Assembly: GCA_022827405.1 (NCBI GenBank)
Contig: JAJDTA010000179.1
Coordinates: forward strand, 1-56,842
Reading direction: 5' to 3'
From: Acidimicrobiia bacterium
GTDB taxonomy: Bacteria > Actinomycetota > Acidimicrobiia > Acidimicrobiales > Bin134
Length of the DNA: 56,842 nucleotides
Part shown: piece after piece, positions 1 to 56,842 of the stretch
Position numbering within the stretch: position 1 is the first letter of the stretch
Layout: every line of letters begins with the position of its first letter
Position numbers and translations under genes: made by a program
The notes under the pieces: model-generated
Told to the model about the DNA's origin: nothing
What the model saw: the letters and a program-made list of their open reading frames with translations, nothing else
The model's database searches: none

Positions 1-843
1 GCCACCTTCCAATCGGGCATCGCCTCGCTGGAGCGGGTGGTGGAGCTGCTCGACGTCGACGAGATCGGTGCTGACCCCGAGCCGGCCCCCGATCCGCCGC
101 CCACCCGAGGACGGGTGGTGTTCGACGATGTCCACTTCTCCTACGAACCCGACAAACCCCTCATCACCGGGCTCGACCTGGTGGCCGAGCCGGGCCAGAC
201 GGTGGCCATCGTCGGCCCCACCGGCGCGGGCAAGACCACGCTGGTGAACCTGCTGCTGCGCTTCTACGAGCTCGACGGCGGACGCATCACTCTCGACGGG
301 GCCGACATCACCTCGCTGTCGCGCCAAGAGCTGCGCTCCAAGTTCGGCATGGTGCTCCAAGACACCTGGCTGTTCGGCGACACCATCTGGGAGAACCTGC
401 GCTACGGCAACCCCGACGCCACCGACGCCCAAATCCTCGAGGCGGCCCGAGTCACCTATGTGGAACGGTTCGTCCCCTCGCTGCCGGAGGGCTACGACAC
501 CGTCATCAATGACGAGGGCGACAACATCTCCGCCGGCCAAAAGCAGCTCCTCACAATCGCCCGGGCCTTTTTGGCCAACCCCGCCATCCTCATCCTCGAC
601 GAGGCCACCTCATCGGTGGACACCCGCACCGAAGTGCTCATCCAAGAGGCCATGAACGCCCTGCGGGCCGACCGGACCAGCTTCGTCATCGCCCACCGGC
701 TGTCCACCATCCGCGGGGCCGACACCATCGTGGTGATGGACGGCGGCCGCATCGCCGAACAGGGCTCCCACGAAGAGCTCCTAGCCCGCGCCGGCCCCTA
801 CGCCGACCTCCACGCCGCCCAATTCGCCGGCCAAGCCACCTAA
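1..843 (+). CDS. ABC exporter, C-terminal part with nucleotide-binding domain (5' end outside window)
   Basis: Partial gene: frame 1 is open from base 1, so the membrane domain lies upstream of the window. The 280 visible residues begin with the linker typical of fused exporters ([14 protein letters not shown]) and then a complete ATPase domain. Visible motifs are the Walker [10 protein letters not shown], a Q-loop in [10 protein letters not shown], the signature in the variant form ISAGQKQ instead of LSGGQ, Walker [13 protein letters not shown] with its D-loop, and the H-loop AHRLSTI. This is the ABCB/MsbA type that works as a dimer in the cytoplasmic membrane. The substrate cannot be read from the sequence. 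A heterodimeric partner gene may precede it, outside the window. Confidence 0.93.
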
Positions 844-872
844 CCCCCACCGCGGCGAACCCGCCAAAAGGG

Positions 873-957
873 CGGAGGGGGTGGGATTCGAACCCACGGT
901 GACTTGCGCCACACACGCTTTCCAAGCGTGCCGATTCGGCCGCTCTCGCACCCCTCC
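873..957 (-). tRNA. tRNA-Ser (GGA anticodon)
   Basis: On the minus strand a 7-bp acceptor stem pairs GGAGGGG (951-957) with CCCCTCC (874-880), with G as discriminator. The anticodon stem CACGC/GCGTG holds the loop TTGGAAA, giving anticodon GGA. A long variable arm, as in all serine tRNAs, and a GGTTCGAATCC T-arm are present. CCA is not encoded. A serine tRNA next to the SRP RNA and dnaX is a familiar actinobacterial arrangement. Confidence 0.95.
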
Positions 958-1050
958 GGGAGTTAGAGAATTTACCGCACACCGACGGGCGTTCCCGCAC
1001 CGGTTGGCGCTATCCTGACTGCATCCGGGCGGTGTGCCCGGTTTGGAATG

Positions 1051-1154
1051 TGATGGTCGGGTCCTGTGCAACGCCAGCCCGTGAACCGAGTCAGGGCCGG
1101 GAGGCAGCAGCTCTCAGCGGATCCTGGGGTGTGCCGCAGACCGCCTGGCCATCA
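1051..1154 (+). ncRNA. ffs: Signal recognition particle RNA, small bacterial type (4.5S)
   Basis: The conserved Ffh-binding tip is recognisable at about 1091-1112 (AGTCAGGGCCGGGAGGCAGC, matching the GUCAGGUCCGGAAGGAAGCAG type). The flanking arms keep the GCAACG and GTGTGCCG blocks, and the ends close as TGATGG (1051-1056) with CCATCA (1149-1154). The RNA scaffolds Ffh to target membrane proteins. A small hairpin (CCGGGC/GCCCGG, 1025-1041) and a TATCCT box (1011-1016) lie upstream. The exact ends are inferred from pairing. The position between tRNA-Ser and dnaX agrees with other actinobacteria. Confidence 0.87.
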
Positions 1155-1157
1155 CTT

Positions 1158-1234
1158 TCGAGACCGGGACTGTGAGGCCAGCCTGACCCTCTGGTGAAGC
1201 TTGCCGGCTGCAATAGGTACATCGAGACCGGGAC
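1158..1234. repeat. 13-bp direct repeat pair between SRP RNA and dnaX
   Basis: TCGAGACCGGGAC occurs at 1158-1170 and again, identically, at 1222-1234, start to start 64 nt apart. No gene lies between. The function is unknown; it could be a binding site in front of dnaX or a duplication. Confidence 0.6.
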
Positions 1235-1267
1235 CTTCCGCCTAGTGGGGTATAGCTGTCGCTCAGC

Positions 1268-3199
1268 GTGAGTAAAGTCGGCGCAATGGCCCTCCAGGCA
1301 CTGTATCGACGCTACCGACCGGGTCGCTTCGCCGAATTGCGCGGGCAAGAACCCGTGGTCCGGGCCCTTCAGAATGCGGTTCAACAGGGACGCGTCGGCC
1401 ATGCCTACCTGTTCAGCGGCCCGCGGGGCACCGGCAAGACCAGCACCGCCCGCATCCTGGCCAAAGCCCTCAACTGCACCAATCTGGGCGACGACGGGGA
1501 GCCCTGCGGCCAGTGCCAGTCGTGCCTCGACATTGCCAGCAACACCTCCTACGACCTGATCGAGCTCGATGCCGCCTCCAACAACAAGGTGGACGATGTC
1601 CGCGACCTCATCTCCCGGGTGGCGATGGGCTCGCCCGGCAAGGCCAAGGTGTACGTGCTCGACGAGGTCCACATGCTCACTCCCGGGGCTGAGAATGCCC
1701 TGCTGAAGACGCTCGAAGAGCCCCCCGACCATGTGGTGTTCGTGCTTTGCACCACCGAGCCCCACAAAGTGGTGCCCACCATTCGAAGCCGCACCCAGCA
1801 CCTGGAGTTCAACCTCATCGACGGCGACGTGCTGGCTGACCACGTCCGATGGGTGGTCGAGCAGGCCGAACTGGAGGTGGATGACGACGCCATCGAACAC
1901 GCGGTCCACCGGGGGGCCGGCTCGGCTCGCGACACCCTGTCGGCTCTCGACCAAATCGCCGCAGCCGGAGGGGTGGCCGACCGGCTAGAAGAGGTCAACA
2001 CCATCGTCGAGGCCTTGGGCAGCCACGACTACGGCCCCGCCCTCGTCGCCGTACACGAGACACTGAGATCGGGACGGGAGCCGAGGATTGTCGGCGAAGC
2101 CCTGCTCGACCGCCTGCGCAACGCCTTTTTGTGCGCCATGGGCGCCGATCTGAGCTATCTCACCGATGCCCAGCAAGCTGAGGCCCGGGCCACCGCCGAT
2201 CAGATCGCGCCGGCGGGGCTCACCCGAGCCCTTGAGGTGTTGGGAACCGCTTTGGTGGACATGCGCCAAGCCCCCGACCCGCGGGTGGACTTGGAAGTGG
2301 CGCTGGCCCGGCTCACCCGCCGCGATCTCGACACCGACGCCAGCGCATTGCTGGAGCGCATTGAACGCCTAGAGCGTGGCGGCATCCGTGCGCCAGCCGA
2401 TTCCACCGGTGACTCCAAACCGCCAAGAGCCGATGCGGCTTCGCCTGCTCCCCGGCAGGCCGACACTCCGACCGGCGGCCATGAGCGGGCCCGCGCCGCG
2501 GTCGCCCAAATACAAGCCAGAACGGCCGAAGCCGAAGGACGCGTCCCGACGGCGCCCGAGTCGGCCCAGGGCGATCCCGCCCCCAGCGCCGAAGCCGATG
2601 CACCCCCGGCTCAAGACCGGGCCCCGCGGCCCACTCTGGGGGCCGTGCGAGCGCAACAGGCGCCCACCGCGGCTTCGTCAGGAATTTCCCCGGCCCCGGA
2701 GGCAGCTTCCCCGGCGACACCCGGTGCCGCCTCCGTCGAGAGCGATGCGTCGCTGCCCAGCCGTGAGGAGATGGTTTTGGCCTGGGGAGACTCCATATTG
2801 GCCAATCTCCCCAACAAGGCCCGCGTCCGATTTCAGGCCGGTCGCTTCTTGACCAACGATGCCAGCACTGCGGTATTCGCCCTCCCCAATCAGATCCAGC
2901 TAGACCGATGCGAAGAAGTCCGCGACGCAGTGGACTCCGCCCTTCGCCAGCACTTCGGCCGGGCTGTGCCCCTGCGGCTGGCCGTCGACGACGACAGCAC
3001 TGCCCCGCCCCCTGATCCTCAGCCAACACCCGCCCGCTCCGCTCCGGCCGCCGATGATGACCATGAGGCCATCGACCCCAAGGAGCTCAAGGACGAGGAG
3101 ACCGTCGCCCAGGAGGCCATCTCCAGCCTCATGGCGGCCTTCCCTGACTCCGAACTGGTCACCTTCGATCCACCCGCTGCCTCCGGCCAACAGGGATAG
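1268..3199 (+). CDS. dnaX: DNA polymerase III subunits gamma/tau
   Basis: Clamp-loader ATPase that loads the DnaN sliding clamp and links the polymerases. The 643-residue product shows Walker A GPRGTGKT (51-58), the four zinc cysteines C70, C80, C83 and C86, and the Walker B/DExx-like motif VLDEVHML (D132, E133), followed by the sensor region and a Pro/Ala-rich low-complexity linker (about 375-500) before a C-terminal tau region. Start: GTG 1268 has TATAGC at 1254-1259 eight bases upstream and no Shine-Dalgarno sequence, as in other leaderless genes here. ATG 1286 ([15 protein letters not shown]) is the alternative and matches usual family N-termini. No A-rich slippery site for gamma frameshifting was seen. 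recR follows 11 bases later. Confidence 0.95.
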
Positions 3200-3210
3200 T
3201 CGGGCCCCGC

Positions 3211-3822
3211 GTGAGCAGCGTCTACTCCGCCCCGGTCCAGACATTGATCGACGAGCTCGGACGCCTGCCCGGCATTGGTCCCAAATCGGCCCAGCGCATC
3301 GCCTTTCACCTCCTGAAACTGCCCACGCTCGACGCCGTGCGGCTGGCTGATGCCATCAAGGAGGCCAAAGCCAAAATCCAGTTCTGCCAGCGGTGCTTCA
3401 ACATCAGCGAGCACCCCGAATGCGAGCTGTGCTCCGATCATCGGCGCGACCCGGCCCTCTTGTGCGTGGTGGAAGAGCCCCGCGACATCGTGGCCCTGGA
3501 GAAGACCCGGGATTTCCGAGGCCGTTACCACGTGCTCGGCGGCGCCATCAACCCCATCGAGGGCATCGGACCTGATCAGCTCCGCATCAAAGAACTGCTA
3601 GCCCGCATCAACGAAGAGACCGTCACCGAGGTCATCTGCTGCACCAACCCCAACATCGAGGGCGAGGCCACCGCCATGTACCTGGCCCGGCTCATCGAAC
3701 CGCTGGGTGTGGCCGTTACCCGAATCGCCAGCGGCCTGCCGGTAGGTGGCGACTTGGAGTATGCCGATGAGCTCACCCTCAGCCGGGCATTGGAGGGACG
3801 CCAGCGGATCTCCGCCACCTGA
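3211..3822 (+). CDS. recR: Recombination protein RecR
   Basis: RecFOR-pathway protein that helps load RecA at gaps. The length (203 residues) is typical. It has an N-terminal helix-hairpin-helix ([20 protein letters not shown]), a C4 zinc finger (C59, C62, C71, C74) and a Toprim domain with the [14 protein letters not shown] motif. The start is GTG 3211. It lies directly after dnaX, a widely conserved pairing, and probably shares its transcript. A terminator-like hairpin follows the gene. Confidence 0.96.
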
Positions 3823-3829
3823 CCAAGCC

Positions 3830-3858
3830 GAATCCCATTAAGGCTGAATCCCATTAAG
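3830..3858. repeat. 13-bp tandem direct repeat after recR
   Basis: GAATCCCATTAAG occurs at 3830-3842 and at 3846-3858, spaced by three bases, immediately before the terminator hairpin. No function is evident. Confidence 0.6.
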
Positions 3859-3930
3859 CAAGACACCGCCTCAGCGAGTCGGGCGGGGGGCAATGGATCC
3901 GACGCACATGAGGCGGTGCTTGTTTGTTTC
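3859..3930. terminator. Probable bidirectional terminator between recR and the thiolase gene
   Basis: CAAG(A)CACCGCCTCA (3859-3873) pairs with TGAGGCGGTGCTTG (3909-3922), a 14-bp stem with one bulge; GTCGG/CCGAC can extend pairing inside the loop. On the plus strand a T-rich tract (TTTGTTTCATTT) follows. The two flanking genes converge here. The remaining bases to 3984 are AT-rich and hold nothing recognised. Confidence 0.65.
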
Positions 3931-3984
3931 ATTTACATTACGAAAATGACGAAACAAAGTCAAGTCATTACTGAATTGTAATAA

Positions 3985-5163
3985 TCAAACCTGAACCAGC
4001 AGCGCATCGCCCTGGCCTCCGCCGCCGCACAACGCGGCAGCGCCCACACCGCCTCCCCGACGGCGCAGCTCGTGCAACAACGTGAGCACAAGGCGGTTAC
4101 CACTGGCTCCAATGGGATGGCCCAAGGCGATGGCTCCGCCGTTCACGTTCACCACGTCGTCGGAAATCCCCAGATCGGCCATCGAGGCCAGCGCCACCGC
4201 GGCGAACGCCTCGTTGATCTCGAACAAGTCCACGTCGCCCAGGCTCAACTCGGCCGACTTGAGCGCTTGCAAGATGGCCCGCGACGGCTGGGTGAGCAGC
4301 GATGGGTCAGGACCGGCCACCTGTCCGTAGCCCACATACGTCCCCAGCGGCGTCACTCCTAGCTGTTCGGCCCGTTCCCGGCTGGCCACCACCAGGGCAC
4401 TGGCCCCGTCGGAGATCTGCGAGGCGTTGCCCGCGGTGATGTTGCCCGCCTCGGCAAACGCGGGACGAAGCCGGCCCAGCGACTCGGCGGTGGCATCCGA
4501 CCTCACTCCCTCGTCGGTCGAAACCAACACCGGATCGCCCCGGCGCTGGGGTACCTCCACCGTCACCAGCTCATCGTCGTACAACCCCGCAGCCGCCGCG
4601 GCCCCGGCCCGTTGGTGAGACTGAGCCGAGAACGCATCCTGGGGCTCGCGGGGCAGCCCGCTGGATGCCGCGTATTTCTCGGTACCCGTGCCCATGGCAC
4701 AGTGGTCGAAGGCGCAGAACAGCCCGTCGTACATCATGGAGTCCACCAGGTCGCCGTCGCCCAGGCGATACCCCTCCCGGGCCTTGGTCAACAGGTAGGG
4801 CGCCTTGGTCATCGACTCCATCCCTCCGGCCACCACGATCTCGGCATCGCCCGCCGAGATCATCTGGTGGGCCAGATAAACGGCGTTGATGCCCGACAAG
4901 CACACCTTGTTCACCGTGGTGGACGGCACCGTCATGGGGATGCCTGCCCCCACCGCGGCCTGTCGGGCAGTGGCCTGGCCTTCCCCGGCCAAGAGCACCT
5001 GGCCCATGAACACGTAGTCCACCTGCTCGGGAGACACCCCCGCCCGCTCCAACGCCGCTCGAACGGCCAGCGCCCCCAGTTCGGTCCCAAGAAACGACGC
5101 CAGCCCACCCGACATCTTCCCGATGGGCGTGCGGGCCCCGGCCAAGATCACCGTCTCGCTCAT
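3985..5163 (-). CDS. Thiolase (acetyl-CoA C-acetyltransferase family)
   Basis: A 392-residue thiolase. The nucleophilic Cys88 sits in NKVCLSGINA, His349 in GGAIALGHPIGASG and the second catalytic Cys379 in CGGGGQGDA. It catalyses acyl-CoA condensation or thiolytic cleavage, in beta-oxidation or acetoacetyl-CoA metabolism; motifs alone do not separate the two. ATG 5163 has a good GGGGAAG ribosome binding site. It diverges from the exonuclease gene with only about 50 bp between, and it converges on recR. With the carboxylase, mutase, dehydrogenase and CoA-transferase genes it adds to an acyl-CoA-rich neighbourhood. Confidence 0.92.
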   Translation of the reverse strand: MSETVILAGARTPIGKMSGGLASFLGTELGALAVRAALERAGVSPEQVDYVFMGQVLLAGEGQATARQAAVGAGIPMTVPSTTVNKVCLSGINAVYLAHQMISAGDAEIVVAGGMESMTKAPYLLTKAREGYRLGDGDLVDSMMYDGLFCAFDHCAMGTGTEKYAASSGLPREPQDAFSAQSHQRAGAAAAAGLYDDELVTVEVPQRRGDPVLVSTDEGVRSDATAESLGRLRPAFAEAGNITAGNASQISDGASALVVASRERAEQLGVTPLGTYVGYGQVAGPDPSLLTQPSRAILQALKSAELSLGDVDLFEINEAFAAVALASMADLGISDDVVNVNGGAIALGHPIGASGNRLVLTLLHELRRRGGGVGAAALCGGGGQGDALLVQV

Positions 5164-5203
5164 TACTTCCCCTTTGCCTGTTCGCCTTCGATGCCGAACA
5201 GGA

Positions 5204-5209
5204 TACGGT
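5204..5209 (+). promoter_or_regulatory. Candidate -10 box of leaderless exonuclease mRNA
   Basis: TACGGT ends six bases before GTG 5216. This spacing would place transcription start at the start codon. No Shine-Dalgarno sequence is visible and the -35 is weak. Confidence 0.4.
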
Positions 5210-5215
5210 CGCGAT

Positions 5216-6091
5216 GTGCGGGTCCACCTTGTTGACGGAACATATGAGCTGTTCCGCTATCACTTCTCCCCCGGCAACCGCGACCCCGAATTCGGGGCGG
5301 CCCGGGGGGTGGTCCACAGCATGCTCCAACTGGTCGACGACGGGGCCACCCACATCGGGGTGGCCACCGACCAAGTGATTGAGTCGTTCCGCAACGAGCT
5401 GTGGCCCGACTACAAGACCGGTGAGGGAGTGGCCCCTGAGCTGATGGGCCAGTTTCCCCTGGTGGAGGAGGCGTTGGCCGCCGCCGGTTTCTGCGTCTGG
5501 CCCATGGTGCGCCACGAGGCCGACGACGCTATGGGCGCCGCCGCCCGCAAGGCCGCCCTCGATCCACGCGTTGAGCAGGTCCTGATCTGCACTCCCGACA
5601 AAGACCTGGCCCAATGCGTCACCGCCGACGGGCGCATCGTGCAGTACGACCGCCGCCAGCAAAAGCTCATCGACCATCAAGGGGTGGTGGACAAGTTCGG
5701 GGTTGTACCCGAGTCGATCCCCGACTACCTGGCCCTGGTGGGCGACACCGCCGACGGTTTCCCCGGCCTGTCTGGCTGGGGCGCCCGCTCCACCGCCACG
5801 GTGCTGTCCCACTACATCCATTTGGAGAACATCCCCGACGCCGTCGGACAGTGGGAGGTGAGCGTGCGGGGATCGGCCAAGCTGGCCGCTACCTTGGCCG
5901 AGAATCGGGAGCTGGCCATGCTGTTCCGGGAGGTGGCCACCATCGCCGACGATGCCCCCACCTTCGAGCGCCTCGAAGAGCTGGCCTGGGCTGGCCCTGC
6001 CGCCGAATTCCCCGAGCTGATGGGCAAAATGGGGGGCGAGCACCTCGTGGAACGGGCCGAGAAACTGAAGGCACGGATCGGGCAGAGCTGA
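5216..6091 (+). CDS. Stand-alone 5'-3' exonuclease (PolI N-terminal/FEN family)
   Basis: A 291-residue protein resembling the 5'-nuclease domain of DNA polymerase I without any polymerase part. Acidic metal-binding motifs are visible: D7 in LVDGTYELF, HEADDAMG, CTPDKDLAQ, and DTADGFPG at the start of the helix-hairpin-helix region. It would remove 5' flaps or RNA primers. The start is GTG 5216; an upstream in-frame extension would overlap the divergent thiolase gene. A leaderless -10 box precedes it. The next gene begins 15 bases later. Whether it supports or replaces the PolI nuclease cannot be decided here. Confidence 0.87.
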   Translation: MRVHLVDGTYELFRYHFSPGNRDPEFGAARGVVHSMLQLVDDGATHIGVATDQVIESFRNELWPDYKTGEGVAPELMGQFPLVEEALAAAGFCVWPMVRHEADDAMGAAARKAALDPRVEQVLICTPDKDLAQCVTADGRIVQYDRRQQKLIDHQGVVDKFGVVPESIPDYLALVGDTADGFPGLSGWGARSTATVLSHYIHLENIPDAVGQWEVSVRGSAKLAATLAENRELAMLFREVATIADDAPTFERLEELAWAGPAAEFPELMGKMGGEHLVERAEKLKARIGQS

Positions 6092-6106
6092 AGGGAACCA
6101 CCACCT

Positions 6107-7243
6107 ATGCGCACCGCTATCACCGAGATGTTCGGCATCGAGTTTCCCATCATGGCCTTCACCCACTGTCGCGACGTGGCCGCCGAGGTCAGCCGCGCCG
6201 GCGGGCTGGGAGTTCTGGGCGTTGTCGGGCACACCGACGAAGAGTTGGACACCGATCTGGCTTGGATTCGAGAGCAGGTTGGCGACCGACCCTTCGGCGT
6301 CGACCTCATTGTTCCCGCCCGGTACGAAGGGGCTGACCAAGGCGGGCTGGACACCGACGAGGTAAGGGCGCGCATCCCCGCGGAGCATCATCAGTTCCTC
6401 GACGAGCTGCTCGAACGCTACGACGTGCCCCCACTGCCTGACGACGACGGTCCCACCCAGAATTGGGGAGCCGCCGCCCCGGTCTCCAGCCGCCGAGCCG
6501 ATCGCCAGCTAGAGATTGCCCTGGCCTACGAGCCCGCTTTGGTGGCCAACGCGCTGGGCCCGCCTCCCCCGGAGATGATCGCGAAGAGCCAGGCCACCGG
6601 GGCCAAAGTGGCTGCTTTGGCCGGTCGGGCTGTCCACGCCGAGCGCCATGTCGCTGCCGGCGTGGATCTCATCATCGCCCAGGGCTACGAAGCCGGCGGC
6701 CACACCGGCGAGATCGGCTCGATGGTGCTCATACCCGAGGTAGCCGACGCGGTGGCCCCCGTACCGGTGCTGGGCGCAGGGGGCATCGGCCGAGGCCGCC
6801 AGATGGCGGCGGCCATGGCCTTGGGCGCTCAGGGAGTGTGGTGCGGGTCGGTGTGGCTCACCACCGAGGAAGCCGAAACCAGCCCGGCGGTCAAGGAGAA
6901 GTTCCTGGGCGCTGGTTCATCGGACACCGAGCGGTCCCGCACCCTCACCGGCAAGCCGGCCCGGATGCTGCGCTCGGCGTGGACCGAGGAGTGGAACCGG
7001 GCCGACACCCCCGATCCGCTGCCCATGCCGATGCAGATCATCTTGACCGGCGAGGCTCGTCGTCGCATCGACCGGGTGTCCCATCATCCCGACAGCGGCG
7101 CCCAGAAGCTGGCCAACTACTTCGTCGGCCAAATCGTCGGCACCATGAACCAGGTCCTCCCCACCCGCCAAGTGGTCTACAACCTCGTCGAGGAGTTCAT
7201 CGAGGCGGTTGAGGGTCTCCAATCTCAACTTGAAGACGGATAG
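6107..7243 (+). CDS. Nitronate monooxygenase-like FMN protein (2-nitropropane dioxygenase family)
   Basis: A 378-residue TIM-barrel flavoprotein. The start MFGIEFPIMAF, AGGLGVLG and the FMN/catalytic region QGYEAGGHTGEIG (His of the active-site loop) followed by VLGAGGIGRG are typical of the family. Such enzymes oxidise nitronates or act as NAD(P)H:flavin oxidoreductases; the natural substrate is unknown. A mid-protein insertion (about residues 75-125) and a C-terminal region make it longer than minimal members. It follows the exonuclease by 15 bases. Its 3' end overlaps the end of the convergent LOG gene. Confidence 0.85.
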   Translation: MRTAITEMFGIEFPIMAFTHCRDVAAEVSRAGGLGVLGVVGHTDEELDTDLAWIREQVGDRPFGVDLIVPARYEGADQGGLDTDEVRARIPAEHHQFLDELLERYDVPPLPDDDGPTQNWGAAAPVSSRRADRQLEIALAYEPALVANALGPPPPEMIAKSQATGAKVAALAGRAVHAERHVAAGVDLIIAQGYEAGGHTGEIGSMVLIPEVADAVAPVPVLGAGGIGRGRQMAAAMALGAQGVWCGSVWLTTEEAETSPAVKEKFLGAGSSDTERSRTLTGKPARMLRSAWTEEWNRADTPDPLPMPMQIILTGEARRRIDRVSHHPDSGAQKLANYFVGQIVGTMNQVLPTRQVVYNLVEEFIEAVEGLQSQLEDG

Positions 7244-7806
7244 AGCAGTTCTAGGGCCTCTTCGATCGAGCCCGCCCGCTGGATGATCCCCGCCTTTTCG
7301 GGCTTTATGAACCCAACATCGACAAGCTGTCGGTGAAACGCGGCCAACGGCGCCCAGAATCCGTCTTCGTCCAGCAGCACCACCGGCTTGTACCGCCCGC
7401 CCTCGTGCAATCCGAGCTGGGTCCAGGTGGCGGCCTCAAACAACTCCTCCTGGGTTCCCAATCCCCCAGGCAGCGCGCAAAATCCGTCCGACAGCGAGTA
7501 CATGAGCTGCTTGCGCTCGTGCATATCGTTCACCAAATGGAGCTCGGTCAGCCCCTGATGGGCCACCTCGATCTCGTCCAGAAAGTTCGGGATCACCCCG
7601 ATCACCTCACCGCCCGCGGCCATGGCCGCGTCGGCCATCACCCCCATGAGCCCTACCCGACCCCCGCCGAACACCACACCAATGCCCTCGTCAGCCAACC
7701 GCCGCCCCAAAACAGCCGCCAACTCCGCAAACCCCGCCTCAGTACCCAAAGAAGAACTGCAAAACACCGCCACGCGCCGCGGCGTTTCCTCCGATTCCCA
7801 AGTCAC
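7225..7806 (-). CDS. LOG family protein (TIGR00730 type)
   Basis: A 193-residue protein with the family motifs GGGRVGLMG (48-56) and PGGLGTQEE (113-121). Family members hydrolyse nucleoside 5'-monophosphates to base and ribose 5-phosphate; the plant-type members activate cytokinins. In bacteria the role is often unclear. The start is taken at GTG 7806 (TWESEETPRRVAVFC follows), because longer versions run into the divergent carboxylase gene, only 45 bp away. The last 19 bases overlap the 3' end of the flavoprotein gene. Confidence 0.88.
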   Translation of the reverse strand: MTWESEETPRRVAVFCSSSLGTEAGFAELAAVLGRRLADEGIGVVFGGGRVGLMGVMADAAMAAGGEVIGVIPNFLDEIEVAHQGLTELHLVNDMHERKQLMYSLSDGFCALPGGLGTQEELFEAATWTQLGLHEGGRYKPVVLLDEDGFWAPLAAFHRQLVDVGFIKPEKAGIIQRAGSIEEALELLYPSSS

Positions 7807-7851
7807 AAGAGTGAGGCTACCGGCCCCAGCCCCATGTAGCCTGTCACCACA

Positions 7852-9408
7852 ATGGCCGAACACTCCATGAAAGACCGCCTCAACGACTTGGAGCGTCGCA
7901 AGTACGAGGCACTCCACGCAGGACCCCAGCGGGCGGTGGACCGCCAACACGACAAGGGCAAGATGCTGGCCCGGGAGCGCATCGAGTACCTCCTCGACGA
8001 CGGCTCCTTCCACGAACTCGACATGTTGGCCCGCCATCGGGCGCTGGACAGCGGCATCGAGGAACGCCCGTACACCGATGGTGTAATCACCGGTTGGGGC
8101 ACCATCGATGGCCGCAAGGTGTTCCTGTTCGCCCAAGACTTCACCGTGTTCGGAGGGGCGCTGGGGGAGGTGTTCGCCGAGAAGATCCATAAGGTGATGG
8201 ACTTGGCCCTGTCGGTGGGCGCGCCCATGATCGGCCTCAACGACGGCGCTGGCGCCCGCATTCAAGAGGGGGTGGTATCGCTCGACTCCTACGGCGGCAT
8301 CTTTCACCGCAACGTGAAGTCATCGGGCGTCATCCCCCAGATCAGCGTGATCCTGGGGCCGTGCGCGGGCGGGGCGGTGTACAGCCCGGCCATGACCGAC
8401 TTCGTGTTCATGGTGGCCGAGAAGTCGCACATGTTCATCACCGGCCCCGACGTGGTGAAAACGGTCACCGGCGAGGAGGTCACGCTGGAGGACCTGGGTG
8501 GCGCCCGCTCACACTCCACCAAGTCGGGAGTGGCCACTTTCGTGGGCGCGACCGAGGAGGAGGTGCTCGACGAGGTCCGCTTTTTGGTCAGCCACCTGCC
8601 GGCCAACAACCTCGAGGAGCCTCCCCAGGTTGACGCCACCGACGATCCCGAGCGGCTCGCCCCCGAGTTGCGGGACATCATGCCCGACAGCCCCAATTTG
8701 CCTTACGACATGCGCAAGGTGATCGGTGCGGTGGTGGACGACGGGGAGTTCATGGAGTACCACGCCCACTGGGCCCAGTCGATCGTGTGCGGCTTCGCCC
8801 GACTGAACGGCTACACGGTCGGCGTGGTGGGCAATCAGCCGATGGTGCTGGCCGGGGTGCTCGACATCGAGTCGTCTTCCAAGGCAGCCCGCTTCGTGCG
8901 GACTTGCGACGCCTTCAACATCCCGCTTCTCACCTTTGTCGACGTCCCCGGTTTTCTGCCCGGCGTCGATCAGGAGCACGGCGGCATCATCCGCCATGGG
9001 GCCAAGCTGCTGTACGCCTACTGCGAGGCCACCGTGCCCCGCATCCAGGTCATCACCCGCAAGGCCTACGGCGGGGCCTACGTGGTGATGGACTCCAAAT
9101 CGGTGGGATCCGACCTGTCGTTCGCCTGGCCGGGGGCTGAGCTGGCCGTCATGGGCCCGCAGGGGGCGGTGGAGATCATCTACCGCCGCGAGCTCCAGTC
9201 GGCCGCCGATCCCGTCGCTCGACGGGCCGAGTTGGTGGACGATTACACCGAGCGCTACGCCAATCCCTACATCGCCGCTGAACGGGGCTACATCGACGAC
9301 GTGATCGATCCTGCCGACACCCGCCGGCTGGTGATCGCCGGATTCGAAATGCTCCGCTCCAAGCGGGAGGAGCTGCTGCCCCGCAAGCACGGGGTTATCC
9401 CGCTGTAA
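7852..9408 (+). CDS. pccB: Acyl-CoA carboxylase, carboxyltransferase (beta) subunit, probably propionyl-CoA carboxylase
   Basis: A 518-residue carboxyltransferase with both crotonase-like halves. The acyl-CoA oxyanion motif GLNDGAGARIQEGV is in the N-terminal half and the biotin-side GGIIRHGAKLLYAY and ITRKAYGGAYVVM in the C-terminal half. It transfers carboxyl from biotin to propionyl- or acetyl-CoA and would need a biotinylated alpha subunit encoded elsewhere. ATG 7852 has no Shine-Dalgarno sequence but TAGCCT (7837-7842) nine bases upstream; ATG 7867 is an alternative. The small epsilon subunit follows at once. Propionyl-CoA specificity is inferred from the nearby mutase/MeaB genes. Confidence 0.93.
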   Translation: MAEHSMKDRLNDLERRKYEALHAGPQRAVDRQHDKGKMLARERIEYLLDDGSFHELDMLARHRALDSGIEERPYTDGVITGWGTIDGRKVFLFAQDFTVFGGALGEVFAEKIHKVMDLALSVGAPMIGLNDGAGARIQEGVVSLDSYGGIFHRNVKSSGVIPQISVILGPCAGGAVYSPAMTDFVFMVAEKSHMFITGPDVVKTVTGEEVTLEDLGGARSHSTKSGVATFVGATEEEVLDEVRFLVSHLPANNLEEPPQVDATDDPERLAPELRDIMPDSPNLPYDMRKVIGAVVDDGEFMEYHAHWAQSIVCGFARLNGYTVGVVGNQPMVLAGVLDIESSSKAARFVRTCDAFNIPLLTFVDVPGFLPGVDQEHGGIIRHGAKLLYAYCEATVPRIQVITRKAYGGAYVVMDSKSVGSDLSFAWPGAELAVMGPQGAVEIIYRRELQSAADPVARRAELVDDYTERYANPYIAAERGYIDDVIDPADTRRLVIAGFEMLRSKREELLPRKHGVIPL

Positions 9409-9422
9409 CGATCCTTGAAGAC

Positions 9423-9617
9423 ATGAGCATCATCCAGATCACTCCTCAGCCAACCGAAGCCGAGGTGGCTGCCATTTTGGCGGCCCATGAAGCTCTTTGG
9501 CCCCGTCCCGCTACTAGCGACCCGCCCGCTCTTCCCGCTCCCCGCTGGCGGTTCAGCGGTCGCTGGTGGAGCGCACCGGCAGCAACCCGCCGAAAGCAGC
9601 TGACTCTGAAACGATGA
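9423..9617 (+). CDS. Acyl-CoA carboxylase epsilon subunit
   Basis: A 64-residue protein with the hallmarks of the actinobacterial AccE/PccE family: the helical ITPQPTEAEVAAILAAHEAL and, after a Pro-rich linker, PRWRFSGRWW. Epsilon subunits bridge the alpha and beta parts of the carboxylase complex. It lies 14 bases after the beta subunit, and its stop overlaps the next start (ATGA at 9614-9617). Confidence 0.85.
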   Translation: MSIIQITPQPTEAEVAAILAAHEALWPRPATSDPPALPAPRWRFSGRWWSAPAATRRKQLTLKR

Positions 9618-10180
9618 CCGCCGATCCCGCCCGCCACCGAACTCCCGAAGAGCTTGAGGCCGCGCTCGACCACATTCGCCAAGCCCCCGCCGACCACGGA
9701 ACGCTGAAGCTGATCGTGCGCCGCCCGGCAGTGGACGGGCGAGAGGTGTTGGACACCGGGATGCTCAGCCTGGACGAAGGCCTGGTCGGCGACACCTGGA
9801 ACCAGCGGAGCTCAACCAAGACCCCCGACGGCGGTCCCCTCCTCGACGCCCAACTCAACATCATGAACGCCCGAGCCGCAGCCGCGGTGGCCGGGCCCAT
9901 CGAACGATGGGCCCTCGCTGGCGACCAGCTCTACATCGACCTCGACATCAGCTTGGAAACCCTCCCGGCCGGCACTCAGCTCGCCATCGGCGAAGCCGTC
10001 ATCGAAGTCACCGCCGAACCCCACACGGGTTGCGGCAAGTTCTCCAGCCGTTTCGGCCTCGACGCCCTCCGATTCGTCAACTCCCCCACCGGCCGAGCCC
10101 TAAACCTCCGCGGCATAAACGCCCGAGTAATCCAGCCCGGCCCCATCCACCAAGGCGACACCGTCACCCGCCTCAACTAA
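9614..10180 (+). CDS. MOSC domain protein
   Basis: A 188-residue protein with the MOSC-type cysteine C140 in EPHTGCGKFSSRFG, preceded by the DEGLVGDTW motif. MOSC proteins carry sulfur to or from the molybdenum cofactor or related acceptors; the partner is unknown here. ATG 9614 overlaps the epsilon-subunit stop by four bases, which suggests coupled translation and gives the start. The stop overlaps that of the convergent aat gene by four bases. Confidence 0.82.
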   Translation: MTADPARHRTPEELEAALDHIRQAPADHGTLKLIVRRPAVDGREVLDTGMLSLDEGLVGDTWNQRSSTKTPDGGPLLDAQLNIMNARAAAAVAGPIERWALAGDQLYIDLDISLETLPAGTQLAIGEAVIEVTAEPHTGCGKFSSRFGLDALRFVNSPTGRALNLRGINARVIQPGPIHQGDTVTRLN

Positions 10181-10845
10181 CCCCCCCACGGAGCCGACGG
10201 CTGCTTCACGGCGATCTTCAAACGCGCCAGGTACTCACTCCGAGGAATCTCCACCGCCCCCAAGCTCCGCAGGTGTTCCGTCGCCCACTGCACGTCCAAC
10301 AGCCGGGTGACACCACCGTGATTCAATCTCCCTACAAGCGCCACCAGCGCCACCTTCGACGCATCGCGATCAACATGAAACATCGACTCTCCCGCGAACA
10401 GCCCGCCGATCGACACCCCGTACAATCCGCCCACCAGCTCTCCCTCCTCCGACCATGCCTCCACGCTGTGGGCCCAACCCATACGGTGCAACCCAACATA
10501 GGCATCGCGGATGGCCGGTGAGATCCAGCCATGAGGACGCTCAATCGTTCGGCAGGCATCAATGACATCGGCAAAGGCAAGGTCAACCGTTATTCGATAT
10601 CGCCGCAGCGACCGACGCAGTGAGCGGGTCACCCGGAGATCATCGAGGGGGATCACTCCCCGAGGGTCGGGCGACCACCATCCCAGCTTGTCGGTGCGGC
10701 CCAATGGCATCGGAAACAAACCGGATCGGTAAGCAGCCAATAGTGTGCCCGGGGCCAAGTCGGCCCCCACTGCCACCAAGCCATGCTCATCGGCCGTCTC
10801 CGCGGGCGGAAACTCCCACTGGCTGGGCTCGGGAACAAGCCTCAT
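10177..10845 (-). CDS. aat: Leucyl/phenylalanyl-tRNA--protein transferase
   Basis: A 222-residue enzyme that adds Leu or Phe from aminoacyl-tRNA to the N-terminus of proteins with basic N-terminal residues, marking them for ClpS/ClpAP. Recognised by GLVAVGADLAPGTLLAAYRSGLFPM, WWSPDPRGVI, HSVEAW and GGLYGVSIGGLFAGESMF. The start is ATG 10845 (ATG 10851 lies two codons upstream). It may be cotranscribed from the cyclophilin gene, which ends 40 bases upstream. Confidence 0.93.
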   Translation of the reverse strand: MRLVPEPSQWEFPPAETADEHGLVAVGADLAPGTLLAAYRSGLFPMPLGRTDKLGWWSPDPRGVIPLDDLRVTRSLRRSLRRYRITVDLAFADVIDACRTIERPHGWISPAIRDAYVGLHRMGWAHSVEAWSEEGELVGGLYGVSIGGLFAGESMFHVDRDASKVALVALVGRLNHGGVTRLLDVQWATEHLRSLGAVEIPRSEYLARLKIAVKQPSAPWGG

Positions 10846-10885
10846 CCCCATACTCTGCCCCACCCAATTAGGCGGGGTTGCGGGA

Positions 10886-12277
10886 CTAGCCGGATTCTTC
10901 GATGGTGACCGAGTTGACAATCACCTGGGGATCGGGGCCCCCTCCCAACCGGTTGCCGGGCTGGTCGACGTGGCTGGCCAAAATAGCCTCCGCCACCGCC
11001 AGGCCAGCTTCGTCCATCTGGCCGAACACCACATAAGTGCCCTGGTTGTTGAGCAGGGCGGTGTTCTCGTTGACGGCGAAGAAGAACTGGGCGCTGGCGC
11101 TGTTGGGCGCGGCGGTGCGGGCCATCACGATCTGGCCCGGCTCATAGGTGAACCCTGAGCCCTCGTCGGGAATGGTGTAGCCCGGGCCGGGATCAGACGG
11201 GGAGTTGGTATGGGGCGCCCCGCCCTGAATGATGCCGATGCTCGGATCGGTCCGGAACAACAGCGTGTTGTCGTAGTAGTGGTATCGGGCCAACACCGCG
11301 AAGTTGTTGGCCGTAATCGGCGTGTTGGTCACGTCGAGGTCGATCCGAATCTCACCGGAGGTGGTGTCGAACACCGCGGTGTACTGCTTGGACACGTCCA
11401 AACACATGGGGTGGGGACCGTCGAAATCCAGAACCTGGGGTCCCGAACCGTCTGCTGGCGGACATCCGCTCAAATCAATGCTCCCTTCAGGGGTGAGGTC
11501 GGTGGATTGTATGTCGATTGAGTTGACGATGACCGATTCCGCCGGCCGCCCGCCGAAGACGGCGTCGGGATTTCCGACGTGGCTGTTCAAGATGGATTCA
11601 ACCAAGCGCAGGCTATTGCTTTCGACCTGGCCCAGTATGGTCAGCCCGGATACCGCTTGTGACGGTTGGAACTCGTCTTTGGTCACAAAGAGGAACTGGC
11701 CGGTCGTATCGCCCTCGGCCGACCACAGAAGCTGACCAGCCTGGTAGTCGGCCGACTCGCCCGGTGTCACCGTGAATCCCGGTCCAGGATCGTCGGCGGA
11801 GTTGGTTTGGGGCGATCCGCCCTGGATGTACCCGCCGTCTTTATCGGTGTAGAAGATGGCTGTTCCGTTGTAGTAGCCCTCATCGGCCAAGACTGCGAAG
11901 GCGTTCACTGCCTCCGGGGACAGCCCTTGGTCGAGCCTTACTCGGATGATCCCGACGCTGGTATCGAAAGCTGCCGAATACCGAACATCAGGATCAAGAA
12001 ACTGGTCTGGAGCCGATGCGAATGTCCGCTCTCCACCGGGAGCCGGGGGCGGGGGAAGCTCGGGAAACACCACGTCTTCGCCCACATCTGAGGCATTCTC
12101 GTCGTCGCTGCCTCGAGCCCAAAACCACAGAATCACCACGGCCACCACAATCGCCGCGGTGATCAGGGCGAACCGCGCTCCTCGAGAGCGAATCCGGCCG
12201 CGGACTGCGGTTGTTTTGGCCCGCTGTTGGGCCACCTGCCGACGATCACGCTGGCGCTGCCTCTTGCTCGTGGCCAT
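10886..12277 (-). CDS. Membrane-anchored protein with two cyclophilin-type isomerase domains
   Basis: A 463-residue protein with a basic N-terminus (MATSKRQRQRDRR), one membrane segment (about 33-53, FALITAAIVVAVVILWFWA), a linker, then two cyclophilin-like domains of about 165 residues each, presumably outside the cell. Each half has a DTSVGIIRVRLD/DTTSGEIRIDLD strand and an IQGG motif. The arginine usual in the FHR motif is replaced in domain 1 (FYTDKDGGYIQGG) and kept in domain 2 (FRTDPSIGIIQGG). Domain 1 may therefore bind proteins rather than catalyse. Start: ATG 12277; an in-frame extension of 18 residues is possible. Confidence 0.85.
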   Translation of the reverse strand: MATSKRQRQRDRRQVAQQRAKTTAVRGRIRSRGARFALITAAIVVAVVILWFWARGSDDENASDVGEDVVFPELPPPPAPGGERTFASAPDQFLDPDVRYSAAFDTSVGIIRVRLDQGLSPEAVNAFAVLADEGYYNGTAIFYTDKDGGYIQGGSPQTNSADDPGPGFTVTPGESADYQAGQLLWSAEGDTTGQFLFVTKDEFQPSQAVSGLTILGQVESNSLRLVESILNSHVGNPDAVFGGRPAESVIVNSIDIQSTDLTPEGSIDLSGCPPADGSGPQVLDFDGPHPMCLDVSKQYTAVFDTTSGEIRIDLDVTNTPITANNFAVLARYHYYDNTLLFRTDPSIGIIQGGAPHTNSPSDPGPGYTIPDEGSGFTYEPGQIVMARTAAPNSASAQFFFAVNENTALLNNQGTYVVFGQMDEAGLAVAEAILASHVDQPGNRLGGGPDPQVIVNSVTIEESG

Positions 12278-12341
12278 TGCCAGAAACTTAGCGGTCTCAA
12301 AAACTCGCAATACAACCACCGAAGTACCCACTAAGGGCCGG

Positions 12342-12347
12342 TAGCGT
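12342..12347 (+). promoter_or_regulatory. Candidate -10 box of leaderless lysC mRNA
   Basis: TAGCGT ends eight bases before GTG 12356. No ribosome binding site is visible between them. The 78-bp spacer to the divergent cyclophilin gene holds no other clear signal. Confidence 0.35.
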
Positions 12348-12355
12348 TTTATGTC

Positions 12356-14888
<2,533 letters not shown>

Positions 14889-14894
14889 ATGAAA

Positions 14895-15677
14895 TCAGAG
14901 GCGATAGCCACCGTCCACGCTGATCACTTGCCCGGTGATGCCCCCGCCAGCTTCTGAGGCCAACAACACGGCCATCGGGGCCAGTTCCTCGGGCTCCAAG
15001 ACTCGGCGCTGGGCGCTGTCGGCATGGGCGTCGGCTTCGGCCTGGGCCGCGGTGGTCCCCTTGGCCGCGGCCAGCTTTTCAAAGTCCACCAGTGCCGTGT
15101 TGGTCCATCCCGGACAGAGGCAGTTCACCGTGATCCCGTGCGGTGCCGCCGACATGGCCAGTTGCTTGGTGAGGCCCACCAGGCCGTGCTTGGCCGCGGT
15201 GTAACCCACGCTGGCTGCGGCCCGTTTGGAGGCGCCTGAGCCAATGTTGATAATGCGGCCATAGCCCTGCTCCCGCATCGGGGCCAGCGCTTCCTGGCTG
15301 GTCCAAAAGGCCGAAATCAAGTTCAGCCGCAAGGTCCCCATGAACGCCTCGGCGTCTCCCGAGAACGGATCATGGTTGCCTCCCGACGAGCCCCCCACGT
15401 TGTTCACGAGCACGTCGACGCGCCCGAACTCGGCCATCGCCGCCCGCACCGGCGACCGTGCATCACTTTCATCGGACGCATCGGCCACCACCGCCAAGCC
15501 TCGACCACCTGCCCCCTCGATCTCAGCAACAACCGCGTCGAGTTGCTCCTGCGTCCGAGACGACACCACCACCGCCGCCCCCTCCCGGGCCAGGCCCACC
15601 GCGATGGCTCGCCCAATCCCCCGGCCCCCACCGGTGACCACCGCCACCCGGCCTTCAAGCACAGACAATTTTGCCAT
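14895..15677 (-). CDS. Short-chain dehydrogenase/reductase
   Basis: A 260-residue classical SDR with TGGGRGIGRA for NAD(P), NNVGG, Ser in INIGSGAS, the YTAAKHG (Tyr-x3-Lys) active site and the NCLCPGW region. It ends with ITGQVISVDGGYRL, typical of FabG-like and alcohol dehydrogenase members. The substrate cannot be assigned. Start: ATG 15677 (MAKLSVLEGRVAVVTGG); an 18-codon extension upstream is less likely. Confidence 0.86.
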   Translation of the reverse strand: MAKLSVLEGRVAVVTGGGRGIGRAIAVGLAREGAAVVVSSRTQEQLDAVVAEIEGAGGRGLAVVADASDESDARSPVRAAMAEFGRVDVLVNNVGGSSGGNHDPFSGDAEAFMGTLRLNLISAFWTSQEALAPMREQGYGRIINIGSGASKRAAASVGYTAAKHGLVGLTKQLAMSAAPHGITVNCLCPGWTNTALVDFEKLAAAKGTTAAQAEADAHADSAQRRVLEPEELAPMAVLLASEAGGGITGQVISVDGGYRL

Positions 15678-15694
15678 CCCTAGCCGAATGAGCC

Positions 15695-16084
15695 CTAGCC
15701 GAATGAAATGGTCCGGTGGGCCAGCTTCCACCCGCCGTCTGTCCGCACCAAGCGATCCTGATACGTCCCAAACAACGCGATCGAAGGCTCAGCGGCCGTG
15801 TTCACCCAAAACTGGAAATAGGCATCAGAAGCAGCCTCATCGCCGTCCACCGCCACCGCCTGAGTAGTGATCACATGGCGCGTATTGCTCCCCGGCCCCA
15901 CGGTGCCTGCGGCGCGTCGCTCAATGGCCCCGGCCAAGAGGTTGTCCCGCCCCTGCAACTCTCCCCCCGGCATGTCCCAGCGAGCATCGTCAGTGAACAA
16001 GTCCACGTACTCCTCCAAATCCCCCTCATCCGCCAAAATCGCCAACCGGGCAACAACATTCCTGATCGCAGCATCATCACTCAT
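15695..16084 (-). CDS. SnoaL-like/NTF2-fold protein
   Basis: A 129-residue alpha+beta cone protein. It has the N-terminal helix IRNVVARLAILADEGDLEEYVDLFTDDARWDMP, here quoted only as the stretch IRNVVARLAILADEG plus the DLFTDDARW motif, and the C-terminal strand pair DRLVRTDGGWKLAHRTI. Such proteins are small isomerases, dehydratases or binding proteins; no catalytic set identifies one here. It lies 17 bases upstream of the SDR gene on the same strand, so a joint role is plausible. It diverges from the amidohydrolase gene. Confidence 0.78.
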   Translation of the reverse strand: MSDDAAIRNVVARLAILADEGDLEEYVDLFTDDARWDMPGGELQGRDNLLAGAIERRAAGTVGPGSNTRHVITTQAVAVDGDEAASDAYFQFWVNTAAEPSIALFGTYQDRLVRTDGGWKLAHRTISFG

Positions 16085-16094
16085 GCCGAGAGAC

Positions 16095-16100
16095 TAACTT
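16095..16100 (+). promoter_or_regulatory. Candidate -10 box of leaderless amidohydrolase mRNA
   Basis: TAACTT ends exactly six bases before ATG 16107. The divergent gene begins at 16084, so the whole spacer is 22 bp. Confidence 0.4.
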
Positions 16101-16106
16101 CGACCC

Positions 16107-17795
16107 ATGCACGACCTCGCAATCCGCGCCGGAACAGTCGTCGACGGCACCGGCCAGGCACCGTTCACCGCGGATATCGCCATCGATAACGGCACCATCA
16201 CCGATATCGGCAAGAGCATCGGCCCAGCCCGCCAAGAACTAGATGCCGACGGCCTCTTGGTAACCCCCGGATTTGTCGACATCCACACCCACTATGACGG
16301 GCAAGTCTCCTGGGATCCCGACATGACTCCGTCGGTGTGGCATGGGGTGACCACCGTGGTGATGGGCAATTGCGGCGTGGGTTTCGCCCCGGTGCGCCCC
16401 GGCTCCGAGGAGTGGCTCATCGGCCTGATGGAAGGCGTCGAAGACATCCCCGGCGCGGCTCTCGCCGAGGGCATCAAATGGGAGTGGGAGAGCTTCCCCG
16501 AATACCTCGACGCCGTTGAGCGCAAGTCCCGCACCATCGACGTAGCCGCCCAAGTGCCCCACGGTGCGCTTCGGGCCTACGTCATGGGCGAGCGGGGTGC
16601 CGATCACGAAAATCACCCCACCCCCGAAGAAATCACCGAGATGGCCCGACTGGCCGCCGAAGGCGTGGCCGCCGGCGCGGTGGGCTTCACCACCAGCCGC
16701 ACTATCAACCACAAGACCAAAGACGGCGAGCACACCCCCAGCCTCACCGCCGGCGCGCCCGAGCTATGGGCCATCGCCAAGGCCGTGGGGCAAACCGGCA
16801 AGGGCGTGTTCGAGATGGTGGGCGACTGGGGCGATTTGGATGCCGAGTTCCACCTGGTGGCTGAGATGGCCCGGCTCAGCGGCCGTCCCCTGTCGATGAC
16901 CATTGCCGTCCCCGACAGCCGTCCCGATCTCGGCCACCAACTCCTCGACCGCATCGCCCAAGCCGACGCGGCCGGCATTCCGCTGCGAGCCCAGGTGGCC
17001 AGCCGACCAGTGGGCGTGCTCGTGGGCCTCCAATCCACCTACCACGCGCTCCTATCGTGCCCTGGTTACCACCAGTTCGCCGCCCTCGATCTTTCCGAGC
17101 GGGTGGCCCGCCTACGCGAGCCCGAAGTGAGGGACCGCCTGGTGGCCGAGTTGGCGGCCCAGCCTGTCCATACCTTCAATCAGCTCGACAAGCTCTTCCC
17201 ATTGGGCGAATTCCCCGACTACGAGCCCTCGCCGGATGTCAGCGTGGCCGCCGACGCCGCCCGACGGGGGGTTAACCCCCACGAGGCCCTCTACGACGCC
17301 TTGTTGGCCCGGGGTGGCACCGAACTCCTCTATGTGCCGGTGATGAACTACGGCGACGGCGACTTCGAGCTCACCAAAGAGATGCTCAACCACCCGCTCA
17401 GCGTTCCGGGTCTGGGGGATGCCGGCGCCCACGTCGGGTTCTTGTGCGACGGCAGCATGCCCAGCTTCCTCCTCTCCCACTGGGGCCGCAACCGGACGCG
17501 GGGCGAGACCCTGCCGGTGGAGCAGCTCATCAAATGGCAGTGCGCCGACACCGCCGCATTGGTCGGATTCGACGACCGGGGCACGCTGGCCACCGGGAAG
17601 CGGGCCGACATCAACCTCATTGACTTCGACCGGCTCAGCCTGCGAGCCCCCGAGATGGTGTTCGACCTTCCCGCGGGCGGACGTCGGCTGATTCAAAAAG
17701 CCAACGGCTTTGTCGCCACCCTGGTGGCTGGCCAAGCCGTGCTGGCCGACGGGGAGCTCACCGGTGCCCTTCCCGGGCAATTGGTAAGAAGCTGA
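16107..17795 (+). CDS. Amidohydrolase, N-acyl-D-amino-acid deacylase family
   Basis: A 562-residue metal-dependent amidohydrolase. The metal-binding HxH (H60, H62) is in [13 protein letters not shown], the bridging-type cysteine in [11 protein letters not shown], and the late Asp in [12 protein letters not shown]. It ends with a small beta-sandwich completed by both termini ([12 protein letters not shown]). Relatives remove acyl groups from D-amino acids; the exact substrate is unknown. ATG 16107 lacks a Shine-Dalgarno sequence and is preceded by a leaderless-type -10 box. Confidence 0.87.
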
Positions 17796-17849
17796 ACCAG
17801 CCCCCAAACCGGCAAGATCCCCGTTTTCTTTGAAATTGACTGGCTTTAA

Positions 17850-17875
17850 CCGATAGTTGCACTTCCAACTATCGG
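17850..17875. promoter_or_regulatory. 10-bp perfect inverted repeat, candidate operator for the acyl-CoA mutase genes
   Basis: CCGATAGTTG (17850-17859) and CAACTATCGG (17866-17875) are perfect complements around a 6-nt spacer. The repeat covers the -35 region of the candidate promoter at 17886-17891. ACTTCCA also repeats (17861 and 17876), each time followed by a CTATCGG/GATAGG-like block. A dimeric repressor site is the likeliest reading; a terminator is unlikely because no T tract follows. Confidence 0.5.
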
Positions 17876-17885
17876 ACTTCCATGA

Positions 17886-17891
17886 TAGGAT
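17886..17891 (+). promoter_or_regulatory. Candidate -10 box of leaderless acyl-CoA mutase mRNA
   Basis: TAGGAT ends six bases before ATG 17898; TTCCAA (17863-17868) is a weak -35 at 17 bp. The AGGA inside could instead serve as a ribosome binding site seven bases from the ATG. Confidence 0.4.
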
Positions 17892-17897
17892 TCCTTG

Positions 17898-19463
17898 ATG
17901 GTAGAGTCGATGTCGGGGATCCCCCTCGACCCCTTCTACGGCGATGAGTTGAAGCCGGGCGAATACCCCTACACCCGGGGGCTGTACTCCACCGGCTACC
18001 GCAGCAAGTTGTGGACCATGCGGATGTTTGCCGGATTCGGCACGGCAACCGACACCAACGCCCGCTTCCACGCCCTGCTCCGAGCGGGGGGAACCGGGCT
18101 GTCCACGGCCTTCGACATGCCCACCCTCATGGGCCGCGACTCCGATCATGAATGGGCGATCGGCGAGGTCGGCCGAGCCGGAGTGGCGGTGGACACCCTG
18201 GCCGACATGGAGGACCTGTTCGCGGGCATCGACTTGGGCAAGGTCACCACGTCGATGACCATCAACGGACCAGCGGCCATCGCGATGGCCATGTATGTCG
18301 CGGTGGCCGAGAAAAACGGGGTAAGCCGGGCCAGCCTGGGCGGCACCATCCAAAACGACATCTTGAAGGAGTACCAAGCCCAAAAGGAGTACATCTTCCC
18401 GCCCCGCCCATCGGTGCGGCTGGTTACCGACCTGATTCGGTTCACCACCGCGGAGATGCCCCGCTGGCATCCGGTCTCCATTTCCGGCTACCACATCCGC
18501 GAGGCGGGCTCGACCGCCGCCCAAGAACTGGCCTTCACCCTGGCCAACGGCTTCGCCTATGTCGAGGCCGCCATTGCCGCCGGCCTCGACGTGGACGACT
18601 TCGCCCCCCGCCTTTCGTTCTTCTTCAACGCCCACAGCGATTTCTTCGAGGAAATCGGCAAGTACCGGGCCGCCCGCCGCATCTGGGCCACCTGGATGAA
18701 AGACCGCTACGGCGCCACCAACCCCAAGTCGCTCATGTGCCGGTTCCACACCCAGACCGCCGGAGTCTCCCTCACCGCTCAACAACCGGAGAACAACATC
18801 GCCCGGGTGGCCATCCAAGCCCTTTCTGCGGTGCTGGGCGGCACCCAGAGCCTGCACACCGATTCCTACGATGAGGCTCTGGCCCTGCCCACCGAGAAGG
18901 CCGCCCGCATCGCCCTTCGCACCCAGCAGATCGTGGCCCACGAGACCGGAGCCGCTTCGGTGGTCGATCCGCTGGGCGGCGCCCCCTTCGTGGAATGGAT
19001 GACCGACGAGATGGAGCGCCAGGCCAACGAGATCTTCGACCACATCGACCAGTTGGGCAACGGCTCCATGCTGGAAGGGGCCTACGCCGGCATCGAAGAC
19101 GGGTACTTCGTGGGCGAGATCGCTGATGCCGCCTACCGCTACGAGCGCGAGGTCAATGCTGGACGGCGCATCATTGTGGGGGTCAACGAGTTCACCGAGG
19201 GCGACGACGAAGAGGCCAATCTCTTGTCCATCGGCCACGAGACCGAAGAACTACAGCTCAAGCGCCTGGCCCAAATTCGCGGCGAACGCGACGACGACGC
19301 GGTCAGGGCTTCTCTCGCCGCATTGGTCGAAGCCGCCGAGCAGCCCGACGTGAACCTCATGCCGCCCATCATCGACGCGGTGCAGACCTATGCCACCGAG
19401 GGCGAGATCGTCGCTGCTTTGGAGACGGTGTTCGGCACGTATGTGGAGACCGCGGTGGTGTGA
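17898..19463 (+). CDS. Coenzyme B12-dependent acyl-CoA mutase, large subunit (isobutyryl-CoA mutase type)
   Basis: A 521-residue TIM-barrel substrate subunit without a cobalamin domain. Where methylmalonyl-CoA mutase has Tyr89 and Arg207 (P. shermanii numbering), which hold the substrate carboxylate, this protein has Phe44 (TMRMFAGFG) and Gln162 ([13 protein letters not shown]). That pair is the one known for isobutyryl/n-butyryl-CoA mutase. The position of the 2-hydroxyisobutyryl-CoA mutase Asp117 holds Ala71. GYHIREAG provides the active-site His. I infer a carbon-skeleton mutase for a non-dicarboxylic acyl-CoA. The B12 subunit and MeaB follow, forming an operon. Confidence 0.87.
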
Positions 19464-19467
19464 GCCG

Positions 19468-19920
19468 ATGAGCGAGCCCCCTGCCGACACTTCGCTCCCC
19501 CCCGACGCCCAATTCGAAGCACCGATCCGGGTGGTTTTGGCCAAATTGGGGCTCGACGGCCACGATCGCGGGCTGAAGGTCGTGGCCCGCACGCTCCGGG
19601 ATGCCGGAATGGAAGTGATCTACCTGGGCCTGCGCCAAACCACCGACAGCATTGTGGCCGCCTGTGAGCAGGAGGATGCCGACGTCATCGGCCTCTCCAT
19701 GCACAACGCCGGGCATCTCACCCTGGCCCCCCGAATGGTGCAGGCTGTCGACCAAGCCGGCTTGGACGTGCCGGTGGTGATCGGCGGCATCGTCCCAGCC
19801 GACGATGTCGCCACCCTCATCGACGCCGGCGTGGCCGCGGTCATCGGTCCCGGGGCGTCGGCCGAAGAGGTGGTATCCGCAGTAAGAGCGGCCGTAGACC
19901 GCCACATCGCCGCCCAGTGA
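19468..19920 (+). CDS. Acyl-CoA mutase small subunit, cobalamin-binding
   Basis: A 150-residue Rossmann-like domain with the base-off/His-on motif LGLDGHDRGLK (D30, H32, G35 as DxHxxG), GLSMHNAGHL and the C-terminal GPGAS loop for the nucleotide tail. It completes the mutase encoded just upstream. ATG 19468 lies four bases after the large-subunit stop. A short N-terminal extension (about 18 residues) is typical of separate small subunits. Confidence 0.9.
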   Translation: MSEPPADTSLPPDAQFEAPIRVVLAKLGLDGHDRGLKVVARTLRDAGMEVIYLGLRQTTDSIVAACEQEDADVIGLSMHNAGHLTLAPRMVQAVDQAGLDVPVVIGGIVPADDVATLIDAGVAAVIGPGASAEEVVSAVRAAVDRHIAAQ

Positions 19921-19951
19921 GCCCTCAGCCTGCCCACGAGCGGATCAAAAG

Positions 19952-20911
19952 ATGAGCCGCGACCCGCTCGACGAGTTGTTTGAAGCAGCCCGAGGCAGCG
20001 ACCGGCGGGCTCTCGGCAAGCTGCTCACCATGGTGGAGAAGCGGGGCGACACCGCCGCCATGGTGTCGGAGCGGGCCCATGGCGACGCTGGCCACGCCCG
20101 AGTGGTGGGAGTCACCGGCGCCCCGGGAACGGGCAAGTCCACCCTGACCGGGCGGTTGGCCACGGCCTCGGGGGCATCCCGTCCGGCCATTCTGGCCATC
20201 GACCCCAGCTCCCCGCTCACCGGCGGGGCCATCCTGGGCGACCGGATCCGCATGGACAGCCATGTCAGCAGCAGTGCCTTCATCCGATCGATGGCCACCC
20301 GCGGCCACGCCGGGGGACTGGCGGTGGCCGTGCCCGACGCCGTCCGGGTGCTCGATGCCGCCGGTTGCGACCCCATCATCGTGGAGACCGTGGGCGTCGG
20401 CCAGGTGGAGGTGTCGATCGCCGCGGCGGCCGACACCACCGTGGTGGTGGTTACGCCGGGCTGGGGCGACGCGGTGCAGGCCAACAAGGCCGGGCTGTTG
20501 GAGGTGGCTGACATCTTCGTGGTGAACAAGGCCGACCGACCCGATGCCCGGGGCGCCCGCCGCGACCTGGAGTTGATGCTCGACCTCGGCCACCGGGGCG
20601 GGTGGCGGGCCCCCATTGTGTTGACCACCGCCACCGAAGGAGAGGGCATCGACGATCTGTGGGCGGAGATCGAGCGCCACACCGCCCATCTTCACGACTC
20701 CGGCGAGCTGATTCGCCGCCGCTGCCGCCGCCGCCGAGACGAGGTGGCCGACCGCATCGAGCTCGATCTGCGCGACCGCGCCCACCAGATCATCCAGAAC
20801 CAGTTGGGGGAATCCGCTCTTGGCCGAGTTGACCGCCATGAGCTCTCCCCCGCGGCCGCGGCCGAGCTGCTGCTATCGAAATTGACCGCCGACAACCCCA
20901 TTGAAGGCTGA
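19952..20911 (+). CDS. meaB: MeaB/ArgK-type G-protein chaperone of the B12-dependent mutase
   Basis: A 319-residue SIMIBI GTPase. Walker A is GAPGTGKS (56-63), followed by AIDPSSPLTGGAILGDRIRM, the Walker B-type VETVGVGQVE, and NKAD. MeaB proteins gate cobalamin loading and protect the mutase from inactivation. It comes 31 bases after the small mutase subunit, confirming the cofactor assignment. The ACAD gene follows within two bases of its stop. Confidence 0.94.
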   Translation: MSRDPLDELFEAARGSDRRALGKLLTMVEKRGDTAAMVSERAHGDAGHARVVGVTGAPGTGKSTLTGRLATASGASRPAILAIDPSSPLTGGAILGDRIRMDSHVSSSAFIRSMATRGHAGGLAVAVPDAVRVLDAAGCDPIIVETVGVGQVEVSIAAAADTTVVVVTPGWGDAVQANKAGLLEVADIFVVNKADRPDARGARRDLELMLDLGHRGGWRAPIVLTTATEGEGIDDLWAEIERHTAHLHDSGELIRRRCRRRRDEVADRIELDLRDRAHQIIQNQLGESALGRVDRHELSPAAAAELLLSKLTADNPIEG

Positions 20912-20912
20912 T

Positions 20913-22646
20913 ATGAGCCCCTACAACGCTCCGTTGAACGACATTGCTTTCGCCCTGCGCCACATCGCGGGCCTAGACGAACTGGCCGAGATCCCCGCCT
21001 GGTCAAACATCGGCCTCGACCACACCGAAGACCTCCTGGCCGAAGCGGGACGGCTGGCCACCGAGGTCATCGCTCCCACCAACCGAACGGGAGACCAAAC
21101 CGGCAGTGTGCTCAACGGCAACGGCGACGTTGTCACCCCTGAGGGCTTCCGGCAGGCCTACCAGCAGTACATCAACAGCGGTTGGACCGCAGTGTCGGCC
21201 GACCCCGAGCACGGCGGGGCCGGGTTTCCCCTGGTTGTCGATGTCGCAATCCAAGAGATGTTCACCTCGGCCAACATGGCGTTCTCGTTGTGCCCCATGC
21301 TCAGCCAGAGTGCCATCGGCACACTCAGCGCCCACGGCAGCCTCGAACAGCAGCACCGCTGGCTGCCCTCGTTGATCAGCGGTACCTGGACGGGGACCAT
21401 GCTCTTGACTGAGCCCCAGGCCGGCTCCGATGTCGGCGCCCTCACCACCCGGGCCGAGCTCCAAGCCGACGGCACCTACAAGCTGTGGGGCCAGAAGATC
21501 TTCATCACCTGGGGCGAGCACGACATGGCCGACAACATCGTCCACTGCGTCTTGGCCCGCACCCCCGACGCCCCCGTTGGCACCCGGGGCATTTCATTGT
21601 TCATCGTGCCCAAGATGCTGGTGGATGACCATGGAAAGCTGGGCGAGCGCAACGCCATCCGCTGCATCGGTCTGGAGCACAAGGTGGGCATCCATGCCAG
21701 CCCCACCTGTGTGATGGAGCTGGACGGGGCCGTCGGCGAGCTGGTGGGCGAAGAAAACGAGGGCATGCCCCAGATGTTCACCATGATGAACAAGGCCCGT
21801 CTCCTGGTTGGGCTGGAGGGCCTAGCCGTGGCCGAGCGGGCCCACCAGCAGGCGACCGCGTTCGCCGCCGAGCGGCGCCAAGGTCGCCGGTCCGATACCG
21901 AACCCGGCGCCCAGGCTCCCATCGCCGAGCATCCCGATGTGCGTCGGATGCTGCTGGACATGCGAGCCCGCACCGAGGCCATGCGGGGTTTGCTGTACCT
22001 CAACGCGGCCGCGGCCGATCAAGCCTCCGGCCATCCCGATCCAGCCCACCGCCAACAAGCTCACCACCGGGCCGAGCTGCTCACGCCGGTGTCAAAGGCC
22101 TGGTGTACCGACCAGGGAGTCGAAGTGGCGTCGTTGGGCATCCAGGTGCACGGGGGGATGGGTTACATCGAGGAGACCGGGGCCGCCCAGCATTGGCGCG
22201 ACAGCCGAATCGCCCCCATCTACGAGGGCACCAACGGCATCCAAGCCATCGACCTCGTTGCCCGCAAGCTCCCCGTGGACAACGGCGCGCCGCTGGCTGC
22301 GCTGCTGGAGGAGATGACCGGTTTGGACAAGAACTTGGACCAAGCCGTCGGGGCCGTTGCCGAAGCCGCCCGCTGGCTGGGGAAGCATCCCGGCGACGAC
22401 GCCCTGGCCGGTGCCACCCCGTTCCTCCAGATGCTCGGCCTCACCGTCGGCGGCTGGGTCATGGCTCAAGCCGGTGACACCGCTGGTCGACTGGAAGCGG
22501 CTGGTCGGCCAGAAGCGGCTGGCCCGCAGCAAGCCGACTTCTGGCGGGCCAAACAAGTCTCCAGCCGGTTCTATCTCGACCAAATCCTACCGACCGCCCC
22601 GGCACTGCTTCCCGCCGTCACCTCTGGGGCATCCGCGCTGGGCTAG
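20913..22646 (+). CDS. Acyl-CoA dehydrogenase, long (DmdC-like) family
   Basis: A 577-residue flavoprotein longer than classical ACADs (about 380). It starts MSPYNAPLNDIAFAL, has the FAD/substrate motifs MLLTEPQAGSDVGAL and FITWGEHDM, and HGGMGYIEETGAAQHWRDSRIAPIYEGTNG, given here by its key parts GGMGYIEETG and IYEGTNGIQA. This layout with an extra C-terminal domain matches the group containing 3-methylmercaptopropionyl-CoA dehydrogenase (DmdC). The substrate is not proven. Start: ATG 20913, one base after the meaB stop. The operon context suggests oxidation of the acyl-CoA handled by the mutase. Confidence 0.85.
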   Translation: MSPYNAPLNDIAFALRHIAGLDELAEIPAWSNIGLDHTEDLLAEAGRLATEVIAPTNRTGDQTGSVLNGNGDVVTPEGFRQAYQQYINSGWTAVSADPEHGGAGFPLVVDVAIQEMFTSANMAFSLCPMLSQSAIGTLSAHGSLEQQHRWLPSLISGTWTGTMLLTEPQAGSDVGALTTRAELQADGTYKLWGQKIFITWGEHDMADNIVHCVLARTPDAPVGTRGISLFIVPKMLVDDHGKLGERNAIRCIGLEHKVGIHASPTCVMELDGAVGELVGEENEGMPQMFTMMNKARLLVGLEGLAVAERAHQQATAFAAERRQGRRSDTEPGAQAPIAEHPDVRRMLLDMRARTEAMRGLLYLNAAAADQASGHPDPAHRQQAHHRAELLTPVSKAWCTDQGVEVASLGIQVHGGMGYIEETGAAQHWRDSRIAPIYEGTNGIQAIDLVARKLPVDNGAPLAALLEEMTGLDKNLDQAVGAVAEAARWLGKHPGDDALAGATPFLQMLGLTVGGWVMAQAGDTAGRLEAAGRPEAAGPQQADFWRAKQVSSRFYLDQILPTAPALLPAVTSGASALG

Positions 22647-22652
22647 CGCTGG

Positions 22653-23060
22653 CTATCCGCCCAAGCGCTCCCGGGCCGAGGCACTGCGGGACAGCAAATG
22701 GGCCGGCACGGTGGCCCCGTTGACCACCACGTCGCTGACCGCATCATCGCTGGCGGCATCGCTGGCGGCATCACCGGCCGTCAACTCGGGGGCCTCACCG
22801 CCCGCGGCGCCCGCTAGCTCATTGGCTTCCGCCGCGGCCTCGGCAGCCGCCCGGCCAGCCAGAAAATCTTCCCACTCGTCTTCGCGCACCAGCTTGTCGC
22901 GGTGGATGGATCCCCGTTCGGCCCCGGTATCGAATCGCACCCAATAACGCACCCACTGCAAACCGGTGTGGAGCATCACCTCGCCTGGGGTGCCCTCAGC
23001 CACTCCAGCCAAGTCATCAGCCAAAATGACCCGTTCTCGTCGGTCCAGAAGGCCAGTCAC
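22653..23060 (-). CDS. Conserved-looking hypothetical protein with Ala/Asp-rich C-terminal half
   Basis: Not recognised. 135 residues. Residues 1-65 look like a folded beta domain (GEVMLHTGLQWVRYWVRFDTG, shown here as VMLHTGLQWVRYWVRF) with the charged end DKLVREDEWEDFLAGRAA. The rest is a low-complexity Ala/Asp/Ser region. No signal peptide or membrane segment. GTG start at 23060. It converges on the ACAD gene with six bases between and diverges from the M23 gene across an AT-rich spacer. Confidence 0.6.
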   Translation of the reverse strand: MTGLLDRRERVILADDLAGVAEGTPGEVMLHTGLQWVRYWVRFDTGAERGSIHRDKLVREDEWEDFLAGRAAAEAAAEANELAGAAGGEAPELTAGDAASDAASDDAVSDVVVNGATVPAHLLSRSASARERLGG

Positions 23061-23168
23061 AATTCCAGGGTATCCACCATAATGAAGGGCCGAGAAACCG
23101 CCGTTACAACCTTCAAGTCATTGACCACACAAACAACATAAGCCACACCAATAACATCAAGCAGGCAC

Positions 23169-23197
23169 TTGTAATAATGTTGCAATTTGATTACAAT
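23169..23197 (+). promoter_or_regulatory. Candidate promoter of the M23 peptidase gene with overlapping inverted repeat
   Basis: TTGTAA (23169-23174) and TACAAT (23192-23197) are separated by 17 bp, close to the vegetative consensus; ATG 23240 is 42 bases further on. The boxes lie inside a perfect inverted repeat TTGTAAT/ATTACAA. The whole 179-bp spacer (23061-23239) is much more AT-rich than its surroundings and holds no other recognised element. Confidence 0.5.
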
Positions 23198-23239
23198 TGT
23201 GACTAACGCCAAAGCCATCGGCGTTATCGATAGCCCCTT

Positions 23240-24583
23240 ATGTACAAGTTATTGCGGATCGTCTGCCTAATTGCGGTCTTACTGCCGCTAGCGCTTAGCA
23301 CACCCAGCGCAGCCCAAGACTCATTCTTCGAAGAGCGTGAGCGCCAGATCGAGGAGAAAAAGCGGGAAATCGACGAACGGCAGCGAGAACAAGATGCCCT
23401 GAAGCGCCAATCTCTGTTTGCCATTGAAGAGTTGAATGTTACCCAAGCTCAGATCGAAGAGGTGGACGCCGCTCTCGCCGAAGTCAACAACTGGATCGCC
23501 GCCGCGGTGACCCGTCTGCAAGCGTTAGAGCTTTCTCAAACCGCGGCGCAGGAGCGGGTAAACGCCGCTCGAGAGCGGGATTCTGAGCTGGACGACGAGA
23601 CCGCCGCCATCCAAGAGCGCTTGCGCGACCAAGTGGTCGATATCTACCTCGACTTGGTGTACGAGCAGAACTTCCTCCTCCAAGACGGTGATCCGAACCG
23701 GAACGCTCGCCGAAAGTTCTACATCGAGGAACTCGGCGCCGACGCCCAAGTGCTCATCGACCGCTTGCGCCAAGCCAAAGACGATCAGCAGATCGCGATC
23801 GAACAGGCCGAGCAGGCCCAAACCGAGATCGAGCAGGCCCAAGCCGAGATCGAAGCAGCCCTGACCGACCTGGCCGAACTCCGAACAGCGCAGAAAAAGC
23901 TGCAAGACGAGTGGAACCGCAAGAAGCAGGAGCTAGAAGAGCGGATCGCGGCCGAGGCCCAGGTCAGCCTAGACATCGAGAACGAGATCGCTGGACTCGA
24001 TGAAGACATCGAGAGCATCGAAGACGAGATCGAGCGGGAGAAAGAACGACGGCGTTTGGCCGAGTTGGAGCGCCAGCGACAAGCCGAGCTGGCCCGCCTG
24101 GCCGAGTTGGAGCGCCAGCGACAAGCCGACTTGGAGGCCCTGGCCGCCCAAGAGCGCCTCGGCCAGTTCGATGACATCTCGATCCCCGCACCTCCCCCGT
24201 TCTTCCAGCCGGTGCCCGGGACGATTGGATCGGGGTACGGCAACCGGATTCACCCCATATTCGGCACCCTGCGCTTCCACGCGGGGGTGGATTACGGCGG
24301 CAACACCGGTGACCCCATCCAGGCCTCCGCCTCCGGAGTCGTGACCCAGGTTGCATCACGAACTGGATACGGGAATACGGTGATCATCGACCACGGCGGC
24401 GGGTGGAGCACGCTGTATGCCCATCTCTCGCGCTTCGACGTATCCGTCGGCGACCAAGTGGCCATCGGAGAGACCATCGGCGGGGTCGGCAACACCGGCT
24501 GGTCCACCGGACCCCATCTCCACTTCGAAATCCGCTACCGGGGCTCGCCCCGCGATCCAGAGAAGTACCTTATAGCCCGGTGA
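23240..24583 (+). CDS. Secreted murein hydrolase or hydrolase activator, coiled coil plus LytM/M23 domain
   Basis: A 447-residue EnvC-like protein. A signal peptide (about 1-25, ending PSAAQ) is followed by a long charged coiled coil (about 26-320) and a C-terminal M23 domain. The zinc ligands are visible: H347 and D351 in RFHAGVDYGG, and H428 in PHLHFEIR; H395 lies in LYAHLS. Since the motif set is complete it may be an active endopeptidase, though EnvC-type proteins often act by activating amidases. It should work at the septum. A 42-bp repeat lies in the coiled coil. The next gene starts 16 bases later. Confidence 0.88.
   Translation: MYKLLRIVCLIAVLLPLALSTPSAAQDSFFEERERQIEEKKREIDERQREQDALKRQSLFAIEELNVTQAQIEEVDAALAEVNNWIAAAVTRLQALELSQTAAQERVNAARERDSELDDETAAIQERLRDQVVDIYLDLVYEQNFLLQDGDPNRNARRKFYIEELGADAQVLIDRLRQAKDDQQIAIEQAEQAQTEIEQAQAEIEAALTDLAELRTAQKKLQDEWNRKKQELEERIAAEAQVSLDIENEIAGLDEDIESIEDEIEREKERRRLAELERQRQAELARLAELERQRQADLEALAAQERLGQFDDISIPAPPPFFQPVPGTIGSGYGNRIHPIFGTLRFHAGVDYGGNTGDPIQASASGVVTQVASRTGYGNTVIIDHGGGWSTLYAHLSRFDVSVGDQVAIGETIGGVGNTGWSTGPHLHFEIRYRGSPRDPEKYLIAR
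24057..24129. repeat. 42-bp internal repeat in the M23 coiled coil
   Basis: A 31-bp block is identical at 24057-24087 and 24099-24129 (period 42 bp, 14 codons), encoding two copies of LAELERQRQA. The in-frame period fits a recent duplication of two heptads. Confidence 0.8.
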
Positions 24584-24599
24584 GGAAAAAGGTGCCCTA

Positions 24600-25766
24600 G
24601 TGCAGGCATTGGTATTCGAACGCAAGATAGCCCGCTATGCGGCCGCCGCGGTGGCCTCCCGGGTGGTCCCCGGCATCGGCGGCGAAGTTGGCCCCCTGCA
24701 ATTGCGCGACATCGATCCCCCCGAATTGCCCGGACCCGACTGGCGAACCATCACCCCCCGGTTGACCGGCATCTGCGGGTCAGATCTGGCCACGGTGGAG
24801 GGCCGGTCCTCCCGGTATTTCGAACCGCTGGTGTCGTTCCCCTTCGTCCCCGGCCACGAGGTGGTGGGCATCGACCAAGACGGCCATCGCCTCGCCCTTG
24901 AGCCGGTTCTGGGACCGGCGGCCCGCAACGAGCCTCTGCCCTTTCCCGGCGCAGCCCCCGGCGATGGCAATGACTACGGCTATCTGCTGGGCGGCGCCAT
25001 CAAAGACGGGATCCAAATTGGCTTCTGCTCCAGCACCGGCGGCGGATGGGGTGAGGCGCTGGTGGCCCACCAAAGCCAGCTCCACGAGGTGCCCCAGCAC
25101 TTCAGCGATGAGGCCGCAGTGATGCTGGAGCCCGCCGCGGGCGGAGTCCACGCCGCTTTGAAGGCCCAGGTTGAGCCGGGCGCCTCGGTGGCAGTGCTGG
25201 GCGCGGGCACCATGGGCCTGTGCTCGGTGGCTGCGCTGCGGACCCTGACCGCCGCCGGAACGGTCATCGTCACCGCCAAATATCCCCACCAACAAGATAT
25301 GGCCGCCGAGCTGGGCGCCGACATCGTGGTGGACCCCGGCGAGATGCGCCGAGCGGTGCGGAGGTTCTGCGGCTGTCGGATGCTGGGCGATTACCTCTCC
25401 AGCGGAGTGGACATAACCATCGACGCAGTGGGCAGCCCAGCATCGGTGGCTGATGCCATTGCCATCACCCGGCCGCGCGGCCGAGTGGTGCTGTTGGGCA
25501 TGCCCGAGGCAGCCCGAGTCGATTTGACCGGATTGTGGCACCGGGAAACCGAGTTGGTGGGGGCCTATACCTACGGCACCGAGACCTTCTCCGACGGCCG
25601 TACCGCCACCAGCTTCGAGCTGGCATTCGACCTGGTGGAATCGGCCAAACTCGAGCGGCTGGTATCAGCCCGCTACCCCCTGGATCGCTACCGAGAAGCC
25701 ATCACCCACGCCGCCGAAGCCGGCTCTCGCGGCGCAGTCAAAGTCGTATTCGAGCAGAACGCATAG
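24600..25766 (+). CDS. Zinc-type alcohol dehydrogenase (MDR family)
   Basis: A 388-residue medium-chain dehydrogenase. The catalytic zinc motif GICGSD (C59, D62) and GHE (H86, E87) are present, and the Rossmann motif is VLGAGTMG. The four clustered cysteines of the structural zinc lobe are absent, replaced by a loop rich in Pro/Gly (PFPGAAPGDGND). The substrate is unknown. GTG 24600 has AAAGG upstream. It follows the M23 gene by 16 bases but has no obvious functional link to it. Confidence 0.83.
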   Translation: MQALVFERKIARYAAAAVASRVVPGIGGEVGPLQLRDIDPPELPGPDWRTITPRLTGICGSDLATVEGRSSRYFEPLVSFPFVPGHEVVGIDQDGHRLALEPVLGPAARNEPLPFPGAAPGDGNDYGYLLGGAIKDGIQIGFCSSTGGGWGEALVAHQSQLHEVPQHFSDEAAVMLEPAAGGVHAALKAQVEPGASVAVLGAGTMGLCSVAALRTLTAAGTVIVTAKYPHQQDMAAELGADIVVDPGEMRRAVRRFCGCRMLGDYLSSGVDITIDAVGSPASVADAIAITRPRGRVVLLGMPEAARVDLTGLWHRETELVGAYTYGTETFSDGRTATSFELAFDLVESAKLERLVSARYPLDRYREAITHAAEAGSRGAVKVVFEQNA

Positions 25767-25811
25767 TCAGACGGGGCTGTCTTCCGCCTCGTATCGCAGA
25801 GCGCATAGTCA
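25754..25811. repeat. 16-bp near-perfect direct repeat at the end of the dehydrogenase gene
   Basis: GCAGAACGCATAGTCA (25754-25769) recurs as GCAGAGCGCATAGTCA (25796-25811), one mismatch, 42 bases apart. The first copy contains the stop codon of the dehydrogenase, so the second looks like a duplicated gene end between two convergent genes. Confidence 0.6.
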
Positions 25812-26879
25812 CGACGAACCCAGCGGGGGAAGCCCGAAGTCGGCACCGATGGCGCTGATCTCGTCTACCAGAGCTGTGGGCAGGGGAATCCCCGATGCCA
25901 GCCGCTCGGCCCGGTTCTCGTGCTCAATCTCGCCGGGAACGTAGATCCGGTCTACCCCTTCGGCTCGCTCAGTGTTGTGCACATCTCGGATGAGTTGGTC
26001 CATTTGCTCCCGAAACCGGTCCAGCCCGCAGAACCGCTCCAAGTCGAGGGTCAAGAACATCCAGCCTTTGGCCAGTCGGCGGTTGCCCACCAACTCGCTG
26101 TCGGTTTGCTCAGTATGACCGAAGCTGCTTCCCGCCACAATCCCCGACAGCACTTCCACCATCAGCGCGATTCCGAATCCCTTATACCCACCGAACCAGC
26201 ACAGATTCTGCGCCGACGCGATTGCGGTGTCGGTGGTCGGGCGGCCCTGTTCGTCGTTGGCCCATCCCTCGGGGATAGTGGGATCGCCTCGCTTTTTGGC
26301 CAGCAAGATCTTGTTGCCAGCCACTGCGGTGGTGGCGATGTCATAAACCACCGGCAGCTCTTCGCCCGCAGGAGCCGCCCAGGAGAACGGATTGGTCGAG
26401 AAAATCCCCGACCGGCCACCGAAAGGAGGAACGATGGCCGGGCCGTTCTGCACCGCCATGGCAAAGCACCCCGCTTCCGCCGCGGGCAGGGTGTAGTAGG
26501 CCAGAGCCCCCAAGTGCGTGCCCTCTCTCACCGTCACCGCCGCCACCCCATGGGCTTTGGCCCGCTCCACCGCCAACTCCATGGCCGCAACCCCGGAGAC
26601 TTGCCCGAAGCCGATCCCGCCATCCAGCATCACGGTGGCGCCGTCGTCACGCACCACTTTCACCTCGGTGACCGGGCGCAGGTGTCCCGATCTCAGCCGG
26701 GCCACATAAAGCTCCACCAAGTGGGCCCCGTGGGAATCAACCCCGCGGAGGTCAGCCTCTACCAGGTTGTCGACCACCATCTCGGCGTGTTCGGAGGGGA
26801 CCCCCAAGCCGTTCAGAATGGCAATCTCGTAGCGCCGCAACTCCCCATGATCCAGTCGGATCACGCTCGCATCGCTCAC
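25809..26879 (-). CDS. LDH2/malate-lactate-ureidoglycolate dehydrogenase family protein
   Basis: A 356-residue NAD(P)-dependent 2-hydroxyacid dehydrogenase of the type unrelated to classical Rossmann LDH. Family motifs: DLRGVDSHGAHL with catalytic His50, GGIGFGQVSG, STNPFSWAAP, and GDPTIPEGWA with GYKGFGIALMVEVL. The substrate is undetermined (malate, lactate, sulfolactate or similar). It starts at GTG 26879, three bases after the DoxX stop, so the two form an operon. Confidence 0.88.
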   Translation of the reverse strand: MSDASVIRLDHGELRRYEIAILNGLGVPSEHAEMVVDNLVEADLRGVDSHGAHLVELYVARLRSGHLRPVTEVKVVRDDGATVMLDGGIGFGQVSGVAAMELAVERAKAHGVAAVTVREGTHLGALAYYTLPAAEAGCFAMAVQNGPAIVPPFGGRSGIFSTNPFSWAAPAGEELPVVYDIATTAVAGNKILLAKKRGDPTIPEGWANDEQGRPTTDTAIASAQNLCWFGGYKGFGIALMVEVLSGIVAGSSFGHTEQTDSELVGNRRLAKGWMFLTLDLERFCGLDRFREQMDQLIRDVHNTERAEGVDRIYVPGEIEHENRAERLASGIPLPTALVDEISAIGADFGLPPLGSS

Positions 26880-26882
26880 CGC

Positions 26883-27395
26883 TCAGTCGGTCTCTTCAGA
26901 TTTGGGTGGACGATAGAACACCGCGAGCTGGGTCAAACCGGCCAGCACTCCACCGCCGGCGCCGATAGCCAAGCCCACATAGCCATCCAAGTTGTCGTCG
27001 ATGCCCAGCGCATTGTCGATCGACCACTCCATGGGTCCCAAGGTGGCCACTGCTGCCGCCACGATGGCCAAAACGAAGGTGTACTCCCAGCCTTCCCGCA
27101 CGATCATGAAGCCGTTGTGCCGGTGGACCGTCCACGCGGCCACCACCATGACCCCGATCATGCCCGCCGCGGCCAGCGGCGTGAAAAGCCCCAAGGCCAA
27201 GAGCAATCCGGCACCGATCTCGGTGAGCGCGGCCATCCAGGCATGCAATTTGCCCGGCTTCATTCCCATGCTGTCGAACCAGCCCGCAGTTCCGGGAATG
27301 CGGCCGCCCTGAAAGATCTTGCCGTATCCGTGGGCGGCAAACGTGAGCCCGATACCTACCCGCAGAAACAGCATTGCCAGATTCATCTCATCCAT
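26883..27395 (-). CDS. DoxX family membrane protein
   Basis: A 170-residue integral membrane protein with four predicted hydrophobic segments. The DoxX pattern is MLFLRVGIGLTFAAHGYGKIF followed by ALTEIGAGLLLALG (the first given by its core VGIGLTFAAHGYGKI). DoxX proteins sit in the membrane with redox partners, often linked to thiol or quinone chemistry. Start: ATG 27395 (MDEMNLAML); a seven-codon extension is possible. It is the first gene of the operon with the LDH2-type dehydrogenase. Confidence 0.82.
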   Translation of the reverse strand: MDEMNLAMLFLRVGIGLTFAAHGYGKIFQGGRIPGTAGWFDSMGMKPGKLHAWMAALTEIGAGLLLALGLFTPLAAAGMIGVMVVAAWTVHRHNGFMIVREGWEYTFVLAIVAAAVATLGPMEWSIDNALGIDDNLDGYVGLAIGAGGGVLAGLTQLAVFYRPPKSEETD

Positions 27396-27417
27396 GGGAC
27401 CACAGTACCGGCCCATC

Positions 27418-27423
27418 TAGGCT
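27418..27423 (+). promoter_or_regulatory. Candidate -10 box of leaderless zinc-ribbon mRNA
   Basis: TAGGCT ends exactly six bases before GTG 27430; no Shine-Dalgarno sequence is visible. Confidence 0.4.
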
Positions 27424-27429
27424 GAACAA

Positions 27430-27687
27430 GTGCCCCTATGGCTCAGTGTGCTCATCGCCATTCTCGCCGGGATGATCCTCATCCGGGTCGGCGTGGGCGT
27501 ACTGCTGATGATCCGCCAGCCGCTTCCTCCGCCGCCCCCGCCGGGCGAGCTGCGCAAGGTGAAGATCACTTACCGATGCTCGCTCTGCTACGCCGAGGTC
27601 CGCATGACCTCAGCCCCCGAAGAAGACCCTGAGCCTCCCCGCCACTGCGGCGATGAAATGGACTTGGTTGCCCCCATCGACGACTGA
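27430..27687 (+). CDS. Small membrane-anchored zinc-ribbon protein
   Basis: An 85-residue protein of unknown function. An N-terminal membrane helix (about 4-28) is followed by a proline run (QPLPPPPPPGE) and a rubredoxin/zinc-ribbon-like domain: YRCSLCYAEVR supplies CxxC, and PRHCGDEM a second Cys with a His beside it. The second pair is therefore HC rather than CxxC, so metal binding is likely but not certain. GTG start with a leaderless-type -10 box. It diverges from DoxX. Confidence 0.72.
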   Translation: MPLWLSVLIAILAGMILIRVGVGVLLMIRQPLPPPPPPGELRKVKITYRCSLCYAEVRMTSAPEEDPEPPRHCGDEMDLVAPIDD

Positions 27688-27691
27688 GGCC

Positions 27692-27716
27692 GTTTATCCA
27701 CAGACTGTGGATAAAC
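27692..27716. promoter_or_regulatory. 25-bp palindrome made of two perfect DnaA boxes
   Basis: TTATCCACA (27694-27702) and TGTGGATAA (27706-27714) face each other inside the perfect palindrome GTTTATCCACAG-A-CTGTGGATAAAC. It lies alone in the 75-bp gap between two convergent genes, about 24 kb from dnaA. It could bind DnaA away from the origin or could be a terminator stem; no T tract follows on the plus strand. Confidence 0.65.
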
Positions 27717-27762
27717 CTGGGCACAAACTACAAAGCCGTAACTAGACAACTCCCCCCGTTGG

Positions 27763-28038
27763 CTAATGCCACTGGGTGGCCACCAGCATGCCGGCCAGCA
27801 GCAAACCAAGGCCCCCCAGCAGGTACCAATTGCTGGTGTCGCCCGGCAGCAGAGCCACGTAGTTCAGCACGATCATCATCGCCCCCAACACCAGCAGGGC
27901 GATCATCAACACCGGCACCCAAGTCGGGCTGATCTTCTCGGCCGAGACCGGCACCCGGGGCACCGCCTCGTTCTCGGGCCGGGTACCCCTCGGAGTAACC
28001 CGCCCGCCCTGCACTCTGCGCTTGGTCGGTTTGGCCAT
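27763..28038 (-). CDS. crgA: Cell division protein CrgA
   Basis: A 91-residue septum protein of actinobacteria that interacts with FtsZ and peptidoglycan enzymes. A basic cytoplasmic start ([13 protein letters not shown]) is followed by two membrane helices, [20 protein letters not shown] and [18 protein letters not shown], with the conserved PGDTSNWYL between. Start: ATG 28038. As in mycobacteria it lies near trpG/pabA and pknB. Confidence 0.92.
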
Positions 28039-28093
28039 GGACAAAGGATATGCGCTTCTAACCCCGAGCGACCCCCCGATAACGTTGGCCCCG

Positions 28094-28675
28094 GTGACTC
28101 CCCGCATACTGGTGATCGACAACTACGACTCCTTCGTCTACAACCTCGTTCAGTACCTCGGCGAGCTGGGGGCGGAGCCCCTCGTCTATCGCCACGACGC
28201 CATCACCCTCGAACAGGCCTTCGACCTCGGTCCCGACGGCGTTCTCATCAGCCCCGGTCCAGGACAGCCTTGCGACGCCGGGTTGAGCAACGCCCTCATC
28301 CAACAGTTCAGCGGCGTGCGGCCTCTGCTCGGCGTGTGCCTCGGATTGCAGTGCCTCGGGGAGGTCTTCGGCGGTCGGGTGGTTCGGGCACCCCAGGTCA
28401 TGCACGGCAAGACGTCGATCATCCACCACACCGGTGAAGGGGTCTTCGCCGGACTCCCCAATCCCATCGAGGCCACCCGGTATCACTCACTCATCGTGGA
28501 GCGGTCTTCGGTGCCCGACGTTTTGACGATTACTGCCGAAACCGATGACGGATTGGTGATGGGTCTGCGCCACCGCGATCACCCGGTGGAAGGGGTGCAG
28601 TTTCACCCCGAGTCAATCTTGACCTCCTCGGGCCACGACATGTTGACGAACTTCCTGGCCCAGATATCCCCGTAG
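28094..28675 (+). CDS. trpG: Glutamine amidotransferase of anthranilate/aminodeoxychorismate synthase
   Basis: A 193-residue class I amidotransferase supplying ammonia for tryptophan or folate precursor synthesis. Catalytic Cys82 is in [13 protein letters not shown], His in VQFHPES; the N-terminus [20 protein letters not shown] has the family signature (given as [13 protein letters not shown]). The synthase large subunit is not nearby, so trpG and pabA roles cannot be separated. Start: GTG 28094; ATG 28037 would overlap the divergent crgA start. Confidence 0.93.
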
Positions 28676-28696
28676 CAGCCCCTCAGACTGCCCCAT

Positions 28697-31072
28697 TCAC
28701 CTCACCTGGCAACCGTCGTCTACCCCTGGCGTGTCGCCATCGAGGCCTTCCACCCAGTTCTCGGCATTGGCCGCGACCGCGGGCATCGGATACGGATTCT
28801 CCAAATTCCATTCCACCACGAGACCGGGGATGTCAGAGTAGGCCGTCTCCAATTCTCGGCACTCGGCGGCGAATCTGCTCGACAGGGCATTCCATCGGGC
28901 AATGCTGCCCAGGGCGTCGGGCTGGCGACCCGCCGCCGAAGCCCTCGCGGTGATCGCCGATGCCTCACTCCTGGCCTCCAGCCTGCGGGGGCTGAACTCA
29001 TCAATGATCTCGGTGGGCGCTGGCCCCGGCACAGCCGAAGCCGGTTGCCCCAGACAGACGATTACCTCGGTCCCCTGAGGATGCTCTTCCTCAGCCGGCG
29101 GTATCTGGTCCATAACCCGACCCTCTAGCTCTTCGGCGTCGTTCGGGAAATCACACTCGGCGATGGGCTCGGCCAAAACCAGTTCCAACTCGGCCAACTG
29201 CTCAGCAGCCGTCTCCGGGGTGAGTCCAACCAAATTGGGCACCACCACGCTGTCTGGACCGGTGGAGACCAGGATCGTGACCGTGGCACCGGGCAACAGC
29301 AATCCGGGCGGGGCGGGATCGGTACCGATCACAAAGCCCTCCTCCACGTCGACTGAGGGCTCTTCGAGAACCTCGTCGCTCACCTCCAAACCGGCCTGCA
29401 CCAGTACCTGGGTCGCCTGCAACAGCGTCATTCCCGCCACATCGGGCACCTCTACCGGTTGGAGCCCTTCAGCCACAAAAAGGGTGACCGTACTGCCGGG
29501 AGCAACCTCGCTCCCGGCCGTGGGATCTTGGCGCAGCACCTGTCCGGATGGCGCGGTGGAGCCCTCCACAACCTGCAATTCGGAGGGGAACCCCGCGTCT
29601 TGCAGGAAGCGAGCGGCGTCGCCCGCGCTTTGGCCCACCACTCCGGGCACAGTCACCGGAACGGCCCCCGAGCTCACCGTGATCTCAATCTCCTCCCCCT
29701 GGTTCAACTCGGACAGCGCCTCAGGGGATTGGGAGATCACCTCGTTGCTCGGGACCGTCTCGCTGGCCGTGAACACCTGGCTGACCACGAAACCAAAGGC
29801 CCGCAGCTCGCGTATCGCCGCCTGACTCGACAGACCCACCACATCGGGCACCGAGATCACGGGAACTGATGTGCTGGTTGCCACCGGTGGAGCGGCGTCA
29901 TCACCGTTGTCGAGCACGTTGGACAGCACGAAGAACACCAGCACGGCCACCGCGATGAAGATGACTGTGGCCGCGGTGTACAGCCCAGCGCGCGACGATG
30001 GCTCCAACACGGCCACCGGGGCCGGCGGGGGGGCCGGCGGCGGCTGTCCTGCTCCGCTGGGTGCCGCCGGCGAAGGAGGCTGCTGAGGAGGAACCTGCTG
30101 AGGAGGAACCGGCTGAGGAGGAATCGGCTGGGGTTGGCGGGGCTCTTCGGGAATGTTCGCCGGAGGCGCTGTCCCCATCGGCGCTGGCACCGCGGGCGGG
30201 ACTCCTCCTGGCCGTTGGCCCGACGACAGTTGATGACGGCCCTGCCGATAGCGCCGTAGGTCTCGTATGACGTCCTTGGCCGTGGGATACCGCTCCTCGG
30301 GGTTCTTGGCCAAAAGCTTCATGGCGATGGCTTCCAGCGACTCCGGCAGCACGACGCCCAGCGACGAGGGGGAGGGCACGGCCTGTTGAACGTGCTTGTA
30401 GGCGATGGCTACCGAGGTGTCGCCCGTGAACGGAGGACGGCCGCAGAGCATTTCGTACAGCACGATTCCCAGCGAATACAGGTCGCTGCGATGGTCCAGA
30501 GACTTCCCTTGGGCCTGTTCCGGCGAGAAATAGGTCGCGGTGCCCATCACCGCACCGGTTTGGGTGAGGTTCGACTCCGCTCCCCCGTACGCCACGATGG
30601 CGATGCCGAAGTCGGTGACCTTCACCTGGCCGTCGGGCGAAAGCAGCACATTGCTGGGCTTCACATCTCGGTGGATTAGTCCGTTGTTGTGCGCAAATCC
30701 CAACGCCTCAGCCACATCCATGGCGATCTCCGCGGCGCGTTCCGGGGCCAGGGGGCCCCCCGAGCGCAGCAGCTCAGCCAGGCTGTGCCCCTCGATGTAC
30801 TCCATGACGATGTAATACGTGCCCTCGGCCGACCCCCAGTCGTACACCGGCACAATGTTGGGATGACTGAGGTTGGCCGCCGCAGTGGCCTCCCGTCTGA
30901 ACCGCTCCACAAAGCTCGGATCGGTGGCGAATTCGGGAAACAGCCGCTTGATGGCCACCGGACGCGAGAGCAGGGTGTCGTGGCCCAAAAAGACATCGGT
31001 CATGCCGCCGCGAGCGATTTGATTCCGTAGTTGGTAGCGACTGCCCAGGAGCTCTGGACCGGTGTCTGACAT
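28697..31072 (-). CDS. pknB: Transmembrane Ser/Thr protein kinase with four PASTA domains
   Basis: A 791-residue receptor kinase controlling cell-wall growth. Kinase domain 12-280: Lys42, Glu61, HRDVKPSN with Asp136, DFG at 154-156, and activation-loop Thr170/Thr172. A Pro/Gln-rich linker (290-358) leads to one membrane helix (363-385) and four extracellular PASTA repeats (about 406-468, 473-536, 539-605, 608-675). Beyond these lies an extra tail of about 115 residues (676-791) that I do not recognise; PASTA 4 has two cysteines (640, 673). It follows pstP by 33 bases on the same strand. Confidence 0.95.
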   Translation of the reverse strand: MSDTGPELLGSRYQLRNQIARGGMTDVFLGHDTLLSRPVAIKRLFPEFATDPSFVERFRREATAAANLSHPNIVPVYDWGSAEGTYYIVMEYIEGHSLAELLRSGGPLAPERAAEIAMDVAEALGFAHNNGLIHRDVKPSNVLLSPDGQVKVTDFGIAIVAYGGAESNLTQTGAVMGTATYFSPEQAQGKSLDHRSDLYSLGIVLYEMLCGRPPFTGDTSVAIAYKHVQQAVPSPSSLGVVLPESLEAIAMKLLAKNPEERYPTAKDVIRDLRRYRQGRHQLSSGQRPGGVPPAVPAPMGTAPPANIPEEPRQPQPIPPQPVPPQQVPPQQPPSPAAPSGAGQPPPAPPPAPVAVLEPSSRAGLYTAATVIFIAVAVLVFFVLSNVLDNGDDAAPPVATSTSVPVISVPDVVGLSSQAAIRELRAFGFVVSQVFTASETVPSNEVISQSPEALSELNQGEEIEITVSSGAVPVTVPGVVGQSAGDAARFLQDAGFPSELQVVEGSTAPSGQVLRQDPTAGSEVAPGSTVTLFVAEGLQPVEVPDVAGMTLLQATQVLVQAGLEVSDEVLEEPSVDVEEGFVIGTDPAPPGLLLPGATVTILVSTGPDSVVVPNLVGLTPETAAEQLAELELVLAEPIAECDFPNDAEELEGRVMDQIPPAEEEHPQGTEVIVCLGQPASAVPGPAPTEIIDEFSPRRLEARSEASAITARASAAGRQPDALGSIARWNALSSRFAAECRELETAYSDIPGLVVEWNLENPYPMPAVAANAENWVEGLDGDTPGVDDGCQVR
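30081..30125. repeat. Three 15-bp tandem repeats in the PknB linker
   Basis: TGCTGAGGAGGAACC twice and GGCTGAGGAGGAATC once, in frame, encode PPQ-rich repeats of the juxtamembrane linker. Copy number may vary between strains. Confidence 0.75.
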
Positions 31073-31105
31073 GGCGAAACCAGCGTAGTTCTTTGCTTGG
31101 TCGAT

Positions 31106-31900
31106 TTATGGGAGGGCTACTTCGGCCACATCCACCACGATCACCGTGATGTTGTCGCTTCCCCCCCGACGCAAAGCCAGGTCCACCAGCGCATCTGCCG
31201 CCTCTTTTGGCCCTTCGTGTTGCAGCAAGGCTGCGTGTATGTCCCGATCGGCCACTTCATGGTTAAGGCCATCGGAACACAGCAAGTAGCGGTGCCCGCT
31301 CACCGGGTTCAGCGTCCAATTGTCAACCGCCACATTCGACTCAATGCCCAGAGCTCGGCTGAGATGATTTCGGCCTTCATGGACTACAGCCTCTTCCGGC
31401 GTGATCATCCCTGCCTTCAGCATCTCCTGAACCACGGTGTGATCCTCAGTCACTTGGTGGAATCCGCTCTCGTCGCAGCGGTAGACCCGGGAGTCGCCCA
31501 CGTTCACCACCGCCAGCGTTTCGCCGTCGTCGTGCTCAACCACAACCAGTGCACACAATGTGGTCCCCATCCCGGCCAACTCGGGGGTCGACTTCGATTT
31601 AGCCAATATCTCCTGGTTGGCCCGATCCACCGCACCCAACAACTCCTCCACCGTCGGAGCAGGCGAATGGGGGTGGCGGCGGCGGAAGGAGCGGCGGCGA
31701 GTGTCGGTGCGAGCCTCAACCGCGGCTTGCACCTCAGCAGCCAAGGTTTCCACGGCAAGCGCCGACGCCACCTCTCCCCCCCGGTGACCGCCCAGTCCGT
31801 CGGCAACCGCAAAGAGGTCGTCGGCCGCCAACATCGAATCTTCGTTTTTTTCTCGACGTCGGCCTCGGTCGGTAGCTTGTCCCGCTTCTAGCCGGATCAT
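31106..31900 (-). CDS. pstP: PP2C-type Ser/Thr protein phosphatase
   Basis: A 264-residue PPM phosphatase. Metal-binding motifs: RREKNEDSML, FAVADGLGGHRGGE, VVNVGDSRVYR, LCSDGLNHEV and GGSDNITVIVV. It should reverse PknB phosphorylation. It consists of the catalytic domain only, lacking the membrane helix and extracellular part of mycobacterial PstP. Residues 66-80 form an Arg-rich insertion (TRRRSFRRRHPHS). It lies directly upstream of pknB in the same operon; the rodA, pbpA, pknA and FHA genes that often accompany these two are absent here. Confidence 0.93.
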   Translation of the reverse strand: MIRLEAGQATDRGRRREKNEDSMLAADDLFAVADGLGGHRGGEVASALAVETLAAEVQAAVEARTDTRRRSFRRRHPHSPAPTVEELLGAVDRANQEILAKSKSTPELAGMGTTLCALVVVEHDDGETLAVVNVGDSRVYRCDESGFHQVTEDHTVVQEMLKAGMITPEEAVVHEGRNHLSRALGIESNVAVDNWTLNPVSGHRYLLCSDGLNHEVADRDIHAALLQHEGPKEAADALVDLALRRGGSDNITVIVVDVAEVALP

Positions 31901-31996
31901 CAGAGTTCCATGGCCGTGATGCTCCTAGGTTGCGGTGACTATACCCATAGTTGCATTGTCTGTCGCTGCCGACACCACCGGCAATGAACAACTCGG

Positions 31997-32026
31997 TTAC
32001 TGATCAGTGCGCCCGTCTTGTACGCT
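31997..32026 (+). promoter_or_regulatory. Candidate promoter of tRNA-Leu
   Basis: TTACTG (31997-32002) and TACGCT (32021-32026) with an 18-bp spacer lie 17 bases before the mature tRNA end. The rest of the 143-bp spacer 31901-32043, between pstP and the tRNA, shows no gene. Confidence 0.35.
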
Positions 32027-32043
32027 GACCACCCCGACAACCA

Positions 32044-32127
<84 letters not shown>

Positions 32128-32136
32128 CTCTTCGGT

Positions 32137-32640
32137 CTAAGCCACCGACCCGTCGGGGGTGGGGGTGGGCACTTCGGTCACCGGGATGACCGGCGGCGGG
32201 CCCCAGGCGATGGCCGCTTTGGAGAAGCCTGCGGCCATGGCCACCGTGAGGGCTAGCTCGGCCAACTCGGCGGGGGAGAACTCCTCGTTAAGCGCCGCTC
32301 GATCGGCTGCGCTGAGTCCTAACGGGTCGGAGATCACCGCGTCGGCCATTCGCAAGGCCAGCTTGAGCCGATCCGGCAAGTCGCTGTCGTCATAGCCGTC
32401 ATCGATCTGGTCCACCAGTTCCTCGGTGAGTCCCTGCTGCTTCGCACCTGCGAAGCGGAGGTTCTTTCAAATGTTGCAGTCGTTGACCCGGGCGTTGCGG
32501 AGCCGGCCCACCTCCTTGGTGGCCTGGTCGAGTTGCCCTTCGCTCCACAGCGTGCCGTAGAAGCGGTTGAACACCGCAAACAGCTCGGGCTGGTGGTCGA
32601 ACAGCGACATTCCCCCTTCGGGGATGACGATTCTGGTCAT
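32137..32640 (-). CDS. Probable selenoprotein: AhpD/carboxymuconolactone-decarboxylase family, CxxU
   Basis: One continuous frame of 168 codons from ATG 32640 to the stop at 32137, broken only by TGA at 32469-32467 (codon 58). Upstream it reads RLRNARVNDCNI, downstream KNLRFAGAKQQGL, so TGA replaces the second Cys of the AhpD-type CxxC redox motif (C55-N-I-U58). A strong SECIS-like hairpin follows. With Sec read through, 167 residues give a normal-length alpha-helical CMD domain whose second half (FSPAELAELALTVAMAAGFS) is intact. Known AhpD proteins are thiol-dependent peroxidase or disulfide-reduction partners; the substrate here is unknown. ATG overlaps the upstream gene's stop (ATGA). Alternatives: nonsense mutation or sequencing error. 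Confidence 0.78.
32439..32469 (-). promoter_or_regulatory. SECIS-like element with its UGA codon
   Basis: On the minus strand TGA (32469-32467) is followed by ten bases and then GCTTCGC-AGGT-GCGAAGC, a perfect 7-bp stem with a 4-nt loop (stem 32456-32450 and 32445-32439). Seventeen bases separate UGA from the loop, as in E. coli fdhF, whose apical loop also begins AGGU. CCT/AGG can add a lower stem. SelB would bind here to direct Sec insertion. Confidence 0.72.
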
Positions 32641-33011
32641 TCGATGACTCCTCTCAGTGCAACCCGGCTGCGAGCCAGGGCCTCAAACGTGGCAATAGCG
32701 GTGGTGAGCGCGGCCAACTCCGGGGGCGACAGATGGGAATTCAACTCGGCACACAACTCATCGGTCACCCCATGGGCATCCAGCACATACTGCTCGGTGA
32801 ACGCCAGCACGACCCTTCCTCGATCGTCTTGGGGGGAAGCAGCCAACGCCCCACCACCGATCATCTGGTCAATGCGGGCCGCGCAAAGCTCCAACAACCC
32901 GGGGTCCAGCCCTACCCCTTCGAGGGCCTGCACCAACTCTTCCAGCAGCCCGGCCACATGGGGGTCCAACGCCGCCAGCGGACTGCCGGTTGAGGTAGAG
33001 CTCATTTCCAT
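32637..33011 (-). CDS. CMD/AhpD-like paralogue lacking the CxxC motif
   Basis: A 124-residue all-helical protein that aligns with the downstream selenoprotein: VGLDPGLLELCAARIDQMIGG matches its RLRNARVNDCNIU region (shown as LLELCAARIDQMIGG), and HLSPPELAALTTAIATFEA matches FSPAELAELALTVAMAAGF. The redox pair is missing (GGGA in place of CxxC), so it cannot do the same chemistry alone; a structural subunit of a mixed oligomer is a reasonable guess. ATG 33011 overlaps the upstream MBL stop (TGATG), and its own stop overlaps the selenoprotein start, so all three are tightly coupled. Confidence 0.72.
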   Translation of the reverse strand: MEMSSTSTGSPLAALDPHVAGLLEELVQALEGVGLDPGLLELCAARIDQMIGGGALAASPQDDRGRVVLAFTEQYVLDAHGVTDELCAELNSHLSPPELAALTTAIATFEALARSRVALRGVIE

Positions 33012-33712
33012 CACCCGCCGAACATGGCCAGCCACTGCTCAGCCGAGCGGGGCATGAACACGTAGTTGGTCTGGCGGGTCTCGCCCATCGAAGCCGACGG
33101 CTGGGGTGAGTACAGGTGGCCGGGGTACAGCGTGGCGGTGTCGGGAACCCGGGCCAGGCGCTGGGTGAGGCTCTCGTACATGGCCGCCGGGTCGCTCCCC
33201 GGCAGGTCGGTCCTCCCGCACCCTTCCAGGAACAGCGTGTCGCCGGCCACCAATCGCCCGTTGGTCAAAAAGCACTGGCTCCCCGGCGTGTGGCCCGGGG
33301 TGTGGATCATCTCGATGTCCACCGCCCCCACCGACAGCACATCGCCGCTCTTGTGCAAGCACAGATCATCTTCTTCCAGCCCGGTGGTCATGCTGACATA
33401 GCGAGCCTCATCAGCCTGCACATGCACTGGAACCGACACCAGCTCCAACAGCTCAGCCACACCTGTGATGGAGAACTGCATGATCGATCCCCCCACATGA
33501 TCGGCGTGGTAGTGCGTGGCCAACACCCCCGTGAGCCGCATCCCATCAGCTTCAACCAGATCCACAATCCCCTGCGGGTCATAAGCCGGGTCCACCACCA
33601 CCGCTTCCCCCGTCTCCCGATCCCCAATCAAGTAAACAAAATTCACCATCTGTCGAGCCATCATGTCCCCAACAGCCAAGTCCCGGCCCGACAACAACTG
33701 CCGAAAATACAT
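33011..33712 (-). CDS. Metallo-beta-lactamase-fold hydrolase, persulfide dioxygenase/glyoxalase II-like
   Basis: A 233-residue MBL-fold protein. Metal motifs: ATHYHADHVGG (HxHxDH), MIHTPGHTPGS, GDTLFLEGCGRTDLPG and LYPGHLYSP. The GCGRTD segment after the metal Asp is characteristic of the ETHE1-type persulfide dioxygenases and close glyoxalase II relatives; the usual HDY is HLY here. No rhodanese domain. Start: ATG 33712 (MYFRQLL); ATG 33739 is in frame but abuts a 12-bp hairpin. First gene of the operon with two CMD-family proteins, suggesting sulfur or thiol redox work. Confidence 0.83.
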   Translation of the reverse strand: MYFRQLLSGRDLAVGDMMARQMVNFVYLIGDRETGEAVVVDPAYDPQGIVDLVEADGMRLTGVLATHYHADHVGGSIMQFSITGVAELLELVSVPVHVQADEARYVSMTTGLEEDDLCLHKSGDVLSVGAVDIEMIHTPGHTPGSQCFLTNGRLVAGDTLFLEGCGRTDLPGSDPAAMYESLTQRLARVPDTATLYPGHLYSPQPSASMGETRQTNYVFMPRSAEQWLAMFGG

Positions 33713-33740
33713 CCGCTCGTCATCCACGTCCCGAAGCATA

Positions 33741-33767
33741 GAGGGCGGCGGCAAAGCCGCCGCCCTC
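33741..33767. other. Perfect 12-bp GC-rich hairpin upstream of the MBL gene
   Basis: GAGGGCGGCGGC (33741-33752) pairs with GCCGCCGCCCTC (33756-33767) around AAA. On the minus strand it stands in the leader of the MBL operon. No T tract follows, so it is not a standard terminator. Confidence 0.6.
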
Positions 33768-33803
33768 CCCCACTACAACAAAACCGGGGGAATTCTCAAC
33801 GGA

Positions 33804-33886
33804 GGTGGTCGGGGGGTGGCGCCGGTGGCGGACCTGGCCGCACCGACGGCCAGGCCGGCCTCCGGTGACAGGACCCGCCGACCACC
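33804..33886 (-). other. Structured GC-rich spacer between larC and the MBL gene
   Basis: GGTGGTCGG (33804-33812) pairs with CCGACCACC (33878-33886) at a distance, enclosing CCTGGCCG (33833-33840) with CGGCCAGG (33847-33854). With the hairpin at 33741 this makes a highly foldable 150-nt stretch without a gene. It may be a leader RNA or terminator complex. Confidence 0.4.
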
Positions 33887-33902
33887 GGGCGATGGTAAAC
33901 CC

Positions 33903-35090
33903 TCAAGCCACAGGCTCGTCATCCCCCTGCCGCCGCCAGGCTTCTTCAGCCAACGAGACAACCTCACGAGCCGGCAACCCCAACAACTTCGAGGCTCGCA
34001 CCGCCTCGTCGTGCTCGACCTTCACCCGCCCCGCGCTCACCTTCACCCGAAGCCGCCGCCCATCAACATCCACCTCATGCTCCAACCGCGCTCGAGGCCA
34101 CCGTTCAATCAACTGCCCTCGCACCCCCAAAGACCCAGTCTCATCAGCCAACGTACCCGCCACCTGATCACCCACCGCAGGATCAGCCAAAGCACTAACC
34201 GTGTACGCCGGGCGCCCCTTCTTCATCACGATCGGCGTGATCCAGGCATCGTGCGCCCCTGCTTCCAGTAGCGATGCCACCGTGTGCGCCAGGGTCTCCC
34301 CCGTAGCGTCATCCACGTTGGTCTCAAACAGCATCACCGGCTGACCTTCAGGCCGAGCCGCCGCCATCGTTCCCACCACCACCTGGGTGAGGTTGGGACG
34401 ATCCTCCAGTTGGTTGTCGCCCGAACCAAACCCGCTCGCCGAGATCGTCATCGGCGGCATTGGCCCCCAGCCTTCCGCCAACGCCGACAAGATCGCCGCG
34501 CCGGTAGGAGTCGTCAGCTCCATTCCCACGTCTAACCCGAACGTCGGGCACCCCACCAGCAACTCCACCACCGCGGGAGGCGGATTGGGCAGATGCCCGT
34601 GGGCACTGCGGATCATTCCCCGCCCGCATGCCACCGCACTGGAGTAAACCTGGTCGATCCCCAGTACCTCCAGCGCCGCACAAGTGCCCACCACGTCGAT
34701 GATGGCGTCCAGCCCGCCCACCTCGTGGAAGTGGACCTGCTCTGGCGGTCGGCGGTGCAGCTTGCCCTCGGCCCGGGCCAGGGCATCGAAAACTGCCAGC
34801 GCCCGGTCGGCCACCCGGTCGGGCAGCCGAGCCTCCCCGACGAGGGCAATGATGTGGCTGGCGGTGCGCACCACCGAAGTCTCCTGGGTTATCACCCGCA
34901 CATCGGTGGCCCCGATGCCTCCTCGCTGGGTGGGGTGGGCTTGAAGGTCCCACCCGCCCAAGGGCAGCAGTTCGCACATCTCCCGCACTTCGGCCACATC
35001 GGCCCCGGCGTCGATCAGCGCCCCCAGCGCCATGTCGCCCGCGATCCCGCTGAAACAGTGGAACCAGGCAACCCCAGTCGGCTCAGCCAT
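33903..35090 (-). CDS. larC: LarC-like nickel insertion protein
   Basis: A 395-residue protein of the DUF111 family that inserts nickel into the nickel-pincer nucleotide cofactor. Recognised by WFHCFSGIAGDMALGALIDAG (core CFSGIAGDM), QVHFHEVGGLDAIIDVVG, LTTPTGAAILSAL, METNVDD-like LFETNVDDATGE and MKKGRPAYTV. In some bacteria larC is split by a frameshift; here it is one frame. Start: ATG 35090 (GTG 35102 possible). It follows larB, with a 20-bp tandem repeat at the junction. No larA or larE is visible. Confidence 0.9.
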   Translation of the reverse strand: MAEPTGVAWFHCFSGIAGDMALGALIDAGADVAEVREMCELLPLGGWDLQAHPTQRGGIGATDVRVITQETSVVRTASHIIALVGEARLPDRVADRALAVFDALARAEGKLHRRPPEQVHFHEVGGLDAIIDVVGTCAALEVLGIDQVYSSAVACGRGMIRSAHGHLPNPPPAVVELLVGCPTFGLDVGMELTTPTGAAILSALAEGWGPMPPMTISASGFGSGDNQLEDRPNLTQVVVGTMAAARPEGQPVMLFETNVDDATGETLAHTVASLLEAGAHDAWITPIVMKKGRPAYTVSALADPAVGDQVAGTLADETGSLGVRGQLIERWPRARLEHEVDVDGRRLRVKVSAGRVKVEHDEAVRASKLLGLPAREVVSLAEEAWRRQGDDEPVA

Positions 35091-35134
35091 CGTTCGCTCC
35101 ACCCAGCCATCGTTTGCTCCACTCAGCCATCGTT
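35084..35134. repeat. 20-bp tandem repeat (2.5 copies) across the larB-larC junction
   Basis: CAGCCATCGTTCGCTCCACC (35084-35103) and CAGCCATCGTTTGCTCCACT (35104-35123) are followed by a third partial copy to 35134. On the minus strand each copy carries ATGGCTG(A/G): the first such copy supplies the larB stop, the last the larC start. Confidence 0.8.
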
Positions 35135-35899
35135 AAACCCTGTCGGCGACACTGCTCGCTCCCTCGTCTTGAACAAACGCAGCACCGCGCAGGCCGCGCC
35201 AAAGCCGTTGTCCACTCCTACCACGGTCACCCCCGAGGCACACGACGACAACATCGCCAACAGCGGGGTGACCCCCTCAAGCGACGATCCGTACCCCGCG
35301 CTGGTGGGCACCGCCACTACCGGGGCCGCGGTCAGCCCGCCGACCACCGAGGCCAACGCCCCTTCCATGCCCGCCACCACCACCACGGCATCAGCCGAGG
35401 CCAACACGTCGACCTCGCCGAGAATCCGATGAAGCCCGGCCACCCCCACATCGTTCAGCCGCTGAGGGGCCAGCCCGTGAGCGGCCAGCACCACGCCGCA
35501 TTCGTCGGCCACCGGGAGATCGGCGGTGCCCGCTGCGGCCAACACCACCCGTTCGGGCCGCGGCGCCGCCGGACGCCACACCAAGGTGGCGTCGTAGCGC
35601 TCCCCTCCGGGGTTGAGCCTCAGCGAAGTGGCCGCCTGCTCATCAGAGGCTCTGGTCAACAGCACCGGGCCACCCGGCTGATCCAACAATTCCCCCACGA
35701 TGGCCGCGCACTGGTCGGGGGTTTTGCCCGGGCCGTACACCACCTCGGCCAGCCCCTGGCGGAGGCTGCGATGATGATCCACCCGGGCAAATCCCAAGTC
35801 AGCGAACGGCAAGCGGCGCAATTGCCGCACGGCATCGTCCGCGGTCACCGTGCCGTCGCGCACGTTTGCCATCAATTGCCGAACAAAGGCCTCATCCAC
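35123..35899 (-). CDS. larB: LarB-like nicotinate adenine dinucleotide carboxylase
   Basis: A 258-residue protein with the AIR-carboxylase-like (PurE) C-terminal domain that starts nickel-pincer cofactor synthesis. Visible: GFARVDHHRSLRQGLAEVVYG (core RVDHHRSLRQG), VLLTRASDEQ, AAGTADLPVADEC, ADAVVVVAGMEGALASVVGG (core VAGMEGALASVVGG) and VPTSAGYG. GTG 35899 has AGG nine bases upstream; GTG 35905 is possible. It diverges from pheA across about 20 bp. larC lies 32 bases downstream. Confidence 0.9.
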   Translation of the reverse strand: MDEAFVRQLMANVRDGTVTADDAVRQLRRLPFADLGFARVDHHRSLRQGLAEVVYGPGKTPDQCAAIVGELLDQPGGPVLLTRASDEQAATSLRLNPGGERYDATLVWRPAAPRPERVVLAAAGTADLPVADECGVVLAAHGLAPQRLNDVGVAGLHRILGEVDVLASADAVVVVAGMEGALASVVGGLTAAPVVAVPTSAGYGSSLEGVTPLLAMLSSCASGVTVVGVDNGFGAACAVLRLFKTRERAVSPTGFNDG

Positions 35900-35905
35900 T
35901 CCCAC

Positions 35906-35911
35906 TATCCT
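35906..35911 (+). promoter_or_regulatory. Candidate -10 box of leaderless pheA mRNA
   Basis: TATCCT ends eight bases before GTG 35920. It overlaps the region just upstream of the divergent larB start. Confidence 0.35.
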
Positions 35912-35919
35912 GCCCTTTT

Positions 35920-36867
35920 GTGACTGCGTCTGCCCGATCCGTGAGCCATGTGGCCTACCTGGGACCACCGGGCACGTTCACCGAAGAAGCCCTTCTTACC
36001 CAACCCGACTTGGCTGCCGCCAAGCACAAGCTGTGCCGGTCGATCCCCGAGGTGCTCGAGAGTGCCGCCGAGGGCCAGGTCGATTTGGGGTTCACCGCCA
36101 TCGAGAACTCCATCGAGGGCACCGTGAACGTCGCCCTCGATGCGCTGATCTTCGAGCACGATCTGCTCATCCAGCGAGAGGTGGTCATCGACGTCCGGCT
36201 CCACCTCCTCGGCCTTGTTGGCGCGTCGCTGGAGACAATCCAACGAGTCATCAGCTTCCCCGTGGCCACCGCCCAGTGCCGGCGCTACCTCACCGACAAC
36301 CTGCCCCATGCCGAAGAGGTGGCGGCCAACTCCACCGCGGCTGCGGCCCGGGATCTCTCCATCTCCAAAGACGCCGCATCTGCGGCCGTCGGCACCATCC
36401 TGTCGCAGCACATCTACGGTCTAGAGCTGCTGGCCACCGACATCGAAGACCACCCCGAGAACCAAACCCGTTTCGTGGCGGTATCCAGTTCGGGCGTCCC
36501 TGCCCCCACCGGCCACGACAAGACCTCCATCGTGGTTTTCCAGCGCGCCGACCGGTCGGGCTCGCTGATGGGCATTCTCGCCGAATTCGCCGCCCGGTCC
36601 ATCAACCTCACCAAGCTGGAGTCGCGGCCCACCAAGAAGGCACTGGGCGACTACTGCTTCCTCATCGACCTTGAGGGCCATGTCGCCGATCAACTGGTGG
36701 CCGACTGCCTCACCAGCATCGTGGCCAAGCACGGCGAGGTGAAGTTCCTCGGCTCCTACCCCACCAACATCAGGGGAAACGAAGAGCAATCCAACGCGGC
36801 CACCACTGCCTGGTCGGAGGCCCAGAGTTGGATCGACGACCTCCGTGGGCAAGTCGACCCGACTTGA
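35920..36867 (+). CDS. pheA: Prephenate dehydratase
   Basis: Converts prephenate to phenylpyruvate in phenylalanine synthesis. 315 residues: periplasmic-binding-like catalytic domain (VAYLGPPGTFTEEAL, GFTAIENSIEGTV, and the catalytic TRF in ENQTRFVAV) followed by an ACT domain (HDKTSIVVF, GILAEFAARSINLTKLESRP core INLTKLESRP) that binds phenylalanine as inhibitor. No chorismate mutase domain. Start GTG 35920 fits a leaderless mRNA; GTG 35941 is the alternative. Confidence 0.94.
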   Translation: MTASARSVSHVAYLGPPGTFTEEALLTQPDLAAAKHKLCRSIPEVLESAAEGQVDLGFTAIENSIEGTVNVALDALIFEHDLLIQREVVIDVRLHLLGLVGASLETIQRVISFPVATAQCRRYLTDNLPHAEEVAANSTAAAARDLSISKDAASAAVGTILSQHIYGLELLATDIEDHPENQTRFVAVSSSGVPAPTGHDKTSIVVFQRADRSGSLMGILAEFAARSINLTKLESRPTKKALGDYCFLIDLEGHVADQLVADCLTSIVAKHGEVKFLGSYPTNIRGNEEQSNAATTAWSEAQSWIDDLRGQVDPT

Positions 36868-36939
36868 TTTGACCGGTTCTAATATCTTCCATTAGCACTG
36901 TTCCGTCATAGCCCTCTCTCAACCGACGCGGAGGAGACC

Positions 36940-38160
36940 ATGGAGTTCGGAATTTTCGTCAACGGCTACATCCCCGGGCCAGCAGCCCACGACACCAACG
37001 CAGAGCACACCGCCTTGATGCGGGAAGCCCACTACGTCATCACCGCCGATAAGTACAACTGGAAGTACGCCTGGTTCGGAGAGCATCACTGCCTCACCGA
37101 GTACAGCCACATGTCGGCCCCCGCCCCGGTCATGGGCTATGTGGCCGCGCAAACCGAGCGCATCCACCTCTCCACCGGCATTACCAGCCTGCCCACCGCC
37201 AAAGAGCACCCCGTGCGCATCGCCGAGCGGGCCGCCATGCTCGACCACATCACCGAGAACCGCTTCGAGTTCGGCACCGGACGAGGCGCGGGCAGCCACG
37301 AGGTGGCCACCTTCGGCGGCCTCACCCCGCCCGAGACCAAGTCGATGTGGGATGAGGTCATCCGCGAGATCCCCCGTATGTGGGAACAGCGCGACTACTG
37401 TTTTGAGGGCGAGCACTTCTCGGTGCCCAAGCCCCACAATGTGCTGCCCAAGCCCCACGGCCACGGCCATCCCCCCATCTGGGTGGCCTGCGGCAACCCG
37501 CCCACCTTCGCCAAGGCCGGATCGCTGGGCATCGGGGCCATTGCGTTCAATTTCGAGCCCATCTTCAACCTCAAGGGCCGCATCGACGCCTATAAGGAGG
37601 CCATCGACAACCCAGTGGAGCAGATCGGCCAATTCAAGAACGACAACGTGATGATGACCAACGCCGTCATCTGCCTCGAAGACCGGGAACGGGCCCGGGA
37701 GATCGCCAAGGCCAAGGGCCGGGGCTACCTGGTCACCATGGTGAACCTCTACCACGACACCATGCCCAAGTCCCCCGACGCCATCACCTGGCCCTCGGCC
37801 CCCAACCAGGTCGAATGGACCGACGAGATGCTCGACGGGGCCATTGCCGGCGGCTACATGCTGTGCGGCAACGCCGAAGAGGTGTGCGAGCAGGTGGCCC
37901 GCTACCAGACGGTCGGATGCGACCAGGTGGTGTTCGGCCTGCCCGGCGAGGGCATGGAGCACGACGAGATCGACGAGATGCTCGAGGTGTTCGGCACCAA
38001 GGTGATCCCCGAGTACGACCCCGACCCGATCCACTCCACCGACCGCTACCGAGCCACGGCCCAACGCCGGTACCCCGACTTCGAGTTCCCGCTGCCCGAA
38101 GGCATCGATGTGGAGCTCATCCCCGACACCGCCCTGCTGCCATTGGGCCACGTCAAGTAG
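36940..38160 (+). CDS. LLM class flavin-dependent oxidoreductase (luciferase-like)
   Basis: A 406-residue TIM-barrel monooxygenase-type protein: MEFGIFVNGYIPGP at the N-terminus, WFGEHHCLTEYSHMSAPAP (core FGEHHCLTEYSH), LSTGITSLP, RIAERAAMLDHIT, FGTGRGAGSHE. It could use FMN or F420. The substrate is unknown. Start ATG 36940 has a strong GGAGGAG ribosome binding site. The 72-bp spacer before it holds a small CTAAT/ATTAG repeat. It is first in a rightward run of six genes for acyl-CoA and related metabolism. Confidence 0.86.
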   Translation: MEFGIFVNGYIPGPAAHDTNAEHTALMREAHYVITADKYNWKYAWFGEHHCLTEYSHMSAPAPVMGYVAAQTERIHLSTGITSLPTAKEHPVRIAERAAMLDHITENRFEFGTGRGAGSHEVATFGGLTPPETKSMWDEVIREIPRMWEQRDYCFEGEHFSVPKPHNVLPKPHGHGHPPIWVACGNPPTFAKAGSLGIGAIAFNFEPIFNLKGRIDAYKEAIDNPVEQIGQFKNDNVMMTNAVICLEDRERAREIAKAKGRGYLVTMVNLYHDTMPKSPDAITWPSAPNQVEWTDEMLDGAIAGGYMLCGNAEEVCEQVARYQTVGCDQVVFGLPGEGMEHDEIDEMLEVFGTKVIPEYDPDPIHSTDRYRATAQRRYPDFEFPLPEGIDVELIPDTALLPLGHVK

Positions 38161-38184
38161 ACCAGCCGACGAGGAGCAGCGGCT

Positions 38185-38862
38185 GTGCCGCGCGACGCCA
38201 CCGAAACCCGGGCCCGGCTGATCGCCGAAGCCGAGCGCCTGTTCGCCGAACAGGGCATCTGGCGGGTGAGGGTGCAAGACATCGTGACTGCCGCCGGGCA
38301 GAAGAACAGCTCCGCGCTCTCCTATCATTTCGGCTCCCGCAGCGGGGTGCTCGATGCCATCCTGCGTGATCACGGTGAGCCCATCGACCAAGACCGGGGC
38401 GAGGTGTGGACTTCGTTGGACGACGACCACACGCCGGCGCTGATTGAGGCCCTGATCCAGCCCCTTACCTGGCGACTGTCCACGTCCAGCGGACGGTGCT
38501 ACCTGCGTATCGTGGCCCAGCTCAGTGCCGAGTTCAGCCGCTGGGATTTCGATCCCACCCACGTTCCGGCCAACCTCAACGCAATCCTGCGGCTGCTGCG
38601 AGACCAGGCCGCCGCTCCCGACAAGAGCCAACGCGACGAGCGGGTGCTGGGCATGATCCAGCTCATGACCGCCTCTTTGGCCGAGCGGGCCCGCCGTATC
38701 GAAGCCGGAGATCCCCTGGCCACCCACAACGACGAGTACGCCGCCAACCTGGTGGACATGTTGACCGGCGTCATCGAGGCCCCCGCTCGCGCTGCGGCCA
38801 CAACAGCGACCGCGACCGCTACCACCCGCAACGCGACCGCGCCCCAGCGCGCCGGTCGATAA
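38185..38862 (+). CDS. TetR family transcriptional regulator
   Basis: A 225-residue regulator. N-terminal helix-turn-helix: TRARLIAEAERLFAEQGIWRVRVQDIV (core AERLFAEQGIWRVRVQDIV) and SALSYHFGSRSGVLDAIL. The C-terminal half is the ligand-binding helical domain, ending in an Ala/Thr-rich tail (TTATATATTRNATA) that is probably disordered. GTG start with GAGGAG upstream. It probably controls the surrounding cluster and responds to an acyl-CoA or related ligand (inference from neighbours). Confidence 0.9.
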   Translation: MPRDATETRARLIAEAERLFAEQGIWRVRVQDIVTAAGQKNSSALSYHFGSRSGVLDAILRDHGEPIDQDRGEVWTSLDDDHTPALIEALIQPLTWRLSTSSGRCYLRIVAQLSAEFSRWDFDPTHVPANLNAILRLLRDQAAAPDKSQRDERVLGMIQLMTASLAERARRIEAGDPLATHNDEYAANLVDMLTGVIEAPARAAATTATATATTRNATAPQRAGR

Positions 38863-38865
38863 CGT
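38860..38865 (+). promoter_or_regulatory. Candidate -10 box of leaderless MaoC mRNA
   Basis: TAACGT, including the TetR stop codon, ends exactly six bases before GTG 38872. It would allow MaoC and following genes to be expressed separately from the regulator. Confidence 0.35.
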
Positions 38866-38871
38866 TCGTCT

Positions 38872-39357
38872 GTGCCCGACAACCAGAGCGATCGCCCGGT
38901 TACCGGCCTGTGGTTCGAGGACCTGACCCCCGGCCTGATAGTCCACCACGCCATCCGGCGCACCATCACCGAGGCCGACAACGTGGCCTTCACCACCATG
39001 ACCATGAACCCCGCGCCCATTCACCTCGATGCCGACTACGCCGCCGGCACCGAGTTCGGCCAACCCCTGGTCAACTCCATGCTCACCTTGGGGCTGGCCG
39101 TGGGCATCAGCGTTCACGAGACAACCATGGGCACCACCGTGGCCAACTTGGGCTTCCAGGAGGTCACCTTCGGCGCCCCGGTGTTCGCCGGAGACACCAT
39201 CCGGGTGGAGACCGAGGTACTCGACTCCCGACCGTCCAAGTCCCGTCCCACCCAGGGCGTGGTGACCCTGGAGCACCGGGCATACTCGGTGGGCGCCGAC
39301 GCGCTGGTTTGCAAGGCCGTTCGCACTGCTCTGATGCATCGCCGACCGTCTCAATAG
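38872..39357 (+). CDS. MaoC-like hot-dog dehydratase
   Basis: A 161-residue single hot-dog domain. The hydratase-2 type active site is recognised in [12 protein letters not shown] (Asp/His region) after [12 protein letters not shown] and before [14 protein letters not shown]; the shape resembles mesaconyl-CoA or beta-methylmalyl-CoA dehydratase-related proteins. It probably hydrates or dehydrates an enoyl-CoA. GTG start, leaderless-type -10 box. The SDR gene follows 14 bases later. Confidence 0.85.
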
Positions 39358-39371
39358 GCAATGCTTTGAGC

Positions 39372-40085
39372 ATGAACCGATTTGAAGACAAAATCGCCAT
39401 AGTCACTGGCGCGGCTTCCGGCATCGGCAGGGCCGCCGCCGACCGCCTGCGCTCCGAGGGCGGCACCGTGGTGGGCATCGACCGCGACCCGGTAACCGAC
39501 GTCGACATGGCCATCCAACTCGACCTGCTGAACCTCAACGCCATCGCCCCCACAGTCGCTCAGATCGTGGAGGCCTACGGCCGCATCGACGTGCTGTGCA
39601 ACATCGCCGGCATCGGCCATTTCGCCCGAGACGAAGATGAGACCCTGGAGGCATGGAACCGGGTGATCGGTGTCAACCTCACCGCCACCTTCTTCATGTC
39701 GCAGGCCTGTTTGCCCCACTTGCTCGAATCCCAGGGCAACATAGTCAACACCGCCTCTACAGCAGGTACCAATGCCCAAGCGTGGAGCTCAGCCTACTCA
39801 GCGTCCAAAGGCGGGGTGATCGCCCTCACCCAGACCATGGCCATCACCAACGGGCGGTCAGGGATCCGGGTCAACTGCATCGCCCCTGGCGGTGTTGAGA
39901 CGCCGATCGGTGAGCAGTTCACCCCCCCGGAAGACGTGGACCTCACCCTCATGGCCGGCATGCTCCCCTACCACCGTCCCGCCCAACCGCCGGAACTGGC
40001 CTCCGCCTTCGCGTTCCTGGCCAGCGACGACGCCAGCTACTGCAATGGGATCGTCCTCAGGGTTGACGGGGGGACCATGGCATGA
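39372..40085 (+). CDS. Short-chain dehydrogenase/reductase
   Basis: A 237-residue classical SDR: VTGAASGIGRA, NIAGIGH, the YSASKGG active site, NCIAPGGVETPI and the C-terminal GIVLRVDGGTMA. The likely substrate is a hydroxyacyl-CoA or alcohol made by the neighbouring enzymes (inference). Start: ATG 39372 (MNRFEDKIAIVTG). Its stop overlaps the start of the CoA transferase (ATGA, 40082-40085). Confidence 0.88.
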   Translation: MNRFEDKIAIVTGAASGIGRAAADRLRSEGGTVVGIDRDPVTDVDMAIQLDLLNLNAIAPTVAQIVEAYGRIDVLCNIAGIGHFARDEDETLEAWNRVIGVNLTATFFMSQACLPHLLESQGNIVNTASTAGTNAQAWSSAYSASKGGVIALTQTMAITNGRSGIRVNCIAPGGVETPIGEQFTPPEDVDLTLMAGMLPYHRPAQPPELASAFAFLASDDASYCNGIVLRVDGGTMA

Positions 40086-41314
40086 GCCATCCAGCCCCCC
40101 CGCTCGCCGGGGTCCGAGTGATCGAGAGCTCGCTGCTCGGCCCCGGATTCCTAACCACGTTCTTGTCCGACATGGGCGCCGACGTCATCAAAGTAGAGCC
40201 TCCGCAGGGCGACTACATCCGCCAGATGACCTGGCCCATCGTCAACGGAGTGTCGCTGCTGCACCTGCACACCCACCGGGGCAAGCGCAGCATCGTGCTC
40301 GACCTACGCCAACCCGAGGGCGTTGAGCTCTACCTGGATCTGGCCCGCAACGCCGACGCGGTGGTCGAGGCCATGCGGCCCGGCGCGCTGGAGCGGCGGG
40401 GCCTGGGCTACGAGCAGCTCAAAGAGGTCAACCCCAAGATCGTGTTCGCCACCATCAGCGGCTACGGCATGACCGGCCCCTACAAAGACATGCCCAGCCA
40501 CGGCATCGCCTACGACACCTGGGCCGGGCTCATTCCCCCCGCCTACGACGATGACGGTTTCTGCCGCATCCCCGAGATGCCCAACATCGGTATCAACATC
40601 GCCCCCCTCATCGGGGCGCTGGCCGTGTGCGCCGGCATCATTCGGGCTCGCGACACCGGCGAGGGCTGCCGGCTCGAGCTGGCCCAGTCCGACGCGGCGG
40701 CCTATATGGACTGGTACCGCATCGAAACGTGGAAGGCCTACGAGCGACCCGAAGACGAGGTCACCGGCAACCCGTCCGACGACTACGAGCGCCGGGCGCC
40801 GGGCCTAGCCGGCATGTGGGAGGGCGTCCGCTACCAGATGTACGAGTCGGCCGACGGCCACGTGCTATTCATGGCCTCTGAACAGGCGTTTTGGAAGAAC
40901 TTCTGCGAAGCCCTCGACCGCATGGACCTCTTCGACCGCTGGCCGGGCTCGAAGTACGCCGACCACGCCCGGGGCAACCTGGAGATGCAGCGGGAGCTGC
41001 GCGACATCTTCCGCACCAAGACCAGCGCCGAGTGGCTGGAATTCGGCGACCGGGTGAACACCCCTATCGCCCCGGTCAACAACGCCAAGAACGTGGTCGA
41101 CGACCCGCAATTCCAAGACCGGCTGCCGCTGTTCACCACCGAGCAGGTGGGCTGCGAGCAACTCCCCCTCCCGGTGAAGTTCTTCGACGAGGAGCTGCCT
41201 GTGCCCACCCACGCGCCCACCGTCGGCCAGCAGACCGACGAGGTACTCAGCGAAGTACTGGGGTTGGACGACGACAGACTGGCTTCACTGCGGGACCAAG
41301 GCATCCTTGGATGA
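40082..41314 (+). CDS. CaiB/BaiF (family III) CoA transferase
   Basis: A 410-residue CoA transferase. Family features: LLGPGFLTTFLSDMGADVIKVEPP (core FLSDMGADVIKVEPP), RGKRSIVLDLRQPEG, ATISGYGMTGPY, and the likely catalytic Asp204 in ELAQSDAAAYMDWY. It moves CoA between carboxylic acids without ATP. Overlapping starts and stops on both sides (ATGA with the SDR and with HisN) show a tight operon. Confidence 0.9.
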   Translation: MSHPAPPLAGVRVIESSLLGPGFLTTFLSDMGADVIKVEPPQGDYIRQMTWPIVNGVSLLHLHTHRGKRSIVLDLRQPEGVELYLDLARNADAVVEAMRPGALERRGLGYEQLKEVNPKIVFATISGYGMTGPYKDMPSHGIAYDTWAGLIPPAYDDDGFCRIPEMPNIGINIAPLIGALAVCAGIIRARDTGEGCRLELAQSDAAAYMDWYRIETWKAYERPEDEVTGNPSDDYERRAPGLAGMWEGVRYQMYESADGHVLFMASEQAFWKNFCEALDRMDLFDRWPGSKYADHARGNLEMQRELRDIFRTKTSAEWLEFGDRVNTPIAPVNNAKNVVDDPQFQDRLPLFTTEQVGCEQLPLPVKFFDEELPVPTHAPTVGQQTDEVLSEVLGLDDDRLASLRDQGILG

Positions 41315-42099
41315 CCGAGTCGGCAGATACCGAGCTGCTGAACGATGCCGTTGAGCTGACCCGTGAGGCCGGACAGCTAACGCTGAGGTGGTTCTCCGAC
41401 CATGAGCTGTCGGTGCTGCGCAAAGATGATGGGTCACCGGTAACCGAAGCCGACAAGGCCGCGGAAGCCTTCCTCCGCGAGGCTTTGGCCAAGAGATTTC
41501 CCGACGACGCGGTGATCGGAGAGGAATACCCCGAAGAGCAGGGCACATCAGGGCGAACCTGGGTTATCGACCCCATAGACGGCACCCGCAGCTTCGTCCG
41601 CGGGGTGCCCCTGTACACCACGCTGTTGGCCGTAATCGATCAGCACGGCCCGGCCATCGGCGTCGGCGCCGTCCCCCCTCTCGACGAAGCGGTTTGGGCC
41701 GGACGAGGCCTGGGCTGCTACCACAACGGCCGCCGCTGCCAAGTGAGCGCCCAAACCGAGCTAAGCCGGTCGTACTTGAGCACATCAGGAACCGAATGGT
41801 GGCCCGAAGGCGCCTTCGAACGAGTTCGGCAAACCCACAACCGAGAGAGCCGAACAGGTCCCCGACTCCGCACCTGGGGCGACGGCTACGGTTACGTCCT
41901 GGTGTCCACCGGACGCGTCGACGCCATGATCGACCCCGGCCTAAATCTGTGGGACATCGCCCCCATGTTGGTGATCATCCCCGAAGCTGGCGGCCGCATC
42001 ACCCAGTGGAACGGTTCCACCACCCCATCCGCCGGCGACTGGCTGGCCACCAACGGCGCCATCCACGACGAACTCCGCACTCTTCTCAACAACGGCTAA
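41311..42099 (+). CDS. hisN: Inositol monophosphatase family protein, histidinol-phosphatase-like
   Basis: A 262-residue metal-dependent phosphatase. Motifs: IGEEYPEE, WVIDPIDGTRSFVRG and LNLWDIAPMLVIIPEAGG (core WDIAP). The arrangement matches HisN-type histidinol-phosphate phosphatases of actinobacteria, but inositol or other sugar phosphates are possible. ATG 41311 overlaps the CoA-transferase stop. Its 3' end overlaps the convergent gene by four bases. Confidence 0.82.
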   Translation: MTESADTELLNDAVELTREAGQLTLRWFSDHELSVLRKDDGSPVTEADKAAEAFLREALAKRFPDDAVIGEEYPEEQGTSGRTWVIDPIDGTRSFVRGVPLYTTLLAVIDQHGPAIGVGAVPPLDEAVWAGRGLGCYHNGRRCQVSAQTELSRSYLSTSGTEWWPEGAFERVRQTHNRESRTGPRLRTWGDGYGYVLVSTGRVDAMIDPGLNLWDIAPMLVIIPEAGGRITQWNGSTTPSAGDWLATNGAIHDELRTLLNNG

Positions 42100-43070
42100 G
42101 CCCCGGCAAACTCCTCACAAACAACCCCCTGCCCTTCCAACGCGTCCAAGAACTCGACCGGGTCTACCACCTCGGATGGGCCCATGGCCCCAACCTGGCG
42201 CAACTGTCCCCCGACAAAGAGCTCAATGGCACCCATCACCACCGCGGCCGTCACGGTTCCCGGTGGTGCCGAAGCGCCCAATATCCGACCGGTCCACTTC
42301 TGGCCCTTCTGCCCTCGCACCTCAACCCTGACCGCCCCCAGCTTTCCCTCCGGGTGGGGCGGCCGCAACATGGGCAGCCAGGAGCTGAAGCGATCCCGGC
42401 GGGTGGCCGCCATCCGCGCCGTTATCCGATCGGCACCGCTGAACTTCCGGACCAACAACATCGGGTCGGGCAGCGCCGCCCGGTAGCAGTCGGCCGCGTC
42501 CACCGGGCTCGGGAACCAGCACAACTCCCGACCTGAGCCCCCCGGCCGCTGCTTCCACCCACCCCGCCACTCCAGCGCCAGCGAGCTCAACGCCTTGTGG
42601 TGCTGGCGGGCACACGCCGGCCCTCCGGTGCCGAACTTGGCCACATGCACCTCGGTAACCCGGTCGAACCCCTCAGCGGCCCGCACGGCCAGCACATCGG
42701 TCAGCCCCGGCGCCATGCCCACTCCGGCCACCATCAGGGTGTTCTGCCGCTGGGCCGCACCGTGCATGCCCAGGAGCCGTCGCACATCGGCCACCGAGTC
42801 CGACGTGGAGAGCGTTACCCTGCTCCGGGCCAAGAACCGACGGGCCAACCGGGCTTGACTGCCCGATGCAGTGGCCAACACCACCACATCGGCTGAGTCG
42901 TCAAGGCTGCCCATCGTGACCGGCAAGCCGTATTTCTCCGACAACTGCCAGGCGCGGTGGGGATTCCGATCAACTACTGCCACCCGCCCAACCGGAATCG
43001 ACGGTGCGTTGGCCAAGCGCTCCACCACGCCCGCGCCGACCACGCCCGCGCCAACAATCAATATGTCCAT
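42096..43070 (-). CDS. Saccharopine dehydrogenase-like NAD(P)-binding protein
   Basis: A 324-residue protein with a Rossmann start ILIVGAGVVGAGVVERL and an N-terminal half like saccharopine dehydrogenase/homospermidine synthase relatives (VVVLATASGSQARLARRFL core ATASGSQA, GVGMAPGLTDVLA). The C-terminal half is less typical. Substrate unknown. No membrane segment. Start ATG 43070, 24 bases after the small gene upstream. Confidence 0.75.
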   Translation of the reverse strand: MDILIVGAGVVGAGVVERLANAPSIPVGRVAVVDRNPHRAWQLSEKYGLPVTMGSLDDSADVVVLATASGSQARLARRFLARSRVTLSTSDSVADVRRLLGMHGAAQRQNTLMVAGVGMAPGLTDVLAVRAAEGFDRVTEVHVAKFGTGGPACARQHHKALSSLALEWRGGWKQRPGGSGRELCWFPSPVDAADCYRAALPDPMLLVRKFSGADRITARMAATRRDRFSSWLPMLRPPHPEGKLGAVRVEVRGQKGQKWTGRILGASAPPGTVTAAVVMGAIELFVGGQLRQVGAMGPSEVVDPVEFLDALEGQGVVCEEFAGA

Positions 43071-43094
43071 GCTGCTCAGAAGAAGCGATCAGGA

Positions 43095-43235
43095 CTAGCT
43101 GCTGCCGCTGATCTGGCGCCAGCCGCCCGACTGGGGCGGCACGCCCCCGGTTCCCCGAGCGCGCAAGATGGCCGCAATGGCAGCCGCACCGGCCAGAGCA
43201 ACCAACGCTCTCCGCAGAATCTTCACAACTCCCAT
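43095..43235 (-). CDS. Small single-helix membrane protein
   Basis: A 46-residue protein: MGVVKILRRALVALAGAAAIAAILRARG forms one amphipathic to hydrophobic helix (core ALVALAGAAAIAAIL), followed by a short tail with SGGWRQI. Not recognised further; many actinobacteria have similar small proteins ending in a GGWR motif. The start ATG 43235 is chosen because the upstream extension enters the tRNA-Ile region. Confidence 0.55.
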   Translation of the reverse strand: MGVVKILRRALVALAGAAAIAAILRARGTGGVPPQSGGWRQISGSS

Positions 43236-43292
43236 CCTAACGAACCCCCATACCGCCGCAACCGGGCTTGTGAGATGTGGGAGGTGGAGGTG

Positions 43293-43366
<74 letters not shown>

Positions 43367-43383
43367 GCAGCCGGACGGCAAGC

Positions 43384-43896
43384 CTACTTACGGGGAATCC
43401 AGCTCGGCCAACGAAATCGGGCTGGTCTTGTCCGTGGGCGTTGCCGAGCTGTTTCCTCCTCAATGACCGTGACCCTCATTCCCCCGGTCAGGTCGCTGAT
43501 GAGGTTGAACAACACGCACAGCAAAACGTTGAAGAACGTGCCCGCCACCACCAGCACCAGCCCACCCACGGCGAGGCCCCGGAAAATCTGGCTGGCGTTG
43601 AACTTGAACTCTTGCAGCGCGAACAGCTCCTCGATGAACGACTCGGTGTCGTCCACCGTGCCCGACCCCACCGCGATGCTCCACAGCATCACCCCGGCCA
43701 GCATGACGATCACCCACAGGCACATGTAGAAGATCAACGAGATCTTCAGCACCGACCACGGCTCGATGTGCCGGATCACCCGGCGCACCTTGCGGGCCTG
43801 CAAGCGCACCGCCCGCCGATACTCCCTCGGGGTCACCCTTACCGGCCGACGCGCCGAAGGCGGCGCGGGCACCGGCGCAGCCTGGGGGTCGCTCAC
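43384..43896 (-). CDS. DUF3566 membrane protein
   Basis: A 170-residue protein, cytoplasmic and basic at the N-terminus (EYRRAVRLQARKVRRVIRHI), then IEPWSVLKISLIFY, a membrane helix, a short extracellular loop (ESFIEELFALQ) and a second helix, ending in FNLISDLTGGMRVTVIEE (core LISDLTGGMRV), the DUF3566 signature. It lies near gyrA in many actinobacteria; the function is unknown. GTG 43896 overlaps the upstream stop (GTGA), which sets the start. Confidence 0.87.
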   Translation of the reverse strand: MSDPQAAPVPAPPSARRPVRVTPREYRRAVRLQARKVRRVIRHIEPWSVLKISLIFYMCLWVIVMLAGVMLWSIAVGSGTVDDTESFIEELFALQEFKFNASQIFRGLAVGGLVLVVAGTFFNVLLCVLFNLISDLTGGMRVTVIEEETARQRPRTRPARFRWPSWIPRK

Positions 43897-44261
43897 CCGA
43901 CCGGGGTCAATGGACACGATTCGAAGTGTACGGGATCGCTGATTGGAAAAGATTGGCACTGCCACCACTTCGGCGGCAGAAACTCGGCTCGGGCCACCGC
44001 CGTTGCCCCGTCGCGGCGCACCACCACCTCGGCCTGAAACCCATCTCTCGTAACCGAGGTGAGCGTTGCTCCGTTGGCCGCGGCAATCCCAGCGCCGGCT
44101 GACGGCTCCGCCGCGGCGGCCATCGCCGCCACATCAGCAATCGCCGCCGCCCGGGCCCGGCGAACGGCGTCAGCCCCGAGCTGTCCCAGCAACACCATCG
44201 CTACTCCCACTACCGCCAACATCCCCGCGCCCAAAACCGAGATCGATCCCCGCTCGCCCAC
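43893..44261 (-). CDS. TadE-like pseudopilin/secretion-neighbourhood protein
   Basis: A 122-residue protein with an N-terminal membrane helix (GSISVLGAGMLAVVGVAMVL, about 5-25) followed by a long helix (ADAVRRARAAAIADVAAMAAAA) typical of Flp/TadE-like proteins, and a short C-terminal domain with two cysteines. Such proteins are usually found in tad pilus clusters; here it stands between gyrA and DUF3566. No other tad gene is present. GTG start at 44261, 49 bases after gyrA. Confidence 0.68.
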   Translation of the reverse strand: MGERGSISVLGAGMLAVVGVAMVLLGQLGADAVRRARAAAIADVAAMAAAAEPSAGAGIAAANGATLTSVTRDGFQAEVVVRRDGATAVARAEFLPPKWWQCQSFPISDPVHFESCPLTPVG

Positions 44262-44310
44262 AGTGCTGCTCCGATGTGTTTTCGAGGGGGAAGATTCAAC
44301 TCAGAGAAGA

Positions 44311-46779
44311 CTACTCCTCGTCTTCGGAGGCGGATAAGACCGGCGCCACCGCGGCCACCAGTTGGTCGTCAGACAGGCTCATAACCCGCACACCCGAGGC
44401 CTCGCGCCCCTTCACGGAAATCGACGAAACCGGTATCCGGATGGTCACCCCATTGGAAGCCACCACAAACACTTCGTCTTCGGGGGCCACCACCCGAGCG
44501 GCCACCACCGTGCCCCGGCCGTCCATCATCCTCATGGCCCGCATACCCATGCCACCGCGGTGCTTGGCCCGAAACTCGTCGAGCGGCGTCCGCTTGCCGA
44601 ACCCCTGGTCGGTAACCAGCAGCATCTCGTCGCCGGGCTGCACCGCACTGGCCGCCACCACCACGTCGTCGCTTCGCAGTCTCATGCCCCACACCCCGGC
44701 GGCATTCCGTCCCATGGACCGGACCTCGCCCTCCGCGAAGCGCATGAGCTTGCCTGATGCGCTCACCAGGCAGATGTCATCGGATCCGCTGGTGGGCAGC
44801 ACCCGAACCAGCTCGTCGCCTTCTCGGAGATTGATGGCGATGAGCCCCCGAGAGCGGGTCTTGTCATATTCCAAGAACCGGGTTCGCTTCACCATCCCCT
44901 TACGGGTCACGAACAGCAAGTACCGCATCGTCTCGTAGTCGCGGGTGTCGATCACCGCCGAGATGGTTTCCTCCGGTGCCAGATGCAACAGGTTCACGAT
45001 GGCCATGCCCCGGGCGGTTCGGCTGGTCCGGGGAACCTCGTGGACTTTTATGCGATACACCCGACCCATGTTGGTGAAGAACATCAAATAGGCGTGAGCG
45101 GTGGTGTGGATGAGCGAGGCGATGTAGTCGCCATCCTTCAGGTTGGCGCCGATAACCCCCTTGCCGCCCCTCCCTTGCGTCTTGAACTCGTCGGGAGTCA
45201 CCGTCTTGACATACCCGGCAGCGCTCAAGCTGAACATTAGATCTTCGTCGTCGATGAGGGCCTCAATGTCGATTTCCCCCTCATCGACCATGATCTGAGT
45301 GCGCCGATCGGTGGCGAAGGCCTCCCGCACCTCCAGCAGCTCCTCTCGGATGACGGCTCGCAGCTTGGCGTCGTCGGCCAGAATGGCCTCCAACTCCACA
45401 ATGAGCGCCCGCTTCTCGGCCAGCTCGTCATTCAACTCTTGGGTTCCGAGCTGGGTGAGCCGGCCCAGCGCCATGTCGAGAATGTGGTTGGCCTGGATCT
45501 CGCTGAACTCGAACTGCTCGCCCATCAAGGTGGCCCGGGCCGCAGCCCGGTTCTCCGACGCTCGGATCGCCGCGATAATCGCGTCGATCATGTCCACCGC
45601 CCGCACCAGGCCCTCCAGGATGTGCTCCCGGCGGCGGGCCTCATCCAAGCGGAACTCGGTGCGCCGGCGCACCACCACTTGCTGATGATCCGCGTAGGCC
45701 GCCAGGCAGTCACGCAGCGTCATGGTCCGGGGCACGCCGTCGGCCAAAGCCACCATGTTCACCGGGAAGTTGGTTTGCAGCGGCGAGTACTTGTACAGGT
45801 TGTTGAGCACCACCAGGGCTGGAGCGTCCCTCTTCAGTTCGAACACCAACTTGGTCTGCCCTTTGGCCGACTCGTTGTGGATCTGGCGGATCCCGTCGAT
45901 CACCCGCCGGTTCACCAAATCAGCCACCTTCTCTTCGATGACCTCCGCGCTGGTCTGGTACGGAATCTCGGTGACCACGATGCGGGTGTTGTTACCGCTC
46001 TCCACAATCTCGGCCGAGGCCCGCACCTTGATGGTTCCCTGACCAGTGGCGTAGGCCTCCCGAATGCCCTGATAGCCCATGATTCGACCTCGAGTGGGAA
46101 AGTCGGGGCCTTTCACAAACTCCATGAGGCTCTCGCTGGTGGCCTCGGGGTTCTCCAGGAGGTGGTTCACCGCGTCGATGACCTCGCCCAGGTTGTGAGG
46201 GGGGATGTTGGTGGCCATCCCCACCGCAATCCCCTGGCTGCCGTTCACCAACAAATTGGGGAACCGAGCTGGCAGCACCGCTGGTTCTTGTTCGGTGGCG
46301 TCGAAGTTCTCGGAGAAATCGACGGTCTGTTCGTCGATGCCATCCAAGAGCCGCATAGCCAGTTCGTGGAGCCGGCATTCGGTGTAGCGCATCGCCGCTG
46401 GCGGATCATTGGGAGATCCGAAGTTCCCGTGAGGGTCGACCAGCGGATGCCGCAGCGAGAAGCTCTGCCCCAGCCGTACGAGGGCGTCATAGATGGCCTG
46501 GTCGCCATGGGGGTGGTACTTGCCCATGACGTCGCCCACTACTCGGGCACACTTCACATACGGCCGATTGGGCCGGTTTCCCTGGTCGTACATCCCCCAG
46601 AGAATGCGACGGTGGACTGGCTTCAGCCCGTCTCGCACATCGGGGAGCGCCCGGGCGGTGATGACCGACATGGCGTAGTCCAAAAACGACTGCTCCATCT
46701 CCGTCTGGATGTCGATGTCCTGAATTGAGCTGACGGGCACCCCTTCAGGCTCTGGAGACGTATCAGGCTCGTCGGGCAC
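44311..46779 (-). CDS. gyrA: DNA gyrase subunit A
   Basis: 822 residues. Catalytic Tyr132 is in AAMRYTECRL, the quinolone region reads KYHPHGDQAIYDALVR, and the GyrA-box QGRGGKG marks the DNA-wrapping C-terminal domain, which ends in an acidic tail (SASEDEE). The position of E. coli Ser83 is Gln94 here, while Asp87 is kept as Asp98. It lies 15 bases after gyrB and is surely cotranscribed. Confidence 0.97.
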   Translation of the reverse strand: MPDEPDTSPEPEGVPVSSIQDIDIQTEMEQSFLDYAMSVITARALPDVRDGLKPVHRRILWGMYDQGNRPNRPYVKCARVVGDVMGKYHPHGDQAIYDALVRLGQSFSLRHPLVDPHGNFGSPNDPPAAMRYTECRLHELAMRLLDGIDEQTVDFSENFDATEQEPAVLPARFPNLLVNGSQGIAVGMATNIPPHNLGEVIDAVNHLLENPEATSESLMEFVKGPDFPTRGRIMGYQGIREAYATGQGTIKVRASAEIVESGNNTRIVVTEIPYQTSAEVIEEKVADLVNRRVIDGIRQIHNESAKGQTKLVFELKRDAPALVVLNNLYKYSPLQTNFPVNMVALADGVPRTMTLRDCLAAYADHQQVVVRRRTEFRLDEARRREHILEGLVRAVDMIDAIIAAIRASENRAAARATLMGEQFEFSEIQANHILDMALGRLTQLGTQELNDELAEKRALIVELEAILADDAKLRAVIREELLEVREAFATDRRTQIMVDEGEIDIEALIDDEDLMFSLSAAGYVKTVTPDEFKTQGRGGKGVIGANLKDGDYIASLIHTTAHAYLMFFTNMGRVYRIKVHEVPRTSRTARGMAIVNLLHLAPEETISAVIDTRDYETMRYLLFVTRKGMVKRTRFLEYDKTRSRGLIAINLREGDELVRVLPTSGSDDICLVSASGKLMRFAEGEVRSMGRNAAGVWGMRLRSDDVVVAASAVQPGDEMLLVTDQGFGKRTPLDEFRAKHRGGMGMRAMRMMDGRGTVVAARVVAPEDEVFVVASNGVTIRIPVSSISVKGREASGVRVMSLSDDQLVAAVAPVLSASEDEE

Positions 46780-46794
46780 AGGAGTCCTTCGCGC

Positions 46795-48903
<2,109 letters not shown>

Positions 48904-48958
48904 GTTATTCGGCCCCATTTGGCTCACCGGAGAGCCGGTTGCCGGCATCTCGCCGCAA

Positions 48959-49318
48959 CTATTGCGGACGTACTCTGACCGCCAGAGAAGTGACCGCTTC
49001 TTGTTCGGCAACGACGTTGATCCGACCGATGAGCTCAGGGCCGAAGAACTTCATTTCGGTGGCCCACGCGGGGTCGTCCACGGCCACAACCAGCTCTCCG
49101 CCAACGAGGCGCACCGGCGCGGTATGGGCGGCCATCACCGCGCCCACCAGCTCTTCCCACGATTCGAACACCTTGGCCAACACCTGGGCCCGGGGTGCTC
49201 TCAACCGGTGGGCCACCTGGTCGAGAGCCTCTCCGATCGGCTTGGGCCCGGTGGACTCGGGCGAGGGCTCCCATCCCACGTTCCCAGTCTGCCCCGACCT
49301 CATGGCCGCGTGAGTCAC
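48959..49318 (-). CDS. dciA: DciA-like helicase loader (DUF721)
   Basis: A 119-residue protein with the DUF721 pattern: PIGEALDQVAHRL, VFESWEELVG, GELVVAVDDPAWATEMKF (core VDDPAWATE) and PELIGRIN. In bacteria without DnaC/DnaI, DciA recruits the replicative helicase. It has the same place as in mycobacteria, between recF and gyrB. Start: GTG 49318 overlaps the recF stop (GTGA). Confidence 0.9.
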   Translation of the reverse strand: MTHAAMRSGQTGNVGWEPSPESTGPKPIGEALDQVAHRLRAPRAQVLAKVFESWEELVGAVMAAHTAPVRLVGGELVVAVDDPAWATEMKFFGPELIGRINVVAEQEAVTSLAVRVRPQ

Positions 49319-50400
49319 ATTTCTCGATAAACCCGGCCAGCGGCCACTCGAAAGCGGGCATCGTAAGCGACGTCCGACGACACAGCACCGGCCGAGGTGA
49401 GCAGCGTTTGCTCCGATTGTAAAGCCCGCAGGACGCCCCGAGAGCGAGCCGGGTCTAACTCCGAGAACACATCGTCGAGCAACAGCAGCGGCGATTGGCC
49501 TGATACTTCGGCCAGCTCGCGGTGTACGGCCAGGCGCAGGGCCAGCGCCAGCGACCGCTGCTCGCCTTGCGAGGCGTGAGTGCGAACCGACCTTCCATCA
49601 AGAACCACCGACAGGTCGTCTCGATGGGGACCCACCGTGCTCACGCCGCGGCGCAGGTCCTCGCTCCGGGCCTCAAGCAGTGCCTCGCTCAACTCCCCTG
49701 TCTGCCATGTCGACTCATAGGCCATTTCCACGGGCAACGCCTGCCCGGCAATCTCGCTATAGGCGGTTGCTGCTTTGGGTTCAAGCCGCATCGCCAAGTT
49801 TTTCCGGGCGCCAGCTAGGTGCTCGCCCGCCGCGGCGAGCTTGTCGTCCCACACCTCCAACGTCATGGCCGCTTCGGGATCCAGCCGGCTCCCCGACTGG
49901 CGCAGCAGGGCATTCCGCTGGCGCAGGATGTTTTCAACATCGGACCGAACAACATCTAATCGAGGGTCAATCTGGGCCAACGCCTCGTCCAGGTAGTGGC
50001 GGCGCTCGCTGGGACCGCCTTTCACCAGCACCAAGTCGTCGGGCATGAATACCGACACCGGTATGAGCCCCAGCAGGTCCCGTCTCCGCATACGCTGGCG
50101 GTTCACCTGGAAGTGCGAGCGACCCGACTGCCTCAGCGCGGCCTCGAGCAACAACTCCCGCTCGCCGGCCACCACTTCGCCCCGCACCACTGCCTGGGAG
50201 ACCTCGGGGTCGCTTCGAATCATCGCCCCCGCGGTGCTGACCCGAAACGACGCCATCGTGGCCAAGTAGAAGATCGCCTCCAACAGGTTGGTCTTACCCT
50301 CCCCATTGGATCCCACAAACAAGCTTGTGCCCGCGGGCAGCTCCACTTCGAGGTGGGAGTAGTTGCGAAAGTCGGTTAGCCAGATTCGAGTGAAACGCAC
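49315..50400 (-). CDS. recF: DNA replication/repair protein RecF
   Basis: A 361-residue ABC-type ATPase. Walker A is FVGSNGEGKTNLLEAI, the N-terminus LTDFRNYSHLEVEL is typical, and Walker B is LLLLDDVFSELDPARS. With RecO and RecR (encoded at 3211-3822) it loads RecA at gaps. It follows dnaN with two bases between and overlaps dciA by four. Confidence 0.96.
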   Translation of the reverse strand: MRFTRIWLTDFRNYSHLEVELPAGTSLFVGSNGEGKTNLLEAIFYLATMASFRVSTAGAMIRSDPEVSQAVVRGEVVAGERELLLEAALRQSGRSHFQVNRQRMRRRDLLGLIPVSVFMPDDLVLVKGGPSERRHYLDEALAQIDPRLDVVRSDVENILRQRNALLRQSGSRLDPEAAMTLEVWDDKLAAAGEHLAGARKNLAMRLEPKAATAYSEIAGQALPVEMAYESTWQTGELSEALLEARSEDLRRGVSTVGPHRDDLSVVLDGRSVRTHASQGEQRSLALALRLAVHRELAEVSGQSPLLLLDDVFSELDPARSRGVLRALQSEQTLLTSAGAVSSDVAYDARFRVAAGRVYREM

Positions 50401-50402
50401 TT

Positions 50403-51497
50403 TCAGTTGATGCGTACCGGCATCAACAAGTACAAGAACTCCTCGGAATCGGTCGTCCGGATGACCGCAGGCTTGAGTGCATCCACCGTGTTCAGCACAA
50501 TCTCGTCTCCAGGGGCGGCTTCTGCTCCGTCAAGCAGATACTCGGGATTGAAGGCCACGGTGAGATCTTCGCCCTCATACACCGCATCCATTTGCTCTCT
50601 GGCTTCCCCAACGTCCTGGGTGGTGGCCGACAACTCCAACCCATTCGACGACATATCTAGCCGTATCGGCGTCGAGTCCTGAGCCATCAAGCGCACTCTT
50701 CGTACCGCATTGATGAGATTCTCTCGGCCAATTACCAATCGATTGGGCTGATGCGTGGGAATCAGCCCTTGGTAGCTGGGGAACTCTCCTTCAATAAGTC
50801 GGGTGGTCACTGTGATTGTGCCAAACCCAAACGACACTTCATGCTCACTAAACCGCAAGCTGATCTGGTCTTCTTCGTCGAGCAAGCGAATGACTTCTTG
50901 CAGTGCTCGTGATGGAACCAGCACACTCTGATCAGAACCCAAGAGCTCCAAACCAGGAAGATCACACAACGCCAGTCGGTACGAATCTGTGGTAACCAGG
51001 CGAAGCCCTTCATCCTCAGCCGACAACAACACGCCGGTCAAAACCGGACGAGACTCATCGGCCGACGCCGCCTTCACCACCTGACGCAACGCGGTCAGCA
51101 AGCCTCCCGCTTCCAACACCACGGGATCACCATCAAGAGCAGCCGTCTTGGGGAAGTCCTCGGCACTCATCGTTTGCAGCGAGAAATTAGATCGCGCCGA
51201 ATCGATGTGGATTTCTCCGTCCTCCACGCTCACGTTCACCGCGCCGGCATCAAGGGACCGAACGACATCGCCAATCAACCGAGCAGTGACAACCGCCTCC
51301 CCGTCACCGTCACCCGCCACCGTCAAATGCACTTTGATGGTCAACTCACGATCGGTTGCTGTCAAGGTCAGACCGTCACCTGACAGAGCCATGTGCACCC
51401 CAGACAGCACGAGCTGAAATCCTCCCCTGGTTCCTGCTGCGCGGCCTGTTGTCGTTAGTGCCTCAAGGAGGGCATCCCGCTCGCATCGGAATTTCAC
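50403..51497 (-). CDS. dnaN: DNA polymerase III beta subunit (sliding clamp)
   Basis: A 364-residue ring-forming clamp with three repeats. Recognised by MKFRCERDALLEAL at the start, RPVLTGVLLSAEDEGLRLVTTDSYRLA (core LVTTDSYRLA) and the C-terminus EEFLYLLMPVRIN, which supplies the family PVR ending. GTG start at 51497. It lies downstream of dnaA across the 242-bp spacer with an AT-rich tract. Confidence 0.97.
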   Translation of the reverse strand: MKFRCERDALLEALTTTGRAAGTRGGFQLVLSGVHMALSGDGLTLTATDRELTIKVHLTVAGDGDGEAVVTARLIGDVVRSLDAGAVNVSVEDGEIHIDSARSNFSLQTMSAEDFPKTAALDGDPVVLEAGGLLTALRQVVKAASADESRPVLTGVLLSAEDEGLRLVTTDSYRLALCDLPGLELLGSDQSVLVPSRALQEVIRLLDEEDQISLRFSEHEVSFGFGTITVTTRLIEGEFPSYQGLIPTHQPNRLVIGRENLINAVRRVRLMAQDSTPIRLDMSSNGLELSATTQDVGEAREQMDAVYEGEDLTVAFNPEYLLDGAEAAPGDEIVLNTVDALKPAVIRTTDSEEFLYLLMPVRIN

Positions 51498-51739
51498 AGG
51501 TTTGCTCTCTTTCTATTGATATCTATATTTAAATTAACTGCTAGCAGCAGTAGGCCGGTGGAAATGTGGATAAGCGGTATTTTCCCAGGTCACGAGGTAC
51601 TTTCTACTTTTACTGCTTTCCACAGGCCGGGGGAAGTTTGCCGAGGGAAGAACATGGTCTGTGAATTGACGGTGCGTTTTCCCCACTGTGGGAGAGATTG
51701 TCCCCATCTTGACCCCAGGCCAATCCCCAGTGCGGTGGC
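51498..51739. other. dnaA-dnaN spacer, candidate oriC part 1
   Basis: One perfect DnaA box TGTGGATAA (51565-51573), a near match CTTTCCACA (51616-51624) and weaker ones (TTTTCCCCA 51677, TGTGGGAGA 51687). An AT-rich tract of about 30 bp (51509-51537) next to dnaN could be the unwinding element. This is the usual place of oriC in actinobacteria. Box number is low compared with streptomycetes or mycobacteria. The dnaN promoter must also be here. Confidence 0.6.
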
Positions 51740-53119
51740 CTAGGCACTCTTTATTCGCTGGATCAAGCCGGTGACTTGGTTGAAGGTCTCCGGTTGTTCG
51801 GCCATTTGGGTGGTGATCTTCTGGATGGCGTGAATGGCGGTGGTGTGGTCGCGACCGCCGAAGACTCGCGCGATGTCTGGATAGCTCAGATCGGTCAGCT
51901 CGCGGAACACGTACATGGATACTTGCCGAGCCCTGACCAGGGGCCGCTGGCGGCGGGGGCCCACAATGTCGTCGACGGCAAAGCCAAACAGTTCCGCAGT
52001 GGCCTGCAAGATGATATCCGCCGTTACGATCTGGGGCTCACGACGTGCGGTGATATCGCGCAAAATGAACTGAGCAAGTTCCAGACTGAGGGGTTTGTCA
52101 TTAAAGCTCGCGTAGGCGGTTACCCTGGTCAGTGCACCCTCGAGTTCGCGAATGTTGTCCTTGATGTTGCTGGCTATAAAGGTGAGAACTTCGCCATCTA
52201 TCGTGAAGTTAGATTGCTCGGCCTTCTTTCGGAGGATGGCTAAACGGGTCTCCAAGTCTGGTGGTTGGATGTCAGTGAGAAGGCCCATCTTGAATCGGCT
52301 GGTCATTCGGTCTTCAAGTGTTGGTATCGCGTCGGGGGGTCGATCACTGGTGAGGACGATCTGCTTGTTAACCTCATGCAGAGAGTTGAATGTATGGAAG
52401 AACTCTTCCTGTAAACCTTCTTTGCCTTCCAAGAACTGGATGTCGTCAACAAGAAGTACATCAACTTCTCTATAGTTCCGCTTAAAGTCGCTTCTAGTGT
52501 TTGTCCGGATAGCATCGACAAATTGGTTGAGAAAAGTTTCAGTCGATACGTACACAACACGGCTGATCGGATGACGCTGATCGCTCACATAGTGATTCTT
52601 GACATAGTGTCCAATAGCCTGAAGTAGATGAGTCTTGCCCAAACCGGCATGTCCATGAATAAACAGCGGGTTATATGACTTACCCGGAGTCTCGGCAACA
52701 GATAAAGCAGCAGCCAGGGCAAATCTATTAGACGGTCCAGTTACAAATTTATCAAATACATAATTGGGATGAAGTGCAGTAGTAGTTCGACTCTCTAATG
52801 CAGGACTGGCTACCTCGGGGACAGAGGTCGGTGACAAAACTGTTGCCGTAGAGCCCTCTTCGCCGTTGGCCTGCTGGTCGGTGCAGATCTTCAACGTGAT
52901 GTGAGTAGCGTTTGAACTGGCTAACGCGTTCCGTAAAACGTCGAAATACTCACCCTCCAAACGATCCTTGATAATCGTGCTCGGAACCGTGAGTTCTAGT
53001 ACATCTTCAACAAGTGATGTTGGTTTTGCTGGGTTGAAAGTTGACTGCCACACTGAGTCAGGGACTTGAGTTCGGATACTGTTGGCGCAGGAAGTCCAGA
53101 GAAGTGTTGCTGACACCAT
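51740..53119 (-). CDS. dnaA: Chromosomal replication initiator DnaA
   Basis: A 459-residue AAA+ initiator. Domain I (1-about 80), a short linker, the ATPase domain with Walker A GHAGLGKTH, Walker B VDVLLVDDIQFLEGKE and sensor regions, then the DNA-binding domain IV with RPLVRARQVSMYVFRELT and FGGRDHTTAIHAI. Parts of the gene (about 52300-52800) are more AT-rich than the surroundings. Start ATG 53119; GGAG lies ten bases upstream. Confidence 0.97.
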   Translation of the reverse strand: MVSATLLWTSCANSIRTQVPDSVWQSTFNPAKPTSLVEDVLELTVPSTIIKDRLEGEYFDVLRNALASSNATHITLKICTDQQANGEEGSTATVLSPTSVPEVASPALESRTTTALHPNYVFDKFVTGPSNRFALAAALSVAETPGKSYNPLFIHGHAGLGKTHLLQAIGHYVKNHYVSDQRHPISRVVYVSTETFLNQFVDAIRTNTRSDFKRNYREVDVLLVDDIQFLEGKEGLQEEFFHTFNSLHEVNKQIVLTSDRPPDAIPTLEDRMTSRFKMGLLTDIQPPDLETRLAILRKKAEQSNFTIDGEVLTFIASNIKDNIRELEGALTRVTAYASFNDKPLSLELAQFILRDITARREPQIVTADIILQATAELFGFAVDDIVGPRRQRPLVRARQVSMYVFRELTDLSYPDIARVFGGRDHTTAIHAIQKITTQMAEQPETFNQVTGLIQRIKSA

Positions 53120-53149
53120 TTGATGGCAACTCCAAAATTGTTAAAAGTA

Positions 53150-53180
53150 ATATCCACAAATGTGTAAAAATTGTGGATAA
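53150..53180. promoter_or_regulatory. Inverted pair of DnaA boxes upstream of dnaA, candidate oriC part 2
   Basis: ATATCCACA (53150-53158, one mismatch) faces the perfect TGTGGATAA (53172-53180); TATCCACAA and TTGTGGATA form a 9-bp inverted repeat around an AT-rich centre. It lies 31 bases before dnaA, fitting autoregulation or origin function. Confidence 0.6.
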
Positions 53181-53469
53181 CTTGCGACCGTCTTTGTTGT
53201 ACCCAACCAAGTTGGCACCTGCTCGACTGGAGCACCGAACTCTAGCACTCCCATGGCACCTGTGCACGAACGACAGAGAGGGAATTAGCTGGTCAGAGGC
53301 TTGCGTGGGCAATGTTGCCAGTGTCGTTCAGGTGGCTGAAGTTAACATCTGGCGGCCCATTGGTTGTCGTTACGCGGGGCTAGGCCGTAGCGTAGTGGGG
53401 ACGCCGGGAGACGGGAGGCGCCGGTAGGGCGGTCCCCACGAGGATGCCACCCCGGCCTTGGAGGAAGTT
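53181..53469 (+). other. Spacer between DnaA boxes and rpmH, with promoter-like boxes and a leader hairpin
   Basis: No gene. TTGTCG (53364-53369) and TAGCGT (53388-53393), 18 bp apart, may be the rpmH promoter. GGGGAC (53397-53402) and GTCCCC (53432-53437) close a hairpin in the resulting leader. A weak case, without further support. Confidence 0.35.
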
Positions 53470-53604
53470 GTGAAGCGCACGTATCAGCCGAATGTGCAGC
53501 GCCGGGCCCGGCGCCATGGATTTCGGCACCGGATGATGACCAGAAGTGGACGGGCGATTATCAATGCTCGTCGCCGCCGCGGCCGCAAAAGGCTGTCGGC
53601 CTGA
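53470..53604 (+). CDS. rpmH: 50S ribosomal protein L34
   Basis: A 44-residue, very basic protein: [20 protein letters not shown], then [20 protein letters not shown] and the end RLSA, a complete L34. GTG start at 53470 with the ribosome binding site GGAGGAAG just upstream. It heads the conserved rpmH-rnpA-yidD-yidC-jag-rsmG operon and diverges from dnaA. Confidence 0.95.
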
Positions 53605-53945
53605 TCGAGCGGTTTCGAGGACGTTCGGCGTTCGCTCGGCTGAGTGCCGATGGGGTTCGCGCTGACCATGAACTGCTGTGGGTGCGCTTTTTGCCCGACC
53701 CCTCCCTTGGCGCGGCTCAGGTGGCGTACGCGCTTCCTCGACAGATGGGGACTGCGGTAATGCGAAACAAGGTCCGCCGCCGCCTGCGAGACGTTGTGAA
53801 GAGCCTCGATCGGGAGGCTCCCGATGGCTTGCCCGCTGGCCTATATCTCATTGGGACGCGGCGTGATGCCCAAGCGTTTACTTATGCTGACCTGCGGGTT
53901 TCGCTCACGGCGTGTTTGTCGAAACTGGATCGGACGACCCTGTGA
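53601..53945 (+). CDS. rnpA: Ribonuclease P protein component, probable CTG start
   Basis: A 114-residue protein that assists the RNase P RNA in tRNA 5' maturation. The RNP motif region RNKVRRRLR lies at 55-63 after [10 protein letters not shown], and the N-terminus [13 protein letters not shown] aligns with normal RnpA starts. The only ATG/GTG/TTG near the front is GTG 53682, which would delete 27 conserved-looking residues. CTG 53601 overlaps the rpmH stop (CTGA) and has AAAAGG eight bases upstream, so I take it as the start. yidD overlaps the end (GTGA). Confidence 0.83.
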
Positions 53946-54250
53946 GCTCGAGTAACCACAGCAACTGCTTCGCGGAGATGGGCGTGGCCGCTCGGGCCAT
54001 TAGGGGCCTGATCACGGTGTATCAGCGGGCTACCGATCACCGCCCGAGCCCGTGCCGGTATGTACCGAGCTGTTCCTACTACGCCGTTGAAGCGGTGGAA
54101 GTCCATGGTGCGGCCAAGGGTGTCTGGCTGGGCGTGCGTCGCCTGTTGCGTTGTCGCCCCGGGGCACCGTCAGGCTGGGACCCAGTTCCCGATGCCAGCG
54201 GCTGCTTGGCCCCCGATCCCACGGCAAGCGAGGCGGTGACCGGTGTTTGA
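53942..54250 (+). CDS. yidD: Membrane protein insertion efficiency factor YidD
   Basis: A 102-residue protein with the YidD core [22 protein letters not shown], given as [18 protein letters not shown], followed by [16 protein letters not shown] and LLRCRPG. It helps membrane insertion with YidC. GTG 53942 overlaps the rnpA stop by four bases; ATG 53978 is possible. Its end overlaps the yidC start by eight bases. Confidence 0.9.
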
Positions 54251-55451
54251 CGCATTGTTTGACGGCCTGGCCTGGTTGCTGGCGGTGTACTTCACGCTGG
54301 GCAGCAACTACGGCATCGCCATCATGCTGTTCACCCTCACGGTGATGCTGGTTCTGACGCCGCTCACCTTCTACACCACCCGCTCCATGCTTCGCATGAC
54401 GGAACTTCAGCCCGAGGTCAAGAAGCTTCAGGCGCAGTACCAGGGCGACCGCCAGAAGATGAACGAAGAGATGATGCGCCTGTACCAGGCCAACAACGTG
54501 AATCCACTGGGCAGCTGCCTGCCCATGCTGGCCCAGCTACCAGTGTTTTTCGTACTTTTTCGTCTGATTAGTGGGCTTACACGACGTGTCAGTGATTTAG
54601 GTAACTTCGCCGGTTGGCGGCTGCCCTTCGGGGAGAACGCGGTGCCCTCTCCGGAGTTTCCCGAGCGGACCTTCAACCCGGAGTATCTGGCATCTGATTC
54701 CGAGCTGCGGATCGCCCTCGAAAACTCAACGGAGATGAATTTCTGGGCGATGGATTTGTCATCCAGCCTCATGGATGCATTTCGGGAGTCGTTCTCCACC
54801 TCCCTGCCGTTCCTGTTGTTGATCGTGCTGATCGGCGTGACCAGCTATATCCAGCAGCGTCAGATCGCCGGACGCCGTGATCCCGATGCTCCGGTGAACC
54901 CCCAGCAGCAGATGATCATGAAGGTGATGCCGTGGTTCTTGCCGATCATTTCGATCGGCTTTCCCGCTGGTCTGAATTTGTACTTCGTGAGTTCCAACAT
55001 CGTGCGCGTTGGGCAGCAGGCGGTGATCACCCGCCGCATCTACAAACCCCATAAAGAGCGCCAGGCTCAAATCGAAAAGGCGAAGGAAGAGGGCGAAGAG
55101 ATCCCTGAGCCCGAGGAGCCGGCCCCACCCAAGCCACTGACCCGCTCCCGCGCCCCGGTACAAGACCACGGTCGTCGACGGCCGACATCAAGAACGCCAC
55201 CGAAACGGCGGACCGACAGTCGCCGCACGCAGGCGAGGCCCTCGGAACAGCCGAGGCCGACCCGAGGAGTCAAGGAGACCGAGGCCAAGGAGACACGAGC
55301 GAAGGACTCGAAATCCGCGGGGGCCAAAGCGGGGAGCACCAAATCGTCAAAACAAGCGCCGGATCAACGCCAGACGAGCCGGACCACGCAGAAGGGCCAT
55401 CAGTCACATCCCACTGATCGCCGGCGCCAGCGCAAGAAGAGGAGAAAGTAG
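54243..55451 (+). CDS. yidC: Membrane protein insertase YidC/Oxa1
   Basis: 402 residues. Membrane segments lie near 5-45, at [33 protein letters not shown] and [21 protein letters not shown] (core [15 protein letters not shown]). The substrate-groove Arg follows the first long helix region (TTRSMLRM). It has a very basic tail of about 125 residues ([21 protein letters not shown]), which in related proteins binds ribosomes. GTG start. jag follows after two bases. Confidence 0.94.
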
Positions 55452-55453
55452 CC

Positions 55454-56395
55454 ATGGAGTGGCTCGAAGTCACCGGCAAGACCATTGCCCAAGCCGAGGA
55501 AGCAGCTCTCGACCGATTGGGAGTAGATCGCAGCGAAGCCGAGTTCTCCGTTGTGGATGAGCCCAAATCCGCTCTGCTGGGTCTTCGACGAACGGAGGCT
55601 CGAATCAGAGCTCGGGTGCGGCCAGTGCTGCCCCGCGAGAAGCGGAACCGCCGCCCTTCCAACAACAGGGACCGGAATCGGAACCGCAAGTCCGAACGGG
55701 GTAACTTGAAGGAAGGCAAGAATCGAGGGGGCCGGGGCGGCCAAGCCCAGAATCGGAGTTCAGGAGCTTCGAACAAAGAGCAGTCTCAGCGCGAGCCTCA
55801 GCAAAAGAAGCCTCAGCAAAAGAAATCTCAGAATGCCAGCAAGAACGACAAACGAGCTGGCAAGAATCGTCCATCAAATGCCCCCCAGGGGGATCAAGCA
55901 AGGAAGAGCAAACCCATGGAAGACCAGATGAGCTTGCAAGAGCAGAGCACCCTAGTAGTTGAGTTTCTGGACGGGCTGCTAGATGCCTTCGAGTTGGACG
56001 CTGAGGTGTACGCCGAGCGCGTCGACGACGAGACCATGGAGATGAGGGTGGAGAACACCGAAGGAGTGGGCTTGCTCATCGGGCCCAAGGGGAACACACT
56101 GCGGGCGGTGGAAGATCTGTCCCGGATGCTGGTACAGCGCAAGTCGGACGGAAACTGCGAGGGTCGTCTTCGAGTTGATATCGGCGGGTACCGCGAGCGT
56201 CGCCGGGCCGCGCTGGAGTCGTTTTGCGAGAAGATCGCATTGGAGGTGCGAGACTCCGGCGCTGATCGCCCCCTAGAGCCGATGAATGCCGCCGATCGCA
56301 AGGTGGTTCACGATGTAGTGGCCGAGATCGACGGCGTCGACACCGTCTCCGAAGGCCAAGAGCCCCGTCGATGGGTCGTGATCATCCCGAGTTGA
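55454..56395 (+). CDS. jag: Jag/KhpB RNA-binding protein
   Basis: 313 residues: Jag-N domain (1-52, MEWLEVTGKTIAQAEEAAL and KSALLGLRRTEARIR), a charged, Gln/Lys-rich linker of about 100 residues with repeats such as QQKKPQQKK, a KH domain with IGPKGNTLRAVEDL, and R3H with GYRERRRAALES and the DRKVVHD helix. It binds small RNAs or mRNA and influences cell elongation in relatives. ATG 55454, two bases after yidC. Confidence 0.92.
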   Translation: MEWLEVTGKTIAQAEEAALDRLGVDRSEAEFSVVDEPKSALLGLRRTEARIRARVRPVLPREKRNRRPSNNRDRNRNRKSERGNLKEGKNRGGRGGQAQNRSSGASNKEQSQREPQQKKPQQKKSQNASKNDKRAGKNRPSNAPQGDQARKSKPMEDQMSLQEQSTLVVEFLDGLLDAFELDAEVYAERVDDETMEMRVENTEGVGLLIGPKGNTLRAVEDLSRMLVQRKSDGNCEGRLRVDIGGYRERRRAALESFCEKIALEVRDSGADRPLEPMNAADRKVVHDVVAEIDGVDTVSEGQEPRRWVVIIPS

Positions 56396-56842
56396 TCTCC
56401 AATGAAGACCGCTTGAGGTTGGTGGAGGTATTCGACCAAGCCCAGAGGCGGGGTTGGATAGGCCCCCAGGCCATAGACGTTCACATCGATCACTCGTTGG
56501 GTTTTGCCGCGGCCGTTGCTGCCACCCCCAACATCGCAGTGGACTTGGGCAGTGGAGGAGGTTTGCCGGCTCTCGTTCTGGCCGCGGCCTGGCCGCAGTC
56601 TCAATGGACCTTGGTGGAGTCCTCCCTTCGCCGAGCAGCATTCTTGGAACAGCACTGCGCCGCCATGGGGTGGTCGGACCGGGTAGACGTCCTCCATGTG
56701 ACTGCCGAACAGCTTGGTGAAGACAAGCGATATCACGGTTGGGCCGATCTGGTAACTGCTCGCAGCTTCGGTCCACCAGCTTCGGTCATCAAAGCCTCCG
56801 CTCCCCTACTCCGCCCCGGTGGCGAGCTCGTAGTCAGCGCCG
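56371..56842 (+). CDS. rsmG: 16S rRNA (guanine-527-N7) methyltransferase RsmG, 3' end outside window
   Basis: 157 residues visible. The SAM motif is AVDLGSGGGLPALVLA, preceded by the HIDHSLGF element and followed by TLVESSLRRAAFLEQ and ADLVTARSF. It methylates G527 of 16S rRNA; loss gives low-level streptomycin resistance in relatives. ATG 56371 overlaps jag by 25 bases; TTG 56392 (TTGA overlap with the jag stop) is the other candidate. The gene continues past 56842. Confidence 0.9.
   Translation, partial: MGRDHPELISNEDRLRLVEVFDQAQRRGWIGPQAIDVHIDHSLGFAAAVAATPNIAVDLGSGGGLPALVLAAAWPQSQWTLVESSLRRAAFLEQHCAAMGWSDRVDVLHVTAEQLGEDKRYHGWADLVTARSFGPPASVIKASAPLLRPGGELVVSA

Follow-up and report, generated by a model that had tools for sequence, protein, structure and literature searches.

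The window (the whole 56,842-nt stretch of the Acidimicrobiia contig analyzed here) comes from a bin of 3.77 Mb in 237 contigs, 95.7% complete and 5.3% contaminated. On its minus strand we found a gene that we term selCMD (32137..32640), for which the open frame, a Pfam CMD match, dN/dS and a predicted structure indicate a 167-residue protein of the AhpD/CMD fold with selenocysteine (Sec) at residue 58. As described in the first-pass annotation, a single frame runs from the ATG at 32640 down to its stop at 32137, broken solely by a TGA at codon 58 (32467..32469, minus), which takes the place of the second Cys of a CxxC motif (here CxxU) in a recognized CMD/AhpD context. The motif reads C55-N-I-TGA58 (TGA at 32469-32467 on the minus strand), with its first Cys encoded by TGC (32476..32478, minus) and invariant across 30 aligned homologs. 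When the TGA is read as a residue, the Pfam CMD domain (PF02627) runs across it, covering residues 18-76 with E = 3e-11 and 43.5 bits, above the gathering score of 23. Direct reading of the sequence places a Shine-Dalgarno-like GAGAGGAG 7 nt 5′ of the ATG (32648..32655, minus), and this ATG overlaps (as ATGA) the TGA stop of the upstream gene, CMD1 (32637..33035, minus), which codes for a CMD-like partner without the Cys/Sec pair and weakly matches the C-terminal half of the YciW-related (seleno)protein model NF053654. Also on the minus strand are an MBL-fold hydrolase of the hydroxyacylglutathione hydrolase/persulfide dioxygenase-like type (33011..33712; PF00753, E = 4e-20; TIGR03413, E = 2e-28, below cut-off) and, just upstream of the MBL-CMD1-selCMD run, LarB- and LarC-like genes of nickel-pincer cofactor synthesis, named by eye from sequence (33903-35968). 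The neighbors of selCMD are housekeeping genes and a tRNA, and no AhpC-like gene was seen beside it.

Ten nucleotides past the TGA begins the stem of a hairpin of the bacterial SECIS type, GCUUCGC-AGGU-GCGAAGC (32439..32456, minus), recognized from folding, conservation and covariation. Its perfect 7-bp stem, the AGGU loop (32449-32446) and the 17 nt between TGA and loop (i.e., the first loop base is the 18th nucleotide past the TGA) all measure as had been claimed; in E. coli fdhF the UGA-to-loop distance is likewise 17 nt and the loop AGGU. In folding energy it departs only mildly from shuffled sequence (z = -1.75; 13 of 200 shuffles do equally well), so the hairpin by itself is unconvincing and the argument is carried by comparative tests, namely its conservation, its covariation, the freezing of synonymous sites and its absence from the Cys homologs. 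Each of the 26 distinct Sec-form sites carries the stem at an identical position, with on average 6.8 of the 7 pairs formed, versus 3.2 of 7 in the five Cys forms. Across 19 distinct Sec rows, two stem pairs have changed in both partner bases (CG to UA and GC to AU), and 98.5% of the cells are paired, against at most 52% in slid controls; the loop is variable (e.g., AGGU, GGUC, AGUU) with a G always present. At the codon level, 14 close homologs agree exactly at 7 of the 10 hairpin codons, as opposed to 16 of the 101 other codons with an invariant amino acid (Fisher p = 0.0006), and the hairpin draws on the rare GCA and GGT, which account for 6.5% of Ala and 10.6% of Gly codons elsewhere in the gene. 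In the close homologs, dS is 0.10 at the hairpin codons versus 0.55-0.81 outside, while dN/dS is 0.064 before the UGA and 0.078 after it, pointing to purifying selection on both sides. We read the frozen synonymous sites in the hairpin as the signature of an RNA element laid over a protein under purifying selection, a combination that excludes a pseudogene in decay and leaves a sequencing error untenable.

Scanning genome contigs for homologs recovered 21 loci, 20 of which include codon 58, with TGA in 19 and TGC in one (Frankia nepalensis). To these, a class-wide search of 395 Acidimicrobiia genomes added TGA forms from several families as well as four Cys forms. TGA stands at codon 58 in each of the 26 distinct Sec-form sites and in every complete close homolog from Acidimicrobiia; TGC or TGT is limited to the five Cys-form loci (L037, L080, L082, L084 and L086), i.e., Frankia and four class members. 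Both expectations of the first-pass annotation, Cys or Sec at codon 58 of the homologs and strong conservation of the protein past the TGA, are thus borne out by the alignment. A tree of 30 rows implies that Sec and Cys were exchanged at least two times. The 21st locus, on the complete chromosome OX638350.1 of the same genus (L043:4900-5240; genome G341), lacks codon 58 through a single deletion that took most of CMD1 along with the N-terminal half of selCMD; the C-terminal half is left, and SelA and tRNA-Sec are still present in this genome. From this deletion we conclude that selCMD is dispensable in some strains. In a search of plasmids, the relatives of selCMD found were all distant CMD proteins (29-36% identity).

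These distributions bear on rival explanations of the TGA. It could be a sequencing or assembly error for a true TGC or TGT, given that the window is a single MAG contig and that its relatives include Cys forms, but the TGA and the hairpin recur in independent assemblies, including one complete chromosome (OX638344.1, L024) and MAGs obtained in separate studies, which leaves such an error with a negligible probability. It could also be an ordinary stop, leaving a pseudogene or two fragments (57 aa, then 92 aa starting at a GTG at 32415), since UGA normally terminates genes in this genome, as at the end of CMD1 next door, and the deletion in OX638350.1 removes the N-terminal half and most of CMD1. 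Against this stand the dN/dS of 0.06-0.08 on both sides of the TGA, the occurrence of the same TGA throughout the class and a frame with no other lesion, so that we regard an ordinary stop as very improbable and, in practice, refuted.

Genes for SelA, SelB and a Sec-type SelD are present in the genome. Those for SelA and SelB are adjacent at two places in the bin (contigs C226 and C163) as diverged copies, from which we take the bin to be mixed, probably with two related strains or species binned together. The single-copy selD (contig C40:5922-6866, minus) is itself interrupted in frame by a TGA, at the active site GAGUAGK (SHGAGUAGKLG), which makes SelD a selenoprotein as well. As for selC, an Rfam tRNA-Sec search of this fragmented bin returned only Leu/Ser-type and other tRNAs, a selC-like pattern and the selC of a relative used as a DNA query gave no match in it, and neither ARAGORN nor Rfam detected a tRNA on the selAB and selD contigs. 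Hence, of the machinery that the first-pass annotation proposed to look for, selA, selB and selD are present in the genome itself, while selC is seen in relatives, with a tRNA-Sec(UCA) called by ARAGORN in 9 of the 11 tested. In the five relatives with both genes on one contig, selC precedes selA by about 15-23 kb; on C226, the longer selA contig of our bin, the sequence upstream of selA is only about 14 kb long and ends short of the expected position. The missing selC is therefore expected from fragmentation, which explains its absence without proving its presence. SelA was found in 17 of 19 relatives tested, the two lacking it being the Cys-form Frankia, which has no tRNA-Sec either, and one MAG that does have tRNA-Sec. 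It is present in 17/17 sampled close TGA-form genomes versus 267/395 overall (Fisher p = 0.001, a statistic that ignores relatedness). The latter count amounts to about two thirds of the sampled Acidimicrobiia and includes one genus with very small (about 1 Mb) genomes.

The selC result could favor recoding of the UGA as an amino acid other than Sec (by Trp, Cys or Arg suppression). However, SelA, SelB and SelD are present, the SECIS-type hairpin is limited to the UGA forms, the homologous residue is Cys and the adjacent gene uses UGA as a stop, all of which make such suppression highly unlikely; the TGA stop of CMD1 further implies that UGA is not globally reassigned in this genome. Insertion of Sec is thus favored by three independent tests, i.e., the conservation of the TGA and hairpin, the pattern of selection and the Sec machinery, and the mid-gene stop is almost certainly read as Sec to make one intact redox protein. 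With high confidence, we predict that selCMD encodes a genuine selenoprotein, in which SelB and tRNA-Sec would decode UGA58 as Sec under the direction of the hairpin 10 nt downstream, giving a single 167-residue AhpD-fold product with a C55-x-x-U58 pair. The original recognition of a hidden selenoprotein was right and is well supported, as was the warning that the gene is prone to misannotation.

An AlphaFold model of the product (from 30 sequences; pLDDT 89) shows an AhpD-like all-helical fold, with the best PDB matches being Agrobacterium Atu0492 (2gmy) and Pseudomonas aeruginosa PA0269 (2o4d; also 2ijc), at Z about 16 and rmsd 2.7-2.8 over about 140 residues. Further matches are the debrominase Bmp8 (Z 13.6) and Mycobacterium tuberculosis AhpD (1gu9, 1knc; Z 10.7). 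At the sequence level, the best NCBIfam likeness is to NF053654 and TIGR01926 (peroxidase-related enzyme), at E about 1e-6 over most of the protein length and 28-29 bits versus cut-offs of 310 and 81.8. Several other NCBIfam AhpD-type and '(seleno)protein' models match weakly, all below cut-off; for the curated selenoprotein families the scores are 28.3 bits of 310 (NF053654), 16.1 of 110 (NF041047) and 13.4 of 175 (NF041238). Four residues, Glu43, Cys55, Sec58 (Cys in five forms) and Arg62, are invariant in the 30 aligned sequences, and the Glu lies 12 residues before the CxxC/CxxU pair, the same spacing as in PA0269, with which a profile alignment superposes the Glu and the CxxC. The AhpD-like relay comprises Glu36, Cys48, Tyr50, Cys51 and His55, with both Cys and the His called invariant among AhpD-like structures (PMC3141380). 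In selCMD, the catalytic His (His137 in AhpD, His55 in PA0269), four residues past the second Cys, is not found, its place being taken by Arg62 in 30/30 sequences. PA0269 and Atu0492 accordingly share the fold and the Glu...CxxC spacing with selCMD and differ from it in having Cys for Sec and His55 for Arg62, at about 20% identity. M. tuberculosis AhpD has the same active-site helix hairpin and Glu118/Cys130/Cys133 spacing (PMC3141380) but another topology and His137 instead of the Arg. Of the initial 'AhpD/CMD family' assignment, the CMD part therefore stands (PF02627), whereas the AhpD part is too specific.

Because AhpD His137 corresponds to Arg62, peroxidase activity is not to be assumed; with Glu43, Cys55 and Sec58 kept, the best-supported mechanism is a selenol/thiol redox pair on the AhpD fold. 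We posit that C55-x-x-U58 would form a selenenylsulfide pair at the active site and that Sec58 and Cys55 might cycle between the selenol/thiol and selenenylsulfide states, reducing a peroxide, a disulfide or another electrophile. Hydroperoxide reduction would be a plausible activity. The protein could instead be a selenoprotein of another activity on the same fold (e.g., one that reduces disulfides, or a reductive dehalogenase of the Bmp8-like CxxC type), as hinted at by the invariant Arg, by the presence of Bmp8 among the fold matches and by the origin of several relatives from sponge-associated bins; yet the PA0269/Atu0492 AhpD-like group fits slightly better and nothing points to any specific substrate, and we consider this a possible but less probable assignment. 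The CxxC/UxxxR arrangement extends to distant CxxU and CxxC paralogs in Acidimicrobiia. Four such CMD paralogs (L100, L102, L103 and L104) display CxxU followed by xxxR, e.g., CHVULNTR, CNYUGNVR and CHTULSVR, which suggests several CxxU-xxx-R subfamilies. CxxU CMD genes of the class fall into at least two diverged groups.

Through analysis of gene neighborhoods, in which CMD1 partners were located by tblastn plus frame extension, we uncovered a CMD-like gene upstream of selCMD in 26 of 27 homolog loci, Sec and Cys forms alike, and directly adjacent in 25 of 27; the exceptions are L044, with CMD1 2.6 kb upstream, and L095, in which none was found. No Cys was seen in these partners at the position equivalent to Sec58, in a region where the alignment is loose. 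Gene order places selCMD second in a conserved cassette of two CMD genes. The SelCMD protein may work with the translationally coupled CMD1 protein in a hetero-oligomer, to which CMD1 would probably contribute a structural or substrate-binding subunit; we thereby infer a two-subunit enzyme with one redox-inactive subunit. A more specific proposal, which we put forward as speculative and rather unlikely, is that a subunit without the redox pair, CMD1, joins the CxxU-xxx-Arg catalytic subunit, SelCMD, in an obligate hetero-oligomeric selenoenzyme, which performs a reduction unlike that of the classical AhpD peroxidase, e.g., of a metabolite in marine-sponge symbionts that is halogenated or electrophilic in some other way. 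The MBL hydrolase, LarC and LarB were considered as parts of this functional unit and rejected: their synteny with selCMD is confined to the close group and is absent from the examined flanks of distant Sec homologs, which retain CMD1.

The first-pass statement that AhpD-like selenoproteins are known in other organisms agrees with the literature since 2005, when the Sargasso Sea study (PMC1088965) described CxxU selenoproteins of the AhpD-like kind. The GOS survey of 2008 lists AhpD-like 1 (COG2128) and AhpD-like 2 (pfam02627), both CxxU (PMC2398784), and a table in a 2026 review lists CMD-like PF02627 and AhpD-like TIGR01926 proteins, again CxxU (PMC13188914). Since such proteins are already published, selCMD belongs to a known selenoprotein type. 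As presented in those sources, the CxxU AhpD-like 2/CMD selenoproteins have in common with selCMD the CMD/AhpD domain, Sec as the second residue of CxxU and a SECIS just 3′ of the UGA. By the descriptions compared, which mention neither the CMD1 partner nor the CxxUxxxR motif, selCMD would stand apart from the published CxxU families, but it may be one of them. The selCMD branch itself, with its Arg active site and constant Cys-poor partner gene, seems undescribed.

Sec use seems to be widespread in Acidimicrobiia and little described; no paper devoted to it was found in the literature searched. In a sponge-microbiome study, most symbiont bins were reported to have SelA and SelB and most of their close references to lack them, in a passage that names no client protein (PMC5649159). 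The bin134 genome of that study carries selCMD (L030), which supplies one Sec client for it. Standard gene callers would split or shorten selCMD, and likewise in many other Acidimicrobiia. The Sec/Cys pairs, with the hairpin gained or lost, offer a clean natural experiment on Sec-Cys exchange, and the parts of selCMD worth following are its paired subunit and the His-to-Arg change.
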